Shown here piece after piece: positions 1 through 64,000 of a stretch of 64,000 nt of DNA (within the stretch, counting starts at the first letter, position 1; each line of letters begins with the position of its first letter). The position numbers and the translations under genes were made by a program. The stretch spans positions 310,001 to 374,000 of the forward strand of contig NZ_JASISQ010000002.1 in NCBI RefSeq assembly GCF_030063205.1, in the 5' to 3' direction. Source of the DNA: Arthrobacter antibioticus. GTDB lineage: Bacteria > Actinomycetota > Actinomycetes > Actinomycetales > Micrococcaceae. The notes under the pieces are model-generated. The model searched no databases. It saw only the letters and a list, made by a program, of their open reading frames with translations, and was not told the origin of the DNA.

Positions 1-185
1 CAGCGGGCAAGAATTCGGGCCGATGTGGTTTTTCCGCAACCGCGTGGGCCTGAAAACAAGTAGGCGTGGTTGACTCGGTTCTTCTCCAGGGCAGCCATTA
101 GGGGACCCGTGACGTGTTCCTGACCGATGACTGTGGCAAACGAATCGGGACGGTACCGGCGATACAGGGCTGTTGGTGCACTCAC
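1..185 (-). CDS. dnaX: DNA polymerase III subunit gamma/tau, N-terminus (partial)
   Basis: This gene runs off the left edge of the window, so only about the first 61 codons are present. DnaX is the clamp-loader ATPase of the replicative polymerase. Read on the minus strand from the GTG at 183-185, the protein opens with the family signature [11 protein letters not shown] and continues to GQEHV and then the Walker A loop [12 protein letters not shown] at about residues 46-57. The ribosome binding site is weak. The SRP RNA gene lies just upstream on the same strand, and ffs-dnaX is a common actinobacterial arrangement, which supports both calls. No catalytic part beyond the P-loop can be judged. 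Confidence 0.93.
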
Positions 186-274
186 AGTTGATACCCTATC
201 TAATCTGCCTGACAAAATGCCGGTCGGAGCCGCAGACTGGGCAAATTTGGGGATAAGTTTTTGGGAAAAGTAAA

Positions 275-361
275 GACCCCTCATGCACCCGCCAGAGCCC
301 GCTTACCCTTGCTACCTTCCGGTCCTGGGGGAGTTCACAGGGTGACGCCACATGAGGGGCC
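275..361 (-). ncRNA. ffs: Signal recognition particle RNA (small bacterial type)
   Basis: On the minus strand the segment contains the universally conserved SRP domain IV loop, seen as GGACCGGAAGGTAGCAAGGG, which binds Ffh. The two ends pair: CATGAGGGG at 351-359 with its complement CCCCTCATG at 277-285, giving the long hairpin of the small SRP RNA. A U-rich run follows on the transcribed strand below 275. The RNA guides nascent membrane and secreted proteins to the translocon. It lies about 90 bp upstream of dnaX on the same strand. The exact ends are estimated from the stem, so they may be off by several bases. Confidence 0.92.
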
Positions 362-539
362 GAAAAACAGCCTACCCGACTGTTGCGATGCGTGCGAATC
401 CAGCTGCAACTAGGAAGGCGTATCAATTCCTTGCCCGCGGTGGTAGCTTCACCTCATAGGGGCACCGATGCCATTGCCAACCCGGTCCCGCAACGTTTGG
501 CCCCTGCGTTGCTTGGGCCACTGTAGGGAGCGGACCGCC

Positions 540-752
540 ATGTTGACTTATGGTTTCTTTGAATGGATTTTCTGGGTGCTGGCTTTTTGCACGGGAATTT
601 TGGCGCTGGCACGTATTGAAGTGTTTTCAACCCACTCCTCTCAGCGTGTTCATCGCCATTCAGGTCAGCAGATACTCCTGTGGATCATGACCATAGCGTT
701 TGCGCTCTCAGGTTTTGTCACAGCAGCGCTGGCTATGCGGGCTGGGTACTGA
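540..752 (+). CDS. Small two-helix membrane protein, unknown function
   Basis: A 70-residue protein with two predicted membrane helices, roughly residues 4-24 (FFEWIFWVLAFCTGILALAR) and 46-66 (ILLWIMTIAFALSGFVTAA), joined by a basic, histidine-rich loop. I chose the ATG at 540 because AGGGAG precedes it at a suitable distance; an upstream in-frame ATG at 468 would add an Arg-rich, unlikely N-terminus. Small proteins of this shape, often annotated as DUF2516-like, are common in actinobacteria, but I cannot confirm the family from sequence alone. It stands alone between the SRP RNA and the tRNA gene. Confidence 0.6.
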   Translation: MLTYGFFEWIFWVLAFCTGILALARIEVFSTHSSQRVHRHSGQQILLWIMTIAFALSGFVTAALAMRAGY

Positions 753-1090
753 TTTCGGCCACGAATGGGTGAAGTGAGTGCTGTCGAAACTCGTTGTTAC
801 GTCTAAACGTCGCATTAGTGACGGGCGAATATGACAATCTTGTAAAGTTGGATAGGTGTTGTAGAGGCGGCGGAGCACCGCTGACTGCGACGCTTGGGTG
901 CCTTGCGTGCCCGATCCTGCTGCATGGTCTGCCTTTGGCATTGACCGCTAGGGGGGAATGAGGGCGGTGGGGCTTGAACGGGGCCGTATTGCCCTTATTT
1001 CTTGCCATCACCAAAAAGAGCCCGCTTCGATTCGTGACTTGGGTACTTTGTCAGGTACTCTTGAACCTGCTGTGTTTCGCACAGCAAGCT
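753..1090. other. Gene-free stretch upstream of tRNA-Ser
   Basis: No convincing reading frame is seen here. Just before the tRNA there is an inverted repeat, TGCTGTG (1068-1074) with CACAGCA (1080-1086), around a TTTCG loop. It could be a local hairpin or an operator-like element near the tRNA promoter. The rest shows nothing I can assign. Confidence 0.5.
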
Positions 1091-1178
1091 GGAGGATTCG
1101 CCTAGCGGCCTATGGCGCACGCCTGGAACGCGTGTTGGGTTAACGCCCTCGGGGGTTCAAATCCCCCATCCTCCGCCA
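1091..1178 (+). tRNA. tRNA-Ser(GGA)
   Basis: An 88-nt cloverleaf with a long variable arm, as expected for a class II serine tRNA. The acceptor stem is GGAGGAT (1091-1097) with ATCCTCC (1168-1174), followed by discriminator G and an encoded CCA end. The anticodon stem CACGC/GCGTG encloses the loop CTGGAAC, giving anticodon GGA at 1125-1127, which reads UCC/UCU codons. The T arm GGGGGTTCAAATCCCCC is intact. A rho-independent terminator follows directly. Confidence 0.97.
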
Positions 1179-1181
1179 GCG

Positions 1182-1222
1182 GAAGACCTGGAATCATAAA
1201 GATTCCGGGTCTTCTTTCGTTT
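1182..1222 (+). terminator. Rho-independent terminator of tRNA-Ser
   Basis: GAAGACCTGGAATC (1182-1196) pairs with GATTCCGGGTCTTC (1201-1214) around an ATAAA loop, with a T-rich tail after it. Placed right after the encoded CCA end, it ends the tRNA transcript. Confidence 0.85.
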
Positions 1223-1239
1223 AACCACACACCCCTGAG

Positions 1240-1394
1240 ACGCTCGCTCACTCCACGTCCTGTTTTGCGAAACGCTCGCTCATCCACGTGAGCGAGCGTC
1301 AGCTGAAACACAACGTGGACTGAGCGAGCGTCAGCTGAAACACAACGTGGAGTGAGCGAGCGTCAGAAAAAAACGGACGTGGAGTGAGCGAGCG
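1240..1394. repeat. Cluster of six palindromic intergenic repeat units
   Basis: Six copies of a short unit close to ACGTGGAGTGAGCGAGCGT are packed into 155 bp. Two are on the minus strand (1240-1258 and 1272-1289) and four on the plus strand (around 1288, 1313, 1345 and 1378). Two of the plus copies also share the downstream extension CAGCTGAAACACA. The opposed copies can fold into hairpins. The cluster fills the gap between the tRNA terminator and the 3' end of the HAD gene, like REP/BIME elements. No cas gene is near and the spacing is irregular, so this is not a CRISPR array. Confidence 0.85.
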
Positions 1395-1398
1395 ATGG

Positions 1399-2286
1399 TT
1401 AGTGGGGCAGGGCGTCCAACCAAAATTGCAGGAACGCAGCCCCGGCAAAGTCGTTGATCACCTCGTCACCAAGCCTCAGATCAGCGGCAGTCATAATGGG
1501 GTAGGGCTTGGCGGGAACGCCCTCAGCCGGCCGTACATCCACATGTTTGACCTGGTGATCCTGATGGTGGAGCCAGTCGGCCATGGCGTAGTCCGTGCGG
1601 GAATCGCCCACCGTGCGCCAGGCCTGGGGAATAATGCCTTGAGCTGCCAGCAGTTCAACTGCGCGGCTGGCCCCCAGATCCTTACCCAAACGCACTGACT
1701 CTATATCTGTGGAAATAATCGACGGATCAACGCGGTAATCAATACGGCCCGTTGACGCCGGCGCCCGGTGCTCAAGGCGCACAGCACCCAAGTCGTGGGT
1801 CGCCAGCAAAGCCAGCGCATCGGCGTCGAACGCTTCTTGCTGGGTCAAGTAGCCGCTGCTGTCCACGTCAACGTGCTGCTCTACGGAGACCATGGCCCGT
1901 TTGGTCTCGTCAAAGAACATGTGGCTGGCATATTTGGCGGCCACAAGATCTCGAATCTCATCGCCAAATGCTGCGGGCATCACAAGGGAATCATCCACGT
2001 GAACTGGACCCGAACCCTCGGGGGTGAAACTAAACCACACAGCACCCTTTTCGCAGATGGCATGCACCACGGAGCCTGCCGGTAGCCCGGCAACAAGCAT
2101 CGGCGCCATGAGTTGCTCGGCGATGAATGCATCAGATCGTCCGGTGTTGAAGACCACCGGGATGCCTCGACGGACCAGCTCAATCAGGTTAGTGATGATC
2201 TCAGGTGACACCCGGCGGTTCACTGGGCTGGCTAGCGGGCCGTCCACATCAAGGAGCAAGGCAAGCGGAGGTTGCAATAAAGTCAT
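1399..2286 (-). CDS. HAD-superfamily phosphatase (Cof-like, type IIB)
   Basis: A 295-residue cytosolic hydrolase with the HAD motifs in order: motif I DVDGPL at residues 13-18 (nucleophile Asp13 and acid/base Asp15), motif II NTGRS at about 47-51, and motif IV GDSRTDYAM near the C-terminus, which binds Mg2+. The large cap inserted between motifs II and III places it in the Cof/type IIB group, which dephosphorylates small phosphorylated metabolites such as sugar phosphates. The substrate cannot be read from sequence. It is monocistronic and its 3' end abuts a palindromic repeat cluster. Confidence 0.85.
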   Translation of the reverse strand: MTLLQPPLALLLDVDGPLASPVNRRVSPEIITNLIELVRRGIPVVFNTGRSDAFIAEQLMAPMLVAGLPAGSVVHAICEKGAVWFSFTPEGSGPVHVDDSLVMPAAFGDEIRDLVAAKYASHMFFDETKRAMVSVEQHVDVDSSGYLTQQEAFDADALALLATHDLGAVRLEHRAPASTGRIDYRVDPSIISTDIESVRLGKDLGASRAVELLAAQGIIPQAWRTVGDSRTDYAMADWLHHQDHQVKHVDVRPAEGVPAKPYPIMTAADLRLGDEVINDFAGAAFLQFWLDALPH

Positions 2287-2377
2287 GGATCCATGATCCC
2301 AGCGCTGCGTGCGGAAGACCAGTTTCGGTAACCTTTTGGCAACACACTCCGCGGTTCGATGGCACGACAGTTCCTTT

Positions 2378-2399
2378 AGGGACGTGAAGTCCCTAGTCT
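2378..2399. promoter_or_regulatory. Inverted repeat and -10-like element before the 2406 gene
   Basis: AGGGAC (2378-2383) and GTCCCT (2389-2394) form a perfect inverted repeat. TAGTCT (2394-2399), a plausible -10 box, ends only 6 bp before the GTG start at 2406. The spacing fits a leaderless transcript whose promoter overlaps an operator. This is inference from layout only. Confidence 0.4.
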
Positions 2400-2405
2400 G
2401 AAGAG

Positions 2406-2705
2406 GTGATCTTCAAAGCTGTTGGCGACAAACGCCCGTACCCAGACCATGGCTACATAACGCCCAAAGACTGGGCGGGTGTTGCGCCGCGCCAGGTCAG
2501 GTTGGCTGAACTTGTCACTACCAAAGCACAGTTGGACCTTGAAGCGCTTCTGGCCGAGGACTCCACATTTTTTGGCGACTTATTCCCGCACGTAGTGCAA
2601 TGGCGCGACACGCTGTACCTGGAGGACGGACTGCATCGAGCTGTCCGTACCGCCCTGCACCAGCGCACCATCCTGCACGCCCGAGTTTTGGTGATTGATG
2701 ACTAG
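2406..2705 (+). CDS. Conserved actinobacterial small protein with ParB/sulfiredoxin-like pattern
   Basis: A 99-residue soluble protein. The order RQVRLAELV, a central acidic helix, then YLEDGLHRAVRTALHQR resembles the ParB/sulfiredoxin-type fold, where a DGxHR turn follows a beta strand. Close homologues sit next to a LytR_C gene in related actinobacteria, and some annotation pipelines label them VapB-like antitoxins, but no toxin is adjacent here. The GTG start at 2406 has no separate ribosome binding site, which suggests leaderless translation. The stop overlaps the start of the next gene by 8 bp, so the two are probably co-translated. The function is unknown. Confidence 0.75.
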   Translation: MIFKAVGDKRPYPDHGYITPKDWAGVAPRQVRLAELVTTKAQLDLEALLAEDSTFFGDLFPHVVQWRDTLYLEDGLHRAVRTALHQRTILHARVLVIDD

Positions 2706-3519
2706 GCGCCCGGAGGAACCGCCCAAGAGCTCTTCCTCCGCACCCGACTCTGTCGATGAGGTCCTCTTGACCCCACGTGAAAAGCGAAGAGTGGTTCGAG
2801 AAGCGCGCCGGCAAGCCCTTGACGCCGCCTATGAGCTACGCATGAAACGTAAAAGGGCCAAGGACGGGACGTCGTGGCGTGGGCATCATATTGTTGACTC
2901 GCAGGGACTTGCCGAAGCTTTCCCGGATCCCGAAACACCGGAAATCTCTTCCAGCACGGTGCGGCGTCGCATCACCCACGGCGTCACTTTGGTGCTGCTG
3001 ATAGCGCTGGTGGTAGCCGCCGTCGTACTAGTGGGTATGGTGCAAAGGGGGGAGCTCGTACTGAAATTGGGGGCCGACAAACCCACCCCGACGCCGGAAA
3101 TTTGCCCCGCTGAAACACTTGACTACCCCGCCAATAAAACCGTCACAGTGAACGTTTATAACGGCGGGAGCATCGAAGGTAAAGCCGGCCAGGTGGCGAA
3201 GGAGCTGACGAAGCGCGGTTATCCCGTCAAGGCGATCGAGAATAAGTCCACGGACTATGCCTCGCCGACGGTTGTTATTTCAGGATCTAGCGGCCATGCC
3301 GCGGCCTTTAATATGCAGCGAAACTTCCCCAACTCCGAATATGTCCAAGATGACCGTGCGGACGGCACTGTCGATGTGATTGTGACAGGCCTGTTCAACG
3401 GACTTGTGGCCCCGCCCAAAGTGGATCAAACCCCGGGAGCTCTCTCTTGCCCGCGGCTCAGCCCACCACCCAGCCCACCGCCCAGCGAACCGGCGGTCAC
3501 CGCGCCAATTGGCGGATAG
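2698..3519 (+). CDS. Membrane-anchored protein with LytR C-terminal domain
   Basis: A 273-residue protein. It has a charged cytoplasmic N-terminal region of about 90 residues (with an Arg/Lys-rich helix REKRRVVREARRQALDAAY), one membrane helix at roughly 95-118 (LVLLIALVVAAVVLVGMV), and an extracytoplasmic LytR_C domain at about 145-240 that contains VNVYNGGSIEGKAGQVAKEL. It ends in a proline-rich tail. LytR_C domains occur at the end of LCP cell-wall ligases or alone, as here, and are linked to envelope assembly. Coupling to the upstream gene by an 8-bp overlap suggests a joint role. The partner and exact function are unknown. Confidence 0.85.
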   Translation: MTRRPEEPPKSSSSAPDSVDEVLLTPREKRRVVREARRQALDAAYELRMKRKRAKDGTSWRGHHIVDSQGLAEAFPDPETPEISSSTVRRRITHGVTLVLLIALVVAAVVLVGMVQRGELVLKLGADKPTPTPEICPAETLDYPANKTVTVNVYNGGSIEGKAGQVAKELTKRGYPVKAIENKSTDYASPTVVISGSSGHAAAFNMQRNFPNSEYVQDDRADGTVDVIVTGLFNGLVAPPKVDQTPGALSCPRLSPPPSPPPSEPAVTAPIGG

Positions 3520-3568
3520 TCAGGCTGCCCTAGCCGCTCTGGCCCCAGCTGAGCGCTAGAAAACGCCG

Positions 3569-4195
3569 CTAAGCAAGAACGGTTGGTCGGCCTTGCTCAT
3601 CGAAAGTAGCGCCAACGCCCGCTTGGATAAACCTCACCGCCGCGGCAATGTTCTCTTCATCGGGGATCTCGGTGTTGCGCCGTGAAGCACTGGCTGTCAA
3701 TGAACCGTGGATGAGCTGCACCAACCCTTCAACGTCAGCCTCCGGCAGGAAGCCTTGATCCATGCCCGTGCGCAGAATGTCTATTAGCAAGGTGTTAAGT
3801 TCGCCAACATGGACACCTAATTTTGCAAAGGACTCACTGGAGAGCACCGAGCGCATGGCTGGGCCCGGCGGGAGGTGCCGGCGGGTGAGATCCTCAAGCT
3901 GCGCGCGCACGTAGACGGACAAGCGGTCCACGGGATTCGCCAGACCATCCAACCTGGCCTTTAGATCGGTAACAAATTTGCCGGTTTCATCCAGTGCGTA
4001 AGCCACCAAAAGCTGTTCAAGGTCGGCAAAATAGTTATAGACGGCGGTTCTACCCACGCCCGCTGTCCTGGCCACATCAGTCATTGTCAGGCCCGGAAGG
4101 CCGTGCGTAAACAGGAGCTCGCCGAAAGCGTCGAGGATCTTACGCTGCGTTTGGGCGCGCTGTGCCGCGTTCGTGGGGGCGGCTATTCGAGGCAT
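3569..4195 (-). CDS. TetR-family transcriptional regulator
   Basis: A 208-residue one-component regulator. The N-terminal DNA-binding helix-turn-helix is clear at about residues 36-57 (LTMTDVARTAGVGRTAVYNY). The rest is an all-helical ligand-binding and dimerisation domain of normal TetR length. Its neighbours are the hipBA operon, transcribed in the same direction 58 bp upstream, and a convergent LytR_C gene. No obvious target operon is adjacent, so the regulon and ligand are unknown. Confidence 0.88.
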   Translation of the reverse strand: MPRIAAPTNAAQRAQTQRKILDAFGELLFTHGLPGLTMTDVARTAGVGRTAVYNYFADLEQLLVAYALDETGKFVTDLKARLDGLANPVDRLSVYVRAQLEDLTRRHLPPGPAMRSVLSSESFAKLGVHVGELNTLLIDILRTGMDQGFLPEADVEGLVQLIHGSLTASASRRNTEIPDEENIAAAVRFIQAGVGATFDEQGRPTVLA

Positions 4196-4253
4196 GCTGA
4201 CAGTTTACCGGCAATTCGTCAGTAAAAGTGCACGGGTGGGTTTACGGTGGGTT

Positions 4254-5516
4254 TCACCGCTGGATTGCGGCGCGCCGAATCCCCAGAACGCGCACGACGG
4301 CGTTGCTCACGTGCCGCTCGAACGGCAGTTCCGCCGTGGTCATGACCGAGGCTGCCAGTGCCTTGTCAATGCACTTTGCCACCAGCCGCTCCGGGATGTG
4401 CAAGGCGCGGCCAAAACGGAGCCAGTCATTGCGATCCAATCCGGTGCGACTGCCCGCACTGCCTCCCACGGGTAGTGCCATACCAGGGTCACGGGAGGGG
4501 TCCCCGTCAGTCAGGTCGGTCAGGATGCCTCCGGGAACCCCGGCGGCGAACCCCTGCTCAATCTCCGCCGCCAGTGTGCACTGTAAATCGTAGGCAGGAG
4601 CTATAAACCATTCACCATTGGGATGCTGAAGCACGGAAATATTCTTGGCATGCAGATCACCATTGCCCGTCAACCAGGCAAAAAGAAACTGCAGAAAAAT
4701 GTTCCGCGCCGCTAAGCCGCGAGCCGCACACATGCTTACTGCAGTGGCAGCAACTGCTTCACTGGGTACCGAATATTTTCTGCTTGGCCCCAAACCCATT
4801 AGTTGGGCACAATCCTCAACCGCCAACGAGCCAACCGGTGACCTATCAAAACGTGAGACGAGCAACGCGGCTTGACCAACGCCGTCGAACACCAAACGGG
4901 CATCCGCCACGGGGATTGAAAGTGCCCTGGCCTTGTTCAATAGCATGAACTCCGTTTCCACCTGGCGGGTGTGGCTTCCATCGTTGAACTTCAGGAGATA
5001 GGCGCGGGTGGGGTCCTTGTCGTGACGGTATGAGGCCGTGACCTTGTTTTGGGCACCTGCCAAAGCGGAGCGGTCCACCGGTCCGCTCTCCGCGCAAAAG
5101 TCAGCAAAACGAACGTTGTCCATCGATTTGTCCACCGTCAGCAGTGCCGGAATGCGCTCGGGTTTGGTGGCAGCCGGAACGATTTGGACATCGCCCACGG
5201 GATTTTCACCCGCGGCAAGAAGCAGTGAGAATTCATCGGTGAGGGTGGTTTTTGCGGCCCACCGCAGTTTGGCCAGGCGCGCACCTTCTGGCAGGAGGCC
5301 GGCGAAGAATGCCGGCACGTTACCGGGGCCGAATGTCACTGGGACGTCAAGGACCGGCAGGGTGGAGGCGATCGCTGTGCCGCCGTCGCTGAGGTAACCG
5401 GGCAGGTAGGAAAATACAACACCCAGACTGGGGTAGCGGGTCAATGTTGCCGCCGCTTGGCCCTTCTTATAAATTACTGCCTGAGAAACGGTTTTGGCAT
5501 CTTCAGGATTCTTCAT
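4254..5516 (-). CDS. hipA: HipA-family serine/threonine kinase toxin
   Basis: A 420-residue HipA-like kinase. It has the HipA N-terminal couple (PAFFAGLLPEGARLAKL at about 70-86), a nucleotide-binding region with the family's GAQNKVTASY stretch, the catalytic loop NGDLHAKN near residues 284-291 and a metal-binding PAYDL near 307. In HipA toxins the kinase phosphorylates a translation factor such as glutamyl-tRNA synthetase and induces dormancy, and HipB neutralises it. The start overlaps the stop of hipB by 4 bp (ATGA), so the antitoxin is made first and the two are translationally coupled. All key residues look intact, so it is probably active. Confidence 0.9.
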   Translation of the reverse strand: MKNPEDAKTVSQAVIYKKGQAAATLTRYPSLGVVFSYLPGYLSDGGTAIASTLPVLDVPVTFGPGNVPAFFAGLLPEGARLAKLRWAAKTTLTDEFSLLLAAGENPVGDVQIVPAATKPERIPALLTVDKSMDNVRFADFCAESGPVDRSALAGAQNKVTASYRHDKDPTRAYLLKFNDGSHTRQVETEFMLLNKARALSIPVADARLVFDGVGQAALLVSRFDRSPVGSLAVEDCAQLMGLGPSRKYSVPSEAVAATAVSMCAARGLAARNIFLQFLFAWLTGNGDLHAKNISVLQHPNGEWFIAPAYDLQCTLAAEIEQGFAAGVPGGILTDLTDGDPSRDPGMALPVGGSAGSRTGLDRNDWLRFGRALHIPERLVAKCIDKALAASVMTTAELPFERHVSNAVVRVLGIRRAAIQR

Positions 5517-5719
5517 GAACCAGACACTTTCAAACTCAAGCTCATCCCCAGCGCCGATGCCACAGCAGTGAGGATGTCCAACCGCACGGTTGCCCGGCCA
5601 TTTTCCAGGTCGCTAAGTACTCGCGTGGAGATGTCGGCCAGGTCAGCTGTTTCGTTTTGTGTCAGGTGCAACGATTTGCGCCTAGCCCGGAGGGTAGTGC
5701 CCAGATCGGTGGCATCCAT
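5513..5719 (-). CDS. hipB: HipB-family antitoxin, XRE-type helix-turn-helix
   Basis: A 68-residue Cro/C1-type DNA-binding protein. The helix-turn-helix runs from LGTTLRARRKSLHLTQNETA through DLADISTRVLSDLENGRATV, and the short C-terminal strand LSLKV is typical of HipB dimers. It should bind and inhibit the HipA kinase encoded immediately downstream and repress the operon. AGGAAAGAG lies about 10 nt before the ATG at 5719. The start codons of hipB and the divergent MFS gene at 5902 are 182 bp apart, leaving room for two promoters. Confidence 0.9.
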   Translation of the reverse strand: MDATDLGTTLRARRKSLHLTQNETADLADISTRVLSDLENGRATVRLDILTAVASALGMSLSLKVSGS

Positions 5720-5901
5720 GTGTGGTCCGGCTCTTTCCTGGTGGGTCTAGCGAGTCTGGCGGGTCTATGGTGCGTGCACTGTGCCCGTTGGCACCATCCT
5801 ATGTGGCAAGCCACGATTTTCTGCACGATCTTACCGAAAATGTTTGTCTTGCATCGTGAGTACATAAGCGAAGCCGGCTCGGGATTGGCTAGGGTGGGGC
5901 A

Positions 5902-7254
5902 GTGAACAACTTTCTGGTGAAGAGGCCATGGACAGGGCGCATCGGTGCGCTTTTGGGCATTCTACTCATGGCCCTGAGTCTGCGCCCGGCCGTATCCGTG
6001 GTTCCTCCGCTGCTGGGGGAACTGGGCGGCGAACTTGATTTTGACGCCAGCAGCACGGGTCTGCTCGCCATGTTGCCGCCGCTCATGTTCGCCGTCTTTG
6101 GTCTGAGCACGCCTGTGCTGATTCGTCGGTTTGGGCTTGAAAAAGTTCTAGTTGCGTCCATACTGCTCGCCATGGGCGGGCAGTTGGTCCGTGCCCTCAC
6201 AGTTGATGTCTGGTCCTTCCTGTCTCTCACGGCAGTGGTCATGGCCGGGTATGGGATTGGCAACGTGGTGCTGCCACCACTGGTTAAGAAGTACTTCCCT
6301 GACCGCGTGGGTATCTTGACCGCCGGGTACGTGACGCTTTTAGCTGTTGGCACTGCCATCAGCCCGCAACTTGCCGTACCCGTTGCTGCCGGAAGTAATT
6401 GGCGGGTCTCCGTGGGGATGTGGGCCTCGATGAGTTTTCTGGTCCTGCTGCCATGGGTTAGCCAATTCCTGCGGGACCGAAAGCAGAAGAACCGTATCGC
6501 TAGTGATGGACGGGACGACGCCGGAGCTCCCGCCCATCTGGGCGCGGCCAGCCTCAACAACGCCGCTGCTGACAACGCCGCTGCATACAACGCCGCTGCC
6601 AACAACAAGGCAGAAATTCCCAAGCTCAGGCCATGGCGTTCGCCGGTTGCGTGGGGCCTAGCTATCTTTCTGGCTGGAAATTCCGCTCAAACCTACGTCT
6701 ATTTCACTTGGTTGCCGCCATATCTCTCCAGCCAAGGTCTGGACTCGTCGACCGCGGGCACCGCGCTGGCATATTTCGCTATTGTGGGTCTGCCCGTGAG
6801 CTTGTTGGTGCCGTTGTGGGTTCCTCGATTGAAAAACCCGATTGTGGCTGTCAGTGTCTTCGCGGTGTGTTGGTGCATCGGTCACGTTGGTCTCTACCTG
6901 GCCCCAATGGACGGCACGTGGTTGTGGGTTACCTTTGCCGGCTTGGGGCAGGGCACCTTTGCCACCGCTTTGCTGATGGTCAATTTGCGCTCGCGGACCA
7001 CTCACGGCTCATCGGTGCTCTCCGGTTTTAGCCAAGGCATCGGCTATGCCGGGGCGGGTATTGCGCCGCTTTTCTTTGGCTCCATGCATGACACGACAGG
7101 TTCTTGGGCGGGATCATTCGCCATGCTTGGCATTTGCTTGGTCGTCATGATGGCCGGTGCAGTGATGATAAATGCCAAACGTTACATCGAGGATTCAGAA
7201 GAGCAACCTAGCGTTCCTGATGCCACAGGACATGGAGTGAAGCTCGCGGACTAA
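5902..7254 (+). CDS. MFS transporter, CynX/NimT-like
   Basis: A 450-residue, 12-helix major facilitator. The N-terminus (SLRPAVSVVPPLLGELGGEL) has the pattern of the CynX/NimT subgroup (cyanate and 2-nitroimidazole transporters). The long cytoplasmic loop between helices 6 and 7 (about residues 190-240) carries a repeated Asn/Ala stretch, NNAAADNAAAYNAAANNKA, encoded by tandem AACGCCGCTGC-like units at 6555-6608. GTG start at 5902, preceded by a GGGTGGGG stretch. The substrate is unknown; cyanate is only one possibility, since no cyanase gene is nearby. Confidence 0.85.
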   Translation: MNNFLVKRPWTGRIGALLGILLMALSLRPAVSVVPPLLGELGGELDFDASSTGLLAMLPPLMFAVFGLSTPVLIRRFGLEKVLVASILLAMGGQLVRALTVDVWSFLSLTAVVMAGYGIGNVVLPPLVKKYFPDRVGILTAGYVTLLAVGTAISPQLAVPVAAGSNWRVSVGMWASMSFLVLLPWVSQFLRDRKQKNRIASDGRDDAGAPAHLGAASLNNAAADNAAAYNAAANNKAEIPKLRPWRSPVAWGLAIFLAGNSAQTYVYFTWLPPYLSSQGLDSSTAGTALAYFAIVGLPVSLLVPLWVPRLKNPIVAVSVFAVCWCIGHVGLYLAPMDGTWLWVTFAGLGQGTFATALLMVNLRSRTTHGSSVLSGFSQGIGYAGAGIAPLFFGSMHDTTGSWAGSFAMLGICLVVMMAGAVMINAKRYIEDSEEQPSVPDATGHGVKLAD

Positions 7255-7288
7255 AGGGCAGCCGCTGCCCCTGGTGCACGGCAGCATG

Positions 7289-8809
7289 CTAGAAGCTTGA
7301 CGAGCTGCCAGAGCCAGAGAAGCTGCCGCCGCTGGATCCATAGCCTGTACTGCTGCCGGAACTGGCGTCGCTGCGTGCGGTATCGACGTTTCTTTGGGCT
7401 GTGATGTAGCCGCTGTTGAAGGAATGCACTGAATAGAAACTGTTCCAGCCGTAGATGGAGCCAAAGATGGTGGCTTGAGACATGCTGATGTCATCTCGGC
7501 GGCTGCGCTCCATGGCAGCACGCATTTTTTCCTTCTCGGAACTGGTTTTTGCGTACTTACCGATCATCAGCTCCGAATGTTGTTGCAGTAGCACCGTCAG
7601 CTCCGCGCGCATTTCTTTGAGACGGTCCAACGCCGCTTCGGGGGAGATGAGTCTTGATTGGAAATCTCCACCAAGCTGTTCAAGATCATGAGATCTCTGG
7701 GCGTGTAGTGACGCCAGTGCCTCTGTTGTTGCCAAACCCTGCGCTTCAGGTTGGGCGATCAATGCAGTGAGTTGCTCCATATCATCCATCAAGGGCCGTA
7801 CTTGCCGCTCCCAGGCGCTTTCCCAGCCGGAATACCTGTTCAGGAGAGTGTTGGTATCAGCAATCACATCGTCCAAGTTATCCAGTTCCTGCGCAAGTTC
7901 GGCATAGCGGGCCACGATCTTGACGTTGCGGCCCTTCGACATGTCCTTATCAGTGAAGGAATGGACACGTTGATTCAGTTCGCCGGCTTCGTGATAACGC
8001 GTGCTGAAAGTGCGGTATTTTTCCAGCACCAGTGAGCCGTATGTGGAGGACTCCGGAATAGTTTTAGCATTGAGCTCCGTGACATCCAGGGCCAGACTGA
8101 CACTGGAAAAAGCGGCATCACCGCGTTTAAGATGCTCGCCAGCCTTCTTCCGGTTATTCCGGCGAATGATCAGCACAGTGCCAAAGCCCAGAGCCGCAAG
8201 ACCACCTGTGACGCTTGCGGTGATGATGAATGCTGCCGATAGATACCAGGGCTGGTTGATCAGCGAAGCACCCTTCTTGACGCCAGCAATGGTGCCGTCG
8301 GTCCACTGGGCTTCACGGAAAAGCTCTTTGGAAGCTTGCTGGATTGACTCCTGTTTACCCAGTGAAACTTTGCGGTCTTCACCCATGTAGGTGCCTACCT
8401 GGCGACCAGCAGGATCAAAAGCAAAAATAAAAAGCCCGTCAGCCCATTTTTGTCCGTCAGCGGTGATCCATTCCGGGTGTTTCTCACGGGCGAACTGCAA
8501 GACTTTTTCGTTGAAGTTGTCGCTTCGAGCGCCATTGCGGGTGTAAATCACCACCGTGGTGGGCTCGTGGAATTTAATCTGCTCCAGCGCTGTCATCAGC
8601 TGCGGGAGGTATAAAACTCCTGCGGTGTCTTCAACCACAATGTCAGTGGCAGTGACCTGCGTAGGCGCCGGTGCGCTGCCCGCGCTGCCCGCGCTGCCCG
8701 CGCTGCCCGCCGGTGCAATGCCCGCGGGTGCGCTGCCCGCGGTGGCGGCCGGGACAATGCCCAAGAGGGCCATAAGCATGAGGGCAAGAATCCCCAGAAT
8801 CTTCTTCAT
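7289..8809 (-). CDS. Secreted/membrane TPM-like protein (DUF5129-like)
   Basis: A 506-residue envelope protein. An N-terminal signal peptide (MKKILGILALMLMALLGIVP) is followed by a Gly-Ser-Ala repeat linker encoded by four copies of the 9-bp unit GCGCTGCCC (8673-8708). Then comes a TPM-like extracytoplasmic domain (about 50-180), one membrane helix near 195-220 with the basic stop RRNNRKK, and a long helical cytoplasmic region. It ends in a Ser/Gly-rich tail. This order matches the DUF5129 family of Micrococcales, whose function is unknown. I start it at the ATG at 8809 rather than 8824 because that begins the signal peptide properly. Confidence 0.75.
   Translation of the reverse strand: MKKILGILALMLMALLGIVPAATAGSAPAGIAPAGSAGSAGSAGSAPAPTQVTATDIVVEDTAGVLYLPQLMTALEQIKFHEPTTVVIYTRNGARSDNFNEKVLQFAREKHPEWITADGQKWADGLFIFAFDPAGRQVGTYMGEDRKVSLGKQESIQQASKELFREAQWTDGTIAGVKKGASLINQPWYLSAAFIITASVTGGLAALGFGTVLIIRRNNRKKAGEHLKRGDAAFSSVSLALDVTELNAKTIPESSTYGSLVLEKYRTFSTRYHEAGELNQRVHSFTDKDMSKGRNVKIVARYAELAQELDNLDDVIADTNTLLNRYSGWESAWERQVRPLMDDMEQLTALIAQPEAQGLATTEALASLHAQRSHDLEQLGGDFQSRLISPEAALDRLKEMRAELTVLLQQHSELMIGKYAKTSSEKEKMRAAMERSRRDDISMSQATIFGSIYGWNSFYSVHSFNSGYITAQRNVDTARSDASSGSSTGYGSSGGSFSGSGSSSSF
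8673..8708. repeat. 9-bp tandem repeat inside a coding sequence
   Basis: Four exact head-to-tail copies of GCGCTGCCC. Read on the minus strand they encode a Gly-Ser-Ala linker of the DUF5129-like protein. The unit is a multiple of three, so copy-number changes keep the frame. Confidence 0.9.
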
Positions 8810-8987
8810 AGGTTCAGCCCACACTGTGCCGGTCCAAAGCGCAAGTCCCTACCACGACAGCTCCACACCATGAGGGCGCAACCAAAACGTTGGCAGGGCG
8901 TTCACGCTGTGTTTAGAACTTCCCACCCGGCTGGTTTTTTACCCATGCCACGGTGGCAGCACCGAACAATGACAAAGAAAGTCACCG

Positions 8988-11042
8988 ATGAACGCAACGA
9001 AGATGTTTTTGCCCATGCTCGGCCACACCAGGGGTAAGCGAAGCGCTGTTACGTGCAGCTTGAAGTGTGACAACGCCTGCTCCAAGGCCGTTTGCAACAC
9101 TTCAACGAACAGTTATTTCCGCGATATCGCCTCCTTGGCCTTAACCCGACGGACGGCGCTGGGACTGGGGCTAGCCGGAGCCTTGAGTGCCGCCGTCGTA
9201 CTTACCGGCTGCGGAACCGAGGCCGGCAGCGGGACTTCGGGTCCTACTGCCTCCGGCAAACTGGAGTTCACCCCCATCAAGGCCGTGGACGCCGCCGTGG
9301 ATAGGTTCGACGTGCCGACTGGCTTCGGCTGGGCACCCATAGTGCGTTGGGGAGACCCGTTATTTACGGACACACCCGACTTCGATTTTGCCGCCCAGAC
9401 GCCGGACGCGCAGGCGGGTCAGTTTGGCTACAACAATGACTACTTGGAGATTTTGCGCCAACCCGATGGCAAAAAGGGTTTGTTGGTGTGTAACCACGAG
9501 TACGTTAATCCATCGATCATGTTCCCAGCGGCACCGGTGGATGAGGCCGAGACCGTTGCGCGTCGCAGTATTTTCCGCAACGCCGTGGGCATGAGCGTGG
9601 TGGAGTTGGAACGGGCCAAGAGGGGTACGCCGTGGAGCTATGTGCGCGGTGGGAAGTTGAACAGGCGTGTCACTGTGGATACAAAATTTGAGCTGACGGG
9701 CCCGGTTGCCGGATCGGATCTTGTCAAGACAGCGGCAGATCCGGAAGGTCGATTCGTGTTGGGCACACTGGGGAACTGCGCTGGCGGTACAACCCCGTGG
9801 GGCACAATTCTCTCCGGTGAAGAGAACTTCAACGGATTCTTCCGCACGAACGGCAGTTCGGCGCAGGACCGCCGCTACGGGTTGGAAGATGAAGAAACCA
9901 AGATGGGCTGGGAGCTCGATGACCCGCGCTTTGACGCACGCGGGGAGGACCACCGCAACGAGCCAAACCGCTTCGGTTACATTGTTGAAATTGATCCGGA
10001 AGACCCAAACTCCGTTCCTAAGAAACACAGCAGTTTGGGGCGTTTCAAGCACGAAGGTGCCAATGTGATCGTTGCCGATAATGGCAGGGTGGTTGCCTAC
10101 TCGGGAGACGATGAGCGCTTTGACTACCTGTACAAATTCGTTTCCAAGAACAAATATAAAAAGGGCGACAAGGCACACAATATGACCCTGCTCGCCGAGG
10201 GGGACCTGTACGTGGCCCAGTTCGCTGGCAGTGCTGAGTCGGAGATTGACGGGACAGGCAAGCTACCGGCGGATGGCAATTTTGATGGCACCGGAAAGTG
10301 GCTTCCTCTGGTTGTTGGTGGAAAGAGTGCCATCAGCAGCATGGGTGTGCAGGAAGTATTGGTCTACACTCGGCTTGCCGCTGACATTGCCGGTGCCACC
10401 AAAATGGACCGTTGTGAAGATGTGGAGCCGAGCCTAAAGACAGGCAAGGTCTATGTGGCCTGCACCAATAACTCCAAGCGCGGCGTGGAAAAGGGTGCAA
10501 AGGCTGATGAGGCTAACCCGCGTACCGAAAACCGGGACGGGCACGTCATTGAAATCACCGAAAAGGGTGATGACGCCACGGCTACGGCCTTCAACTGGAA
10601 TATCCTCCTGCTGTGTGGCGATCCGGCTAAGAACACCAGCGCCTACTTCGGCGGGTTCCCGGTGGATCAGGTCAGCCCCATTTCCTGCCCTGACAACCTG
10701 GCCTTTGATGCGGCAGGGAATCTCTGGATATCCACGGATGGTGCACCTTCGGTGATTGGTTACAACGACGGACTGTTCAAGGTGGGGCTGGAGGGCAGCA
10801 ACCGCGGCAACGTCCAGCAGTTCGCTTCCATGCCGCGGGAAGCGGAAACCTGTGGGCCCATCATCCACGAGGAGGAATCGATGGTTTACGTTGCGGTCCA
10901 ACACCCGGGTGAGGACGGCGATTACGGTGCACCGACCTCCATGTTCCCCGACTTTGTGGCCGCTGGAGCCTCGCCGGCCGCCGGTCAGGTCAGCGGACCC
11001 CGGCCCTCAGTGGTGCAGATTTTCTTGGAGGGCGCCAAGTAA
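8988..11042 (+). CDS. PhoX-family (DUF839) phosphatase, Tat-exported lipoprotein
   Basis: A 684-residue protein of the PhoX/DUF839 family, in which characterised members are Ca/Fe-dependent alkaline phosphatases that release phosphate outside the cell. It has a twin-arginine motif at Arg54-Arg55 (LTRRTALGLGLAG), a hydrophobic stretch, and the lipobox VLTGC with Cys75, so the mature form is a lipoprotein. The unusually long pre-Tat region carries four cysteines (23, 27, 31, 36), as in related actinobacterial members. Family features visible downstream include CNHEYVNP, the LGTLGNCAGGTTPWGT loop and SGEENFN. It is monocistronic and ends at a strong hairpin. Confidence 0.9.
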   Translation: MNATKMFLPMLGHTRGKRSAVTCSLKCDNACSKAVCNTSTNSYFRDIASLALTRRTALGLGLAGALSAAVVLTGCGTEAGSGTSGPTASGKLEFTPIKAVDAAVDRFDVPTGFGWAPIVRWGDPLFTDTPDFDFAAQTPDAQAGQFGYNNDYLEILRQPDGKKGLLVCNHEYVNPSIMFPAAPVDEAETVARRSIFRNAVGMSVVELERAKRGTPWSYVRGGKLNRRVTVDTKFELTGPVAGSDLVKTAADPEGRFVLGTLGNCAGGTTPWGTILSGEENFNGFFRTNGSSAQDRRYGLEDEETKMGWELDDPRFDARGEDHRNEPNRFGYIVEIDPEDPNSVPKKHSSLGRFKHEGANVIVADNGRVVAYSGDDERFDYLYKFVSKNKYKKGDKAHNMTLLAEGDLYVAQFAGSAESEIDGTGKLPADGNFDGTGKWLPLVVGGKSAISSMGVQEVLVYTRLAADIAGATKMDRCEDVEPSLKTGKVYVACTNNSKRGVEKGAKADEANPRTENRDGHVIEITEKGDDATATAFNWNILLLCGDPAKNTSAYFGGFPVDQVSPISCPDNLAFDAAGNLWISTDGAPSVIGYNDGLFKVGLEGSNRGNVQQFASMPREAETCGPIIHEEESMVYVAVQHPGEDGDYGAPTSMFPDFVAAGASPAAGQVSGPRPSVVQIFLEGAK

Positions 11043-11075
11043 GTACGACGGCGTCACTTGCCTTCTCAGCGTTGG

Positions 11076-11147
11076 CCCAAGCAGCCGCCGTGCGTAGGAC
11101 CGCGGCGGCTGCTTGGGGCGGCTGCTTGGGGCGGCGTTGCTTGGGGC
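11076..11147 (+). terminator. Long hairpin with tandemly repeated right arm
   Basis: CCCAAGCAGCCGCCG (11076-11090) pairs perfectly with CGGCGGCTGCTTGGG (11103-11117) around a 12-nt loop, just after the PhoX gene. The right arm is then repeated: GGCTGCTTGGGGC occurs at 11107 and 11120, and a longer variant at 11133. No clean T-tract follows, so it may act as a bidirectional hairpin end between this gene and the convergent FUSC gene. Confidence 0.7.
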
Positions 11148-11177
11148 GCGGCCAGCGCTCCTTGGGACTGTGCGCTT

Positions 11178-12122
11178 CTAGCCAGGGGTTGCTTCGCGTC
11201 GGGATTCCCAGTGCCGGAGCAACAACGCGATCAGCACCGCCACAATTATTCCCATCACAGTGAAAATGACACGCTCAATAGTCAACTCAAACCCGCGGTC
11301 CACATCCCCGAGGGAAGCGAAGATCAAAAGCATAGGCGTCAGAGCCAAGGCCTGCATGAGGTAAGCACCGCCCATGGAATACCAAACCAAGAAAAATAAG
11401 CACGCCACGGCCACAATGCCAGCTCCCCAAACAGGCAAGAAAACCACGGCAAGCAGCGCAATCACGGCCCCTAGAGCGGTTCCAATGAGTCGCCCGTTGA
11501 GAGTCTCTCGGCGCTGGTTTGGCAACGGCCGCAAGGCCATCAGGACTGTGACAGCAATCCAGTAGCCGTGGGGAACGTTGTTAGCTAGGGTCCAAAACAT
11601 GATCGCTGCGCACAACAAACCCACAGCGATGCCGTGCTCCCAAGCAACACGTTTCTCCACAGGAAGAGTTGGGGCCTGGAATTTCAGCAGCCTGGTGATG
11701 AAAGCGCCTACCAAACCACCAGCGAGAATCCACAGAATCGTTGACCACCAGCTGAGATCGATGGGGCCAGGACCAAAAAGGATCACCATGACTGGGGTTA
11801 GGGAGAGTAGCCCAGCGGAGCGTTGGTTAGCGGCGGCAAATAAGATTGCGGAGACAAACATGAGTAGCGCAATGGCCCACGGCGTTGAACCTGCCAAGGT
11901 TGCCAACCCGCCAAGCGCGGCACCCAGAGCTACCAGGACCACGGCTTGGCGCGGACGGCTTACGGGGGTGACAGCCATTCCCAGCCCCATGGCCAAGCCG
12001 AATCCCATACTGGCTGAGACCCCTGCCAGGATGCTTACCAGGGCGGAGGGAATCAGGATTGCAACTAAGAGCTTCAGCGTTGTGGGCAGGGTTCCCGGTT
12101 GTGGACGGCTAAAAATTACCAT
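11178..12122 (-). CDS. FUSC-family membrane protein (aromatic-acid-exporter-like)
   Basis: A 314-residue integral membrane protein with about ten helices arranged as two similar halves. The second half carries the FUSC_2-type signature around NVPHGYWIAVTVLMALRP followed by RRETLNGRLIGTALGAVIA. Members are linked to export of fusaric acid and other aromatic carboxylates, but most actinobacterial ones are uncharacterised. It lies 48 bp downstream of the sugC-like ATPase gene on the same strand and may be read from that operon. A role in sugar uptake is not implied. Confidence 0.85.
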   Translation of the reverse strand: MVIFSRPQPGTLPTTLKLLVAILIPSALVSILAGVSASMGFGLAMGLGMAVTPVSRPRQAVVLVALGAALGGLATLAGSTPWAIALLMFVSAILFAAANQRSAGLLSLTPVMVILFGPGPIDLSWWSTILWILAGGLVGAFITRLLKFQAPTLPVEKRVAWEHGIAVGLLCAAIMFWTLANNVPHGYWIAVTVLMALRPLPNQRRETLNGRLIGTALGAVIALLAVVFLPVWGAGIVAVACLFFLVWYSMGGAYLMQALALTPMLLIFASLGDVDRGFELTIERVIFTVMGIIVAVLIALLLRHWESRREATPG

Positions 12123-12170
12123 AACGGCGTTCCTGTAGGCGGGGTTTTGAGCTGGTCTGCTTGCTTTGCC

Positions 12171-13415
12171 TCACGCCTCCTGCCGGGCAGAATCGATTTC
12201 CTCGGCCCGTTCAGCGTTGGCTTCTTCCGTAAGACGGGCGCCTTCCTCGGCATCACGGGTCAGGTTTTCACCCGTTTTGGGATCGAAGAGATGTAACCGG
12301 CGCGTGTCCAGCCACAGTTCCGCCGGACGCCCGCCACGAATCTTACTGGCGGCATCAAGGGTCACCACCACTTGCGGACGTAGTTCGTCAGCGTCCATAT
12401 CGCGTGCCAGGCTGTCAAGCATTTCCCTGACTTCTGGGGCCGGATCGAAATGAATGTAGCCATATTGTTCATTGCCCAACCACTCGGTGTGGGTTAGTTC
12501 GGCAGTGAAAGTGGAGCCGTGGTGTAACTTATGCTCCTCTACTAGTGAAGCGTCCTCGAAGAACTCGGGGCGCACCCCCACCAACAACACAGGCAAATCC
12601 TTGCCTTTAGCTGCCTTCTCAGGAGAGATTTCAATTTCCCCGAGGGCAGTTTTTAGCATGTTCCCTTCGAGGCTGGCAGGCAGGAAGTTCATGGAAGGTG
12701 AGCCGATGAACCCGGCAACGAACAAGTTGATGGGCTGTTCATAGAGCTCGCGAGGAGAAGCTATCTGTTGCAGCTCACCCTTCTTCAGCACAGCAACCCT
12801 GTCACCGAGGGTCATGGCCTCGGTTTGATCGTGGGTGACATAAACCGAAGTTGTTGCCAACCGGCGCTGCATCTGAGAGATTTCAGAGCGCATTTGTCCA
12901 CGTAACTTGGCATCCAAGTTGGACAGTGGCTCATCGAAGAGAAACGCATCCGCCTGCCGGACTATGGCCCTGCCCATGGCGACTCGCTGACGTTGACCAC
13001 CGGAAAGGTTAGCTGGTTTACGCTGCAGATGGTCGGTGAGCTCCAGCATTTTTGCTGCGTCGTTAACCAAGCGCTGAACGTCATCTTCGCTGTGCTTGTT
13101 TTTAGCCAAACGCAACGGGAACGCGATGTTCTCAAAAACTGTCAGGTGCGGGTACAGGGCATAGTTTTGAAAGACCATGGCCAGGTTGCGGTCTCGGGGA
13201 GCCTTGTCATTTGAGAGTTTCCCGTCAATGAGCAGTTCTCCGGAGGTGATGTCTTCCAGCCCCACGATCATGCGCAGGATGGTGGATTTTCCACAGCCGG
13301 AGGGACCCACCAAGATGACAAATTCGCCGTCGGCGATGTCGATGCTGACATCGTTCACTGCAGGAAAACCGTCCCCGTACTTTTTAACGATGTTGTTGAG
13401 GGTGATAGCTGCCAT
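12171..13415 (-). CDS. sugC: Sugar ABC importer ATPase (MsmK/UgpC/SugC type)
   Basis: A 414-residue ATPase that powers the importer encoded just upstream. Walker A is GPSGCGKST (about residues 37-45), the signature [15 protein letters not shown] is near 138-152, and Walker [13 protein letters not shown] near 158-169, with the switch His in [15 protein letters not shown]. The C-terminal TOBE/regulatory part is present and ends in a long Glu/Ala-rich tail. Members can serve several sugar importers. It is separated by 31 bp from the permease gene. The symbol is by analogy with LpqY-SugABC; the sugar is inferred. Confidence 0.9.
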
Positions 13416-13446
13416 GCTCGCGATCCTATTCTGTGAGTAAGGGTAT

Positions 13447-14289
13447 TCAGCCCTTGACGGCGCCCTGGGTCAAGCCTGAGACAATCTGGCGCTGGAAAAG
13501 CAGAACCAGCAGGACCACGGGAATGGTGACAATGATTGCTGCGGCGGAGATGGCACCGGTGGGCGCCTCAAATTGGGAGGCACCGGTGAAGAACGCCAGT
13601 GCTGCCGGCACTGTGCGCGCTGTTTCGGTGGAGGTGAGGGAAATGCCGTAAACAAAGTCATTCCAGGCGATGAAAAAAGCGATGATCGCCGTGGTGAAGA
13701 CCCCGGGTGCGGCAAGCGGAACTATTGCTTTGCGGAAGGCCTGCCAGGTAGTGGCGCCGTCCACTTGGGCTGCCTGCTCCAGTTCCCAGGGGATCTGGCG
13801 GAAGAATGCGGCCAGGGTCCAGATGGAAATGGGAAGTGTAAGGGATAGATAAGGGATGATCAGCCCCAGCCAGGTGTCGTACAAGCCAATGTTGCGCCAC
13901 AGGTTGAACAGCGGGGTGACGATGGAGATAACAGGGAAAATTGATACGGCGAGTGCGGTTGTCAGCACCACTTTTTTACCCGGGAAGTCCAGGCGGGCAA
14001 TGGCGTAGGCGCATAGGGTGGCCAGCACCACGGCGATGAATGTGGCAATGAGCGCGATGCCGATGGAGTTGCGCAACGCTGACAAGAATAGACCCTGGGC
14101 GTCGCCCACCAAGATCTGCTCGTAGTTCTCCAACGTCCCCGCGCCAGAGGACGGCAGGAACTTCCCTGAGGTGAGGTCGCTGGGTGCCTTGAAGGAGGTT
14201 GAAAGGATGGACGCTACCGGGAATAGCGCGTACAGCAGCACCAAGACGGTAATGACCGCCCAAATGACTTTTTGCTTTCCGCTTGTCAT
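13447..14289 (-). CDS. sugB: Sugar ABC importer permease (SugB/MalG-like)
   Basis: A 280-residue inner-membrane permease with six helices. The EAA loop that docks the ATPase is seen as [20 protein letters not shown], followed by IVPLAAPG. It pairs with the other permease to form the channel. It overlaps the upstream permease gene by 4 bp and is followed by the ATPase gene, a single operon. The gene order (binding protein, two permeases, ATPase) and the type of binding protein point to an LpqY-SugABC-like trehalose or related disaccharide importer. Confidence 0.88.
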
Positions 14290-15257
14290 GATTTACCTCC
14301 CTGCGATCCGGCGAGATCCACTTTGAAGAGTTTGATGGCCACAAAACAAATGATCAGCACACACACGAACAGCAATACCGAGATAGCAGAACCGAGACCT
14401 ATCTCCAGACGCGAAATAGAGGTGCGGTAGGCCAGCAGGGAGAGCACTTCGGTGCCGTGGGCGCCGTTGGTCATAATGAAGACGTTGTCAAAGATCCGGA
14501 AGGCATCCAGGGTTCGGAACAATACGGCCACCATGATGGCAGCCTTCATGTTAGGCACAATCACCTTGCGCATCCGTTCCCACCAGGTGGCGCCATCCAC
14601 TTCTGCGGCTTCGGTAAGCTCACCGGGTACTTGGGCCAGCCCCGCCAGCAAGAGCAGGGAAATAAAGGGGGTGGTTTTCCAAATCTCCGATGCCATGATG
14701 ACAAAGAGTGAGGGCCAGAACTCGGCGAACCAGTTCAAGTCCGTACTGATGCCAGGTATCCAACCAAACCAATGGTTGATGTAACCGGAGTTGATATCGA
14801 AGGCGTAGAACCAGGCGTAAGCGGAAACCACAGTGATGATGCCATAAGGGACCAAAATTGCTGTGCGCAGCAACCCTCGGAGGGACTTGATGGCCTTGTC
14901 CATCACCAACGCCAAAGCGAAACCCAGAATCAGTTCAATAATGACTGTGACAATCGTGATGATGACTGTAACGCCTAAGTCTCGCCACCACACCGGATCT
15001 GACAGGACAGTGATGTAGTTGGCGAACCAGATGAACGCTTTGTCATCGGGTGCGGTCAACCGCAGGGAGAACAGCGAATCCCAGAACGCCTGAAGGATGG
15101 GGTAGAGGGTCACGGCCAGCATCACGATGAAGGCCGGACCGGCAAGATACCAGCCCAGTCTGCGTTCGGATTTGGCCCGGTCACTAAGATTGGCCCGGCG
15201 GCGCTGGCTTTTTACTGGGGCGCCAGCCCTGGACTCCTTGATTGAGGTGGTGCTCAC
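14286..15257 (-). CDS. sugA: Sugar ABC importer permease (SugA/MalF-like)
   Basis: A 323-residue permease with a basic cytoplasmic N-terminus, six core helices and the ATPase-docking EAA loop ELTEAAEVDGATWWERMRKV followed by IVPNMKAA. SugA- and MalF-type proteins form one half of the translocation channel. Its start overlaps the 3' end of the binding-protein gene by 4 bp, and its stop overlaps the next permease by 4 bp, showing tight translational coupling. The substrate is inferred from the binding protein. Confidence 0.88.
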   Translation of the reverse strand: MSTTSIKESRAGAPVKSQRRRANLSDRAKSERRLGWYLAGPAFIVMLAVTLYPILQAFWDSLFSLRLTAPDDKAFIWFANYITVLSDPVWWRDLGVTVIITIVTVIIELILGFALALVMDKAIKSLRGLLRTAILVPYGIITVVSAYAWFYAFDINSGYINHWFGWIPGISTDLNWFAEFWPSLFVIMASEIWKTTPFISLLLLAGLAQVPGELTEAAEVDGATWWERMRKVIVPNMKAAIMVAVLFRTLDAFRIFDNVFIMTNGAHGTEVLSLLAYRTSISRLEIGLGSAISVLLFVCVLIICFVAIKLFKVDLAGSQGGKS

Positions 15258-16585
15258 AGCAGCCTGTCCCCTCTAAGTACGGCAAGGATGAAATCTTGCG
15301 ATTCCTGCGGTGTGGTTTTGGGATCCACCGACGCCGGTGGTGTCCAACGCTGCTGCAGTCCGGTGGAGATCTCGTTGTAGAACGGGGTCTGCGGCCGGGG
15401 TGCGGCGAGCTTGAGTGATTCACGGATGGTGGTGGCCATCGGGAACTGCTTTTCTACCCGCGGATCATCGTAAGCGGTGGAATTTGAGGGAGGGTTTCCA
15501 TTGGTCACAAAGTACGTGGCCTGATTCTTGGGTGAGGTGATGCACTCGATCGCCTTGTAAGCGAGTTCCTTGTTTTGAGAGTGGGAGCCAACTCCTAAGT
15601 TGATGCCACCCAGCGGAGGCGCGGTGTCCTTGTCCGTATCCACTCGTGGATATAAGGCCCAGCCAACGTCATCAAGGACGTCCTGTTTAACGCTTCCGGC
15701 TTTCACCGCCGCATTGGTGGCCGGCCAGACAAAGGGGTAATTGACCATGAACGAGCCCTTGTCCCCTTGAAAAAGGATCATGGAATCATTTTCCGTAGAG
15801 GTGGGAAGCCCGGGACCAGCCAGGTTCTTCTTACCTATAGCGCCGATGATGGTTGCAGCCTGCTCACCTGCCGGGGTGGTCAGGCCCAATTTGATCTCAT
15901 CAGCTTTGGCTCCGGGGTTGAGCAGGATGTGCCCGCCCGCGGATTCGATTAAGGCGTTGATCCAAACGGTCATGGATTCAGCCTGAGCGCCTTGGACACC
16001 CAGATACTTTTTCTCCTCGCCCGCTGCTTTCATGAGCTGTTCCCAGGTGACTGGCTTGGTCATATCCAGTCCGGCTGCTTTTGCAACGGACTTGCGGTAC
16101 CAGAGAATTTGGGTGTTGGCCCAGAACGGAACAGTGACAAGTTTTTTATCCCATGTGGCCCCTGCCAGGGCGCCATCGAGAACATTCTTGGAGGTCCGCT
16201 CAGCAACGTCCGCAGGGACTGGAGCCAGGAATCCGGGCTCAGCAAGTTCGGGAATGAACGGAGGGTCAATGCTCATGATGTCCAGGGATGAATCGCCTGC
16301 TGCCAGACGGCGGGCCAGCTGCTCGCGCTGTGCGGCTGCGTCCTTGGGGAGGAGGGAAGTTTCGATCTTGTAAGCGCCATTGGCGTCGGTGGTGCACACC
16401 GCAGCAAGGTCCGCTTGGCCGCCGTCGTCCGGGTTGATGTACCAGGTGAGGGTGGGGACGCCGTCGGAGGGGGTGCATCCGGGCAAGAGTATGGTGCCAA
16501 CTGCCAGCGCCGTAATCCAGGCCAAAGATCGAAGCCTTCGCCGTTTCCCGCCTGTACGATTCATGCCGGCACTGGTCCTTGGCAT
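15254..16585 (-). CDS. lpqY: Sugar-binding lipoprotein (LpqY-like) of ABC importer
   Basis: A 443-residue extracytoplasmic binding protein. The lipobox LLPGC with Cys37 follows a basic n-region. The mature protein shares landmarks with mycobacterial LpqY: EQLARRLAAGDSSLDIMSID, TNTQILWYR-like ANTQILWYRKSV, and WINALIESAGG, followed by VNYPFVWP. LpqY-SugABC recycles trehalose released during mycolate metabolism; here the ligand may be trehalose or another disaccharide. I chose the ATG at 16585 because GGGAGG stands 7 nt before it; longer in-frame starts lack a good site. It heads a four-gene operon, possibly five with the FUSC gene. Confidence 0.88.
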   Translation of the reverse strand: MPRTSAGMNRTGGKRRRLRSLAWITALAVGTILLPGCTPSDGVPTLTWYINPDDGGQADLAAVCTTDANGAYKIETSLLPKDAAAQREQLARRLAAGDSSLDIMSIDPPFIPELAEPGFLAPVPADVAERTSKNVLDGALAGATWDKKLVTVPFWANTQILWYRKSVAKAAGLDMTKPVTWEQLMKAAGEEKKYLGVQGAQAESMTVWINALIESAGGHILLNPGAKADEIKLGLTTPAGEQAATIIGAIGKKNLAGPGLPTSTENDSMILFQGDKGSFMVNYPFVWPATNAAVKAGSVKQDVLDDVGWALYPRVDTDKDTAPPLGGINLGVGSHSQNKELAYKAIECITSPKNQATYFVTNGNPPSNSTAYDDPRVEKQFPMATTIRESLKLAAPRPQTPFYNEISTGLQQRWTPPASVDPKTTPQESQDFILAVLRGDRLL

Positions 16586-16906
16586 ATTTACGTTCCCTCC
16601 CAACGTAGCCACCAGCCGGGTCCCTTACGCAAAGGCCCGGCCAGCTGTGATCTCCACCATAGTCGCGAGGGGTGCCCTTGGCTATGGGCAATTTGGGTGG
16701 CTATTTTCAGTCTTCCCAATGAATGCTCGACGTCGGAACTTTCCTTGGGCGCACGGGTCTTCTTGCGCTGGGGAAGGGTGAGTGGCAACAATGTGTCGTG
16801 TCTTGTTCGTTGGGCCAGTTCAAGCTGATGAGTTGGGTATTGACTGGGCGACCGCCACGCGTCCGGGGTAAGCCGAACCGGGCATCGAGTGAGAATTCAG
16901 GTCGAA
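16586..16906. other. Gene-free leader of the sugar importer operon
   Basis: About 320 bp between the importer operon and the 3' end of the HAAS membrane protein gene. It must hold the operon promoter. I see the ribosome binding site at 16596-16601 but no clear operator palindrome or coding frame. Confidence 0.5.
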
Positions 16907-17914
16907 TTATTTTCGCCACGTTCTGATCGCCAAAGTGCCGAAGAGGCCCATGGCTCCCAGTGGAAATAATGAGCTCCACGTAAGCCCGCTGGTACTGAGG
17001 GTATCTACCGCTAAGACAACATACGTTAGCGCGATGACGGCATACAACAAGGCCTCTCTACGCTGCGATGCTCGCCGTGGCTTGTCGGAGACTTCAAGAA
17101 TTTCTAAAGCGTAGACCTCAGGTGAACCGAATTCATCATAAGGATGAGAACATCCACTTTCATGCCAAAAATTCTGGGCTTCGGCAACTTGCTGCTGCGT
17201 TTCGATTCGCGAAAGCTGGTAGCGTCCGCGTAAAATTCCTGCGAGCTGATTGAACCATATTTCCGGTGCTTGATCGGAGAAAGTGGCCACGGGTGTCGGT
17301 GAATAAGAAAGTGCCTCCGAGATGATCAGTGCCCCCAGCGAGACTAGAAACGGCAGAAGTGTTGGGAGCTGGAGTAAAGCTGTGTGGTCGGACACCGTGG
17401 CAGCGAGAACAGCAGAGGAAACCAGCCCCACAAGACCGGCCAGCCACCAAGTCCACCCCCAGCGCACGTGGCCGGCATAACGCTGCTGGAAGCCAAAGAG
17501 CGCACCTACCAACGCTACTGTGCCACCCACAGTCAGGGATAACCCTGACGGTGTCAGGAGGAACGACCAACCGCTCACGATGAACAGCCCAATACTCAGG
17601 GATGCACCTGTCAGGCCGGTAGCCGTCAAGAGCACTTTCAATCGATCCCGAGCAGAAATTCCGTCGTTGCCAACTCCTGCGCGAATTTCAGCAGGCACCC
17701 GCTCTCGATGAATTTGCTCGGCGAATGTCACAGGGGATCCGAAAAGTTCACCAGCTCTACACCCAGACTCTTCGCTGGCTAGCTGAGCATCGTGGAGGGC
17801 TTCACTGGCCAACTCGGAAGAGATATTGGGCATTGAAGCCAGAGATTCCGCAAATTCCTGACCCCACTTTTCATCTTCTGGGTTGGACCATTGTCTTTTT
17901 GAACTTAAGTTCAT
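16907..17914 (-). CDS. Multi-helix membrane protein with HAAS-like N-terminal domain
   Basis: A 335-residue protein. The first 85 or so residues form a soluble helical region with the pattern of HAAS domains (EFAESLASMPNISSELASEAL, then GSPVTFAEQI), repeated in part near residues 240-275 (ILRGRYQLSRIETQQQVAEA, then GSPEVYALEILE). Between and after them lie about seven membrane helices. HAAS proteins are sensors usually encoded beside PadR regulators, as here: the gene overlaps the padR gene by 4 bp. The signal sensed is unknown. The internal duplication of the HAAS-like unit is worth noting. Confidence 0.7.
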   Translation of the reverse strand: MNLSSKRQWSNPEDEKWGQEFAESLASMPNISSELASEALHDAQLASEESGCRAGELFGSPVTFAEQIHRERVPAEIRAGVGNDGISARDRLKVLLTATGLTGASLSIGLFIVSGWSFLLTPSGLSLTVGGTVALVGALFGFQQRYAGHVRWGWTWWLAGLVGLVSSAVLAATVSDHTALLQLPTLLPFLVSLGALIISEALSYSPTPVATFSDQAPEIWFNQLAGILRGRYQLSRIETQQQVAEAQNFWHESGCSHPYDEFGSPEVYALEILEVSDKPRRASQRREALLYAVIALTYVVLAVDTLSTSGLTWSSLFPLGAMGLFGTLAIRTWRK

Positions 17915-18336
17915 TGAGGTGCTCCAGTTCGAGAACTTTTTGGTTGATCATCCGTATTTTTTTGGGGACCAGATTGCGGAATCAAAACATCCTTTATTCT
18001 CATCGCAAAAGGCTCCCAGTGGTGCTGGAAATCATTGAGCTGCTCGCCACCTGCTGCGGTTATTGTGTAGACCTTGCGTCCGGGCCCACCTTCGCCCTCC
18101 TGCCACTTCGACGTTAGAAGACCGTCGTGTTCAAGCCGAGCAAGAACGGGATACAAAGCGCCACCTTTGATCGGTCCAATCCCGCTCAATTGCAGCTGTT
18201 GCACCACGTAATACCCATGAGCACTTCCAGAAGACAAAATTGCTAACGCGCAAGTGGGTAGCACTCCGCGCAGCCACTCTTTCCATGCTCGAGGAGGCAG
18301 GCGCTTTGGCGATCTTGATTGTGAGGTCCTACTCAC
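17911..18336 (-). CDS. PadR-family transcriptional regulator
   Basis: A 141-residue winged helix repressor. The family core is visible as AILSSGSAHGYYVVQQLQ, then GGALYPVLARLEHDGLL with the wing GPGRKVYTITAAG. PadR proteins often repress a co-transcribed membrane protein or drug pump; here it overlaps the HAAS membrane protein gene by 4 bp (ATGA), so the two form one regulatory unit, with the sensor controlling or being controlled by PadR. The first 20 residues are basic and probably unstructured. Confidence 0.88.
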   Translation of the reverse strand: MSRTSQSRSPKRLPPRAWKEWLRGVLPTCALAILSSGSAHGYYVVQQLQLSGIGPIKGGALYPVLARLEHDGLLTSKWQEGEGGPGRKVYTITAAGGEQLNDFQHHWEPFAMRIKDVLIPQSGPQKNTDDQPKSSRTGAPQ

Positions 18337-18741
18337 CCTTCGAGGTTACCGCTCAACTCCGAGCGGCGGGTTGCTGCGAGCCACCTCTACGGTGCAATCC
18401 GGGTAGTTACTTTGTACCCGCCTCAGGTTCCCTAGCTTGAACCCCTGTAGCGTCACCTCCGCTGCGGCCGTCTAGGCCCTTTGGTTTGCTGTGTGCTTAG
18501 CGATCAACCCTTTAGGGAGTCTGTCTGTAGCCAAACGGTTGGGAAGGATGAGGGATAGACGATTCGTTGGGGCAGGAAGGCGTGGGAAGATCCCGGTCCT
18601 TTGAACAGCGCAAAAGGTGCTCCTCAGGCTGGTGGAACAGTGTCTGAGCAACATCGTTCCCCGAGCCTAGAAGCACCCTTCGTCCCGTTAGTCGACTCTA
18701 GCGGCGCAGTTGCCGCAAAACCCTCAGTGAATAAATTTGTG
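18337..18741. other. Gene-free stretch at the edge of the accessory region
   Basis: No frame with a convincing start and composition is found on either strand. It should contain the padR promoter. The segment marks the start of a gene-poor region that extends to about 25.5 kb. Confidence 0.5.
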
Positions 18742-18957
18742 CTATTTCTTCTCTTCGAGTTTTAGTGCGATGCCAAGGGCAAAGAACGTTGGGGCCCAAT
18801 GCCCAACGAAGATTCCCCAACGATCGGACTGTGCCTTGGAATGGTCTTTTTTCGCACGGCTGACCAACCAAGAGCTGAGGGATAGCACGATGGATGCAAA
18901 ACCACCGGCGTAGGCATACTCACTCTTGATACCTGCATTGTGCAACATCTCGATCAT
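18742..18957 (-). CDS. Small membrane protein, unknown function
   Basis: A 71-residue protein beginning MIEMLHNAGIKSEYAYAGGF, with two membrane helices (about 16-35 and 52-66) joined by a basic loop SRAKKDHSKAQSDRWG. The ATG at 18957 has GAAGAGAG upstream; a longer frame reaching 19035 lacks a site. It lies downstream of the bacteriocin-like genes on the same strand but about 520 bp away, so co-transcription is uncertain. I do not recognise the family. Confidence 0.5.
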   Translation of the reverse strand: MIEMLHNAGIKSEYAYAGGFASIVLSLSSWLVSRAKKDHSKAQSDRWGIFVGHWAPTFFALGIALKLEEKK

Positions 18958-19474
18958 GGGAACGCTCTCTTCGTGTAAAAAAATTACTTGGACAATCCGA
19001 CTCTGCCACAAGAGACCCCAAAATTGAAGAGCCAAATATGAGGCACAGCAGGGCCAGCGCAGAGAACAGGACCCGTCGCTTAGCCGTGCTTTAGCGCGCT
19101 CCTTATTTTTCCGGATCAGTTCATGTCCGGCTGCGCCAGGGGGATGGCGGTATTTTATGGTGTCGAGGATTTAGGGTGTCGACGCGAGATTTCTCGAGTG
19201 TATTCTCCGTCGCAGTGGGGGAGTCGTCCGTGTGTGGTGAAGAAGTGGGTCTGCCTAGGGTTTGGTTTCGTTGAGTCGATGGCGCAAAAAAGCCTGTGTA
19301 ACTGCCTTCGACATCTCTACTCGATCCGACGCGGTGTTTTGTGACCTCAGTGCCTCATAACCCATGGGTTTTGAGACTTTGCCGGCTACCTATGTCAATT
19401 GGATGTCTGTCCGGGACGGGTCACAGTGATGCCCCCCTTATTGCACACAAGGAGGGTCATCACTAATGTGTGTT
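18958..19474. other. Gene-free stretch with an inverted repeat
   Basis: No supported gene. AGTGATGCCCC (19425-19435) and GGGTCATCACT (19454-19464) form an 11-bp inverted repeat with one mismatch just beyond the stop of the 19475 gene, so it may end that transcript. The rest has irregular composition and no long convincing frame, and might hold decayed mobile DNA. Confidence 0.45.
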
Positions 19475-19681
19475 TTAGGTGGTGGTTGTCCGCTTCGGGG
19501 GCCGCAGGAGGATCAGGGCGACAATTAGGATCGCAGTGATGCCTCCCAGTGTCACGGTGATCCAGAACTGGTGGGGCTCGTAAGCTCCGAACAGTGCCGG
19601 CAGGCTCAGGATCAAAGCTGATGCCATAAGGACCATAGCGATAAACAAGCCCATGAATACCCGGGTGGTTCTCCTAGTCAT
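19475..19681 (-). CDS. Small two-helix membrane protein, candidate immunity partner
   Basis: A 68-residue protein with a basic N-terminus (MTRRTTR), two membrane helices at about 8-28 and 37-58, and a basic/Thr-rich tail RPPKRTTTT. AAGGAG stands 6 nt before the ATG at 19681. It starts 34 bp after the stop of the bacteriocin-like precursor gene on the same strand, so the two are likely an operon. Small basic two-helix proteins encoded right after a bacteriocin gene are often immunity proteins; that role here is inference from position and shape only. Confidence 0.6.
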   Translation of the reverse strand: MTRRTTRVFMGLFIAMVLMASALILSLPALFGAYEPHQFWITVTLGGITAILIVALILLRPPKRTTTT

Positions 19682-19715
19682 AACTGCTCCTTCGTACCGG
19701 GGGTAGGTGGGTGTC

Positions 19716-20492
19716 TTAGAAGCAAGTGGCCACGGCGGTAATTGATGCGCCGCCGACGGTCGCGAAGCCGGCAATACATGCTACACAGAAGGGCACGCCA
19801 ACTCCTACTGCTGCAGCGGCGCAAGCACCTGCGCAGCTGTAGGCGATGATGCTTCCCACGACCCCTCCGACTCCTAGGACGGTCGCAATGCAAGCCCCGG
19901 TGTTCTTATCAGTGCTCGAGTTGGCATCCTTGGCTCCTGGCGTCTGGGACGCGACGAGGTCTGCTTCAAGTTCAGCGTCACTCATAAAGGCGAGGTCGGT
20001 GGCTTGGTTACTTGTCTGTGTCCCGTCGAGATAAGTCTCGATAGCGAAATTCCCAGCCTCGCTCTCGCTCACGAGGGTCTCAGTGTACTGGAGGCGATCG
20101 CCTGAGCTGTCGAAGACCATCGCGATATTACTCGTAAGGCTGTACGGCCCACCTACCGGAACCGTCACGGTCGTAAAGAGCCCCTGGTCCGTGGCGATGG
20201 TGCTGACCTTGCTCTCGGATATCTTCAGCGACTCCGTAGAAGCGTGGACGCTAACCTGGCTGCTGGAAATGGCCGACAGTGCCACAGCAGTCATATCCGC
20301 CGCTTCCTGTTCACCCACAGCTATCGTCGTGAGCACCGTCTTGTCAGCTACCTGGGATGTGCTCGCTGTCGGATTCATTGTCATCGGTGCTGCATTGCTA
20401 GGGGCAGCGTTCGCAGCGCCAGCGGTCGAAACTATTAGGGCCAATCCTGCGAATGAAGCAAAGAGGGATGGAATTCTTCTTTCCTTTATCAT
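19716..20492 (-). CDS. Bacteriocin-like secreted precursor with Cys-containing hydrophobic C-terminus
   Basis: A 258-residue precursor. A signal peptide runs to about residue 29 (ANA cleavage), then a polar domain of about 170 residues rich in Ser/Thr, then a linker (GAKDANSSTDKNT) and a distinct 60-residue hydrophobic, Gly/Ala-rich end (199-258). That end carries six cysteines at 201, 220, 224, 236, 239 and 257 in a CxxxC and CxxC pattern, with a final CF. The layout (secretion signal, long N-domain, Cys-rich hydrophobic peptide) recalls pro-halocin C8, whose N-domain gives immunity, but no sequence identity is claimed. AGAAAGGAAAC precedes the ATG at 20492. It is followed by a small membrane protein. 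Confidence 0.65.
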   Translation of the reverse strand: MIKERRIPSLFASFAGLALIVSTAGAANAAPSNAAPMTMNPTASTSQVADKTVLTTIAVGEQEAADMTAVALSAISSSQVSVHASTESLKISESKVSTIATDQGLFTTVTVPVGGPYSLTSNIAMVFDSSGDRLQYTETLVSESEAGNFAIETYLDGTQTSNQATDLAFMSDAELEADLVASQTPGAKDANSSTDKNTGACIATVLGVGGVVGSIIAYSCAGACAAAAVGVGVPFCVACIAGFATVGGASITAVATCF

Positions 20493-21420
20493 AAATTTGT
20501 TTCCTTTCTCGTGCTTTTCTCGCAATTTATGACCACACCATTAGGGCCTAAATAATAGGGTGAAGCCATACGAGAAGTAGAGACATATGAAAATATTCAG
20601 GAAACTTTTTTCCTGATGCATTTGACGCTATCAATGCATTTTTTATAGGTCAACCCCTAGAGGTGAGTCTTGAGGTTTCCTTGAATGCAGACCACCAGAA
20701 ATATCACCTTGATCACGACCGTCACCTCACCGGACCCTGGGTGATCCCGGATGCTGCCTATGGGCTTGCATAGTGCCCTGTCCCGATTCATGACACATAA
20801 AATTCAAATAAGGAACACAAAAAATTTGCCCATGATTTTCATATAAAGACAATTCTTCGAATTTGCGGTCGTTGAAATCAAGGTTCAATCACGGATATTC
20901 GGTAGGTCCCGTGGATGCACGAAGGCTCGCTTCTCCACAGATAATAACCACCAGCAAATTCTCTTCCTATACTCATCTCGTGGCCACCGACGTAACCACT
21001 GCAACAACTGCTCCTAGGTGCCTCGAATCCCATGCGATGCGAAGCGCCTCGATGACTATCTGGTGCGCACCACTTCCCGTGGACATGAAGAGCGACATTT
21101 TTAGCGAAATGAATTGTCACTATTACAGCCTTCATGCGGTTCTGGTGCCGGAAACAGATCCCCGTTTCACAAGATGTGAGCAAGTCTATGGGACCACCTA
21201 TAAATAGCAAGCATATGTCAGGATACAATTTGCCCGTTTGGATAGTCGACTGTTGTCTTCGCCTGTCCAAATGGGGGATTATTCAGATTTTTGAACTGGC
21301 TTTAAATGCGCATCGCTTTTCTGTGGGGCTAGGAAACCTAGATGAGAAATAGATGACATCTGGCGCAGGTCTTGTCATCAGCAAGTTTTATAGTCAGGAT
21401 TATTAATGAACTGGGGATAT
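20493..21420. other. AT-richer gene-free stretch upstream of the bacteriocin-like gene
   Basis: About 930 bp without a supported gene, clearly richer in A and T than its surroundings (for example 20790-20870). Overlapping frames on both strands (20863-21207 plus, 20878-21270 minus) lack good ribosome binding sites and have non-native composition. It must carry the promoter of the precursor gene and possibly remnants of transferred DNA. Confidence 0.5.
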
Positions 21421-21709
21421 ATGAAAACTCATAGTCGCATTATTACTGGAGCACTTGTTGCGCTCACTGCTTTCGGCCTCATGTGAAGAAGGCGCAACAC
21501 AGGAACTTGCTGCAACTCTGGAAGGAGTCTTCACGAGAGCGATTGTTCTGGACGATTCCGGTGTTGCCTCAATCAACGAAGCTGAGCTTCGCTCCATCCT
21601 TGGGGACGCAGAAGCATCCAAGATCATCACCGAGTTCACTGCAGCTCAGCAAGGATGTGTGCAGATTGCAGTTCGGCTTAGAAATCAACGTTGCGAGACC
21701 GATCCATAA
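21421..21709 (+). pseudogene. Frameshifted small lipoprotein/secreted protein gene
   Basis: A good start (GGGGATAT before the ATG at 21421) leads into a signal peptide, MKTHSRIITGALVALTAFGL, which hits a TGA at 21484. In another frame, coding-like sequence resumes at once with CEEGATQELAATLEG and runs to EFTAAQQG and on to 21709. Removing one base near 21480 would join the two as a lipoprotein with a GLC-type lipobox. So either the gene is broken by a 1-nt insertion or there is a sequence error. The mature part (about 75 residues) has no family I recognise. It overlaps the end of an opposing small gene. Confidence 0.55.
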
Positions 21710-21895
21710 TCCGGTCTCAGCAACTGCGGCTTTCATCTGACTGAGGCTGTGCGAGTGCAGAACTGGCTTCACGAGTGTCGTGGCGATCTCGACTGAATCA
21801 GTTACATCTGGTCGCATGACACTCAATGCAAAGGTTGCTGATTCGTTGCCGCAGCTGGCGACGATGCAGGTGAGTTTTTCTACGATAGGTTCCAT
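21569..21895 (-). CDS. Small protein of unknown function
   Basis: A 108-residue frame beginning MEPIVEKLTCIVASCGNESA. The start is supported by a very strong ribosome binding site, GGAGGAGAACAAC, right before the ATG at 21895. The first 80 residues look plausible; the last 45 or so overlap the opposing frameshifted gene and may be fortuitous, as if a deletion fused the two genes. It has six cysteines and no clear membrane helix. I do not recognise it. Confidence 0.4.
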   Translation of the reverse strand: MEPIVEKLTCIVASCGNESATFALSVMRPDVTDSVEIATTLVKPVLHSHSLSQMKAAVAETGLWIGLATLISKPNCNLHTSLLSCSELGDDLGCFCVPKDGAKLSFVD

Positions 21896-22145
21896 GTTGT
21901 TCTCCTCCAGTAATGGCCCCTAAGCTAGGCGGAACCAAGTATCGATCCAAGAGAAGCGAATTTGAGTGACGGACCTCTGCTGTGTGGGTGTCCACCAAGG
22001 TGTACCCGAGCGAACATAGTGGAGCCACCAGATAGCGTACTCAACCAGGGGTCTCAACTACGGACCCAGAGCTACATGGTTTATACCGAGATGAGGAGTT
22101 CCTTCTGCGCTCCCGGTGGACGTGGGACAAGTAAACGGTCGATGG

Positions 22146-22907
22146 TCACACGATGGGCAAAGAACCAGTGGCTTTGGTCGTGGCCGGTGTCTCTGGATTT
22201 TGGTGACGTGCTCCACCGGTCATTTCCAGACGTAGTGCCTTGATTTCTTGGTGGAGCAGTTCGATATGTTCGGCTGTCAGAGTCTGAGTTTTAGCGTCTT
22301 CGGCTGAGACCTTGTCGACCAGCCAGCTTGCCAGGGTCGCGGTAACAATGCCGAGTAGTGCTATGCCGCCAATCATGAGCCCGACGGCTATAAGGCGCCC
22401 CGTGGTTGTCACCGGGTACAGGTCGCCGTATCCGACTGTTGTGATGGTGACTATGGCCCACCACGCTGCCTCGGCAAAAGAGTGGATAGACGCGTCTGGT
22501 GCGGTTTTTTCGGCGTCGTACATTGCCAGAGCGCCGATGTAGGTCAAGAGCGCAGATGCGGCAATGACGTAGGTGACCACGCGCCCGCGTAGGGCGTTGC
22601 CAGCTACTCGTTGAAGGACTCCGATGAGGGTGACTAAGCGAAGGAGCCGCAAGGGTCGCAGCATTGGCAAAAGCACAATCGCCAATTCGTGTAGATGTTT
22701 GAAGAACCAGTTCAACCGTTGTGGCGCCAACCATAGTGAGATTCCGTAGTCAATCAAGAACAGTGCCCATGTGGTCATCATGAACCAGCCTGCTATCAGG
22801 GCCACCGACTCCGACGCCAGTACTTGGGCAGAATAGGCTGCTAGGAACAGGACTGAAATGATGATTAATGGCCACTCGGAGGCACGTTCCCATTGCTCTA
22901 AAGTCAT
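22146..22907 (-). CDS. Voltage-gated-type potassium channel
   Basis: A 253-residue six-helix cation channel. The selectivity filter TVGYGD is at about residue 157-162, flanked by a pore helix AAWWAIVTITTV. An S4-like helix carries regularly spaced arginines (MLRPLRLLRLVTL). The C-terminal tail has a short coiled coil (AEHIELLHQEIKALRLEM) that may hold the tetramer together. It should conduct K+ across the cytoplasmic membrane. The gene is monocistronic and borders the broken resolvase. Confidence 0.93.
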   Translation of the reverse strand: MTLEQWERASEWPLIIISVLFLAAYSAQVLASESVALIAGWFMMTTWALFLIDYGISLWLAPQRLNWFFKHLHELAIVLLPMLRPLRLLRLVTLIGVLQRVAGNALRGRVVTYVIAASALLTYIGALAMYDAEKTAPDASIHSFAEAAWWAIVTITTVGYGDLYPVTTTGRLIAVGLMIGGIALLGIVTATLASWLVDKVSAEDAKTQTLTAEHIELLHQEIKALRLEMTGGARHQNPETPATTKATGSLPIV

Positions 22908-22916
22908 GACGGAAGC

Positions 22917-23300
22917 CTATAGGTCCCTACTGGGTTCAAGATCACCGGACTGTGCATTGGCTAATTTCGAACGCTGTTTCTTTAGGGCGTGTGCTTGCTT
23001 GACGTTGGGGTGGGTGGCGGTGACTTCTTGTCGTCCTGCTATGCGTCCGTGAGAGGTTGTGATGCCATCGCGGAGGGAATGGAAGTTCATGCCCCGTGCT
23101 TTGAAGCCATCCAAGAGTTCGAGTACGTATGAGGTTTTGCGACCTGGTCTGTCCAACTTCCAGACCATGACTTAGTCTCTGTCATTGAGGAGGTCCAGCA
23201 CCTCGTCGAGTTCGGTGCGGCTGGTTTTGGTTCCACTCATTCCGTTAGCGCGGTAGATCTGTTCACAACCGGTAGCTTCCAATCCACGTCGCGAGGTACC
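22917..23300 (-). pseudogene. Serine recombinase/resolvase remnant
   Basis: Read on the minus strand, the frame carries resolvase catalytic-domain landmarks: GCEQIYRANGMSGTKTSR with RTELDEVLDLL, then an in-frame TAA at the point where resolvases read LVVWKLDR, then VWKLDRPGR and FHSLRDGITTS. After that about 45 residues are missing and the sequence jumps to the C-terminal helix-turn-helix part HGRIAGRQEVT with VKQAHALKKQ. The N-terminal YARVST segment is also absent. The gene therefore has an internal stop, an internal deletion and a lost start, and cannot make an active enzyme. It marks a past mobile element. Confidence 0.82.
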
Positions 23301-23441
23301 GACGCGCGGGAGTGGTTAATGAGTGTCTTGTCAAAGGTTCATTTGGTTGGATGAAGGGGCAGTGGTGTGCCTAATAATTAACGTTCTTCTCGAGCTCTAT
23401 GAAGTTGGCACATACGGTCCGTAAGCAGCCAGCTTCCCTGC

Positions 23442-23969
23442 TCACCACCCGGTTGTACCAGGGCCTCCTTTGAATGGTCCAACGATCTGCGGTGTAATCC
23501 AACCGCCATAGAAGTCGCCCTCTTGGAAGGTGACTTGGACGCCGTCGACTTCGCAAGAGTCCATATGACTGGGGTAAAGCGCCACCCGGGTACTCAGGGC
23601 TTCGAAGCCCTGGCTGGGATCCGGGTAAGTCCATCCGGCACGGGCAGCAATGACGCCCCCGGCGGTGACGTCGAAGTAATGCGCCACCCCTTTGAATTCG
23701 CAGAAGCTGGTGCCGTTGACCGGGATGAGGGCACCGGCAGGAAATGCGTCCAGAGGCAAGTAATAGACAGGCGGGTGGCTGGTCTCTAGGACGCGTGCTG
23801 CCTTGGTGGTATCGGCAATGATTTGTCCACCAAGTCTGACAACAACCCGTTCCGATCTCTGCTCCAGTTTTGGGGGCCGGGGGTAGTCCCACACCGATTC
23901 TTGGCCGGGCAAGGGTTTGATGGGCTGGGGGCGACGGGGGAACCCTGAGTTACTGTGAGCAGGAGTCAT
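23442..23969 (-). CDS. DUF427 domain protein
   Basis: A 175-residue soluble protein. The DUF427 beta fold is seen from about residue 40 to 165, with VVVRLGGQIIADTTKA, then the strand PPVYYLPLDAF, GTSFCEFKGVAHYFDV and the end QVTFQEGDFYGGWITP. The family is widespread in actinobacteria and fungi, and no activity is established. ATG start at 23969. It lies alone on the minus strand, with a broken resolvase upstream of the channel gene on one side and a GntR unit on the other. Confidence 0.88.
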   Translation of the reverse strand: MTPAHSNSGFPRRPQPIKPLPGQESVWDYPRPPKLEQRSERVVVRLGGQIIADTTKAARVLETSHPPVYYLPLDAFPAGALIPVNGTSFCEFKGVAHYFDVTAGGVIAARAGWTYPDPSQGFEALSTRVALYPSHMDSCEVDGVQVTFQEGDFYGGWITPQIVGPFKGGPGTTGW

Positions 23970-24240
23970 TTGCCTACCCTGTCATAGATCCACAGTTCCG
24001 GTACAGCAACATCTTTGAGTCGTGGCTTGCCGGCTTGTTTAACATCTGGCTCTAGAGTCTCCGACCCGCAGGTGGCAGATTTAGTGCCGCGCTAAGCGCG
24101 GAGAGGGACTCTTCGAATGTGACAAAAACTGGAACGTACTTTGGGTGATTGCGATTCCCGGGTCCAGATGCTGCTCAGTGAGCCTGGTCGCCAGTCAAGG
24201 TAGCGGAAATAGACCACCAATTGGTCGTGTTAACAGTGCA

Positions 24241-24576
24241 CTACTTTAACTCGTAGGGGGATTTTAGCGCCGCTGGTGTTTCGTCTCGTGGTGACTTGGC
24301 CAGATATCGGGTAGTTTCTGGGGCGGGTTTGGTGATTGTGGCGGCCGTGAGGCTGATGCGAGTTCCGCTACCCGTTCTAGTGAGCAGAAACCCTTCAGAT
24401 TCCAGCGATCGGTAGGCCTTTGCGACTGTGCCCGGGGCCACTCCGAGGTCTTTAGCGAGTTGGCGTACTGACGGCTGGCGTTCATCCGCCGCGAGCAGGC
24501 CGCTGGCGACCAGTCCATGGATATGGTCATGAATCTGATCCCTGGGTGGCGCGGACCCGGACAGCTTGATCATCAT
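24241..24576 (-). CDS. GntR-family (YtrA-type) short regulator
   Basis: A 111-residue repressor with the GntR winged helix-turn-helix (RQPSVRQLAKDLGVAPGTVA, then KAYRSLESEGFL with the wing TRTGSGTRIS) and only a short tail, typical of the YtrA subfamily. Such regulators control an adjacent membrane protein or ABC exporter and respond to cell-envelope stress. The ATG at 24576 overlaps the stop of the upstream membrane protein gene, giving translational coupling. I discount a longer 251-residue frame because its first 139 residues are out of frame with the real upstream gene. Confidence 0.88.
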   Translation of the reverse strand: MMIKLSGSAPPRDQIHDHIHGLVASGLLAADERQPSVRQLAKDLGVAPGTVAKAYRSLESEGFLLTRTGSGTRISLTAATITKPAPETTRYLAKSPRDETPAALKSPYELK

Positions 24577-24983
24577 GGCAGGACCGCGATCGGCGCGCGC
24601 TGACGGGTTGGAAAGGCGGACAACACGAGAATGACCCATAGTGTTACACCCAGTGCAGCGCACAGTATCGATGTGCCGCTGAACGTGGGTGCAAGGGCGG
24701 AGAGTGTGGTCCAAGATGTCATGGGGCCCGCGGAAGTTGTGAACACTGCTCGCAGTGAAGAGGTCGCTACGAGCGAGTTGAAGATAAGCCCCAGGTGCAA
24801 CAGCAGTGCACCCGTCCCTGCCATGACGAGGTTCCAGCTCCTCGCTATGCACCCGCGGATGTCCTGTCCCCGATCCGGTGCCAGAGCTGGCTTGGCGATG
24901 AACAGCAAAGCGAGGATAGCAACCGCGATCAGCAAGCCAGTGAGGATCATGGACGGAACAGAGTAGAACCATCCGCCCTTCAT
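24573..24983 (-). CDS. Four-helix membrane protein coupled to GntR gene
   Basis: A 136-residue protein with about four membrane helices (around residues 12-31, 50-70, 82-100 and 106-124). Its stop overlaps the start of the YtrA-type regulator by 4 bp, so the regulator probably controls it. The sequence does not match a family I know well. Start taken at the ATG at 24983; a weak site precedes it. Confidence 0.65.
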   Translation of the reverse strand: MKGGWFYSVPSMILTGLLIAVAILALLFIAKPALAPDRGQDIRGCIARSWNLVMAGTGALLLHLGLIFNSLVATSSLRAVFTTSAGPMTSWTTLSALAPTFSGTSILCAALGVTLWVILVLSAFPTRQRAPIAVLP

Positions 24984-25506
24984 CGTCTTGTGTCATCTGA
25001 CTGAGACATTAATGTGTCAGTGAAGTGCTTAGCTCAGGCACTGGATCCCAGCTTTCGGCGCCTATTCTTAGCTGTCTTTAGGCTTCTTCCATGCGGCGTT
25101 CGGGGCGAGCTGGGAGACAGCGGAAATCTTGACCCTGTTGGCCGCGAGTACTCCCTGGACTGGTTTGTCCTCTTGGCTAAGAACCATCGAGCGCGTGCGG
25201 CGGACGATCTCAGAGGCCGTGGTGGAGGGCTTCCAGACAATGTCCGCCAAGACAGATAATCCGCCCGCGTCGACGTGATGGGCTCCGAGGCTTTTCCTTA
25301 CTTCCAGCGCAATCGCGGGTAATGAATTCAGGGTCCATCACCAGTGATGGATAAGTTATGAACTGCCTCAGCAGCAACCAAGTTCCAAACTATGTCCTGA
25401 TAGTGGCCGGTATTGCCATCCTGGGTGCCAACCGATTCGCAGCCACCACCGTCGTTTGAAAGCACGGCATGAGCCTCCGAGGTGAGGCCGCCAATACCGA
25501 GAGAGG
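24984..25506. other. Mostly gene-free stretch with one doubtful small frame
   Basis: About 520 bp. The only coding-like piece is on the minus strand at 25068-25250 (60 residues from a TTG, containing ANRVKISAVSQLAPNAAW), whose residue use looks natural but which lacks a good ribosome binding site. It may be a small gene or a fragment. Nothing else is seen. Confidence 0.4.
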
Positions 25507-25932
25507 CTACTTTTTGGTGTCGTCGTTGGGGTGCTCTTCGCGAAGCTTAGCCTCACGAGCATCAAGATCAGCTTTGAGTTTGCGGAGCCTTTCGGCTTCA
25601 CTTTTCTGAGCCCGGTTGACTTCCAAATTACGCAGAAATTCCGGGTTGTCATCCGGGGCAACCGAGCGTCCTGAACTGCCCTGGAAGGACGGTCCCCGCT
25701 GGCTTCCAGTAGAACCATTTGACCTCTGGGCGGAGCCAGGAGCCGCCGCAGCATACTGTGGCCGCCCGAAGAGGAACCACAACGCAACACCAATAACGTT
25801 CAGCAGCACAATGACAACGATCCAGGCAGACTTCGGAATGCTTCGCACGTCGCTGGGTTCACTGCGAAGGCAGTCAATGAGTCCGTAGACAAACAGGACC
25901 ACAGCTAAAGCCGTGGGAATAATATAGCGCAT
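25507..25932 (-). CDS. PLDc_N domain membrane protein
   Basis: A 141-residue protein. Two membrane helices at about 4-21 and 37-56 enclose the PLDc_N signature (LIDCLRSEPSDVRSIPKSAW, ending in LWFLFGRP), the N-terminal piece of cardiolipin-synthase-like proteins found alone in many actinobacteria. A Ser/Gly linker leads to a charged C-terminal helix (RAQKSEAERLRKLKADLDAR) that probably forms a coiled coil on the cytoplasmic side. The gene is next to the menaquinone genes, an order seen in related genomes. Function unknown. Confidence 0.85.
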   Translation of the reverse strand: MRYIIPTALAVVLFVYGLIDCLRSEPSDVRSIPKSAWIVVIVLLNVIGVALWFLFGRPQYAAAAPGSAQRSNGSTGSQRGPSFQGSSGRSVAPDDNPEFLRNLEVNRAQKSEAERLRKLKADLDAREAKLREEHPNDDTKK

Positions 25933-26016
25933 ACCTCAGTCTAGCGTTGAGTGCCCAATTGAGCCTCTTGGACAGTTGCCGGGCAGACACTCAGTTTCAG
26001 CGGCTAAACTTGATTC

Positions 26017-26403
26017 GTGGCTTTCTTCAAATACTCCCTTATTCGCGGCGTGCTCTTCCTGGCGTTCTTCCTTATCGCCTACTTATGGATAGATTTATCT
26101 CCGCTTACAGCTGCCTTGATTGCGGCGCTCGCTGCGTTTTTGGTCAGCTTCTTATTCCTCCGCAAGCAACGTGATGGTGCTACAGCGGTGGTTGCTGACA
26201 GATTTGCCCCGCAGGCCACCACCACTCAGTCGGCCGGCGCGCTGGCGGACGCAGATGCAGAGGACGCGCTGATCGATGAGAACCCGGACATCTGGATCGA
26301 CGCCGACCGCAAGCCTGGCGAAGCCAATGCTGATGCTGCCAAACCCGATGCTGCCAATGTTGACGTAAATAATGCTGATGCCACGAAAGGCGAGCTAGCC
26401 TAA
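26017..26403 (+). CDS. DUF4229 membrane protein
   Basis: A 128-residue protein beginning at GTG 26017. The first 50 residues hold two membrane helices with the DUF4229 pattern (FKYSLIRGVLFLAFFLIAYL and LTAALIAALAAFLVSFLFLR). The rest is an acidic, Ala/Asp-rich tail containing repeated NADA/DAA steps, probably disordered. It is convergent with menA, and homologues lie beside menA in related actinobacteria, but a link to menaquinone synthesis is unproven. Confidence 0.85.
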   Translation: MAFFKYSLIRGVLFLAFFLIAYLWIDLSPLTAALIAALAAFLVSFLFLRKQRDGATAVVADRFAPQATTTQSAGALADADAEDALIDENPDIWIDADRKPGEANADAAKPDAANVDVNNADATKGELA

Positions 26404-26412
26404 CGTCCGCCG

Positions 26413-27291
26413 CTACAGCTCTGTCAGCACCATAGCCGCAGCGAAGAGGACGCTGAACCCAAGGTTGATCAGACCCGTCTGCTGCAGAACCGGGATCAGC
26501 GACTTACGCTTCTTGCCCTTGAGCATGAGCCAGCAGGGCATCAGCATGAACGGAACAAGCAGCAGCACCAGCAGAATCCACGGTTTTACAGGTGCTATGA
26601 ATATCATCAAGGCAAGCGAGAGCGCCATCATGACCACATAGCTCCGGCGCGCGTTCTTATCCCCCAACCGCACGGCGAGAGTTAGCTTGCCCACCTCGGT
26701 ATCGGTGGGAATATCCCGGACATTGTTAGCCATCAAAAGTGCGACGGCGATCAGTCCCGTTGAGAAGGAACCTAACACTGCCGCCGTACTCACGGACCCG
26801 GCCTGGGTGAAAGTGGTACCTAACGTTGCTACGGGTCCAAAGAATACAAACACAAAGACATCACCTAGCCCCATGTAGCCGTAGGGACTTTTGCCGCCTG
26901 TGTAACCCCATGCCGCAAATACGGCGCCAACGCCTACTAGCAGCAGCCACCACGCTTGGGATGCAAGCACCAGAAACAGCCCGGCCAACATGGCCAGCCC
27001 AAACATGGTGAAGGCAGCCATTTTCACGTGCGACGGTTTAGCCGCGCCACTGCCAACCAAGCGCAGTGGGCCCACCCTAACCTCGTCCGTGCCGCGGATG
27101 CCATCAGAGTAATCGTTGGCGTAGTTCACGCCAATTTGTAGCAGCAGAGCCACCAAAGCGGCCAGAACTGCCCGGTCCCAGTGCAAAGCACCCAGATCGT
27201 AGGCCGCGGCAGTACCGATTATCACGGGAGCCACGGCCATGGGAAGGGTCCTCAAACGTGCCCCGGAAATCCATTGACCCAGAGTGGCCAC
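26413..27291 (-). CDS. menA: 1,4-dihydroxy-2-naphthoate polyprenyltransferase
   Basis: A 292-residue UbiA-type membrane prenyltransferase with nine helices. It joins a polyprenyl chain to 1,4-dihydroxy-2-naphthoate, giving demethylmenaquinone. The first Asp-rich motif is NYANDYSDGIRGTD (about 57-70), followed by VGPLRLVGSG, and the second is DIPTDTEVGKLTLAVRLG (about 192-209). AAGGAG stands 7 nt before the GTG start at 27291. It is the last of menB-menE-menA on the minus strand, though 87 bp separate it from menE. Confidence 0.94.
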   Translation of the reverse strand: MATLGQWISGARLRTLPMAVAPVIIGTAAAYDLGALHWDRAVLAALVALLLQIGVNYANDYSDGIRGTDEVRVGPLRLVGSGAAKPSHVKMAAFTMFGLAMLAGLFLVLASQAWWLLLVGVGAVFAAWGYTGGKSPYGYMGLGDVFVFVFFGPVATLGTTFTQAGSVSTAAVLGSFSTGLIAVALLMANNVRDIPTDTEVGKLTLAVRLGDKNARRSYVVMMALSLALMIFIAPVKPWILLVLLLVPFMLMPCWLMLKGKKRKSLIPVLQQTGLINLGFSVLFAAAMVLTEL

Positions 27292-27377
27292 AGTGTTGCT
27301 CCTTATTATGCAAACGAAAAAATAAACACGAACCCGCTAGGGGAGTTCACAACTGTAATTGTGCCCTCTCATACGGG

Positions 27378-28520
27378 CTAACTGCTTTGCGCAGCACCGG
27401 TGAGGGCCGCCAAAATTGCCGTCCTGTCAGGTTTGCCATTGGCTAGCAGCGGCAGTTCGGAGACGAAAAGCACAGTTTTAGGCACCAGATGGGCTTCCAT
27501 GATCTCCGCGGCGCCAGCCAACAACTCTTCTTCTGTGCAGGAAGCAACCACCATTGCAGCCACTTGTTGTCCCCATTCTTGAGATGGAACGGGTGCCACA
27601 AAAGCCTCCCGCACACCCTGGACCCGGTGGAGGCCGTCCGTGACAGCCCCGGCGGAAACCTTCAAGCCGCCGGTGATGATGACATCGTCAACCCTGCCCA
27701 GCACGCGAAGCCGTCCCGCATTATCCAGCTCGCCCAAATCGCCGGTGGCATACCAACGCACCAGTTCGCCGTCGTGCTCTTCAGTGAAGAATGAGGCGGC
27801 CGTCAGCTGGGGATCGACGAGGTAGCCGCTCGCTACAACCTCGCCGCCCAGCACCACTTTGCCGTCGCGGATGGCGAGCTGCACGCCGTCGAGCGGGACG
27901 CCGTCGTACACGCAACCGCCGCAACTTTCGCTCATGCCGTAGGTGGTGATGACGTTGAGCCCGGCACCGCGCGCGGCCTCCAGCAGCACGGGGTTGATGG
28001 GGCCACCGCCCAGCAGGATGGCGTTGAAGCGGCGCAACACGGTGAGTGTTTCGGCGCTCGGGTTGGTCAACAGGCGGGTGAGCTGGGTGGGGACTAGCGA
28101 GGTGAAACGGGTTTTGTCGGTAAGCTCCAGCGCGGCCTGCGTGAATGCCTCGGAGGTGAAGCCGCCGCTTAGATCCATGGCCCAGGGCCGGGTCCCGGCG
28201 AAGAGGCTTCGCACCAAAATTTGCAGCCCGGCCACGTAGTTTGTGGGCAGGGCCAGCAGCCATTGGCCTTCCCCGCGCAGCGCCATGGCAGTGCCCACAC
28301 TCGATGCCGCCAGCGCCTCAACGCTGAGCATTGTGCGCTTGGGTGTGCCTGTGCTGCCTGAGGTAAGGACGACGGCGGCAATGTCGGTTTCGCTGCCAGC
28401 CGGGAGTCCCAGCTCGGTTTGCGGGATCAGGGCGAAGCTGCCATCGGGGGCGATTTGCACTGCGGGACCTTCGCCGTGCAATGCGTCGGAGAGGGCTTTG
28501 AGCAAGGGTTCAATGGTCAT
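27378..28520 (-). CDS. menE: o-succinylbenzoate-CoA ligase
   Basis: A 380-residue acyl-adenylate-forming enzyme that activates o-succinylbenzoate with ATP and CoA in menaquinone synthesis. The AMP-binding motif is LTSGSTGTPK (about 52-61), followed by the GLNVITTYGMSESCGG loop, YATGDLGEL near 255, and the hinge GRVDDVIITGGLKVSAG before the C-terminal lid with the catalytic Lys in ANGKPDR. It is shorter than typical MenE of about 480 residues, as is usual in actinobacteria. It sits 13 bp downstream of menB in the same operon. Confidence 0.93.
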   Translation of the reverse strand: MTIEPLLKALSDALHGEGPAVQIAPDGSFALIPQTELGLPAGSETDIAAVVLTSGSTGTPKRTMLSVEALAASSVGTAMALRGEGQWLLALPTNYVAGLQILVRSLFAGTRPWAMDLSGGFTSEAFTQAALELTDKTRFTSLVPTQLTRLLTNPSAETLTVLRRFNAILLGGGPINPVLLEAARGAGLNVITTYGMSESCGGCVYDGVPLDGVQLAIRDGKVVLGGEVVASGYLVDPQLTAASFFTEEHDGELVRWYATGDLGELDNAGRLRVLGRVDDVIITGGLKVSAGAVTDGLHRVQGVREAFVAPVPSQEWGQQVAAMVVASCTEEELLAGAAEIMEAHLVPKTVLFVSELPLLANGKPDRTAILAALTGAAQSS

Positions 28521-28532
28521 GGGTGCCTGTGC

Positions 28533-29486
28533 TTAGAAGTAGTACGGGAAGGAGGACCAGTCGGGGTCGCGTTTTTCCAGGAACGCTTCCTTACCTTCTA
28601 CAGCCTCGTCGGTCATATAGGCCAAACGAGTGGCTTCGCCAGCGAAAACCTGCTGGCCGGCGAGGCCGTCATCGGCTAAGTTGAACGCAAATTTCAGCAT
28701 CCGCAGGGCCTGTGGGGATTGGCGAGCAATGTCCGCTGCGTATTCCAGTGCCACGTTTTCCAGGTCCTTATGGGCAACCGCCTCGTTGACCGCCCCCATG
28801 CTGACCATCTCATCTGCTGAGTATTCGCGTGCCAGGAAGAAGATCTCGCGGGCCTTCTTTTGGCCAATCTGGCGGGCCAGCAATGCCGAGCCGTAACCGG
28901 CGTCGAACGAGCCCACTGTGGCGTCCGTTTGCTTGAACTTGCCGTGCTCACGGGACGCGATGGTCAAGTCAGAGACAACGTGCAGGGAGTGTCCCCCACC
29001 TGCTGCCCAACCATTGACAACCGCAATGACCACCTTGGGCATGGTGCGCATGAGGCGCTGAACCTCCAGGATATGCAGGCGTCCCGCGCGGGCCGGGTCA
29101 ATGGTTTCCTTCGTTTCCCCTTCGGCATACTTGTAGCCGTCGCGGCCGCGGATGCGCTGGTCCCCACCGGAACAGAAGGAATGGCCGCCGTCTTTAGGGG
29201 AGGGGCCGTTACCGGTGAGCAACACAGTGGCCACATCCGGGGTCATCCGGGCGTGGTCCATGGCTTTGTACAGCTCATCCACTGTCCCGGGGCGGAATGC
29301 ATTGCGCACCTCGGGACGGTTGAAGGCGATGCGCACAGTGGGCAGATCGCGCACGATCCTGCCGTCGCCGTCGCGTTCAACCTGCCTGTGGTAGGTCATG
29401 TCGGTGAAGTCGAAGCCCTCCACCACACGCCACCGGGTGGGGTCGAAGATCTCTGATACCTGTTCGGGAAGATTCGTAGCGCTCAC
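28533..29486 (-). CDS. menB: 1,4-dihydroxy-2-naphthoyl-CoA synthase
   Basis: A 317-residue crotonase-fold enzyme that closes the naphthoate ring from o-succinylbenzoyl-CoA. Family landmarks are FNRPEVRNAFRPGTVDEL, SFCSGGDQRIRG, the oxyanion loop NGWAAGGGHSLHVVSDL and SFDAGYGSALLARQIG. The C-terminal LEKRDPDWSSFPYYF is diagnostic of MenB. It begins with GTG at 29486 and heads the menB-menE-menA set. Confidence 0.95.
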   Translation of the reverse strand: MSATNLPEQVSEIFDPTRWRVVEGFDFTDMTYHRQVERDGDGRIVRDLPTVRIAFNRPEVRNAFRPGTVDELYKAMDHARMTPDVATVLLTGNGPSPKDGGHSFCSGGDQRIRGRDGYKYAEGETKETIDPARAGRLHILEVQRLMRTMPKVVIAVVNGWAAGGGHSLHVVSDLTIASREHGKFKQTDATVGSFDAGYGSALLARQIGQKKAREIFFLAREYSADEMVSMGAVNEAVAHKDLENVALEYAADIARQSPQALRMLKFAFNLADDGLAGQQVFAGEATRLAYMTDEAVEGKEAFLEKRDPDWSSFPYYF

Positions 29487-29845
29487 CCTTGTGATTCTAG
29501 CTGGCCGGGCGCTAGGTGGGCGGCGGGCAATAAGACTCAGGTGCAGGAAATGTTACGGTGATGGGTTTTCGTGTTGCGGGCCGTCCTGATTTAGAGCCTC
29601 TTGCGGTGAGCGAGCCGCTTCTACGCATTCCTCTGAGACCGTCAACACCGCAATCCAGGGATAGAGGTGAATTTGTTTTGAGTGATTTTCTGATTACTGC
29701 GGCGGTCCTTTCAAGCTGTCTACCCATAAGCAGAAGACGGCTATTCATTTGGTTAGGCTCATGAAGATATCTAGTCCTTTTGGATAGGTAGAGCTTCAAT
29801 GCAACTGCGTTTAGGCCGCAGTCGCTTCAACTGAAAGTAGATCCC
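29487..29845. other. Divergent intergenic region between menB and the surface protein gene
   Basis: About 360 bp that must hold the promoters of menB (minus) and the CAA protein (plus). A possible -10, TAGTCC or GGATAGGT, lies near 29771-29790, and GAAAGTAG precedes the ATG at 29846. No gene or known riboswitch fold is recognised. Confidence 0.45.
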
Positions 29846-31285
29846 ATGAATCACCCCGCTTCTCTCACAACTCCCCGTCCCGGACGGCTAGTTCTCCTTG
29901 GTCTAAGCACCGTGGCGGCTGCGCTGACTGTGAGTGGGTTCTTCGCCATGGTACCCATGGCCCATGCGGATGGTTCTTTTGCCTGCCCCGATACGCCTCC
30001 TGGTATCAACAACGGAAGCGTCTTTCCCGGTTATGACAACAACACCAACGTTTTTGTGGGTAGCAACTTTTCTGTGGCAGAGACAGCTGCGGAAGCTGAA
30101 GGCAAAATGGTAGTCATGGGCAATGCTTCCTTTGAAAAAGCAGATATGAGTCGGTACAACGTTGGCGTAGTAGGAGTTGGCGCCTTGGTTCCGCCCACAC
30201 CCAACTCCGACATGTTGCTGGTCGGTGGAGATCTAGGCAGCAACGGAACCACAATTGACGTTGGCTCGCTCATTGGTGGGGCTGTGCGCATCGGCGGCGA
30301 AAATAAGGTTCCAACGGGAAAGCTGGATGTCAATGGCGCCACCGTCACGGCATCGGATTCAACAGCGGTATCTGATTACACCGAGTTCCCGGCACTGCTG
30401 ACCCAGCGATCTAACGCTTTCTCCGCCAGCGCGGACACAGGTGCCGCCGCCTTCGAATCGTGGGGTGCCATCACATTCACAGGCGATAACGCTTCGAGGG
30501 TGCAGACGTTCACAGTCCAAGGGAACACCCTTGGCTCTGAGAGCAAAGCTGCTTCTCTGCAGTTTCTGGATATTCCCGACGGTGCTCAGATTGTTATTAA
30601 CGTTATTGGCGGGCCGTCCGCCGGTCTGTTTCTCAATGCGGTGCTGGACGGTGCGGGTTCGCCCATCTCGACAACCGGGAGTTCGGTCTTCGCTGACTTA
30701 GCCTCACGGATCGTATGGAATTTCGAAGCAGCCAAGGATGTCAGAATCGGCGGCTCTGCCCAGGTTCCCGGGCTGATCCTAGTGCCCACCTCTGGTGGGA
30801 CAACAGATATTTCCGCACCCGGCACCAATGGACGAATCCTGGTGGCCGGAGACCTGTTGCATCGAGGCTCGGGCTCAGAGCTACACCGATATGCACTGGC
30901 AGGCGACAAGACGTTTGGCTGTAAAGTCCCCGAGGGCTCCGCCCCTGTGACGTCAGCGGCAGTCACTACTGCGGCGTCCAGTACAACGTCGGCCGCGGCC
31001 ACTAAGCCTGCTCCTGGTGCCACGACGACACCTGCGCTACCTGCTGTAACGACATCTGCTGCGACTGCAGCAACCACCACAGTCGCGGCGTTAGGAATCA
31101 CTCAGTCAGCACCCGCAAAGCTCGAAGCTGAATTTACAACCAGCGTAAGCGTCCAAGCAGACACCACGGAAGTTTTAGCGAATACGGGTGTTAGAGCGAG
31201 CAGTATTTTGATCTTCGGAGGTGCTGCGTTGTTGTTTCTGGTGCTGGGCGTACTTACTGTGACCACTGTCAGTCGCAGACACTAA
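29846..31285 (+). CDS. Choice-of-anchor-A surface protein with LANTG sorting signal
   Basis: A 479-residue cell-wall protein. A signal peptide ends at AHA near residue 41. Residues 50-365 form a choice-of-anchor-A (CAA) type beta-rich domain, marked by VFVGSNFSVAETAAEAEGKM and the end GLILVPTSGGTTDISAPG with NGRILVAGDLLHRGSGSELH. A Thr/Ala/Ser-rich stalk follows (about 370-435), then LANTG at 444-448, a membrane helix and the basic tail SRRH. LAXTG is the class E sortase motif, so the protein is likely linked to peptidoglycan. No sortase gene is in this window. CAA domains suggest adhesion, unproven here. Confidence 0.9.
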   Translation: MNHPASLTTPRPGRLVLLGLSTVAAALTVSGFFAMVPMAHADGSFACPDTPPGINNGSVFPGYDNNTNVFVGSNFSVAETAAEAEGKMVVMGNASFEKADMSRYNVGVVGVGALVPPTPNSDMLLVGGDLGSNGTTIDVGSLIGGAVRIGGENKVPTGKLDVNGATVTASDSTAVSDYTEFPALLTQRSNAFSASADTGAAAFESWGAITFTGDNASRVQTFTVQGNTLGSESKAASLQFLDIPDGAQIVINVIGGPSAGLFLNAVLDGAGSPISTTGSSVFADLASRIVWNFEAAKDVRIGGSAQVPGLILVPTSGGTTDISAPGTNGRILVAGDLLHRGSGSELHRYALAGDKTFGCKVPEGSAPVTSAAVTTAASSTTSAAATKPAPGATTTPALPAVTTSAATAATTTVAALGITQSAPAKLEAEFTTSVSVQADTTEVLANTGVRASSILIFGGAALLFLVLGVLTVTTVSRRH

Positions 31286-31310
31286 ATCCGGGCCGGGCGG
31301 CACTGCTTTT

Positions 31311-31379
31311 GCGCACGGTTTGCTGACAACCGCGCGCAGCAAGGTCTGTTGCGTACGGTTTGCGGACAACCGTGCGCAG
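31311..31379. repeat. Two 29-bp palindromic repeats, 40-bp period
   Basis: GCGCACGGTT, TGCTGAC, AACCGCGCGC (31311-31337) and GCGTACGGTT, TGCGGAC, AACCGTGCGC (31351-31377) are near-identical units each made of a 10-bp stem with one mismatch and a 7-nt loop. Both are followed by AG. They lie just after the surface protein stop and look like REP-type hairpins that could also end transcription. Confidence 0.85.
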
Positions 31380-31417
31380 AAACGGCGGTGGTGGGGGCAT
31401 CCGCTAGTGTTTTCCAC

Positions 31418-32026
31418 ATGAGCGCACTTGTACCTGTAACCCTGCACGGAAAATATGTCACGCTTGAGCCCCTGGATGCAGCGCATCATGACGGGTTGGT
31501 TGCTGCCGCCTCGGATGGTGAATTGTGGAACCTCTGGTACACCACCGTGCCCAGCCCCGAGACGATGACCACGGAAATTCGGCAACGACTGGCAGCACAA
31601 GATGCAGGTACCGAGCTGTCATTCACAACCAGGCTTAATGATCCGCTCACTGGCGCGCCCGGGAAGATTATTGGACTGACAAGTTACTACGCCATTGACC
31701 TGAACGTCCCTCGGCTGGCCATTGGCTCAACCTGGAACGCCGCCAGTGTGCAGGGAACGGGAACAAATCCTGACAGCAAAAGGCTGCTGCTGGCTTACGC
31801 GTTTGAAACACTTGGCTGTGAAGTAGTGGAGTTCCATACGCATTGGATGAATGTGCAATCACGCGAGGCCATTGCCCGGTTAGGGGCCAAACAAGACGGA
31901 ATCCTGCGGGCGCACCGCCGCCTAGCCAACGGCACTCTGCGCGATACCGTGGTGTTTTCCATCCTTGCCACCGAATGGCCGCAGGTGCGCAGTGGTTTGG
32001 ATTTCCGTCTGGAGAAGAACCGTTGA
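31418..32026 (+). CDS. GNAT N-acetyltransferase (RimJ/RimL-like)
   Basis: A 202-residue acetyltransferase of the Acetyltransf_3 type. The start MSALVPVTLHGKYVTLEPL is characteristic, and the acetyl-CoA region includes YYAIDLNVPRLAIGSTWNA, then TNPDSKRLLLAYAFETLGC and VEFHTHWMNVQSREAIARLG. Such enzymes acetylate ribosomal proteins, amino acids or small amines; the substrate is unknown. I start at the ATG at 31418, since the longer frame lacks a site. Its stop overlaps the TTG start of the phosphatase gene, so the two are coupled. Confidence 0.87.
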   Translation: MSALVPVTLHGKYVTLEPLDAAHHDGLVAAASDGELWNLWYTTVPSPETMTTEIRQRLAAQDAGTELSFTTRLNDPLTGAPGKIIGLTSYYAIDLNVPRLAIGSTWNAASVQGTGTNPDSKRLLLAYAFETLGCEVVEFHTHWMNVQSREAIARLGAKQDGILRAHRRLANGTLRDTVVFSILATEWPQVRSGLDFRLEKNR

Positions 32027-32703
32027 GCGCGCCCCACTGGGAAGGAGCCGTCAACGCGCGGCTGCTTGCAGGAGATATTTACCGAATGGGTCGCAGCGAA
32101 TGGCTCACCGAGCACGGTTGGCAGCAGCTGTATAACGACGGCGTCCGTACCGTCATCGACCTAAGGAACCCGGCGGAGCGCAAGCGCAGGCCAACCGACC
32201 CGGAGGTGAGCGCGCAAACGTTGGCAAGGTTCGACGTCGTACACTCACCAACGGAAGACCCGGAAGATCCGCGGTACCAAGAATTTTTCCTTCCCTACAT
32301 GAACCATCCCAGGCTGTACACAGAGATAATGACAATGTTCCCGCGGCACGTGGCGGGTGTGTTTAAAGAGTTAGCGGCTGCACAGGGCAAGGTGGTGATT
32401 CACTGTTCGGCCGGGCGGGACAGAACCGGGTTGATCGCCACGTTGCTGTTATCGCTGCTGGACCAGGCTGAGCGGGTGCCGCGGGAAGATGAACTTGCCA
32501 CGCGCGGGATCAATGCTTGGCATTTGGTGGCGCCCGTGAAGCACCCTTACGAGCGGCACTTGGCCGCAAATGAACTGGCACAAGTAGTCTCTGACCGCGC
32601 GGAAGCTGTGACGGAATTTGCCGCTGGAATAGACGTGTGGGCGTTCCTGCGCTCAAATGGGGTTAGTGCCGCGGAGATCGAAGCCGTCATTGGCCGAAGC
32701 TGA
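32023..32703 (+). CDS. Tyrosine-protein phosphatase (Y_phosphatase3 type)
   Basis: A 226-residue phosphatase with the Cys-based P-loop HCSAGRDRTG at about residues 127-136. It also has the family N-terminal GDIYRMGRSEWLTEHGW and VRTVIDLRNPAERKRRP, as in mycobacterial PtpB-like lipid/tyrosine phosphatases. TTG at 32023 is chosen because it overlaps the stop of the acetyltransferase gene (TTGA) and is preceded by GGAGAAG at ideal spacing. Any upstream in-frame start would lie inside the other gene. Confidence 0.88.
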   Translation: MSAPHWEGAVNARLLAGDIYRMGRSEWLTEHGWQQLYNDGVRTVIDLRNPAERKRRPTDPEVSAQTLARFDVVHSPTEDPEDPRYQEFFLPYMNHPRLYTEIMTMFPRHVAGVFKELAAAQGKVVIHCSAGRDRTGLIATLLLSLLDQAERVPREDELATRGINAWHLVAPVKHPYERHLAANELAQVVSDRAEAVTEFAAGIDVWAFLRSNGVSAAEIEAVIGRS

Positions 32704-32898
32704 TCCGAGTGGCAGTGAGTACTTTTCCTTGCTAGCTTTAGGCTTGTCAAAGGCGGGCTCTCCCCGATTTATGGGGTAGTCAACAACCAGGCGCAAACAA
32801 TTGACCAGCGTATTTCAAGCTGGGGGTCGTTGTCCGTGGTCGGAAATGACCGGGGCGATTCACCCCTCAGTTTCCTCTGGAGCCTCAGAAAGGCACCC

Positions 32899-33390
32899 AT
32901 GTACAACACCACCCTTGCAGCAGAAAACCTCGAAGTCGCAGTGAATATCGCCGCAGAAAATGTACGCAATTCTGGCGGACCTTTTGGGGCCTTGATCGTT
33001 ACCGCGGACGGCACCCGGTTTGAAGGCCTCAACAGGGTCACAGCGGATAACGACCCCACTGCACACGCCGAAGTTACGGCCATTCGCAACGCCTGCCGCG
33101 CCCTAGGCACCTTCGATCTATCCGGAGCAGTCCTTTACACAAGCTGCGAGCCGTGCCCCATGTGCCTGGCCTCCGCGCTTTGGGCAAGAGTCTCACGGGT
33201 TGTCTTTGCCGCCGACAGGCACGATGCAGCGGATGCCGGGTTTGATGATGCAGCGTTTTACGAGTTTTTAGAGAAAGCGCCGGCCGACCGAGCTACGCTG
33301 ATGCCCGTTGACCGCATCACCAGCCCCGGCTTTAACCACCTGGAGCCGTTCCAGCTCTGGTCATCCTTGGAGACAAGAATCGAGTACTAA
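32899..33390 (+). CDS. guaD: Guanine deaminase (GuaD-type nucleoside deaminase)
   Basis: A 163-residue zinc deaminase. The active-site motif HAEVTAIRNAC and the pair of zinc cysteines in CEPCPMCLASALWAR are intact. GGPFGALIV, NDPTAHAEV, AADRHDAADAGFDD and the C-terminal LEPFQLWSS with final EY closely follow Bacillus GuaD, which converts guanine to xanthine. I start at the ATG at 32899, with AGAAAGG upstream, because the longer frame adds a non-homologous stretch. It is 44 bp or more from secA2 and probably separate. Confidence 0.88.
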   Translation: MYNTTLAAENLEVAVNIAAENVRNSGGPFGALIVTADGTRFEGLNRVTADNDPTAHAEVTAIRNACRALGTFDLSGAVLYTSCEPCPMCLASALWARVSRVVFAADRHDAADAGFDDAAFYEFLEKAPADRATLMPVDRITSPGFNHLEPFQLWSSLETRIEY

Positions 33391-33506
33391 AGCGCTCCAC
33401 TACCCCTGGCTGGCAATTCACAAACGGACTCCCGTTGCTCCCAACTTTCCCGCACGAGTACCGTAAAGATCACCTGCAGGTTCATTTCCAAGAGACTAGA
33501 GGATCA

Positions 33507-35879
33507 TTGCGCGGACCCACGAAATTCAAGAACTGGCTCTTCAACACTCCCGGTGTCACCGACACCGCAGGCCTTGACGGGCTTGTCAGACGCGCAGTGC
33601 TGCGGGCTGCAGGAGAAAATTGTAAAACTGTTGATGAAATGGTTGACGCGTTAGGGCGCGCCTCAGTGCCCGGCGCCTCCGGGCACGCTAGTTTCGGGCA
33701 CGGCGCCGCTGACTGGTCCGATTCACAGCTGGAAGACTACTTGGTGTGTGCCAAGGTGGCTGCGGCAGAATCCCTTGGCATGACGGCCTTTGACACTCAA
33801 CTTTTGGCAGCCGCCAATATGTTGCGGGGCACCGTGGTGGAGATGGACACCGGCGAAGGCAAAACTTTGGTGGGCGCGCTTGTGGCTGGCGCGCATGCCC
33901 TGCGCGGGAACCGTGTTCACGTACTGACGGTCAATGATTATCTGGCCAGCCGTGACGCGCACTGGATGGGCCCTTATTTTCTTGCCCTCGGCGTGCGCGC
34001 GGCCTCCGTTACCGCGGAGGACTCCACTGATCTGCGTAGGAAAGCGTATGAATCGCAGATTGTGTACGTTTCCGTTAACGAACTTGGCTTTGATGTTCTG
34101 CGGGATCGCACGGCCACCACGTTAGCGGAAATAGTGTTGGCCCCTTTCCATGCCTGCATTGTGGATGAGATCGATTCCGTGTTGGTGGATGAAGCTACAG
34201 TTCCGTTGGTCTTGGCGGGCCGGGCGCGCGGCGAATTGGAAAGTGTGGACGTCGATGACTTTGTCCGCGCGCTCAGACCAACCCTCGATTACACGGTGGA
34301 GGCGGACAAACGCAATGTGTCCCTCACGGACGCTGGCCTGCGTCAAGCTCAGGCGAGGTGGCCCGAGGTTGAACTTTACTCAGCGGACGGCACACCACTG
34401 TTTTCCTCCATCAATGTTGCCTTGCACGCACAGGTACTGCTGACACGCGATGTGGACTACATTGTGCGCGAGGGCAGAGCTGAGATCGTTTCCGATTCGC
34501 GCGGGCGGGTGGCACATTTGCAACGCTGGCCAGACGGATTACAGGCCGCCGTGGAAACCAAGGAGGGGCTGCACAAAACCGAGCAGGGTGAAGTGCTGGA
34601 TCAGTTGCTGGTGCGGGATCTGATCAAGAGTTTCACCACCATCACCGGTATGAGCGGTACGGCCGTGGCCGTTGCGGAGTACCTGCGAACACATTACACC
34701 GTGAACACCGGCCGAATCCCTGCGCACAAACCGTGCATCCGTGACGATCGCCCGGAACAGATCTTTCTTACGGGGACCCAGCGCGATGCCGCGGTGATTG
34801 ACGCAGCCGCAGCGGCCCACGCCACCGGTCAGCCAGTGCTGATTGGCACCCACGATGTGGCAACTTCTGAACGTTTCGCTGAAAGTCTCAGAGCCCTAGG
34901 TCTCAATTGCCAAGTGCTCAACGCCCGCAATGACACGGCAGAGGCGCAAATCATTGCTCAAGCCGGGCGCAGGGATGCTTTGACGGTGTCCACGCAGATG
35001 GCCGGCCGCGGTACCGATATTATCCTCGGTGGCGCCGCCGCTAGTGCAACTGCGCATGACGAGGTGGCTGCTTTGGGTGGGCTCCTGGTTCTGATTGTGG
35101 GCCGTTTTTACTCATCGCGCCTTGATGCGCAGCTGCGTGGCAGGGCTGGGCGGCAAGGAGACCCCGGTGTCAGCGTCATTTTTTCCAGCATGGAAGACCC
35201 CGCCGCAAATGGGCAGGAAGCCCACGGCCGGGAGCTAAGTGGTTCGGTGGCACAGCATGCGGACGACGACGGTTTGGTCACCCAAGTGGGTGTCTCAAAA
35301 CTTCTTGACCGGGCCCAGCGGCTCTCGGAGCAGGAACGTTTCACCACGCAAGAGAACTCTTGGAAATACAACGAACTCATCGCCTATCAACGCCGGGTGG
35401 TCCTTGCCGAACGGGATAAGGTTCTCAACGATGATGTGGCTGCTGTTGAGCCGTTTGAACTGGTTGATGGTGCTGGCGGGGGTCAGTTTGCCAAACTTCG
35501 CGACGCGTTGGGGGACGCCAAACTCGTTGATATAAGCCGTCAGGTGCTCTTATTTCACCTTGACGCCCAGTGGAGCGATCACCTGGCTCTGTTATCGGAG
35601 CAGCGCGCTGCTATCCATCTGCGCGCCCTTGGCCGGCAAAACCCGCTGGATGAGTTCAGGCGTGAGACCATCTTTGCTTTTGATGGCTTCTTTGACCGCG
35701 CCCAACACGATGCTCGGGAGACTATGGCAGCCTTGGAAATTACCAACGATGGGGTTGATCTTGCCGCTGCCGGTATCCGCAGCGGCTCCACCACATGGAC
35801 GTACGTTGTGGACGAGAACCCGTTTGGGAAGCAATCGGATCAGATTGTGAAGTGGCTTTTGAAAAAGCTGGGCAAATAG
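33507..35879 (+). CDS. secA2: Accessory Sec translocase ATPase SecA2
   Basis: A 790-residue SecA paralogue of the actinobacterial SecA2 type, which drives export of a subset of proteins. Walker A is MDTGEGKTLVG (about residues 113-123), the DEAD-box equivalent is VDEIDSVLVDEA (about 218), and motif VI is QMAGRGTDIILGG with QLRGRAGRQGDPG. It lacks the zinc-binding C-terminal tail of housekeeping SecA, as expected. I prefer the TTG at 33507, preceded by AGAGGA, since homologues begin near KFKNWLF; a TTG at 33435 is possible. It may serve the secreted neighbours, but its clients are unknown. Confidence 0.9.
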   Translation: MRGPTKFKNWLFNTPGVTDTAGLDGLVRRAVLRAAGENCKTVDEMVDALGRASVPGASGHASFGHGAADWSDSQLEDYLVCAKVAAAESLGMTAFDTQLLAAANMLRGTVVEMDTGEGKTLVGALVAGAHALRGNRVHVLTVNDYLASRDAHWMGPYFLALGVRAASVTAEDSTDLRRKAYESQIVYVSVNELGFDVLRDRTATTLAEIVLAPFHACIVDEIDSVLVDEATVPLVLAGRARGELESVDVDDFVRALRPTLDYTVEADKRNVSLTDAGLRQAQARWPEVELYSADGTPLFSSINVALHAQVLLTRDVDYIVREGRAEIVSDSRGRVAHLQRWPDGLQAAVETKEGLHKTEQGEVLDQLLVRDLIKSFTTITGMSGTAVAVAEYLRTHYTVNTGRIPAHKPCIRDDRPEQIFLTGTQRDAAVIDAAAAAHATGQPVLIGTHDVATSERFAESLRALGLNCQVLNARNDTAEAQIIAQAGRRDALTVSTQMAGRGTDIILGGAAASATAHDEVAALGGLLVLIVGRFYSSRLDAQLRGRAGRQGDPGVSVIFSSMEDPAANGQEAHGRELSGSVAQHADDDGLVTQVGVSKLLDRAQRLSEQERFTTQENSWKYNELIAYQRRVVLAERDKVLNDDVAAVEPFELVDGAGGGQFAKLRDALGDAKLVDISRQVLLFHLDAQWSDHLALLSEQRAAIHLRALGRQNPLDEFRRETIFAFDGFFDRAQHDARETMAALEITNDGVDLAAAGIRSGSTTWTYVVDENPFGKQSDQIVKWLLKKLGK

Positions 35880-35933
35880 TTTCCCACACCATTTGATTTC
35901 CCGCATGACGCTGAGCGTTGGCCTAATTTTTTA

Positions 35934-36875
35934 CTAGATTTTCCATTTGTTAATGCGGTAGGAGTTGGCAAGTAATTCAAGTTTTCCCGGGTTCTCGTCC
36001 CAGTAGCTTTTGTGGCCACTGATACCCATACGCTGCGGAGTGCCCCACGGTGTGACGGAGAAAAGATTAACGCCTTGGATCTCATCCCCCGCGGCAGTCT
36101 TGCAGCTGAAGTCTATGACCACGGCAAGACCACGCCGAAACTCGCGGGTTTCGGGTTTGCTTGACTGAAAATCTGAGACGCATTTATGCCCTACGAGAAG
36201 CTGCGGCAGGTCCGCGGCAGCAGTGCCAGCAAGTTTGTCCTGTGTAGCTTGGATAGCAGCCTTGACCTTGACTGGATCAGTGCCGTATTTGCCCTCGTCA
36301 GTTTCGGAGAAGAAGGCAAAGGCCATAGAGATTCCGTCCGCATCCTTTTCCTCGGTGCCTTGGGCCACCTGTTGCATTTCCTTGCCTGAGGACGGGTCTG
36401 TTGAGATGCCGAAGGTACCGTCATAAGTCCACGATTTCAGGCGTTGGAACGAGGACTCACCGGTGACGAATTTAGCGAATTCAGGATCACCATCCGCTGG
36501 TACCTGACTGGGCCCGGCCAATTTGTCCCAGCCCGGGGGCAACGCCGTTGCGCCATCGGGCATCCCGTCAGCAGCTGCTTTTTCTGTGCTGTTATCAGCC
36601 GTGGCGGACGGTTCCGACGCAGCATTCGTGGCGTCTGCACTGGGTGTGTGCTGCCCGGAGCTTGCTGAGGGAACGAGCTGCTCATCAGCTGCTTCCTTGG
36701 TCAGGGCAGGAATAATCCAAACAAATAGGGCAATCAGCGCCAGTCCCACGGCAACTGCCACCGAACCCAGCACGATTGCCAGGGTCTTGTGGTTATTCGG
36801 TTGCGGCGAAGGAGTGTAGCCGCCCTGGAGTGGAGCGTTGAGAGGAGGCGGGGGAGCCCCGTTGTTATTGCTCAT
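35934..36875 (-). CDS. Membrane-anchored secreted protein, unknown function
   Basis: A 313-residue protein. A Pro/Asn-rich cytoplasmic N-terminus (about 1-29) precedes a single membrane helix (LAIVLGSVAVAVGLALIALF), then a Ser/Ala/Thr linker (about 65-110) and a folded outer domain of roughly 200 residues with two cysteines (GHKCVSDF and DFSCKTAAG) that could form a disulphide. Type II membrane topology with the domain outside is likely. No family is recognised. It is convergent with secA2. Confidence 0.72.
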   Translation of the reverse strand: MSNNNGAPPPPLNAPLQGGYTPSPQPNNHKTLAIVLGSVAVAVGLALIALFVWIIPALTKEAADEQLVPSASSGQHTPSADATNAASEPSATADNSTEKAAADGMPDGATALPPGWDKLAGPSQVPADGDPEFAKFVTGESSFQRLKSWTYDGTFGISTDPSSGKEMQQVAQGTEEKDADGISMAFAFFSETDEGKYGTDPVKVKAAIQATQDKLAGTAAADLPQLLVGHKCVSDFQSSKPETREFRRGLAVVIDFSCKTAAGDEIQGVNLFSVTPWGTPQRMGISGHKSYWDENPGKLELLANSYRINKWKI

Positions 36876-37047
36876 GACAATCCTTTCCAGGTGGTTCTCC
36901 CGCCACGGAACGCGGGCACATATGCGAGAAATTAAAGGTTAGCTGAAACGTTTTTATTGCCCACTAGGTCATATGCCGTGTCGGATTTTTCGGTCCTAGC
37001 GGCTAATATTTCTCGCGGCAGCACTTATGAAGTACCCAAGGCGTGGC

Positions 37048-37806
37048 CTAGAGTGCCAGCATGCCCCAGAGAAGCCAAGTCGAGAACGTGGCGGAGCCGG
37101 CTATAACTAAGGCGAAGCCGCTGAGCCAGATGAATGAGGGGACTCCTGTTGAACTGTAGAGAATATAGGCATCAGAGCTGGCCAACTGGGCGCGTCGGCG
37201 GGTATGGACGCTGGCAACCTTGAAGAAGTCACGCACCGAACCAACGCCCAAGGCAATGCCCAGCGCCAAGACCACGTAGCTGACCGTCTGCGCATCGGCG
37301 AACATGACGAGGCTTTGAGCAATAACAGCACTGATCAGAGCCACGATAATGCCGGTGAAATTACGCAAGAAGATCAACGCCACCAAAAGAACAAGGGCGC
37401 CGATTGATGCCGCGGCACCCGCCCAGCCCGCTGAAACACTCCAAACAAGTGCGGCGCCCACTACCGCAGGGGCCGGGTAGCCCCAAAAACCCGACCACGT
37501 AGCGCTAAATCCCCGGCGGCCACTACTAACCAGCTGCCCTGAATGGTCCAGCCCAATTTTGAGCCCATGAATAAAACGCCCCGTCATTAAGGCGGCAAAG
37601 GCGTGGCCGAGTTCATGCACGAACGTCACGTAGAGGCCAAACCAGCGCCAGGTCACACGAGGGATGCTCAGTGCAACAGCGGCCGCCACAATTCCAAGCA
37701 AAAGAAGCGTTGAAACATCCGGTGCGTCCACGCGGGTAAAACCATTGAGCACCGCGCTCCACCAGTTAGCGGCAGCATCTGAGAATCCTCCAACAGCATT
37801 AGTCAT
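37048..37806 (-). CDS. M50-family membrane metallopeptidase
   Basis: A 252-residue polytopic protein with the zinc-protease motif HELGHA near residue 65, inside a membrane helix, followed by a GRFIHGLKIGLDHSG stretch and SGFWGYPAPAVVG, as in the M50B-like peptidase family. Site-2-type proteases cut membrane proteins inside the bilayer, often to release regulators; its substrate is unknown. I use the ATG at 37806 since the extra N-terminus up to 37845 lacks a site. It is divergent from the gene at 38056, with a 15-bp repeat array between. Confidence 0.8.
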   Translation of the reverse strand: MTNAVGGFSDAAANWWSAVLNGFTRVDAPDVSTLLLLGIVAAAVALSIPRVTWRWFGLYVTFVHELGHAFAALMTGRFIHGLKIGLDHSGQLVSSGRRGFSATWSGFWGYPAPAVVGAALVWSVSAGWAGAAASIGALVLLVALIFLRNFTGIIVALISAVIAQSLVMFADAQTVSYVVLALGIALGVGSVRDFFKVASVHTRRRAQLASSDAYILYSSTGVPSFIWLSGFALVIAGSATFSTWLLWGMLAL

Positions 37807-37933
37807 AACGTGCACACTAAACGATGAAGCTCCAAGGCCGCTCATTTGCCGAACTACTTCGACTCCTGCGCATGGCCAGGTGCGCGTGCTGCGGCACGGC
37901 TACTTCTGCGGCACTTGAGCACATCACGGTGCG

Positions 37934-38008
37934 CGGGAGCCGAACTGGCGGGAGCCGAACTGGCGGGAGCCGAACTGGCGGGAGCCGAACTGGCGGGAGC
38001 CGAACTGG
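37934..38008. repeat. Five tandem copies of a 15-bp unit
   Basis: Five exact head-to-tail copies of CGGGAGCCGAACTGG lie between the M50 peptidase gene and the gene at 38056. The unit is a multiple of three, so all frames stay open across it, which creates long but probably meaningless reading frames on both strands. Confidence 0.95.
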
Positions 38009-38055
38009 CAAGGGCCGGCGGGGCGGTGCGAGGTCCAAGAGCTAGGCTGGAACGC

Positions 38056-38352
38056 GTGAGCGAGCCAACAAATACCCTTCGTCGTTTTGAACTGACCCTG
38101 CGTAAACCGCCGCTGGGCTGGTTTCCTAAGCCCACTGTTGTGGTTGACGGCGTGGCCCAACCAACCCAGTGGGGCACCAGGAACTGGAAAATATCCGGAA
38201 CAAAGAGTGCCACCGTGCGCATCTTCTTGTATAACCGGATGTGGAAATTTGGTGAAGTGAACTTCACTGTTGAGCCGAACACCCCGGCCCCCTTGGTGTA
38301 CCGGGCTCCATGGCTTCCGTTCCTGAAAGGAAAGGTAAATAAAGCCAGTTAG
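38056..38352 (+). CDS. Small beta-rich protein, unknown function
   Basis: A 98-residue soluble protein (GTG start at 38056). It begins VSEPTNTLRRFELTLRKPP and reads as beta strands: PTVVVDGVAQPTQWG, NWKISGTKSATVRIFLYN, then KFGEVNFTVEP and PLVYRAPWLPF. It looks like a compact one-domain beta sandwich. The stop lies 3 bp from the convergent gene's stop. Longer frames extend through the upstream repeats and I discount them. No family recognised. Confidence 0.62.
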   Translation: MSEPTNTLRRFELTLRKPPLGWFPKPTVVVDGVAQPTQWGTRNWKISGTKSATVRIFLYNRMWKFGEVNFTVEPNTPAPLVYRAPWLPFLKGKVNKAS

Positions 38353-38355
38353 GTC

Positions 38356-39063
38356 TTAGCTGACGCTTTTAGCTAACGGTGGCGCGGACACTATAGCGCC
38401 CCACCGTTGCCAGCCGTAGATTGCCAAGCAAGCTTGGGCGAAGAATAAAAAGATCAGCACCGAGCCTTGTGCTGCGAGGACTGTGCCGGCCAGCGAGACG
38501 AACGCGGAAGAGGCCACCAAGAACCACGCCCAGCGAGAACGCCGGGCCAGGCCCAGCATCCCCGCCGGCAGCAACCCGTACAAGAAACCTGAGACCACCA
38601 TGGTGATAACAGGAAGATTGGAAGGGGAGAAAGAAAGATAGATCGAAACCACGGCGATCAAGGATGTTGCCGTATAAACCACTGCCATCAACAACGGAGC
38701 CACAAGGTCGGTGGGCTTATATTGGCGGAGGGTAATAGCACGGGTTAGCTGAGAATCGCGAGGGAACTTTTGGAATGCAACCAGCCCGTAGATGCCCACC
38801 CCAATGGTCAATGCCAGTGGCACTGCAATGCTGCTGACGAATAAGAGCAGTGCTAACGGGGAACGGATGCTGGATCCGGGGATATTGGCAAGCTCAGCAA
38901 GCCCGGGCATCAGGAAAGCAACGGCTACAAGCCACCAGCCCAGTTGATTGCGGCGCCCCAAAAGGATGATGGCGGCACACATCAATAAAGCGCTGACGAT
39001 TCTAAAGGCAACAAACAGGGTGCTCATGCCGGTGTCGAGGCGGCCAAATAAGAGATCGCTCAT
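38356..39063 (-). CDS. Polytopic membrane protein, PnuC-like C-terminus
   Basis: A 235-residue protein with about seven helices. The last part (RRSRWAWFLVASSAFVSLAG, then FFAQACLAIYGWQRWG) resembles the C-terminal half of PnuC nicotinamide riboside carriers, where a helix ends in YGWxxW. The N-terminal half is unlike PnuC, so the call is tentative. I start at the ATG at 39063, preceded by GGGAGG and GGATGG; longer frames to 39195 are unlikely. Confidence 0.6.
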   Translation of the reverse strand: MSDLLFGRLDTGMSTLFVAFRIVSALLMCAAIILLGRRNQLGWWLVAVAFLMPGLAELANIPGSSIRSPLALLLFVSSIAVPLALTIGVGIYGLVAFQKFPRDSQLTRAITLRQYKPTDLVAPLLMAVVYTATSLIAVVSIYLSFSPSNLPVITMVVSGFLYGLLPAGMLGLARRSRWAWFLVASSAFVSLAGTVLAAQGSVLIFLFFAQACLAIYGWQRWGAIVSAPPLAKSVS

Positions 39064-39243
39064 TCCATCCATGCCTCCCACTGTAGGCGGAAGTGTGGCT
39101 GGTGCACCCTTCGGCGGGCAGCATAAGCCAGCACGGTGCAATAGCGCGCAGTAATAACCAGAGTGATTCCGGCCGCTTTCAGCTCCGCGCATCACCCCGG
39201 CATGCTTGGATAAGAGAAGACGCGCGAAAGGCGGAAATTGACT

Positions 39244-41349
39244 ATGGCCCGTGGAATTTATGTCAGTGCTACTACTCCTGGTTCAGGAAAAACGTTAGTG
39301 TCCCTGGGGCTGGCTGATGCTTTGCACAGGCGCGCCGACAGGATCGGGTTTTTCCGTCCCATCACCTCGGCCGCTGATCCCGAGCAGGACCCCACAGTTC
39401 TCATGCTGCAACGCATGTACCAACTCACCCCGCAGGTATGCCGGGCAGGGATGAGCACCACGGAAGCTCGCGCGCTACTGGCGGCCGGACGCCGGCAAGA
39501 AATCGATACCCGCGCGGTGGAGATCTTCAGTGAAATCGCCAAAAATTGCGATGTCATTATTGTGGAAGGCACCGATTTGACCGGCCAAGACGCTGCCGTT
39601 GAGTTTGACCTCAACGCCCGCCTTGCCAACAACCTGGGCCTGCCCGTGCTGGCTGTTGTTGGTGCACGGGGGTTGGCTGCCGAGGAGATCGCCGACGCGG
39701 TAGACGTTGCCCGCAAGGAATTGGCCGCAGAGAATTGTTCCTTGTTAGCCATGATGGTCAACCGCGCCGACCCTGACGGACTTGAGGCAATCAAGGCGGC
39801 CGTGCGGCCAGGCCAGAGTAGCCGTCCTGTGTATGTGATCCCGGAGATTGCCGAAATTTCCCGTCCCACAGTGGGTGAGGTGGCTACCGCCCTTGGCCTG
39901 CGTCAGATGGCTGGCAGTTCCGAGCTGGAGCGTGATGTCCATGCGATTAAGGTTGCTGCCATGACGGTGGGCAACTTTTTGCACCAGTTTCAAGCCAACG
40001 ATCTAGTGATTGTCCCGGGTGACCGCGCGGATGTCATGGTGGCAACGTTGGCGTCCGCGTTCTCCCCCGAGTTTCCTGTCCCTAGCGGCATGGTGCTCAC
40101 AGGAGGTCTTGCCCCGGACCCGCACGTACTACCTTTTCTGGCGCATGCCCCGTTCCCCGTTTTTGCCTCCGACGACGACACTTTCAGTACCGCGCGCGCT
40201 GTGAGCGAAGTGCGTAGCGAGCTGACAACGGGGCAGCGGCGCAAAGTGGCCGCCGCGATGGGTGCCTGGGCACGCACTGTTGATGAGGGTGAACTGCTTG
40301 ACAGGCTGACGTTGCCGCGACCCGCCACCATGACACCGCTGCGGTTCCTGCACGAACTGATCGAGCGGGCCCGCAGCGAACGCAAACACATTGTGCTGCC
40401 GGAGGGTACTGATGCCAGGGTGCTGGCTGCGGCCGAAATTCTGCACCGCCGCGACGTGTGTGATTTGACCGTATTGGGCTCGGTTCAGGCTGTGCAGGAG
40501 CAGGCTGCTGCCCAGGGCATCGAGCTCAGCGGGGTCAATATTGTTGATCCGGCCACATCCCCTTTGCGGGAATCTTTCGCTATTGAGTACCAGCGGCTGC
40601 GAGCCCACAAAGGTGTTGATCTGGCTCGCGCTCGTGAAGTCATGACGGACGGCTCATATTTTGGCACCATGATGGTGCAACTGGGGCATGTTGATGGGAT
40701 GGTCTCAGGAGCGGGGCACACCACGGCAAACACCATTCGCCCGGCCCTTGAGTTTGTAAAAACACGGCCGGGGGTTCGTCTTGTTTCCTCAGTTTTCTTG
40801 ATGCTGTTGGCGGATAGGGTGCTTGTTTATGGGGATTGCGCCGTGAACCCGGACCCCAACGAAGAACAGCTTGCCGATATTGCCATTGCTTCGGCGCAAA
40901 CAGCCGCCCAGTTTGGTGTGGAACCACGCATCGCCATGCTCTCCTATTCCACCGGCGGATCAGGTTCAGGCCAAGCCGTGGATGAGGTTCGCAAAGCCAC
41001 CGAGTTGGCCCGTGCGGCCAGGCCGGACCTGGCCATTGAGGGCCCCATCCAGTACGACGCGGCAGTGGATATGTCCATCGCAGCCTCAAAAATGCCTGCC
41101 TCCACGGTGGCCGGACAGGCAACCGTATTCATCTTCCCTGACCTGAACACCGGGAATAACACCTACAAAGCGGTGCAGCAATCCTCCGGCGCCGTGGCTG
41201 TGGGACCTGTCCTTCAGGGACTGAACAAGCCAATCAATGATCTTTCCCGCGGCTGCACAGTGGAGGACATTGTCAATACTGTGGCCATCACCGCCATCCA
41301 GGCCCAAGGCGCCTCAGCCTCCCAGCCCAGCAAAGTTAAGGATTTCTAA
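39244..41349 (+). CDS. pta: Phosphate acetyltransferase (long type)
   Basis: A 701-residue Pta that interconverts acetyl-CoA and acetyl phosphate. It has the three-part long form: an N-terminal P-loop domain related to BioD (TTPGSGKTLVSLGLADAL), a DRTGG regulatory domain (about 215-325) and the C-terminal PTA_PTB catalytic domain from about 365 (HIVLPEGTDARVLAAAEIL, YGDCAVNPDPN, MLSYSTGGSGSG and IQYDAAVD). AAAGGCGG stands before the ATG at 39244. The stop overlaps the ackA start by 1 bp, an operon. Confidence 0.95.
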   Translation: MARGIYVSATTPGSGKTLVSLGLADALHRRADRIGFFRPITSAADPEQDPTVLMLQRMYQLTPQVCRAGMSTTEARALLAAGRRQEIDTRAVEIFSEIAKNCDVIIVEGTDLTGQDAAVEFDLNARLANNLGLPVLAVVGARGLAAEEIADAVDVARKELAAENCSLLAMMVNRADPDGLEAIKAAVRPGQSSRPVYVIPEIAEISRPTVGEVATALGLRQMAGSSELERDVHAIKVAAMTVGNFLHQFQANDLVIVPGDRADVMVATLASAFSPEFPVPSGMVLTGGLAPDPHVLPFLAHAPFPVFASDDDTFSTARAVSEVRSELTTGQRRKVAAAMGAWARTVDEGELLDRLTLPRPATMTPLRFLHELIERARSERKHIVLPEGTDARVLAAAEILHRRDVCDLTVLGSVQAVQEQAAAQGIELSGVNIVDPATSPLRESFAIEYQRLRAHKGVDLARAREVMTDGSYFGTMMVQLGHVDGMVSGAGHTTANTIRPALEFVKTRPGVRLVSSVFLMLLADRVLVYGDCAVNPDPNEEQLADIAIASAQTAAQFGVEPRIAMLSYSTGGSGSGQAVDEVRKATELARAARPDLAIEGPIQYDAAVDMSIAASKMPASTVAGQATVFIFPDLNTGNNTYKAVQQSSGAVAVGPVLQGLNKPINDLSRGCTVEDIVNTVAITAIQAQGASASQPSKVKDF

Positions 41350-42488
41350 TGCGTGTGCTTGTCATTAACTCTGGTTCCTCTTCGCTGAAGTATCAGGTGC
41401 GGGATACCGACACCAATGAAGTTCCCGCCAAGGGTTTGATAGAGCGCATTGGCGAGGGCGCCGGGGGGCCGGCCAACCATGGCGAGGCCATGGACCAGGT
41501 CGCGGCCCAGCTGGCAGGGGAGCTTGCTCAGAGGCCGATTGACGCCGTCGGGCATCGAGTGGTCCACGGTGGCGAGCGTTTCAGCGAGCCTGTGTTGATC
41601 AACAATGAAATCACGCGCGCCATTGAGCGGCTAAACCCTTTGGCGCCGCTGCACAATCCGGCGAATGTGTTGGGGATCCGCGCCATCACCGCCAAGTGGC
41701 CGCAGATGCCGCAGGTGGCAGTTTTCGACACGGCTTTTCACCGCACGCTGCCCGAGCACGCATGGCGTTATGCGGTGCCGGATGAGCTGTACAGGCAGTA
41801 CGGGATCAGGCGTTACGGCTTCCACGGGACCTCGCACCAGTTCGTGACGGGGCGTGCCGCCAAGCTTTTGGGCGTGCCACTGGAAGAATTCAACGCCGTT
41901 GTGGCGCATCTGGGGAATGGGGTTTCGCTGACAGCCATTCAGGGCGGCGCCAGCATTGACACCTCTATGGGCTTTACCCCGTTGGAGGGTCTGGTGATGG
42001 GTACCCGCAGCGGCGATATTGACCCCTCGATCTTGATCTTTTTGCAGCGCCAGGGGATGTCTGCGGACAGTATTGATACGCTGCTGAACCGGGAATCCGG
42101 GCTCAAGGCCCTCTTCGGCGACAATGACATGCGCGCCATAGTTGAGGCCGCCGACGCCGGGGATGCGTCAGCACAAAAGACGCTCGCCATCACCTCCTAC
42201 CGGTTGGCGAAGTACATTGGCGGCTATCACGTGGCTGTGGGCGGCGCTCATGCGTTGGTGTTTACGGCCGGAATTGGTGAGAACTCGGCCGGTTTCCGTG
42301 CCCGGGTCACGGATCGTCTAGGTGCTTTGGGTGTGATGCTCGACGGCGAAGCCAACCTTGCGCGTTCGGGCTCACCCCGGGTGATCAGCGCCCCCGGATC
42401 GCTGATCCCCGTCCTGGTGGTTCCGACGGACGAGGAGGCGGCGATCGCGGAGGCGACTGCCGCCGTCGTTCGTTCAGCAACTGACTAA
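41349..42488 (+). CDS. ackA: Acetate kinase
   Basis: A 379-residue kinase that turns acetyl phosphate and ADP into acetate and ATP, or the reverse. Motifs: VLVINSGSSSLKYQV at the N-terminus, DAVGHRVVHGGE, VAVFDTAFHRTLP, YGFHGTSHQFV, VAHLGNGVSLTA and FTAGIGENS. Length and motif order are normal. It is coupled to pta by a 1-bp overlap. Together the pair links acetyl-CoA, which the PAA pathway next door also produces, to acetate overflow. Confidence 0.95.
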   Translation: MRVLVINSGSSSLKYQVRDTDTNEVPAKGLIERIGEGAGGPANHGEAMDQVAAQLAGELAQRPIDAVGHRVVHGGERFSEPVLINNEITRAIERLNPLAPLHNPANVLGIRAITAKWPQMPQVAVFDTAFHRTLPEHAWRYAVPDELYRQYGIRRYGFHGTSHQFVTGRAAKLLGVPLEEFNAVVAHLGNGVSLTAIQGGASIDTSMGFTPLEGLVMGTRSGDIDPSILIFLQRQGMSADSIDTLLNRESGLKALFGDNDMRAIVEAADAGDASAQKTLAITSYRLAKYIGGYHVAVGGAHALVFTAGIGENSAGFRARVTDRLGALGVMLDGEANLARSGSPRVISAPGSLIPVLVVPTDEEAAIAEATAAVVRSATD

Positions 42489-42507
42489 ATCCAGGATCGG
42501 GGCGGCT

Positions 42508-44739
42508 CTAGAGCAGCGTGCTTGCCCCGAGGGCGTCGGCCAAAAACGCGTAGTCCCAGGCGCGGGTTTTCCAGCCTTCGTACCGCCCGGATGCGCCGCC
42601 GTGACCGCCATCCATCTCAATTTTAAGCACAATGGGCTCGGTGCCGGTGGAAACCGAACGCAGTTCCTGCACCCACTTGGCCGGTTCCACATACAGCACC
42701 CGTGTGTCGTTGAAGCTGGTCACGGCGGCGATTTTTGGATACGCCACGGCCCTCACGTTTTCGTAGGGCGTGTACTCCTTCATGTACTTGTAGACCTGCG
42801 CGTCAGTGATCGGATTGCCCCACTCCTCCCATTCCAGGGCGGAGAGCGGCAACTCCGGATCCAAGATGGTGGTGAGAGCATCCACAAAGGGAACCTGCGC
42901 CACAATGGCCGCGTACTTTTCTGGGGCGAGGTTCGCCACGGCACCCATCAACAGTCCACCCGCCGAACCGCCCATGGCGGCGATCCGGGCCGGATCAACC
43001 CACCCCGATTCCGCCAACCAATCCGTTGCCGCCACAAAGTCACCAAAGGTGTTCTTCTTGTTCAGTTTCTTGCCGTCCTCATACCAGCGCCGGCCCATCT
43101 CGCCGCCGCCGCGCACGTGGGCCACCACAAACACCACGCCACGGTCCAGGAGCGAAAGCTGCGGCACACTGAATCCGGGGTCCATGCTGACTTCGTAGGA
43201 GCCGTAGCCGTAAATCACGCCGGCGTTGGATCCGTCGCGCACCAGATCTGCCCGGTGCAACACCGACAGCGGCACCAACGTGCCATCCGCCGCCTTCGCC
43301 CATTCACGAGTGGCCACATAGTCTTGCGCCCGGTAACCGCCCAAAACCGGGGTTTCCTTGCGCAACAACAGCTCCCCGTCAGCCTGGTCTACGGGCAGCA
43401 CGTAATCATAAACGCGCGGCGGGGTGAAATCCGAGGTGTAGACAAGCCGGATCACAGGGGAGTTAAACTCGGTTCCGCCCATGGCAGCTGTGTACAGCTC
43501 TTCATCAAAGACAGGCTCGACGGCGGGACTCTGGTTTGCGGTGCCCAATGATTCCAGCGCGGTCACCTGAATCCGTTCAATGGTGTCCTTGCGTAAGGAA
43601 ACAATCATGTGTGTTGCGGTCACGGTGGAGCCGTTAATGCGCACGGAATCGCTGTGCGGCACCACAGTTGCCCAGTTTTGTTCTGCCACAGGCTGGGTGA
43701 ACTCCGCGGCGTCAACTAGTGAAATCATCGAGTTCACGGCGTCGCGGTTATGAGTTAGCAAGATCTTTTCGACTCCGGCCAAAAGGAAAGGCTCGGCGTC
43801 GTACAGAATCCCGGAGCTGCGCGGGATCAGGACCTGGAGGCCCCTTTGTGGGGCGGCAAATTCCAACAGACGGGTCTCGCTGAACTCGGAACAGCCAATG
43901 CTAACCATAAGGTGGCGACGGTCGGCGGAGAGCTCAAAGCCCGTCCACATGGCCACATCATCTTCTTGGTACAGCACCTCATCACTCTCAACCGGGGTTC
44001 CCAGAACGTGAGTTTTAACCTGGTAGGGGCGCCATGAATCATCGGCCACCATATAGTACAACGTGGTGGCGTCGGGGGAGAACGTCAGGCCGTAAAACAC
44101 GTTCTCGATGGTGTCCGGCAGCAACTCGCCGGTACGCAGATCCTTGATCTTGACGGTGAAAAGTTCATCCCCTGCGTTATCCACGGCATAGGCATACAGG
44201 TTCCCGTCGCGGGTAACTGCCGCGCCACCCAGGGAGAAGAACGGCTGGCCCTGCGCTTCACGGTTGCCATCGAGGATGATGACTTCACCGGGAACGTCTA
44301 CGCCGGCTTCCACCAACGGAGGAGTCCAATCCGCCAACGTCCCATCACTACTGGCCGCCACGCGGCACTGAATCCCATATGCCTGACCTTCCACCATGCG
44401 GGCGTAGTACCACCAGTCATCCTTGCGGCTGGGCACAGACAGATCGGTTTCCTGCGTACGGTTCTTGATCTCGTTAAAAATGTCCTGGCGAAGCTGTTCC
44501 TGTCCCGCGGTGACAATGTCCGTATAGGCCTGCTCGGCGTTGAGATGGGCCACCACCTCAGGGCTTTCCTTCTCCCGCAGCCACTCATAGTTGTCAACGA
44601 ACCTCTCACCGTGATGGATTCGTTCAACCGGGACCTGCTTGGCAACTGGCGCAAGGGCAGGCGACCCCGCCGCCCCTGGCGCCGGTGAGGCGTGGGAGGT
44701 TGGGGTGGACAATTGCGCGGCAGAGTCGGGATTCGTCAT
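42508..44739 (-). CDS. ptrB: Oligopeptidase B (S9 family protease II)
   Basis: A 743-residue serine peptidase that cleaves short peptides after basic residues in the cytoplasm. The N-terminal beta-propeller (about 70-420) is followed by the alpha/beta hydrolase domain. Landmarks are VIYGYGSYEVSMDPGF, HVRGGGEMGRRWYEDGKK, the nucleophile in AAMGGSAGGLLMG, the Asp region ASFNDTRV-like TSFNDTRVLYVEP, and the His in MDGGHGGASGR. All three catalytic residues are present. I start at the ATG at 44739; a frame to 44772 adds an unlikely leader. Confidence 0.92.
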   Translation of the reverse strand: MTNPDSAAQLSTPTSHASPAPGAAGSPALAPVAKQVPVERIHHGERFVDNYEWLREKESPEVVAHLNAEQAYTDIVTAGQEQLRQDIFNEIKNRTQETDLSVPSRKDDWWYYARMVEGQAYGIQCRVAASSDGTLADWTPPLVEAGVDVPGEVIILDGNREAQGQPFFSLGGAAVTRDGNLYAYAVDNAGDELFTVKIKDLRTGELLPDTIENVFYGLTFSPDATTLYYMVADDSWRPYQVKTHVLGTPVESDEVLYQEDDVAMWTGFELSADRRHLMVSIGCSEFSETRLLEFAAPQRGLQVLIPRSSGILYDAEPFLLAGVEKILLTHNRDAVNSMISLVDAAEFTQPVAEQNWATVVPHSDSVRINGSTVTATHMIVSLRKDTIERIQVTALESLGTANQSPAVEPVFDEELYTAAMGGTEFNSPVIRLVYTSDFTPPRVYDYVLPVDQADGELLLRKETPVLGGYRAQDYVATREWAKAADGTLVPLSVLHRADLVRDGSNAGVIYGYGSYEVSMDPGFSVPQLSLLDRGVVFVVAHVRGGGEMGRRWYEDGKKLNKKNTFGDFVAATDWLAESGWVDPARIAAMGGSAGGLLMGAVANLAPEKYAAIVAQVPFVDALTTILDPELPLSALEWEEWGNPITDAQVYKYMKEYTPYENVRAVAYPKIAAVTSFNDTRVLYVEPAKWVQELRSVSTGTEPIVLKIEMDGGHGGASGRYEGWKTRAWDYAFLADALGASTLL

Positions 44740-44821
44740 GGAATCCACTGTATAGAGGGAGCCCCGCTTCAAGCACGGGTCTATGCCAACAGCGGAGAAC
44801 CCCTACCGGGCACAGCCATGG

Positions 44822-44873
44822 TTGACCGTATGAGCATCACATGGAATATTTATAGAACGAACGGTCGGTAAAT
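44822..44873 (+). promoter_or_regulatory. Promoter and putative PaaR operator of paaJ-F-H-Z
   Basis: TTGACC (44822-44827) and AATATT (44845-44850), 17 bp apart, make a good -35/-10 pair. Just downstream lies GAACGAACGGTCGGTAAAT (44855-44873), which is repeated exactly before paaA at 52805-52823. Its complement contains ACCGNNCGNNCG, close to the operator reported for the TetR-type PaaR of Corynebacterium. Bound repressor would block the start site. Confidence 0.75.
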
Positions 44874-44935
44874 TGTTTTCTCCGACAAACCAGGCCGGCA
44901 TAGACGCGGCGAACGCGAACGCGAAGGATGCACTC

Positions 44936-46159
44936 ATGGCCATACCGCAGGCATTTTTGGTGGGTGGGGTCCGCACGCCCGTGGGCAGATATGGTGGAGC
45001 GCTCGCCAGCGTCAGGGCTGATGACCTTGGTGCTGTTGTCATCTCCGAGTTGGTTGCGCGCACAGGTATTGATCCGGCAGCAGTGGATGAGGTCATCATG
45101 GGCAACGCCAACGGTGCCGGTGAGGAGAACCGCAATGTTGCCCGCATGGCCTGGTTGTTGGCCGGGTTCCCAGACACCGTCCCTGCGATCACGGTTAACC
45201 GGCTATGTGCCTCCGGCATGAGCGCCATTACACAGGCCTCCCACATGATCATGGCGGGAGCGGCTGATGTGGTGGTGGCTGGCGGAGTGGAATCCATGTC
45301 GCGTGCGCCGTGGGTTATGGCCAAGCCGGAGAAGGCTTTTGCCAAGCCCGGAGCCATGTTCGACACCTCGATTGGTTGGCGCTTCACTAATCCTGCCTTC
45401 CTCTCCGGTGAGCTCTCCCGAGATGGCAAAATGACGTTCTCCATGACTGAAACCGCCGAAGAGGTGGCGCGGCGCTTCAACACTTCCCGCCTGGACTGCG
45501 ACGCCTTTGCCCTGCGATCACACGAACGGGCGCTGGCCGCCATCGCAGCCGGAAGATTCAAAGAAGAAATTGTTCCTGTCACAGTGCGGGGGCGCAAATC
45601 CAACACAGTGGTGGATACCGATGAGGGCCCCCGCCCCGGCACCACCTTGGAGATCCTAGCCGGTTTGCGTCCAGTAGTTGCCGGAGGCAGCGTTGTCACG
45701 GCCGGAAATTCCTCTACGCTCAACGACGGCTCCTGCGCCATCCTGGTGGCCTCCGAACGTGCCATCAAAAAGTACGGGCTAACTCCGCGCGCCCGCATCT
45801 TAGACGGCGGCGCCGCCGGGTTGGCCCCGGAAATCATGGGCATGGGCCCTGTAGTCGCCAGCCGAAAGGTCCTTGACCGACAAGGAATCAGCGTGAACCA
45901 GCTGGCCGCCGTGGAACTTAACGAAGCGTTCGCCTCCCAGTCACTAGCCAGCATGCGCCAGCTGGGTCTGGATCCTGGCACAGTGAATAATGACGGCGGC
46001 GCCATCGCACTGGGCCATCCGCTGGGTTCCTCCGGATCACGAATTGTGTTGACACTGCTGGGCAGACTGGAGCGCGAGGGTGCCGCAGGGTCCCTCGGCT
46101 TAGCCACTATGTGCGTTGGCGTGGGTCAGGGTGCCGCCCTGTTGGTGGAGAGAATCTGA
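44936..46159 (+). CDS. paaJ: 3-oxoadipyl-CoA/3-oxo-5,6-dehydrosuberyl-CoA thiolase
   Basis: A 407-residue thiolase that performs the two thiolytic steps of phenylacetate breakdown, releasing acetyl-CoA and succinyl-CoA. Motifs: nucleophilic Cys in NRLCASGMSA, GGVESMSRAPWVM, NEAFASQSLA, HPLGSSGSR with the catalytic His, and the acid/base Cys in TMCVGVGQGAAL. I choose the ATG at 44936 (GAAGGA upstream); the longer frame lacks a site. It starts the paaJ-F-H-Z operon and overlaps paaF by 1 bp. Confidence 0.9.
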   Translation: MAIPQAFLVGGVRTPVGRYGGALASVRADDLGAVVISELVARTGIDPAAVDEVIMGNANGAGEENRNVARMAWLLAGFPDTVPAITVNRLCASGMSAITQASHMIMAGAADVVVAGGVESMSRAPWVMAKPEKAFAKPGAMFDTSIGWRFTNPAFLSGELSRDGKMTFSMTETAEEVARRFNTSRLDCDAFALRSHERALAAIAAGRFKEEIVPVTVRGRKSNTVVDTDEGPRPGTTLEILAGLRPVVAGGSVVTAGNSSTLNDGSCAILVASERAIKKYGLTPRARILDGGAAGLAPEIMGMGPVVASRKVLDRQGISVNQLAAVELNEAFASQSLASMRQLGLDPGTVNNDGGAIALGHPLGSSGSRIVLTLLGRLEREGAAGSLGLATMCVGVGQGAALLVERI

Positions 46160-46974
46160 TGCAGGAACCCCAGACGCACGTTCGCCGAACGCACCTAGTG
46201 CCGCCAAGCTGTGCCACGCTGTTGGTCACCGAAGACAAGGACTGCGTGGCGGTGCAGTTGAACCGGCCAGAGGTCCGCAATGCCATCAACGCGCAAATGG
46301 TTGCGGAATTGCATGGAATTTGCGCGTACTTGGAGTCCACCCCCAAGGTTCTGTTGCTCTCCGGTATCCCCAGTGATGGCGCCACGGGGAAGAAAGGAAT
46401 CTTTGCTTCAGGTGCCGACATTGCCGAACTGCGCGAACGCCGGGCCCCTGATGCGTTGGCCGGCATTAACTCCGCGCTCTTTGTGCGAATCGCCGCGCTA
46501 CCCATGCCCGTCATTGCAGCCCTTGACGGATATGCGCTGGGCGGAGGTGCCGAACTGGCCTACGCCGCAGATTTTCGGATCGGCACCAAGGCGCTACGCA
46601 TGGGACAGCCGGAAACCTCCCTGGGCATCATGGCAGCAGCCGGGGCCACCTGGCGGCTGAAGGAGCTCGTGGGTGAACCGGTAGCCAAAATGATGCTGCT
46701 GGCAGGAAAAATCATCACGGGCGAAGAGGCGCTGCGGGTAGGACTAATCTCCGAACTAGTGGAACCAGCCAGGCTGTTAGAGGCAGCGCACGCGCTCGCA
46801 GATAAGATTTGCGCGCAGGACCCCCTAGCGATCCAGAGCACCAAACGGGTATTTCACGTGCCCCGAGAGGCCCACCCGGAGGCGGATAACGTGGCGCAGG
46901 CAGAACTGTTTGAATCCCCTGCCAAATTCGCGCTCATGCAGTCTTTCCTCAACCGGAAGAAGGACCCAAAATGA
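46159..46974 (+). CDS. paaF: 2,3-dehydroadipyl-CoA hydratase (enoyl-CoA hydratase)
   Basis: A 271-residue crotonase. Both catalytic glutamates of a hydratase are present, one in LGGGAELAYAADF and one in GQPETSLGIM, so it can add water to 2,3-dehydroadipyl-CoA. The substrate loop ASGADIAELRERR is typical. Start ATG at 46159 overlaps the paaJ stop (TGATG); a longer frame beginning at 46111 lies inside paaJ. The stop overlaps paaH by 4 bp. PaaF is preferred over PaaG because the PaaG-type aspartate is lacking here but present in the other crotonase of this cluster (56967). Confidence 0.85.
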   Translation: MQEPQTHVRRTHLVPPSCATLLVTEDKDCVAVQLNRPEVRNAINAQMVAELHGICAYLESTPKVLLLSGIPSDGATGKKGIFASGADIAELRERRAPDALAGINSALFVRIAALPMPVIAALDGYALGGGAELAYAADFRIGTKALRMGQPETSLGIMAAAGATWRLKELVGEPVAKMMLLAGKIITGEEALRVGLISELVEPARLLEAAHALADKICAQDPLAIQSTKRVFHVPREAHPEADNVAQAELFESPAKFALMQSFLNRKKDPK

Positions 46975-47897
46975 CAGCCGCACAGAATATGGGCCAGGAG
47001 GGGGCAGAGGTGAAGCCAACGTTGCCGCAGGTTGTGGGAGTTCTCGGTGGTGGACGCATGGGGGCCGGGATTGCCCATGCATTCCTCATGGCTGGCTGCC
47101 GCGTTGTCATTGTGGAACGCGATCATGAATCAGTGGCCAGCGCCGCCGTGCGTGTGGAGCGCTCGGTGGGTAAATCACTTCAGGTAGTTCTAAAAAAGTC
47201 AGCAGATAAAGAGCGTGCCAGCGACTGTGAGGCAGACGCCGCACGCATCATGAAGCGGTTGCGGCTTACTACTGACTACACCCATCTTGGACCCTGCGGG
47301 CTTGTTGTGGAGGCTGTACCAGAAGTGTGGGCCATGAAGACGGCTGCGCTGGTCAATGCTGAAAAACAGCTGGCCCCGTCCGCGTTCCTGGCCTCCAACA
47401 CCTCCTCGCTGTCAGTATCCCGGCTGGCTGGGGAACTAAAGCGGCCGGAGAACTTCCTGGGCCTGCACTTCTTTAACCCCGTTCCTGCCTCAACGTTGGT
47501 TGAAGTGGTTATCGCCAACCAAAGCGCACCAGCCCTGGTAGACACGGCAAAAAGCTGGGTTGCGGCGCTGGGCAAGACCGCCGTTGTGGTGAATGACGCA
47601 CCAGGCTTTGCATCTTCCAGACTGGGGGTCGTGCTGGCGCTGGAAGCCATGCGCATGGTGGAAGAAAACGTGGCAAGCGCTGCGGATATCGATGCCGCCA
47701 TGGTGCTGGGTTACAAACACGCCACGGGTCCGCTGCGCACCACCGATCTGGTGGGACTTGATGTGCGCCTTGAGATCGCCGAATATCTCGCCGAAACGTT
47801 GGGGGAGCGATTTGCGCCGCCACAAATTTTGCGGGACAAGGTTGCCCGTGGTGAATTGGGCAGAAAATCAGGCACGGGATTTTTTAACTGGGACTGA
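46971..47897 (+). CDS. paaH: 3-hydroxyadipyl-CoA dehydrogenase
   Basis: A 308-residue NAD-dependent 3-hydroxyacyl-CoA dehydrogenase. The Rossmann motif is GVLGGGRMGAGIAHAFLMAG, slightly unusual at the third glycine-rich position. The catalytic His is in GLHFFNPVPAS, and VNDAPGFASSRL and TGPLRTTDLVGLDV follow. It oxidises 3-hydroxyadipyl-CoA to the substrate of PaaJ. It is coupled to paaF by a 4-bp overlap. The N-terminal 20 residues are an extension beyond typical family members. Confidence 0.88.
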   Translation: MTAAQNMGQEGAEVKPTLPQVVGVLGGGRMGAGIAHAFLMAGCRVVIVERDHESVASAAVRVERSVGKSLQVVLKKSADKERASDCEADAARIMKRLRLTTDYTHLGPCGLVVEAVPEVWAMKTAALVNAEKQLAPSAFLASNTSSLSVSRLAGELKRPENFLGLHFFNPVPASTLVEVVIANQSAPALVDTAKSWVAALGKTAVVVNDAPGFASSRLGVVLALEAMRMVEENVASAADIDAAMVLGYKHATGPLRTTDLVGLDVRLEIAEYLAETLGERFAPPQILRDKVARGELGRKSGTGFFNWD

Positions 47898-47984
47898 GGT
47901 GCCCACACTGCATGTGCACCGCAGCTGATGAGAAAAACTGCTTTCAACGAAGAGGGCATTCAACAAGGATGGGACGGTTTGGCA

Positions 47985-50114
47985 ATGGCCACTGCAACGA
48001 AGGCTGGTTTTGTTCCCAGTTACGTAAAGGACGCGTGGTGGAGACCTGCGCAGAACACGCAAGGCACCGACGCCCGCGACGCCAGCACCGGTGAAGTGTT
48101 GGCTCAAGTATCGTCTGAGGGCTTGGATTACGCCGCCACGCTGGAGTACGGGCGCACGGTGGGTCAGGCCGAACTGGGCAAACTGACAATCCATGAGCGG
48201 GCCCTGAAGCTGCGTGAACTGGCTGCCCACCTCAACGGCTGCCGCGAAGAGCTTTACGCCGTCTCCGCCCAAACGGGCGCCACAAAGATCGATTCCATGG
48301 TGGATATTGACGGTGGAATTGGCGTGCTCTTTACGTTCTCCTCCAAGGGCCGGCGTGAGCTGCCCAATTCAAACGTCATTGTGGAGGGCCCGGTGGAGGT
48401 GCTCGCCAAAGACGGTTCATTCATTGGCGAACACATCTTCACCCGGATCCCCGGGGTGGCTGTGCAAATCAACGCGTTTAACTTCCCCGTATGGGGCATG
48501 CTGGAAAAGTTTGCACCTGCGTTCATTGCGGGGGTGCCTACCATCGTCAAACCGGCCACGCCCAGTGGTTACCTTGCCGAGGCAGCCGTGCGCATGATGG
48601 TTGACTCCGGGATACTGCCTGCGGGCTCACTTCAACTGATTTCAGGCTCGGCCCGGACTCTCCTGGACGAGCTTGATTACCGGGATATGGTCTCCTTTAC
48701 CGGCTCAGCCAGCACGGCGAACCAGCTCCGTGAGCACCCCGCCGTGGCACTGGGCGGAGTCCGTTTCACAGCGGAAACGGACTCGCTCAACGCCGCCATT
48801 CTGGGCCCTGATGCCGTGAGTGGAACGCCAGAATTTGATGCTTTTATCAAGTCGGTTGTCACGGAAATGACGGTTAAGGCTGGGCAAAAGTGCACGGCAA
48901 TCCGACGCATCATTGTCCCCAACGAACTTCGCCAGAGTGTCATTGCGGCGATCAGTGCCCGCATCACGGAGCGTGTTGTGCTGGGTGACCCGCGTGTCCC
49001 CGGCGTCACCATGGGCGCACTGGCTTCTCTGGAACAGTTGGCTGATGTCCGCGCCGCGGTTGAAACCATGATCGCGGCCGGGGGCGAGCTTGTCCATGGC
49101 AGTCTTGAAACACCGGAGGTCCGCGCTGCCGATGGAACCGTGGCCGTCGCTGCCGATGGCGCATTCATGTCCCCGGTGCTGCTGAACTGGGCTGATGCGC
49201 AGGCCCCCGAGCTGCACGGGTTGGAGGCGTTTGGGCCGGTCTCCAGCGTGCTGGGTTATGCCACGCACGACGGCGATGCCTCCGAGGCGGTCAGCCTCGC
49301 CGCGTTGGGGGCTGGCTCCCTCGTAGCCACTATCTGCACCAATGATCCCGCGATCGCCCGCCAGCTGGTGACAGGGATAGCCGCCCACCACGGCCGGGTA
49401 TTGCTCCTGAACAGGGAAGATGCCCGGTCCTCCACCGGGCACGGCTCACCCGTGCCGCACCTTGTTCATGGTGGACCTGGGCGCGCTGGTGGCGGAGAAG
49501 AATTGGGCGGTATCCGCTCGGTCAAGCACCACATGCAGCGCACTGCGCTGCAGGGCTCACCGAACATGCTCACGGCCGTGACAGGCATGTGGCATGCCGG
49601 GGCAGACCAGGTTTTGGCCGGCGATCCGGACTTTGGGGCTTCCCCGGATGCTGTTCACCCGTTCCGGAAATCACTGGCTCAATTGCGTATTGGTGATGGC
49701 TTCGCCTCAGGGCTGCGTGAGGTCACCCCGGAGGCCATCGCCGCTTTTGCCGAGACCACCGGCGACACTTTTTACGCCCATACGGATGCCGAAGCAGCCG
49801 CAATAAATCCGTTCTTCCCCGGCATTGTTGCCCACGGCTATTTACTACTCTCATGGGCTGCAGGGTTATTTGTGGAACCCGCCCCGGGGCCGGTATTGGC
49901 CAACTACGGCTTGGAAAGTTTGCGCTTCATCACCCCCGTGGCCGCCGGCGACTCTATCCGAGTGACACTGACGGCTAAGAAGATCACTCCGCGCGTCACA
50001 GACGAGTATGGCGAAGTGTGCTGGGATGCTCTGCTGCACAACCAGAACGGTGAGATCGTGGCTACCTACGATGTCCTGACATTGGTGGAAAAGGAAAACA
50101 CCATTTACGCCTAG
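47985..50114 (+). CDS. paaZ: Oxepin-CoA hydrolase / semialdehyde dehydrogenase PaaZ
   Basis: A 709-residue two-domain enzyme. The N-terminal aldehyde dehydrogenase (about 1-520) has the general base Glu in RFTAETDSLNA and the nucleophile Cys in KAGQKCTAIRR (near 303). The C-terminal MaoC-type hydratase (about 555-709) carries DTFYAHTDAEAA and FFPGIVAHGYLLLSW. It hydrolyses oxepin-CoA and oxidises the resulting aldehyde. I prefer the ATG at 47985, starting MATATKAGFVPSYV, over one at 47928. It ends paaJ-F-H-Z, 32 bp from the convergent paaR. Confidence 0.93.
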   Translation: MATATKAGFVPSYVKDAWWRPAQNTQGTDARDASTGEVLAQVSSEGLDYAATLEYGRTVGQAELGKLTIHERALKLRELAAHLNGCREELYAVSAQTGATKIDSMVDIDGGIGVLFTFSSKGRRELPNSNVIVEGPVEVLAKDGSFIGEHIFTRIPGVAVQINAFNFPVWGMLEKFAPAFIAGVPTIVKPATPSGYLAEAAVRMMVDSGILPAGSLQLISGSARTLLDELDYRDMVSFTGSASTANQLREHPAVALGGVRFTAETDSLNAAILGPDAVSGTPEFDAFIKSVVTEMTVKAGQKCTAIRRIIVPNELRQSVIAAISARITERVVLGDPRVPGVTMGALASLEQLADVRAAVETMIAAGGELVHGSLETPEVRAADGTVAVAADGAFMSPVLLNWADAQAPELHGLEAFGPVSSVLGYATHDGDASEAVSLAALGAGSLVATICTNDPAIARQLVTGIAAHHGRVLLLNREDARSSTGHGSPVPHLVHGGPGRAGGGEELGGIRSVKHHMQRTALQGSPNMLTAVTGMWHAGADQVLAGDPDFGASPDAVHPFRKSLAQLRIGDGFASGLREVTPEAIAAFAETTGDTFYAHTDAEAAAINPFFPGIVAHGYLLLSWAAGLFVEPAPGPVLANYGLESLRFITPVAAGDSIRVTLTAKKITPRVTDEYGEVCWDALLHNQNGEIVATYDVLTLVEKENTIYA

Positions 50115-50115
50115 A

Positions 50116-50152
50116 CGCTAATGGTCGCCTCACGGAAGGCGCTGCATTAGCG
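50116..50152. terminator. Bidirectional hairpin between paaZ and paaR
   Basis: CGCTAATG (50116-50123) pairs with CATTAGCG (50145-50152), with inner GCCT/AGGC pairing. It overlaps the paaR stop codon and sits between converging operons, so it probably ends both. T-tracts are weak. Confidence 0.6.
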
Positions 50153-50761
50153 GTGCAAGCCTTGAAAAGACATGGTGATGAGATCGTCGGCCAGCTTATC
50201 TGCGGAGAGCTGGCCGCCGGGTTTGTACCATTCCACAATTGAATTAATGGTGCCAAAGAGCAGCCGGGTGATGGTGCCGGGGGCAATATCAGTACGCAAT
50301 GAACCATCTTTTTGTGCGGCAGCAACCAACTCGGTGATGGTTCGGTCAAAGGAACGACGCCGGGTAAGCGCCTCACGTTCCATCTCCGTATTCCCGCGCA
50401 ATCGCAAGAGCAGGGTGACAAAAGGCAGCCTGGCCACCAGCACGGCAATGGTTTCCCTGAGCACAAATTCAAGGCGGGCATCGGCTGGTCCGGATGTTGC
50501 GCCGTCGCCCATCAACACCTCTTCCAAACCATCCAGGGCCTCATCCAAAGCCAGCCGCAGCAGATCCTCTTTGGAGGGGACGTGGTGGTAAATGGCGGAC
50601 TTGGAAATGCCAAGGTGCTCGGCAAGAATACCCATGGATGTGGCCTCGTAGCCGTGTTTATTGAACACCTCCACGGCGATCCGCAGCACCGAGCGTTGAT
50701 CGTAACCGGGGCGTCCGCGTCGGGAACCGGCGGTGTGAGCTGCATCTGTGGCGGAGGGCAT
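50147..50761 (-). CDS. paaR: TetR-family repressor of PAA genes
   Basis: A 204-residue TetR regulator. After an unstructured start and the RRGRPGYDQRSVL helix, the DNA-binding helix-turn-helix is ATSMGILAEHLGISKSAIYH. The C-terminal part matches TetR_C domains that bind acyl-CoA-like ligands. By position (63 bp after paaK) and by the conserved operator-like sites before all three PAA operons, it is the likely PaaR, released by phenylacetyl-CoA in Corynebacterium. ATG at 50761 has CTAGGAACC upstream; a frame to 50788 is possible. It should control its own operon too. Confidence 0.85.
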   Translation of the reverse strand: MPSATDAAHTAGSRRGRPGYDQRSVLRIAVEVFNKHGYEATSMGILAEHLGISKSAIYHHVPSKEDLLRLALDEALDGLEEVLMGDGATSGPADARLEFVLRETIAVLVARLPFVTLLLRLRGNTEMEREALTRRRSFDRTITELVAAAQKDGSLRTDIAPGTITRLLFGTINSIVEWYKPGGQLSADKLADDLITMSFQGLHR

Positions 50762-50824
50762 GGTTCCTAGTTTCTCACGGGTCGGCACGGGTACGAGCTT
50801 GGGGCTTACACCGGGGCAGCCAGG

Positions 50825-52147
50825 TTAGGTGCGGTTGTCATAAACGCGCTTGAGCTTGCCGTTGGAGCGTTCAAGCGAGCCGGGCGCCACCACATCGATG
50901 ATGACAGAGAGGCCAATGTGGGTTTTGATCTGGGATTTCAGCGTCAGTGCCGCAGTGTCACGATCCGCAGCGCTGGTGTTTTCACGGGGTTCGATGTGCA
51001 CCCTCATCTCATCCATACGGCCGTGGCGGGTGAGTTCCAGCTGGAAATGTGGGCTCAGGGCGGGAATGCGCAAGGCAATTTCTTCCAACTGGGAAGGAAA
51101 TAGGTTCACCCCGCGCAGGATGATCATGTCATCGCTGCGACCGGTAATGCGGGCCATCCGGCGCATGGCTGGGCGGGCTGTGCCGGGCAACAGACGGGAG
51201 AGGTCCTTGGTGCGGTACCGGATGATGGGCAGAGCTTCTTTGGTCAGGGAGGTGAACACCAGCTCGCCTTCTTCGCCGTCATTAAGTACAGCGCTTTCCC
51301 CGGGGGCCGGGTTGAACGGGTCAATGATCTCGGGGCGGAAGTGGTCCTCCCAGATGTGGTTGCCATCCTTGGTTTCCACCGATTCTCCTGCCACACCTGG
51401 GCCCATGACTTCGGAGAGGCCGTAGATATCGCAGGCCTGCAGGTCCATGCCCTGCTCCAATTCACGGCGCATTTCCTCCGTCCACGGCTCAGCCCCGCAG
51501 ACGGCAAACTTCAAGGAGGTGGCACGGGGATCCAGGCCGCGGCGTGCCATGGCATCCATGATTGTCAGCAGGTAAGTGGGAGTGCACATGATGGCGTCGG
51601 GTTCGAAGTCAGTGATGAGCTGGATTTGTTTCTCCGTTTGGCCACCGGACATGGGGATGACGGTGGTGCCAAGGGCCTCGGCCCCGTAGTGGGCACCCAA
51701 GCCACCGGTAAACAGGCCGTAACCGTAGGCGTTGTGAACTTTCATGCCGGGGCGGATGCCGGAAAGGTGCATGCACCGTGCCACCAAGGACGCCCATAAG
51801 GCAATGTCGTTCTTGGTGTAGCCCACCACAGTGGGCCGTCCTGTGGTGCCGGAGCTTGCATGGACACGCACCACCTCGCTTTGCGGCACCGCGAACATGC
51901 CAAAGGGGTATTCCTGGCGGAGGTCTTCTTTGGTAGTAAAGGGAAATAGGGCAAGGTCAGAAAGTTCCCGCAGATCGCGTGGATGGACTCCAGCTTCATC
52001 AAATTTGCGTTTATACATCGACACACGCTCGTAGGCGTAGGCCAGTGTGTGCTGAAGCCGTGCAAGCTGCAGCGCCTGGAGCTCGTCGCGGCTGATTAAC
52101 TCGCCCTGGTCATAAGCGCTGGGGGCTAGTGCGGAGGAATCAATCAT
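50825..52147 (-). CDS. paaK: Phenylacetate-CoA ligase
   Basis: A 440-residue AMP-forming ligase that starts the pathway by making phenylacetyl-CoA. The ATP-binding P-loop is HASSGTTGRPTVVGYT (about 94-109), and EVMGPGVAGE, YRTKDLSRLLPG and GRSDDMIILRGVNLFPSQ follow, matching PaaK throughout. The start overlaps the paaI stop by 4 bp (ATGA). It belongs to the paaI-paaK-paaR operon. Confidence 0.95.
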   Translation of the reverse strand: MIDSSALAPSAYDQGELISRDELQALQLARLQHTLAYAYERVSMYKRKFDEAGVHPRDLRELSDLALFPFTTKEDLRQEYPFGMFAVPQSEVVRVHASSGTTGRPTVVGYTKNDIALWASLVARCMHLSGIRPGMKVHNAYGYGLFTGGLGAHYGAEALGTTVIPMSGGQTEKQIQLITDFEPDAIMCTPTYLLTIMDAMARRGLDPRATSLKFAVCGAEPWTEEMRRELEQGMDLQACDIYGLSEVMGPGVAGESVETKDGNHIWEDHFRPEIIDPFNPAPGESAVLNDGEEGELVFTSLTKEALPIIRYRTKDLSRLLPGTARPAMRRMARITGRSDDMIILRGVNLFPSQLEEIALRIPALSPHFQLELTRHGRMDEMRVHIEPRENTSAADRDTAALTLKSQIKTHIGLSVIIDVVAPGSLERSNGKLKRVYDNRT

Positions 52148-52632
52148 TGTGGGAGGGACCTTTCCTGGCCTGTGCGCGGAGATGGGATGGTTCTGCTGCG
52201 GCCGCGAAACTCGGCAACCACCGCAGTGCCATCGTCGTTTTCAGCGAAAACCTGGACGTCATAAAGTCCACTGCGTCCACTCTGCTGGCGCCTGTTGGCA
52301 ACAGCTGTGAGGCGCTGGCCTGCGCGGGTGGGGCCCAGAAAATTTATGTCGGCACCGGAGGCAACCGTGACAGTGTTTGCGGCGCCGTTTGGCGGCGTGC
52401 AATCCGATGGCGTGTAATCCGATGGATTGCACGCCAAGGCAAAGGCGGAGTCAGCTAAGGAGAAGATCATGCCTCCGTGTGTGATGCCAAAGCCATTCAT
52501 CATTTCTGCCCGCAGTGTCATGGCAACGGTGGCGTGACCGTCGCCAAGGGCCAAAACCTCAAGCCCAAGCCATGCGGAGGCCATATCATTTCGCAGCAGC
52601 GGGTGCTCCGTACTTGGATTAGTGGCCACCAC
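52144..52632 (-). CDS. paaI: Hotdog thioesterase PaaI
   Basis: A 162-residue hotdog-fold acyl-CoA thioesterase, HNGFGITHGGMIFSLADSAF-type: here MMNGFGITHGGMIFSLADSA with the catalytic Asp region. PaaI releases CoA from stalled ring-hydroxylated intermediates. A piece near residues 80-90 (SDYTPSDCTPPNG) is a small duplication relative to usual PaaI. AGGAG stands 6 nt before the GTG at 52632. It heads the operon and overlaps paaK by 4 bp. Confidence 0.9.
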   Translation of the reverse strand: MVATNPSTEHPLLRNDMASAWLGLEVLALGDGHATVAMTLRAEMMNGFGITHGGMIFSLADSAFALACNPSDYTPSDCTPPNGAANTVTVASGADINFLGPTRAGQRLTAVANRRQQSGRSGLYDVQVFAENDDGTAVVAEFRGRSRTIPSPRTGQERSLPQ

Positions 52633-52652
52633 GTATTGCTCCTGACTTTTCC

Positions 52653-52672
52653 TACCGAATGTTCATTAGGTA
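52653..52672. promoter_or_regulatory. Putative PaaR operator upstream of paaI
   Basis: TACCGAATGT and TCATTAGGTA form a 20-bp imperfect palindrome (8 of 10 positions pair). It begins ACCGNNNG like the complement of the 19-bp sites before paaJ and paaA, though more diverged. It lies 21 bp before the paaI start codon, so bound repressor could block that operon. Confidence 0.6.
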
Positions 52673-52775
52673 ATACCCTTGTGGCACGTTCTGTCAATGG
52701 GTCCTAAAAACGCGGGGACAGGATTGCAGTTGATGCAATGGCCCCTCAAGTCCGTTATAGAGCAGCCCTATTTGA

Positions 52776-52823
52776 TTGACGAGGCCTGGCTCACACTATA
52801 TCCTGAACGAACGGTCGGTAAAT
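52776..52823 (+). promoter_or_regulatory. Promoter and putative PaaR operator of paaA-E-G
   Basis: TTGACG (52776-52781) with TATATC (52797-52802) as a possible -10 (15-bp spacer), followed by GAACGAACGGTCGGTAAAT (52805-52823). The latter is an exact copy of the site before paaJ, 7.9 kb away, in the same position relative to the promoter. Confidence 0.75.
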
Positions 52824-52865
52824 AAATCGGCAGGACTCGATTGGCATGATTTTTCAGGAGTAGTC

Positions 52866-53933
52866 GTGGCACACAACGAACAGCCCCAGGTCCCCCACGC
52901 TGGGGCCCCCCACACTGAGACCCCGCTCGCTGGGGGTCTCAGCGGTCAGGCCCCCGTCGCCCAGGCCCCCGTCGCCCAAGGTGAAGAGGATGCGGCCGGG
53001 CAGGCGAATTTTGACGCGATCATCGCCAAGGATTCCCGCGTGGAGCCCAAAGACTGGATGCCAGAGTCCTACAGGCGCTCGCTTGTGCGGCAAATTTCCC
53101 AGCACGCCCACTCTGAAATTATTGGCATGCAGCCGGAGGGGAATTGGATCACTCGCGCGCCAAGTCTGAAGCGCAAAGCGATCCTCATGGCGAAAGTTCA
53201 AGATGAGGCTGGACACGGGCTTTATTTGTACTCCGCCGCGGAGACGTTGGGTACCAGCCGGGATGACATGATGGAGGCCCTGGTGGCCGGACGCGCCCGC
53301 TATTCCTCGATTTTTAACTACCCCGCTGTGACGTGGGCAGACATGGGTGCCATTGGCTGGATGGTTGACGGTGCTGCGATTTGCAACCAAGTGCCACTCT
53401 GCAGGGCATCCTACGGTCCCTACGCGCGGGCCATGGTCCGGGTGTGCAAAGAAGAATCATTCCACCAACGGCAGGGTTTTGAAATCCTCTTGGAGCTGGC
53501 CAATGGCACCCCGGAACAGCGTGCCATGGCCCAGGATGCCGTGAACCGTTGGTACGCGCCATCACTGATGATGTTCGGTCCTCCAGACGATGATTCGCCT
53601 AACTCCAAGCAGTCCATGGCATGGAACATTAAACGTTTCAGCAATGACGAACTCCGCTCGCGCTTTGTTGGCATGCTTGCCGAGCAGGTCACAGTGCTGG
53701 GCTTGACGTTGCCTGATGAGCACATCCGCTTCAACGAGGACACCCGGACATGGGAACACGGCGCCCTGGACTGGGTAGAGTTCAAAGAGGTTTTGGCCGG
53801 TCGCGGCCCCTGCAATGCTCAGCGTTTGGAGCGCCGGCGCAGTGCCCATGAAGAGGGTGCGTGGGTGCGCGAAGCCGCCGCAGCGTATGCGGATAAACAA
53901 AGTGCTAAAAAAGCACAGAAGGTAGCGGCTTGA
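52866..53933 (+). CDS. paaA: Phenylacetyl-CoA 1,2-epoxidase subunit PaaA
   Basis: A 355-residue diiron oxygenase subunit that epoxidises the ring of phenylacetyl-CoA together with PaaBCE. Metal-ligand regions include [27 protein letters not shown] (EXXH) and [16 protein letters not shown] (EXXH). The first 55 or so residues are a Pro/Gly/Ala-rich extension not seen in E. coli PaaA (309 residues). GTG at 52866 is chosen for the AGGAG at 52857-52861. Heads paaA-B-C-D-E-G. Confidence 0.94.
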
Positions 53934-53935
53934 GA

Positions 53936-54286
53936 ATGGGCACGCCAACATCACCCACGGGCACGGGCACGGGCACGAGCACCAGCCCAGCTCCGGATTC
54001 GGGCGTGCGGCGTTGGCCCCTGTGGGAGGTCTTTGTCCGTTCCAGCCGCGGCCTAAGCCATGTCCATGCTGGGTCCTTGCACGCACCTGATGCTGACATG
54101 GCACTTCGCAACGCCCGCGATCTATACACCCGCCGCAACGAAGGACTCTCAATCTGGGTAGTCCCCGCAGACGCCATTGCAGCGTCGGACCCCGATTCCA
54201 AGGGTTCATTCTTTGAATCACCGCAGGGCAAGGACTACCGCCACGCCACTTATTACACTAAGAGCGAAGGAGTGAAACACCTGTGA
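53936..54286 (+). CDS. paaB: Phenylacetyl-CoA 1,2-epoxidase subunit PaaB
   Basis: A 116-residue structural subunit of the epoxidase. The family core RRWPLWEVFVRSSRGLSHVH, then RNARDLYTRRNEGLSIWVVP is clear. The first 25 residues are a low-complexity Thr/Gly/Ser/Pro stretch encoded by repeated CACGGG units. It begins 2 bp after paaA and overlaps paaC by 4 bp. Confidence 0.93.
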   Translation: MGTPTSPTGTGTGTSTSPAPDSGVRRWPLWEVFVRSSRGLSHVHAGSLHAPDADMALRNARDLYTRRNEGLSIWVVPADAIAASDPDSKGSFFESPQGKDYRHATYYTKSEGVKHL

Positions 54287-55194
54287 ACCAGCCTTTGGGC
54301 GATTCTTCCGCCACACGCATTCTCCCCAACAGCTCCCAACGCTCGCAACCTCACGACGGGTCCCAAGCTGCTGTGGGCCCATCCGGCCACGTATTGCGAC
54401 CCGAGGACATTGCGCTCGCAGCCCGTCAGGCAGCGAGTACGGGGGAGGGCCTGCCCGGTGCAGACGTGGCCGAATATGCTTTGCGTTTGGGCGATGATGC
54501 CCTCATCCTGGCTCAACGTTTGGGACACTGGATCTCCCGTGGCCCCGAGCTGGAAGAAGACGTGGCGCTTGGAAACATTGCTTTGGATGAGTTGGGCCAT
54601 GCCCGCTCTTTTCTGAGCTATGCCGGCAGCGCATGGAACAAGAGCGAAGATGAACTGGCTTATTTCCGGCGCGAAGAAGAATTCCGTTCGGCGCATCTTT
54701 TTGAACAACCCAATGGCGATTTCGCCGCGACCATAGTCCGGCAGTTCATTGCCTCGAATTATCAGTTCCTGCTCTACCGGGCACTAATGGGATCCAGTGA
54801 TCCTACTTTGGCTGCCATTGCCGCCAAGGCTGTGAAAGAAGTGGACTACCACGTGGACCACAGTAGCCAGTGGGTTTTGCGGTTGGCAGGGGGCACCGAT
54901 GAATCCCGCCGTCGCATGGTTGCAGCCCTAAAGCTGATGTGGCCGTTTGCCGCTGAACTTTTCGAAGATGATTCGCTGACTGACAGGCTGGGCTCCGCCG
55001 GTGTGACACCCTCCAGCCTCAGGGCTGGCTTTGACCTCGCCACCGGCGCCCTACTGGCAGAAGCTGAACTGGATATCTCCGGTATTGAAAGGGCAACCGG
55101 TGGCGGACGCAGCGGCCACCACAGCGAACATCTCGGTTTTATGCTGGCCGAGATGCAGGTGCTCGCGCGCGAATTTCCCGGCGCGAGTTGGTGA
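54283..55194 (+). CDS. paaC: Phenylacetyl-CoA 1,2-epoxidase subunit PaaC
   Basis: A 303-residue diiron-like helical subunit that pairs with PaaA. PaaC landmarks include LGDDALILAQRLGHWISRGP, EEDVALGNIALDELGHARSF, SNYQFLLYRALMGSSDP and KEVDYHVDHSSQWVLRLAGG, which has the conserved HXXXX pattern. GTG start overlaps the paaB stop. The first 40 residues (rich in Ser/Pro) are an extension relative to E. coli. Confidence 0.93.
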   Translation: MNQPLGDSSATRILPNSSQRSQPHDGSQAAVGPSGHVLRPEDIALAARQAASTGEGLPGADVAEYALRLGDDALILAQRLGHWISRGPELEEDVALGNIALDELGHARSFLSYAGSAWNKSEDELAYFRREEEFRSAHLFEQPNGDFAATIVRQFIASNYQFLLYRALMGSSDPTLAAIAAKAVKEVDYHVDHSSQWVLRLAGGTDESRRRMVAALKLMWPFAAELFEDDSLTDRLGSAGVTPSSLRAGFDLATGALLAEAELDISGIERATGGGRSGHHSEHLGFMLAEMQVLAREFPGASW

Positions 55195-55199
55195 GGGCC

Positions 55200-55745
55200 A
55201 TGGTTGCGGATGCGCTGACGGCTCAGCAGGTGGCGTGGGAGATTGCCGCTACTGTGTGCGACCCCGAAATTCCCGTGCTGAGCATCGCGGATCTAGGCAT
55301 CCTGCGAAGCGTTGAAGTTACCGCGGGCACTGAAATTACCGCGCACACTGGAGGTGCTGAGTCCGGTGGCGTGCGGGTCACGATTACTCCCACCTACTCA
55401 GGTTGTCCGGCCGTGGATGCCATCCGCGATGACCTCAGAGCAGCGTTTGCAGAGGCGGGCTACTCACCCGTGGAGGTGGTGGTGACGCTGTCACCGGCCT
55501 GGACCACCGATTGGATGAGCGCTGCTGGGCGGGTCAAACTACAGGACTACGGGATCGCACCTCCCAGCGGAAACTCCACGGCTGGTGGGCACAGCGGCCC
55601 CATCCGGTTGGCGTTACAAGTGAAATGTCCCCAGTGCAGCTCGCTGAACACCCGCGAACTGACCCGCTTCGGCTCCACATCCTGCAAAGCACTCTATGTA
55701 TGCTCGGATTGTCTGGAACCCTTCGATTACTTCAAGGTGCTTTGA
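55200..55745 (+). CDS. paaD: Phenylacetyl-CoA 1,2-epoxidase assembly subunit PaaD
   Basis: A 181-residue MIP18/DUF59 protein needed to mature the epoxidase, thought to act in iron-sulphur delivery. The N-terminal DUF59 domain has VCDPEIPVLSIADLGILR and TPTYSGCPAVDAIRDDL. A C-terminal zinc-ribbon-like part has CPQCSS and CSDC pairs plus TSCKALY. The ATG at 55200 follows GAGGG. It overlaps paaE by 1 bp. Confidence 0.93.
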   Translation: MVADALTAQQVAWEIAATVCDPEIPVLSIADLGILRSVEVTAGTEITAHTGGAESGGVRVTITPTYSGCPAVDAIRDDLRAAFAEAGYSPVEVVVTLSPAWTTDWMSAAGRVKLQDYGIAPPSGNSTAGGHSGPIRLALQVKCPQCSSLNTRELTRFGSTSCKALYVCSDCLEPFDYFKVL

Positions 55746-56935
55746 TGAGTGTCCCCGTTGATGCCACGGCAAGGCGTAGAGCCGCTTTTCATGCGCTGAG
55801 TGTTTCACGGATCCGCCCGCTCACCGACGACTCCGTGGAGGTCACCTTTGCGGTGCCTGCTGAGTTGGCCGGGTTCTATGACTACTTACCCGGTCAATAT
55901 GTGGCATTGCGCGTGCAACGCCCCGGTGCCGACGGCGTTGGACGTGAAATACGCCGCAGCTATTCCATCTGCGCCCTCCCCACACATTTTGCGGACGGCA
56001 GCGCGGAAATACAGGTGGCCATCAAGCGTGACATTGGTGGAGAATTTTCCACCTGGGCCACCACCGAACTCAGTGTTGGCACCGTCCTGGAGGTCATGAG
56101 CCCCATGGGCGCCTTCATCTCCCGGCACGGCTTGGTCAGCAACGTCCTCACCGGATTAAATCAGCCGGAGTCCATGGCGGGGCAAGTTGGTACTTATGTT
56201 GCCATAGCGGCCGGTTCGGGCATCACACCCGTTATGGCGTTGGCAAAATCGTTGCTGGCCGGACATCAAGAAACCCGGCTTGATCTGATCTATGCCAATA
56301 AGGCCACCATGGATGTCATGTTCCTAGAGGAGTTGGCGGATCTAAAAGACAGATACCCGCAACGGTTCGCCATTCACCATGTGCTTTCTCGTGAGCAACG
56401 CATTTCCCCACTGCTTTCCGGACGTTTAGATGCGGCCAAGCTGGAAGCGTTGCTTGGAACGGCAATCCACAGCGAGGAAGTTGATGAATGGTTTTTGTGC
56501 GGACCTTTCGAATTGGTTCAACTGTGCAGAGACCTGCTGGAAGCTCGCGGCATACCAAGAGAAAAAGTCCGTTTTGAACTGTTTTCCACGGGCCGCCCCG
56601 ACCGTCCGGAAGGACAAATTGGGCATGTGGTCCCTGTGGATGACTCCAAGGAAAGTTACAGGATAAGTTTCACCCTTGACGGGCTTAAAACTACAGTCCT
56701 TAGCCCAACCCACGCCCGCGAATCCGTGCTGAACGCGGCTCTACGAGTCAGAGCCGACGTGCCTTTTGCCTGCACCGGTGGCGTGTGTGGAACCTGCCGG
56801 GCCAAGGTTGTTAAAGGAGCCGTGGAGATGAGCGAAAACTACGCGCTTGAGCCCGATGAATTGGCCGCTGGCTATGTTTTGACCTGTCAATCACACCCCA
56901 CCACAGCAGAGGTGGACGTGGACTATGACGTGTAA
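55745..56935 (+). CDS. paaE: Phenylacetyl-CoA 1,2-epoxidase reductase PaaE
   Basis: A 396-residue reductase that passes electrons from NADPH to PaaA. FAD domain RRSYSIC (about 73-79), NAD domain from YVAIAAGSGITPVMALA, and a C-terminal plant-type 2Fe-2S ferredoxin with CTGGVCGTC (cysteines near 342, 347, 350) and a fourth Cys in LTCQSH (near 380). A longer frame from 55511 lies inside paaD, so I use the ATG at 55745, which overlaps the paaD stop. Confidence 0.94.
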   Translation: MSVPVDATARRRAAFHALSVSRIRPLTDDSVEVTFAVPAELAGFYDYLPGQYVALRVQRPGADGVGREIRRSYSICALPTHFADGSAEIQVAIKRDIGGEFSTWATTELSVGTVLEVMSPMGAFISRHGLVSNVLTGLNQPESMAGQVGTYVAIAAGSGITPVMALAKSLLAGHQETRLDLIYANKATMDVMFLEELADLKDRYPQRFAIHHVLSREQRISPLLSGRLDAAKLEALLGTAIHSEEVDEWFLCGPFELVQLCRDLLEARGIPREKVRFELFSTGRPDRPEGQIGHVVPVDDSKESYRISFTLDGLKTTVLSPTHARESVLNAALRVRADVPFACTGGVCGTCRAKVVKGAVEMSENYALEPDELAAGYVLTCQSHPTTAEVDVDYDV

Positions 56936-56966
56936 AAAAGCTGGCACAACCTACTAAGGAGTCTCT

Positions 56967-57749
56967 TTGATTGAGCTGAGCATTACCAACCATGTAGCGG
57001 AGATTGTGCTGAATGCTCCGTGGAAACTGAACTCTCTTGATGAGGCCGGGCTGGGTGAGCTCAGTGAAGCCTATGACCATGCGGCTGTGGGAGTCGCTGC
57101 GGGGTCAGTGCGAGCGCTGCTGCTGCGGGGGGAAGGGCGGGCGTTTTGCGCAGGCCGCGACATTGCTGAGGTGGACGGCGCCAACGATGACGCCCGCCAC
57201 TACCTGGAAACGTTGCTGACCCCACTCCTGCAAAAAATGAGTAATTTTCCTGCCCCCACCTTTGCCGCAGCGCAAGGAGCCTGCCTCGGGGTGGGACTGG
57301 GGCTGCTCGTCGCCACAGACGTTGTCTACGTGGCCGAGAATGCCAAATTTGGCTCCCCCTTTGCCAACCTCGGCGCTACCCTCGACTCTGGCGGGCACTG
57401 GTTGTTTACCGAACGGCTGGGGGCAGCGCGTACCTTGGATTTGATCTACACCGCAGAGCTGATCAGCGGCGCTGAAGCCGTGACGTCCGGGATGTTTAGC
57501 CGTACCAAACCCGCCGGGGAACTTCTGGACTTCACACGCGCCGCCGCTGTGAAGGCTGCCACCGGACCCACCCAGGCGTTCAACGCCAGCAAGTCGCTTG
57601 TGGGAGCGATTCGGGACCTCCGGCTGGGACTCTGGGACGCCGTCGTACTGGAAAACGCTGCCCAGATTGAGCTCTCAGAAACGGCAGACTATGCAGAAGG
57701 GTTCGCCGCCTTCGCCGGGAAACGGAAGCCAGACTTTAAGGGACGTTAA
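56967..57749 (+). CDS. paaG: Ring 1,2-epoxyphenylacetyl-CoA isomerase PaaG
   Basis: A 260-residue crotonase that turns the ring epoxide into oxepin-CoA, the PaaZ substrate. It lacks the first hydratase glutamate (GVGLGLLVATDVV in its place) but keeps an Asp in GATLDSGGHWLF, the pattern of PaaG isomerases such as the E. coli enzyme. This separates it from the hydratase at 46159. TTG start at 56967 is supported by AAGGAG (56957-56962). Last gene of the operon, before a terminator. Confidence 0.88.
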   Translation: MIELSITNHVAEIVLNAPWKLNSLDEAGLGELSEAYDHAAVGVAAGSVRALLLRGEGRAFCAGRDIAEVDGANDDARHYLETLLTPLLQKMSNFPAPTFAAAQGACLGVGLGLLVATDVVYVAENAKFGSPFANLGATLDSGGHWLFTERLGAARTLDLIYTAELISGAEAVTSGMFSRTKPAGELLDFTRAAAVKAATGPTQAFNASKSLVGAIRDLRLGLWDAVVLENAAQIELSETADYAEGFAAFAGKRKPDFKGR

Positions 57750-57774
57750 GGCGCCAGCGAAGAAATAACTGCGG

Positions 57775-57824
57775 GACCCGCCGCCTCCTGCCGCTCTGTC
57801 TAGGGGGAGGCGGGTCTGGTTTAT
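57775..57824. terminator. Bidirectional terminator after paaG
   Basis: GACCCGCC (57775-57782) pairs with GGCGGGTC (57809-57816), with CCTCC/GGAGG extending the stem, followed by TGGTTTATTT on the plus strand. It separates paaG from the convergent SDR gene. Confidence 0.8.
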
Positions 57825-58654
57825 TTACGGCCGGTGAAGTGCTCCATGGATTTATAGACGCCAAACACGCGGCCAGCCACCACATCCCAGGCGGCGATTG
57901 GCAATACCCCGCGCAGAGCCATGCTCAATTTCACTGTCCACGGCATCATCAGCATTGGCGTTCCTTCTTTCATGGCCCGCCACACCCGCTCCGTTACCGC
58001 AACAGGCTCCATCAGCGGTGTCATCATTGGTCCACGGGCACCCTCAAACATCCCCGTTTTAATGTAGGAAGGGCAAAACGTTGTCACCATGATGTGGTTG
58101 TGGCCCGCCTGTTTCAGTTCTAAGCGAAGGGAGTCACTCCACCCGATGACTGCCCATTTAGAGGAGGAATAAACACTCATGCGGGGGTTGGACAGCATCC
58201 CCGCGGCCGAGGCGACATTCACTATCCGAGACGTGCGGCCGCCCTCAATCATGGCTGGCAGGAACTCGCGGGTGATATGCATCAGGGCCAGAGTGTTAAT
58301 GGCCATAGTGACAGCAATGTCCGCACGCTGATCGTGCTCCCAAAAATACTTTCCACGCACAATACCAGCGTTGTTAATCAGGATATCCGGGGTGCCGACC
58401 TCGTCCCGGACCTTTTGTGCCGCGGCCTCGATAGCCTCCAGCTTGCTGACATCCACCACGTAGCTGTGAATCTCTGAGCCCTTGCCTTGAAGCTTGGCGG
58501 CGGCCTTTTCCAGTAGTTCGGCATTGATGTCCCACAGGATCACATGTGCTGCGTGATCCTGTACGGCCAGGTGGGCATACATTTCGCCCATACCCATGGC
58601 AGCGCCGGTAATGAGGACGGTAGCTCCCGCAAGAGATTCTATGGTGCCGGTCAT
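57821..58654 (-). CDS. Short-chain dehydrogenase/reductase
   Basis: A 277-residue SDR. The cofactor motif is ITGAAMGMGEMYAHLA and the first-strand end is LWDIN, whose Asp suggests NAD(H) preference. INNAG, the catalytic Ser region NVASAAGMLS and the active-site YSSSK are all present. SDR155/Acd-type acyl-ketone or acyl-DHAP reductases share this layout. Its start overlaps the stop of the flavoprotein gene by 4 bp, so the two act in one pathway. A role as alkyl-DHAP reductase is inference. Confidence 0.85.
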   Translation of the reverse strand: MTGTIESLAGATVLITGAAMGMGEMYAHLAVQDHAAHVILWDINAELLEKAAAKLQGKGSEIHSYVVDVSKLEAIEAAAQKVRDEVGTPDILINNAGIVRGKYFWEHDQRADIAVTMAINTLALMHITREFLPAMIEGGRTSRIVNVASAAGMLSNPRMSVYSSSKWAVIGWSDSLRLELKQAGHNHIMVTTFCPSYIKTGMFEGARGPMMTPLMEPVAVTERVWRAMKEGTPMLMMPWTVKLSMALRGVLPIAAWDVVAGRVFGVYKSMEHFTGRK

Positions 58655-60333
58655 GATGGTTCCTTTAAGTGGGGTTCGTTGGGGATGAGCTTGCCGGGGT
58701 TCATGATGCCCTCGGGGTCCAGCGTGTTCTTGATGCTGGTCAGAACCGAGACGCCCAGGTGTCCGATTTCGGCAGACAAGTAGGGTGCGTGGTCCATGCC
58801 TACTCCATGATGATGGGTGATGGTGGCCCCTGCTGCCGTTATGGCGTTGGAGGCGGCCTCTTTCACGCGGGCATTTTGTGCCAGCCCGTCCTCCTCCAAA
58901 CCCGCAAAGAAGGTGAAGTATAAAGATGCGCCGTCGGAGTACACATGGGAAATATGTGTTTGCACATAGGCGCCACCACCTCCAACTTCCAGGGCACCCA
59001 GGATGGCCTGGCGGATATCTCGGTATGTCTGCGCAATTTTGGTCCAGGTAGCTGCCGTTTCCAGTGTTTCCACGTAGACGCCACGGGTCAATAACTCATC
59101 GCGGAGGTACGGGCCGCTGAACCGGCCGTGCTCCCACGCCTTTCCGGGCAGCGGTCCCAACCAGATTCCACCTGCCTGCCGCAGAATTCGGGCACTGCGG
59201 CGGCGGCGGGCACGTACATGAGCGCGCTCGCCCTCCCAGACAAAGAGCGCAAGTGCCTGATTCCGTTGACCCCGGATACGCAGATAACGGGATAGGGCGC
59301 CGGTCTTCACCCCACCTAATTTGAAGGTCGACGCCGTTTCATCAGTGTCGCTGAGGCGGCAGACATGCGGCATGTCACCGCGGCTACCGTTCTGGCGCAG
59401 TTGCCGCATTGCTTCCGCGCCGGCAGCAAAGGACGGGAAGGACCATGCGCCGTAAACCTTGCTCTTGGGTGCTGGGGACACTTTTACAGTGGCCCTGGTG
59501 ATGACCCCCAGTGTTCCCTCGCTGCCGATGATGACATCGAGTAGCTTCGGTCCGGCTGCGGTGCCAGGCGCCGATGAGCCAACATCGAAGTCTCCCATAG
59601 GGGTTTCCAGATGGGCCGACTTCACAAGCTCCTCTGAACGCCCGTAGCCGGTGGAGGCTTGTCCGGCGGACCGGGTGGCAATGTACCCGCCAAGCGTCGC
59701 CTCCTGATGGCTTTGGGGGAAATGTCCCAGGGTGAAGCCGTGCGGGGCTAAAGCTGCTTCTATGGCCGGGCCTCGAATGCCAGCCTCAAAACTGGCCGTA
59801 CGGGACGTGGGGTCCACTTCCAGCAGTTGGTTCAGGCGGCTGAGATCGATGGTGATAACTCCGGTGAAACGCCCTCGCAAAGGTTCAACCCCGCCCACTA
59901 CGGATGTTCCACCTCCGAAGGTAACCACAGCTATTTTTCGCTTTACGCAAAAGGCCAACACGGCGCCGACCTCCTCACTGCTGCCGGGGAAGACCACGGC
60001 GTCAGGGGCATCAAGGGCGTCCCCACTGCGACGTCGCAACAAATCGGGTGTGCTCTTGCCACCGGCATGGTGAATGCGGGTTTGAGCATCGGTTAAGACG
60101 CGCTCTTGCCCCGTGATGGAGCCAAGCTCTTGCAGGACATCCTGGTCCAATTTCACGGCTCCGAGGCGGACGTCGGCCAAGTTAACGGGCGGGTGGTTGG
60201 CGCCAACACTGGAGAGTTTCAACGTACGGCGCAGAAACTCAAGAGCTCCCGGGGTGAGTGGCCGGGCGTGGGTAGGATCGCCCCAGCCATACCAAACGGA
60301 GGGAGAAATTTCTTCTGTGAGGTGCGTCACCAT
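58651..60333 (-). CDS. FAD-linked oxidase, alkyl-DHAP-synthase-like
   Basis: A 560-residue flavoprotein of the vanillyl-alcohol-oxidase fold. FAD-binding parts are VTFGGGTSVVGGVEPL, IGSEGTLGVITRATVKV and HFPQSHQEATLGGYIATRSAG. The C-terminal THHHGVGMDHAPYL is the active-site His cluster of alkyldihydroxyacetonephosphate synthases (AGPS), which swap the acyl chain of acyl-DHAP for a fatty alcohol to make an ether bond. Mycobacterial Rv2251 is similar. It overlaps the SDR gene, and its start is only 17 bp from the divergent regulator. Confidence 0.88.
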   Translation of the reverse strand: MVTHLTEEISPSVWYGWGDPTHARPLTPGALEFLRRTLKLSSVGANHPPVNLADVRLGAVKLDQDVLQELGSITGQERVLTDAQTRIHHAGGKSTPDLLRRRSGDALDAPDAVVFPGSSEEVGAVLAFCVKRKIAVVTFGGGTSVVGGVEPLRGRFTGVITIDLSRLNQLLEVDPTSRTASFEAGIRGPAIEAALAPHGFTLGHFPQSHQEATLGGYIATRSAGQASTGYGRSEELVKSAHLETPMGDFDVGSSAPGTAAGPKLLDVIIGSEGTLGVITRATVKVSPAPKSKVYGAWSFPSFAAGAEAMRQLRQNGSRGDMPHVCRLSDTDETASTFKLGGVKTGALSRYLRIRGQRNQALALFVWEGERAHVRARRRRSARILRQAGGIWLGPLPGKAWEHGRFSGPYLRDELLTRGVYVETLETAATWTKIAQTYRDIRQAILGALEVGGGGAYVQTHISHVYSDGASLYFTFFAGLEEDGLAQNARVKEAASNAITAAGATITHHHGVGMDHAPYLSAEIGHLGVSVLTSIKNTLDPEGIMNPGKLIPNEPHLKEPS

Positions 60334-60342
60334 AAGATACAG

Positions 60343-60361
60343 TGTGACACATGAAGTCACA
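60343..60361. promoter_or_regulatory. Palindromic operator at the start of the divergent TetR gene
   Basis: TGTGAC (60343-60348) and GTCACA (60356-60361) form a perfect inverted repeat with a 7-nt centre that covers the ATG at 60351. The divergent flavoprotein start is at 60333, so one bound repressor dimer could block both genes. Confidence 0.65.
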
Positions 60362-61049
60362 ACGTACCACCACGCAGGGTGTTGAGCCGCAGGCTGTTGA
60401 TCCTAGGACTACTGACGCTGGGGAGGGCGCTGGTGCCTCGTCAGCTGATGAGAGGCTCCTTGCCGCCATCCGAGAATCCGTGGTGTTGCATGGGGTCAGG
60501 CACACCACAGCCAATGATATTGCCGAGCGGGCAGGCATCTCCCGCATGACCTTCTATCGGCGCATGGGATCAGTGGAGAATGCTGTGCTGGCGGCCCTGA
60601 CGCAGGAGTTTCGTACCTACGCAGGTAGTGTGCGGATACGTGCATACGCGGGTAACGGTCGCGAGCAGTTGGTGCAGTTCGCTGTTGAAAGCGTGCGAGT
60701 GTTCGCAACCTCGGAGCTGCTGGATTCCATTGCCGAGCGGGATCCAGAATTCCTGATTCCCTATGTCACTGACAGATTTGGGACGGGCCAGCAACTCATT
60801 CTTGACCAGGTAAACGTACTGCTTGATGCCGGTTTCGCCGATGGCAGCATCGAGGCCACACCGGGCACCGCGACCACGTTGCTGCTAGTACTCCAAGGAG
60901 TTGCCTTGTCCTCTAAAGTGCTGAGGAAGACGGGCACTTTTGAGGATTCTTTGACGGAATTGGCGAAGATGTTGAGCCGATACCTCACGCCTACCGCGCC
61001 TTTTGCACCCTCAGCGGCTTGCCACTCAGCCGAAGAAAAAGTGGCGTGA
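60351..61049 (+). CDS. TetR-family regulator of the lipid cassette
   Basis: A 232-residue regulator. After a 30-residue polar leader, the helix-turn-helix is TTANDIAERAGISRMTFYRR. The C-terminal domain is helical. It is divergent from the flavoprotein gene with 17 bp between start codons and is coupled to glpD by an overlapping stop/start (TGATG), so it likely controls both arms. The Mycobacterium neighbourhood Rv2250c has a regulator in the same place. Confidence 0.87.
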   Translation: MKSQRTTTQGVEPQAVDPRTTDAGEGAGASSADERLLAAIRESVVLHGVRHTTANDIAERAGISRMTFYRRMGSVENAVLAALTQEFRTYAGSVRIRAYAGNGREQLVQFAVESVRVFATSELLDSIAERDPEFLIPYVTDRFGTGQQLILDQVNVLLDAGFADGSIEATPGTATTLLLVLQGVALSSKVLRKTGTFEDSLTELAKMLSRYLTPTAPFAPSAACHSAEEKVA

Positions 61050-62620
61050 TGACTGTAAATGCTAGCTGGATCAATGAGGCAAGCCGGCGCCGCTCGCTGG
61101 AGCACGTGGGTGCACGCACAGTAGACGTTGTTGTTGTAGGCGGCGGAATAACGGGGGCAGGGGTGGCCTTGGACGCGGTGAGCCGCGGCCTAAGCGTGGT
61201 GCTGGTAGAGAGCTGCGATCTTGCCTCCGGGACTAGCGGATACAGCTCCAAACTCATCCACGGAGGGCTGCGGTACCTGGCCAAAATGGATTTCCAGGTA
61301 GCGTGGGAGTCTGCTGTGGAGCGGCGTTGGTTGATGGGGCGGATCGCCCCACATCTTGTCCATCCGCTTGGTTTTGTCATCCCGGATGCCCGTAGTGCCG
61401 CGGCGTGGGAAGGTCTGGCTGCCGGGGCTGGCGTGGTCATTTACGATGTGCTGCGCAGACTTTCGGGGCTGAGCTCGAAGGTACTGCCGCGTCCGCAGTT
61501 GCTGTCCAGGCAGGCGGTGGGGGCTTTGGTGCCTGCCCTTGATGAGAAGGCGCTGCGCCGCGGCTACCTATATTGGGATGGTCAGGTGATCGACGATGCC
61601 CGGTTAGTTCTGGGCGTTGCCCGAACAGCCGCCGGGCTCGGAGCGCACATTCTCCGAGATGTGCGGGCCACCGCGGTGACGGCGCAGAGAGTTAACGCCA
61701 TCGACACCAGAACCGGGGCGCCCGTGCATATCCGTGCCCGAACCGTTGTGAACGCTGCCGGAGTTTGGGCCGCTGATTTCGAGCCGAAACTGCGCGTAAC
61801 ACCAAGCAGGGGCACGCACTTGGTGGTGCGGGCACAACGGCTGGGCAACCCCCACGCCGCCCACACGGTTGCTGTGCCGGGACACTTTGGGCGCTACGTT
61901 TTTGTGTTGCCACAACCAACCGGCGTTGTCTTCATAGGACTCACGGATGACGAAGATTATCAGGGGGACGGGCACCACCCTCAGGTCCCGGAACACGATG
62001 TCGACTTCCTCTTAGACATTGTTAACACCACCTTGTCGGTGCCGCTGACGCGCGCTGATGTGGTTGGCTCCTTCGCAGGACTACGGCCTCTTGTTCAGGG
62101 CGCGTCCGGTGCCGGTGGACGTGGTACCGCGGATGTTTCCCGGCGTCACCTGATCAGGGATGTCCCGGGTTCACCCATCACAGTGGTGGGAGGGAAAATG
62201 ACAACGTACCGGCGCATGGCAGAAGACGCGGTCGACGCCGTGGTGTCACGGCTCGGGCTCAAACTGCCCTGCCGCACAAAATCCCTCCCGCTGGTGGGTG
62301 CCGCATCCGCGAAAGAGTTGCAGGATATTGACGCTCCGGCACGGCTGGTTGCTAAGTACGGGACCGAGGCTCCCGAGGTGCAAAAGCTGGGGAGGGTAAA
62401 TCCGCTACTTGCGGAGCCGTTGTTTTCGGGGACGGACATCACCGGAGCTGAGCTGATGTTCGGCATTTTGGCAGAAGGGGCAGACACAGTGGAGGATCTC
62501 CTGGAGCGGCGTACACGGTTAGCCTTTATACCCACCGATGAGGCAAGGGCTTGCGCTGCGGCAAAGCAGATACTGGCTTTGGCTCTATCGCTGTCCACCG
62601 TCGAGGAGAGTGCCACATGA
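61049..62620 (+). CDS. glpD: FAD-dependent glycerol-3-phosphate dehydrogenase
   Basis: A 523-residue membrane-peripheral flavoenzyme oxidising glycerol 3-phosphate to DHAP with electrons going to menaquinone. The FAD motif is VVVGGGITGAGVALDAVSRG, followed by the GlpD signature SKLIHGGLRYL and VNAAGVWAADF. The C-terminal DAO_C-like domain is present. ATG at 61049 overlaps the regulator stop; the start of the longer frame (61019) lies inside that gene. It overlaps the kinase gene by 4 bp. Matches GlpD1 of Mycobacterium (Rv2249c). Confidence 0.92.
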   Translation: MTVNASWINEASRRRSLEHVGARTVDVVVVGGGITGAGVALDAVSRGLSVVLVESCDLASGTSGYSSKLIHGGLRYLAKMDFQVAWESAVERRWLMGRIAPHLVHPLGFVIPDARSAAAWEGLAAGAGVVIYDVLRRLSGLSSKVLPRPQLLSRQAVGALVPALDEKALRRGYLYWDGQVIDDARLVLGVARTAAGLGAHILRDVRATAVTAQRVNAIDTRTGAPVHIRARTVVNAAGVWAADFEPKLRVTPSRGTHLVVRAQRLGNPHAAHTVAVPGHFGRYVFVLPQPTGVVFIGLTDDEDYQGDGHHPQVPEHDVDFLLDIVNTTLSVPLTRADVVGSFAGLRPLVQGASGAGGRGTADVSRRHLIRDVPGSPITVVGGKMTTYRRMAEDAVDAVVSRLGLKLPCRTKSLPLVGAASAKELQDIDAPARLVAKYGTEAPEVQKLGRVNPLLAEPLFSGTDITGAELMFGILAEGADTVEDLLERRTRLAFIPTDEARACAAAKQILALALSLSTVEESAT

Positions 62621-63537
62621 ACCCCGGCGCTGGCGGCCTGGACAGTGGAAGGGCACTGCTGCTTGTGAACCCGACGTCGGGCCGGGGGCGTGGCTTGCGG
62701 TTGATGGCCAGCACCGCCGAGGCCCTGCGAGTTGCCGGGTTCCGTGTTGAAGTTTCTGTTACTGACGGGCTGGAGGATGCCACGGCCCAGGCAGAAGCAG
62801 GAGCCGCGGGGTCCTTGGTGGCTATTCTGGGTGGGGATGGTTTTCTCGGCGCGGCTGCCGCAGGTGCACGGAAATCGGGGGCTATCATCCTGCCGCTGGC
62901 CGGGGGGCGCGGAAATGACACCGTACGCCGTCTGGGACTGGGGCTTGACCCAGTCAAGACGGTCAGAGACATCAAAAACCTGAGCGTGCGCGAACTTGAT
63001 TTGGGGCTTGTTAATGATCGTCCCTATTTGGGTGTTGCCAATGTTGGCTTTGATGGCTTGGCCAATGAATATGGCAACAATGCGCGGCTGAACCTTGGGC
63101 CGTTCGTGTACCTTTACGGTGGAATCAAGGCGTTTCTTGATTGGAAGGATGTTACTTTCACTCTCTCAGTGGATGGCAAACAAAGCACCTTCCCAGGCTG
63201 GTTCGTTGCCGTGGGAAACATTGGCCAGTACGGGGGAGGGCTGCGAATCTGCCCGCAGGCCATGGTTGACGACGGTCTGCTGGATGTTGTCTCGTTGGGC
63301 AAGGCAACGATTCTGGCGGTGGCGGCCACTTTTCTGCGTTCCTACCGGGGCAGCCATCTCCGACAAGAGAACGTAAGCTTCACCCGAGGGAAAGTGGTGT
63401 TGATCAGCGCCAGTAAACCGCTAAATATCTATGCCGATGGGGAAAAGCTGGCCGCGCTGCCAGCTCTGCTGGAAGTGGTGCCTCGGGCAGTGAAAGTACT
63501 GGTTCCGGCCAGCTCGGGCGTCTTACTCAACGGCTGA
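62617..63537 (+). CDS. Diacylglycerol-kinase-like lipid kinase
   Basis: A 306-residue DAGK_cat enzyme. N-terminal LLVNPTSGRGRGLRLM, then ILGGDGFLGAAA (the usual GGDGT loop reads GGDGF here) and PLAGGRGNDTVRRLG, with the C-terminal beta domain and YADGEKL. It should phosphorylate diacylglycerol or a related lipid. The GGDGF change may alter nucleotide or lipid handling; related mycobacterial Rv2252 is a kinase in the same neighbourhood. It is coupled to glpD by a 4-bp overlap (ATGA). Confidence 0.88.
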   Translation: MNPGAGGLDSGRALLLVNPTSGRGRGLRLMASTAEALRVAGFRVEVSVTDGLEDATAQAEAGAAGSLVAILGGDGFLGAAAAGARKSGAIILPLAGGRGNDTVRRLGLGLDPVKTVRDIKNLSVRELDLGLVNDRPYLGVANVGFDGLANEYGNNARLNLGPFVYLYGGIKAFLDWKDVTFTLSVDGKQSTFPGWFVAVGNIGQYGGGLRICPQAMVDDGLLDVVSLGKATILAVAATFLRSYRGSHLRQENVSFTRGKVVLISASKPLNIYADGEKLAALPALLEVVPRAVKVLVPASSGVLLNG

Positions 63538-63568
63538 TACGAATTCTCGGGGAAGGCGGCGGTGCGGG

Positions 63569-64000
63569 CTATGAGATCTCTGCTGATTTGGCCCGATGCC
63601 TACGTACCGCTGCACGGTTGGCGCATCTCACCGAACAGTATTGTTGGCGGCCGTTGCGAGTAGTATCAACCACTACCGCCCTACAACCATCGCCAAGTGA
63701 CGTTCCGGCAGCGCAACGCCCAAGCCGGTGCATGCCGCGGGTGGTGAGATGTAAAGCGGTGCCAACGCTGATAACCGCGCGCAAAACATGTGAGAGATTC
63801 TGATTTTGATCGCGGTAGTGCAAATGCCAGTCTTCTCCGTTGTGCTCGGTAAGCCTTGGGTAGGCCGATGCTGTGGCCATGTGGGCATTGAGCAGGGCAG
63901 CGCGTTCATGAGGGTCGCGCGCATCAACAACAGTTAGCCAATCGTCGATGATCGCCCGAACCAGCCCGTAGTCATTCGCCGCTGCCGTAAAGTCGATTGT
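63569..64000 (-). CDS. CGNR zinc-finger/ABATE protein (partial)
   Basis: The gene runs off the right edge; the C-terminal 143 codons are visible. The zinc-binding C-terminal domain is in CRAVVVDTTRNGRQQYCS and VRCANRAAVRRHR, where the family CGNR motif reads CANR. The upstream helical region (DYGLVRAIIDDWLTVVDARD) is the stress-related ABATE domain. These proteins are putative transcription regulators with unknown signal. The reading frame is continuous to base 64000. Confidence 0.85.
   Translation of the reverse strand, partial: TIDFTAAANDYGLVRAIIDDWLTVVDARDPHERAALLNAHMATASAYPRLTEHNGEDWHLHYRDQNQNLSHVLRAVISVGTALHLTTRGMHRLGRCAAGTSLGDGCRAVVVDTTRNGRQQYCSVRCANRAAVRRHRAKSAEIS

Follow-up and report, generated by a model that had tools for sequence, protein, structure and literature searches.

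What function is served by a gene for a secreted, cysteine-rich protein and the very small membrane-protein gene that follows it is the question raised by this locus, which lies in a 64,000-nucleotide stretch of Arthrobacter antibioticus DNA (the window). An earlier note had read the two genes, from the letters alone, as a bacteriocin precursor and its immunity protein, and its description of the locus held up well. The genes occupy positions 19475-20492, both on the minus strand (Table 1); the precursor combines a hydrophobic leader with a polar N-domain and carries six cysteines with CxxxC and CxxC spacing and a final CF; and the 68-residue basic protein encoded 34 nt past the precursor stop has a net charge of +5 and two hydrophobic segments. 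The AT-richer setting was also borne out (GC 0.494 at 20001-22000 compared with 0.554-0.619 in the other 2-kb steps), as was the mobile remnant nearby, a resolvase fragment at 22917-23168. We consider it likely that the pair encodes an exported, protease-activated, membrane-acting pro-bacteriocin and a dedicated two-helix immunity protein, in which, we infer, the precursor is cleaved, the released peptide kills other bacteria and the partner protects the producer.

Table 1. Features of the precursor-partner locus (positions in the window; -, minus strand).
Feature	Position	Strand	Description	Basis
Precursor gene	19716..20492	-	258 aa; start 20492, stop 19716-19718	Open reading frame, homologues, dN/dS
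Putative export leader	20403..20492	-	About residues 1-30	Read by eye from the sequence
Globular N-domain	19932..20336	-	Residues 53-187; helix and antiparallel strands; probable pro-domain	
C-terminal cysteine-rich peptide	19719..19910	-	Residues 195-258; probable mature bacteriocin	Invariant cysteines, dN/dS, model
Partner gene	19475..19681	-	Basic protein of 68 aa with two membrane helices; probable immunity protein	
Promoter-like element, GTTGAC-N18-TAGCGTC	20624..20654	-	Upstream of the precursor	Conserved spacing in the compared loci
Strain-variable segment around the pair	19096..23296	.	About 8 kb of different DNA at this place in the conspecific genome G019	

Homologues of the precursor were found in Actinomycetota and on one Bacillota plasmid, and their distribution was sparse: one of the 23 genomes of the genus (the genome of the window itself), 12 of 395 genomes of the family (13 matches less G076, at 20.6 bits an N-terminal match only), 10 of 396 of the order, one of them marginal, and 2 of 396 of the phylum, again including the window's own genome. 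The six cysteines (residues 201, 220, 224, 236, 239 and 257) all fall within the last 58 residues, in a C-terminal stretch that is hydrophobic in sequence next to the polar N-domain. They were invariant across all 11 rows of the alignment of precursor homologues (A1), and when the alignment was extended to further families of the order (A6, 16 rows) five stayed invariant, the sixth and last not being aligned in the two weakest members. In comparisons with the homologous Arthrobacter loci L003 and L008, the precursor gave a dN/dS of 0.09-0.10 and the partner one of 0.17-0.19. Because the six cysteines are kept in 11 homologues and dN/dS is well below 1, we take both to be real genes. Across the alignments the N-domain changes faster than the C-terminus; in four pairs of relatives dN/dS was 0.10-0.14 for the N-domain and 0.00-0.036 for the last 63 residues, with synonymous sites near saturation in some pairs, which is no concern for the L003-L008 pair, where dS was about 0.25 and dN in the C-terminus was 0.

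In an AlphaFold2 model the N-domain formed a helix and an antiparallel sheet (block means 84-93 across residues 61-180) and the C-terminus four short helices (mean pLDDT 79.8), joined by a low-confidence linker near residues 188-198, which is therefore the expected place of cleavage. Circular and saposin-like bacteriocins are defined by a saposin-like helical bundle. The leader, as read from the sequence, is a hydrophobic N-terminus ending in ANA/APS; it contains an RR pair in the window protein and in L003, L008, L004 and L005, which is absent in L006, and the route of export may be Sec or Tat.

A plausible course of events can be built from these features. The precursor would be exported by means of its N-terminal leader; after export, the six cysteines in the C-terminal 60 or so residues could pair into three disulphides about a small helical bundle, and the N-domain, which is predicted to be folded, might keep the peptide soluble or inactive. 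A general extracellular or host protease would then cut the linker and release the peptide; no protease or transporter was common to the neighbourhoods compared. The hydrophobic peptide would act on the membranes of related bacteria, and the two-helix protein in the membrane of the producer would block it, a role that is favoured by the asymmetric retention of the two genes described below.

The earlier note had also allowed that the C-terminus might prove to be a known structural or enzymatic domain, but no such family was found in Pfam, NCBIfam or the PDB sequences. The window precursor gave 0 NCBIfam families at E<=10 and, against Pfam, one chance-level line (E 3.4, residues 158-219); the precursor profile gave 0 matches to PDB sequences at E<=10; and one scan of viral_contigs and one search of phages gave no match. 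Searches of Pfam and NCBIfam with single proteins and with the alignments A1, A4 and A6 returned only lines that were below cut-off or at chance level. For the partner, the best of these lines were to the fluoride exporter family, seen in 4 of 13 members (E 0.00095), to phage holin 2, also in 4 of 13 (E 0.001), and to SecG, in one (E 0.015); as they disagree among themselves, they were read as effects of composition and rejected. The precursor represents a real family that has so far no name, and a description of the precursor-partner pair was not found in a partial literature search that covered titles and the openings of abstracts.

The downstream membrane gene had been expected to be conserved beside homologues of the precursor; this proved true of its position and only partly true of its sequence, the likeness being in some loci one of layout. 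At 22 of 23 family loci, a basic ORF of 50-80 aa with two helices starts between -4 and +68 nt from the precursor stop, the exception being the Bacillota locus L009, where no partner was found; the background frequency of such a neighbour was 1 in 128 among other ORFs of at least 200 aa (11 stretches of DNA). The count of 23 keeps the near-identical loci L018 and L019 and the weak members L102 (35.2 bits) and L105 (21.1 bits, without the N-domain), and leaves out L021, L103 and L032 (partial or spurious), the broken second copy L023/L037, and duplicate records such as L010-L013 and L015. Within the Micrococcaceae most of the partners are recognisably related (A4), and L027, L097 and L098 also have partners of related sequence, whereas at L018/L019, L099-L102, L104 and L105 the likeness is limited to layout (size, topology and charge). 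In a comparison of eight neighbourhoods (L003-L009 and 16 kb of the window), all eight had the precursor and six had a partner match at E<=1e-6, the partner of L007 being detected only with weaker matching; all other matches linked just two loci each, and the eight had no transporter or maturase in common. Another two-helix protein was seen in the partner's position at L018:150-413 (minus strand), L019:1272-1535 (minus) and L037:2098-2340 (plus); these three resemble each other and not the A4 family.

A promoter-like pattern, in its fullest form TTGAC-N17-TANCGTC, had its best match at one spacing upstream of the precursor in the seven Arthrobacter-type loci compared. Of a maximum score of 11, five loci reached 10-11, L014 reached 9 and L006 reached 8; a score of at least 8 was obtained by about 29% of shuffles and a score of 10 by 0.2%, so that the value for L006 is at chance level, and the pattern was derived from the same loci on which it was scored. 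The element was not found in L007, L009, L016-L019 or L027. It had one exact match in its own genome; with one mismatch allowed there were 12 genome matches compared with 20 for the reversed control, and therefore no regulon is claimed.

The conserved element and the very low C-terminal dN/dS could also point to a secreted signalling peptide, its C-terminus constrained through receptor binding, with the two-helix protein as a membrane receptor or response modulator; receptors, too, may persist in cells that no longer signal. So tightly conserved a C-terminus is, moreover, unusual for a toxin engaged in an arms race, and in this respect the data speak against a bacteriocin. However, a partner of 68 residues leaves no room for a signalling domain, and in other families the partner diverges past recognition while the peptide keeps its cysteines, the reverse of what is expected of a receptor with a fixed ligand. 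In addition, clear partners outnumber precursors by 32 to 12 in the 395 genomes of the family. A signalling role is thus unlikely, and the excess of partners is more readily understood if the pair is a bacteriocin and its immunity protein.

That excess was seen both in genome counts and at individual loci. The partner was present in 32 of the 395 family genomes at E<=1e-10 and in 58 at E<=1e-3; the 26 genomes between these thresholds were set aside, none of them being in the list of precursor genomes. Precursor and partner occurred together in 10 of the 395 (Fisher p 1.7e-10, with kinship ignored). Among the 30 best partner loci, a whole or broken precursor lay within 1.5 kb in 10, and the other 20 had none beyond relics, orphan status here referring to 1.5-kb flanks and, outside two genera, to a single-protein precursor search that a far-diverged precursor could escape. 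In those two genera (38 and 35 genomes) a search with the precursor profile found none in the five genomes with only a partner at E<=1e-10 (G173, G205, G292, G216 and G288). In a tree of the partners, paired and orphan partners were interleaved, the starred branches forcing at least six changes, with 66 columns that resolve little. A second, distant orphan partner is present in the window's own genome, on contig C11 (L026:1432-1641, minus strand; E 1.2e-10), at a locus without a precursor.

Several precursors were found in a state of decay beside an intact neighbour. An intact two-helix gene lies next to a precursor with an in-frame TAG in L014 and in L007/L015, and next to a frameshifted precursor in L020/L022; in L037 an intact, different two-helix ORF adjoins a precursor with a TAA and a truncation. 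Decay had gone further in the genus of Paeniglutamicibacter antarcticus: L084 retains, directly before the partner, some 35 residues of the cysteine-rich end as a relic (E 4e-5), L087 the same relic in a more decayed form (E 0.03), and L088 one that was recognised only through its likeness to L087.

These arrangements bear on the idea that the partner is a helper in maturation or export of the precursor and not an immunity protein, for which its close adjacency and its small, basic, two-helix shape would be suitable. A helper should vanish with its substrate, yet two-thirds of the best partner loci have no precursor within 1.5 kb beyond relics, and one locus (L005) has two tandem partners for a single precursor. 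Because the partner is kept beside broken precursors, beside relics or alone, we read it as an immunity protein, and the role proposed for it in the earlier note gains support in this way; a helper function seems very unlikely. Two loci count against the bacteriocin reading as well, namely L009, which lacks a partner, and L087 in genome G157, where the partner has ACG in place of its ATG start codon.

The TAG codons of L014 (1852-1854) and L007 (6232-6234, equal to L015:1735-1737) fall at the same aligned codon in two genera, with an ATG four codons on, and the aligned codon is CAG in the window and in five intact relatives. Programmed recoding at this position was considered; as a single step would turn 28 of the 247 codons of L006, the nearest intact relative, into TAG, coincident decay is quite possible.

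The pair lies in a segment that varies between strains. The conspecific genome G019 matches the window at the same place on both sides, at 14000-19095 (98%) and 23297-26500 (99%), and its DNA in between is different except for the resolvase stretch, which matches weakly (71%). At one edge of the segment the window has the resolvase fragment and G019 a full resolvase gene (L051:820-1434), which suggests that this edge is an integration hot spot. Two plasmids, one of Arthrobacter agilis and one of Pseudalkalibacillus, also carry copies of the precursor. The pair occupies differing surroundings as one unit and looks like a mobile accessory trait. Sporadic presence in genus and family, copies on two plasmids and in a variable segment here, and the breakage of several precursor copies make it quite improbable that the precursor is a structural protein of the cell surface or envelope with a disulphide-rich anchor and an adjacent but unrelated small membrane gene, even though the window protein reaches no bacteriocin family model. 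The variable segment also encodes an ion-channel protein (Pfam Ion_trans_2) at 22146-22907 on the minus strand.

Several known systems resemble parts of the proposed bacteriocin. Propionibacterial PAMP and propionicin F are secreted precursors activated by an extracellular protease. Sporulation-delaying toxins of the SdpC type have, by definition, the maturation genes SdpA and SdpB beside the toxin gene; in the eight neighbourhoods compared here, precursor and partner were the only genes to recur widely. Halocin C8 is the cysteine-rich C-terminal part of the precursor ProC8. According to a review (PMC11509114), ProC8 is exported, is 283 aa long and yields a halocin of 76 aa, the rest of the same protein being the immunity factor HalI. 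The window precursor, with a putative leader at its N-terminus and its cysteines near the C-terminus, may resemble halocin C8 and the model TIGR04450 ('putative immunity/bacteriocin fusion') in yielding a cysteine-rich C-terminal bacteriocin from an exported precursor; the difference is that in halocin C8 immunity resides in the same protein, whereas in the window it is the two-helix gene, a separate one, that suits this role, although the N-domain may contribute to immunity too. The halocin C8-like connection raised in the earlier note persisted as a faint trace: the window protein had no match to TIGR04450, the Gram-positive halocin C8-like model, while the distant relative L102 scored E 0.082 (12.5 bits, cut-off 27). 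Similarly, another distant member, L105, scored E 0.001 against the geobacillin 26 model (18.9 bits, cut-off 40), and we regard these two sequence scores as hints of bacteriocin kinship, not of membership. A haloarchaeal protein, HFX_0892, is described (PMC12893001) as a secreted precursor freed by an extracellular protease; the likeness is one of description, and its active part is the N-terminus, in contrast to the C-terminal peptide of the window.

A parallel in layout was provided by alicyclobacillin 24, which is reported (PMC13176240) to be secreted, to be active against its own genus and to raise propidium-iodide uptake, a membrane-associated effect. Its locus in Alicyclobacillus acidoterrestris belongs to the Geo26 family (NCBIfam NF035925), which, like the window pair, has an exported protein of about 240 aa with a hydrophobic C-terminal part (a likeness of layout, with the leader read by eye) and a basic two-helix ORF downstream at both Geo26 loci examined. 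In A. acidoterrestris this ORF lies 63 nt past the alicyclobacillin 24 gene (L107:20951-21139, minus strand; 62 aa from a TTG, 49 aa from the first ATG) and is absent from the PLSDB gene table; at the A. fastidiosus Geo26-family locus it is an annotated ORF of 54 aa, 69 nt downstream. The main text on alicyclobacillin 24 (PMC13176240) does not contain the word 'immunity', and the ORF at L107 is a candidate for its immunity gene. The two families differ, however, in that alicyclobacillin 24 has two cysteines compared with six in the window precursor, the window protein did not match NF035925, and hhalign of A6 against alicyclobacillin 24 gave a probability of 1%, that is, no detectable homology; this, together with the failure of the window precursor to match any bacteriocin model, counts against the bacteriocin reading.

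If that reading is right, the pair would establish a new family of Actinomycetota bacteriocins whose dedicated immunity protein is very small, would point to a candidate for the immunity gene of Geo26-type bacteriocins, and would show that resistance genes are more numerous than toxin genes in this bacterial family. A direct test is feasible, as it involves one peptide and one 68-residue protein. More tentatively, and with somewhat less than even confidence, we suggest that the pair may exemplify a widespread class of two-gene cassettes, so far unrecognised, that spans Actinomycetota and Bacillota and in which an exported pro-protein with an inhibitory globular pro-domain and a membrane-active C-terminus is followed by a fast-evolving two-helix immunity protein, Geo26 being included by layout. 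Were this true, orphan partners would represent a community-wide stock of resistance, and the immunity of Geo26-type bacteriocins would be identified in the same step.

In the L016/L036 precursor, possibly another damaged copy, the 5' end had no recognisable in-frame export leader, and in the Bacillota precursor (L009:5825-6621) the leader and the mature part lie in different frames, owing to a frameshift or a sequencing error.
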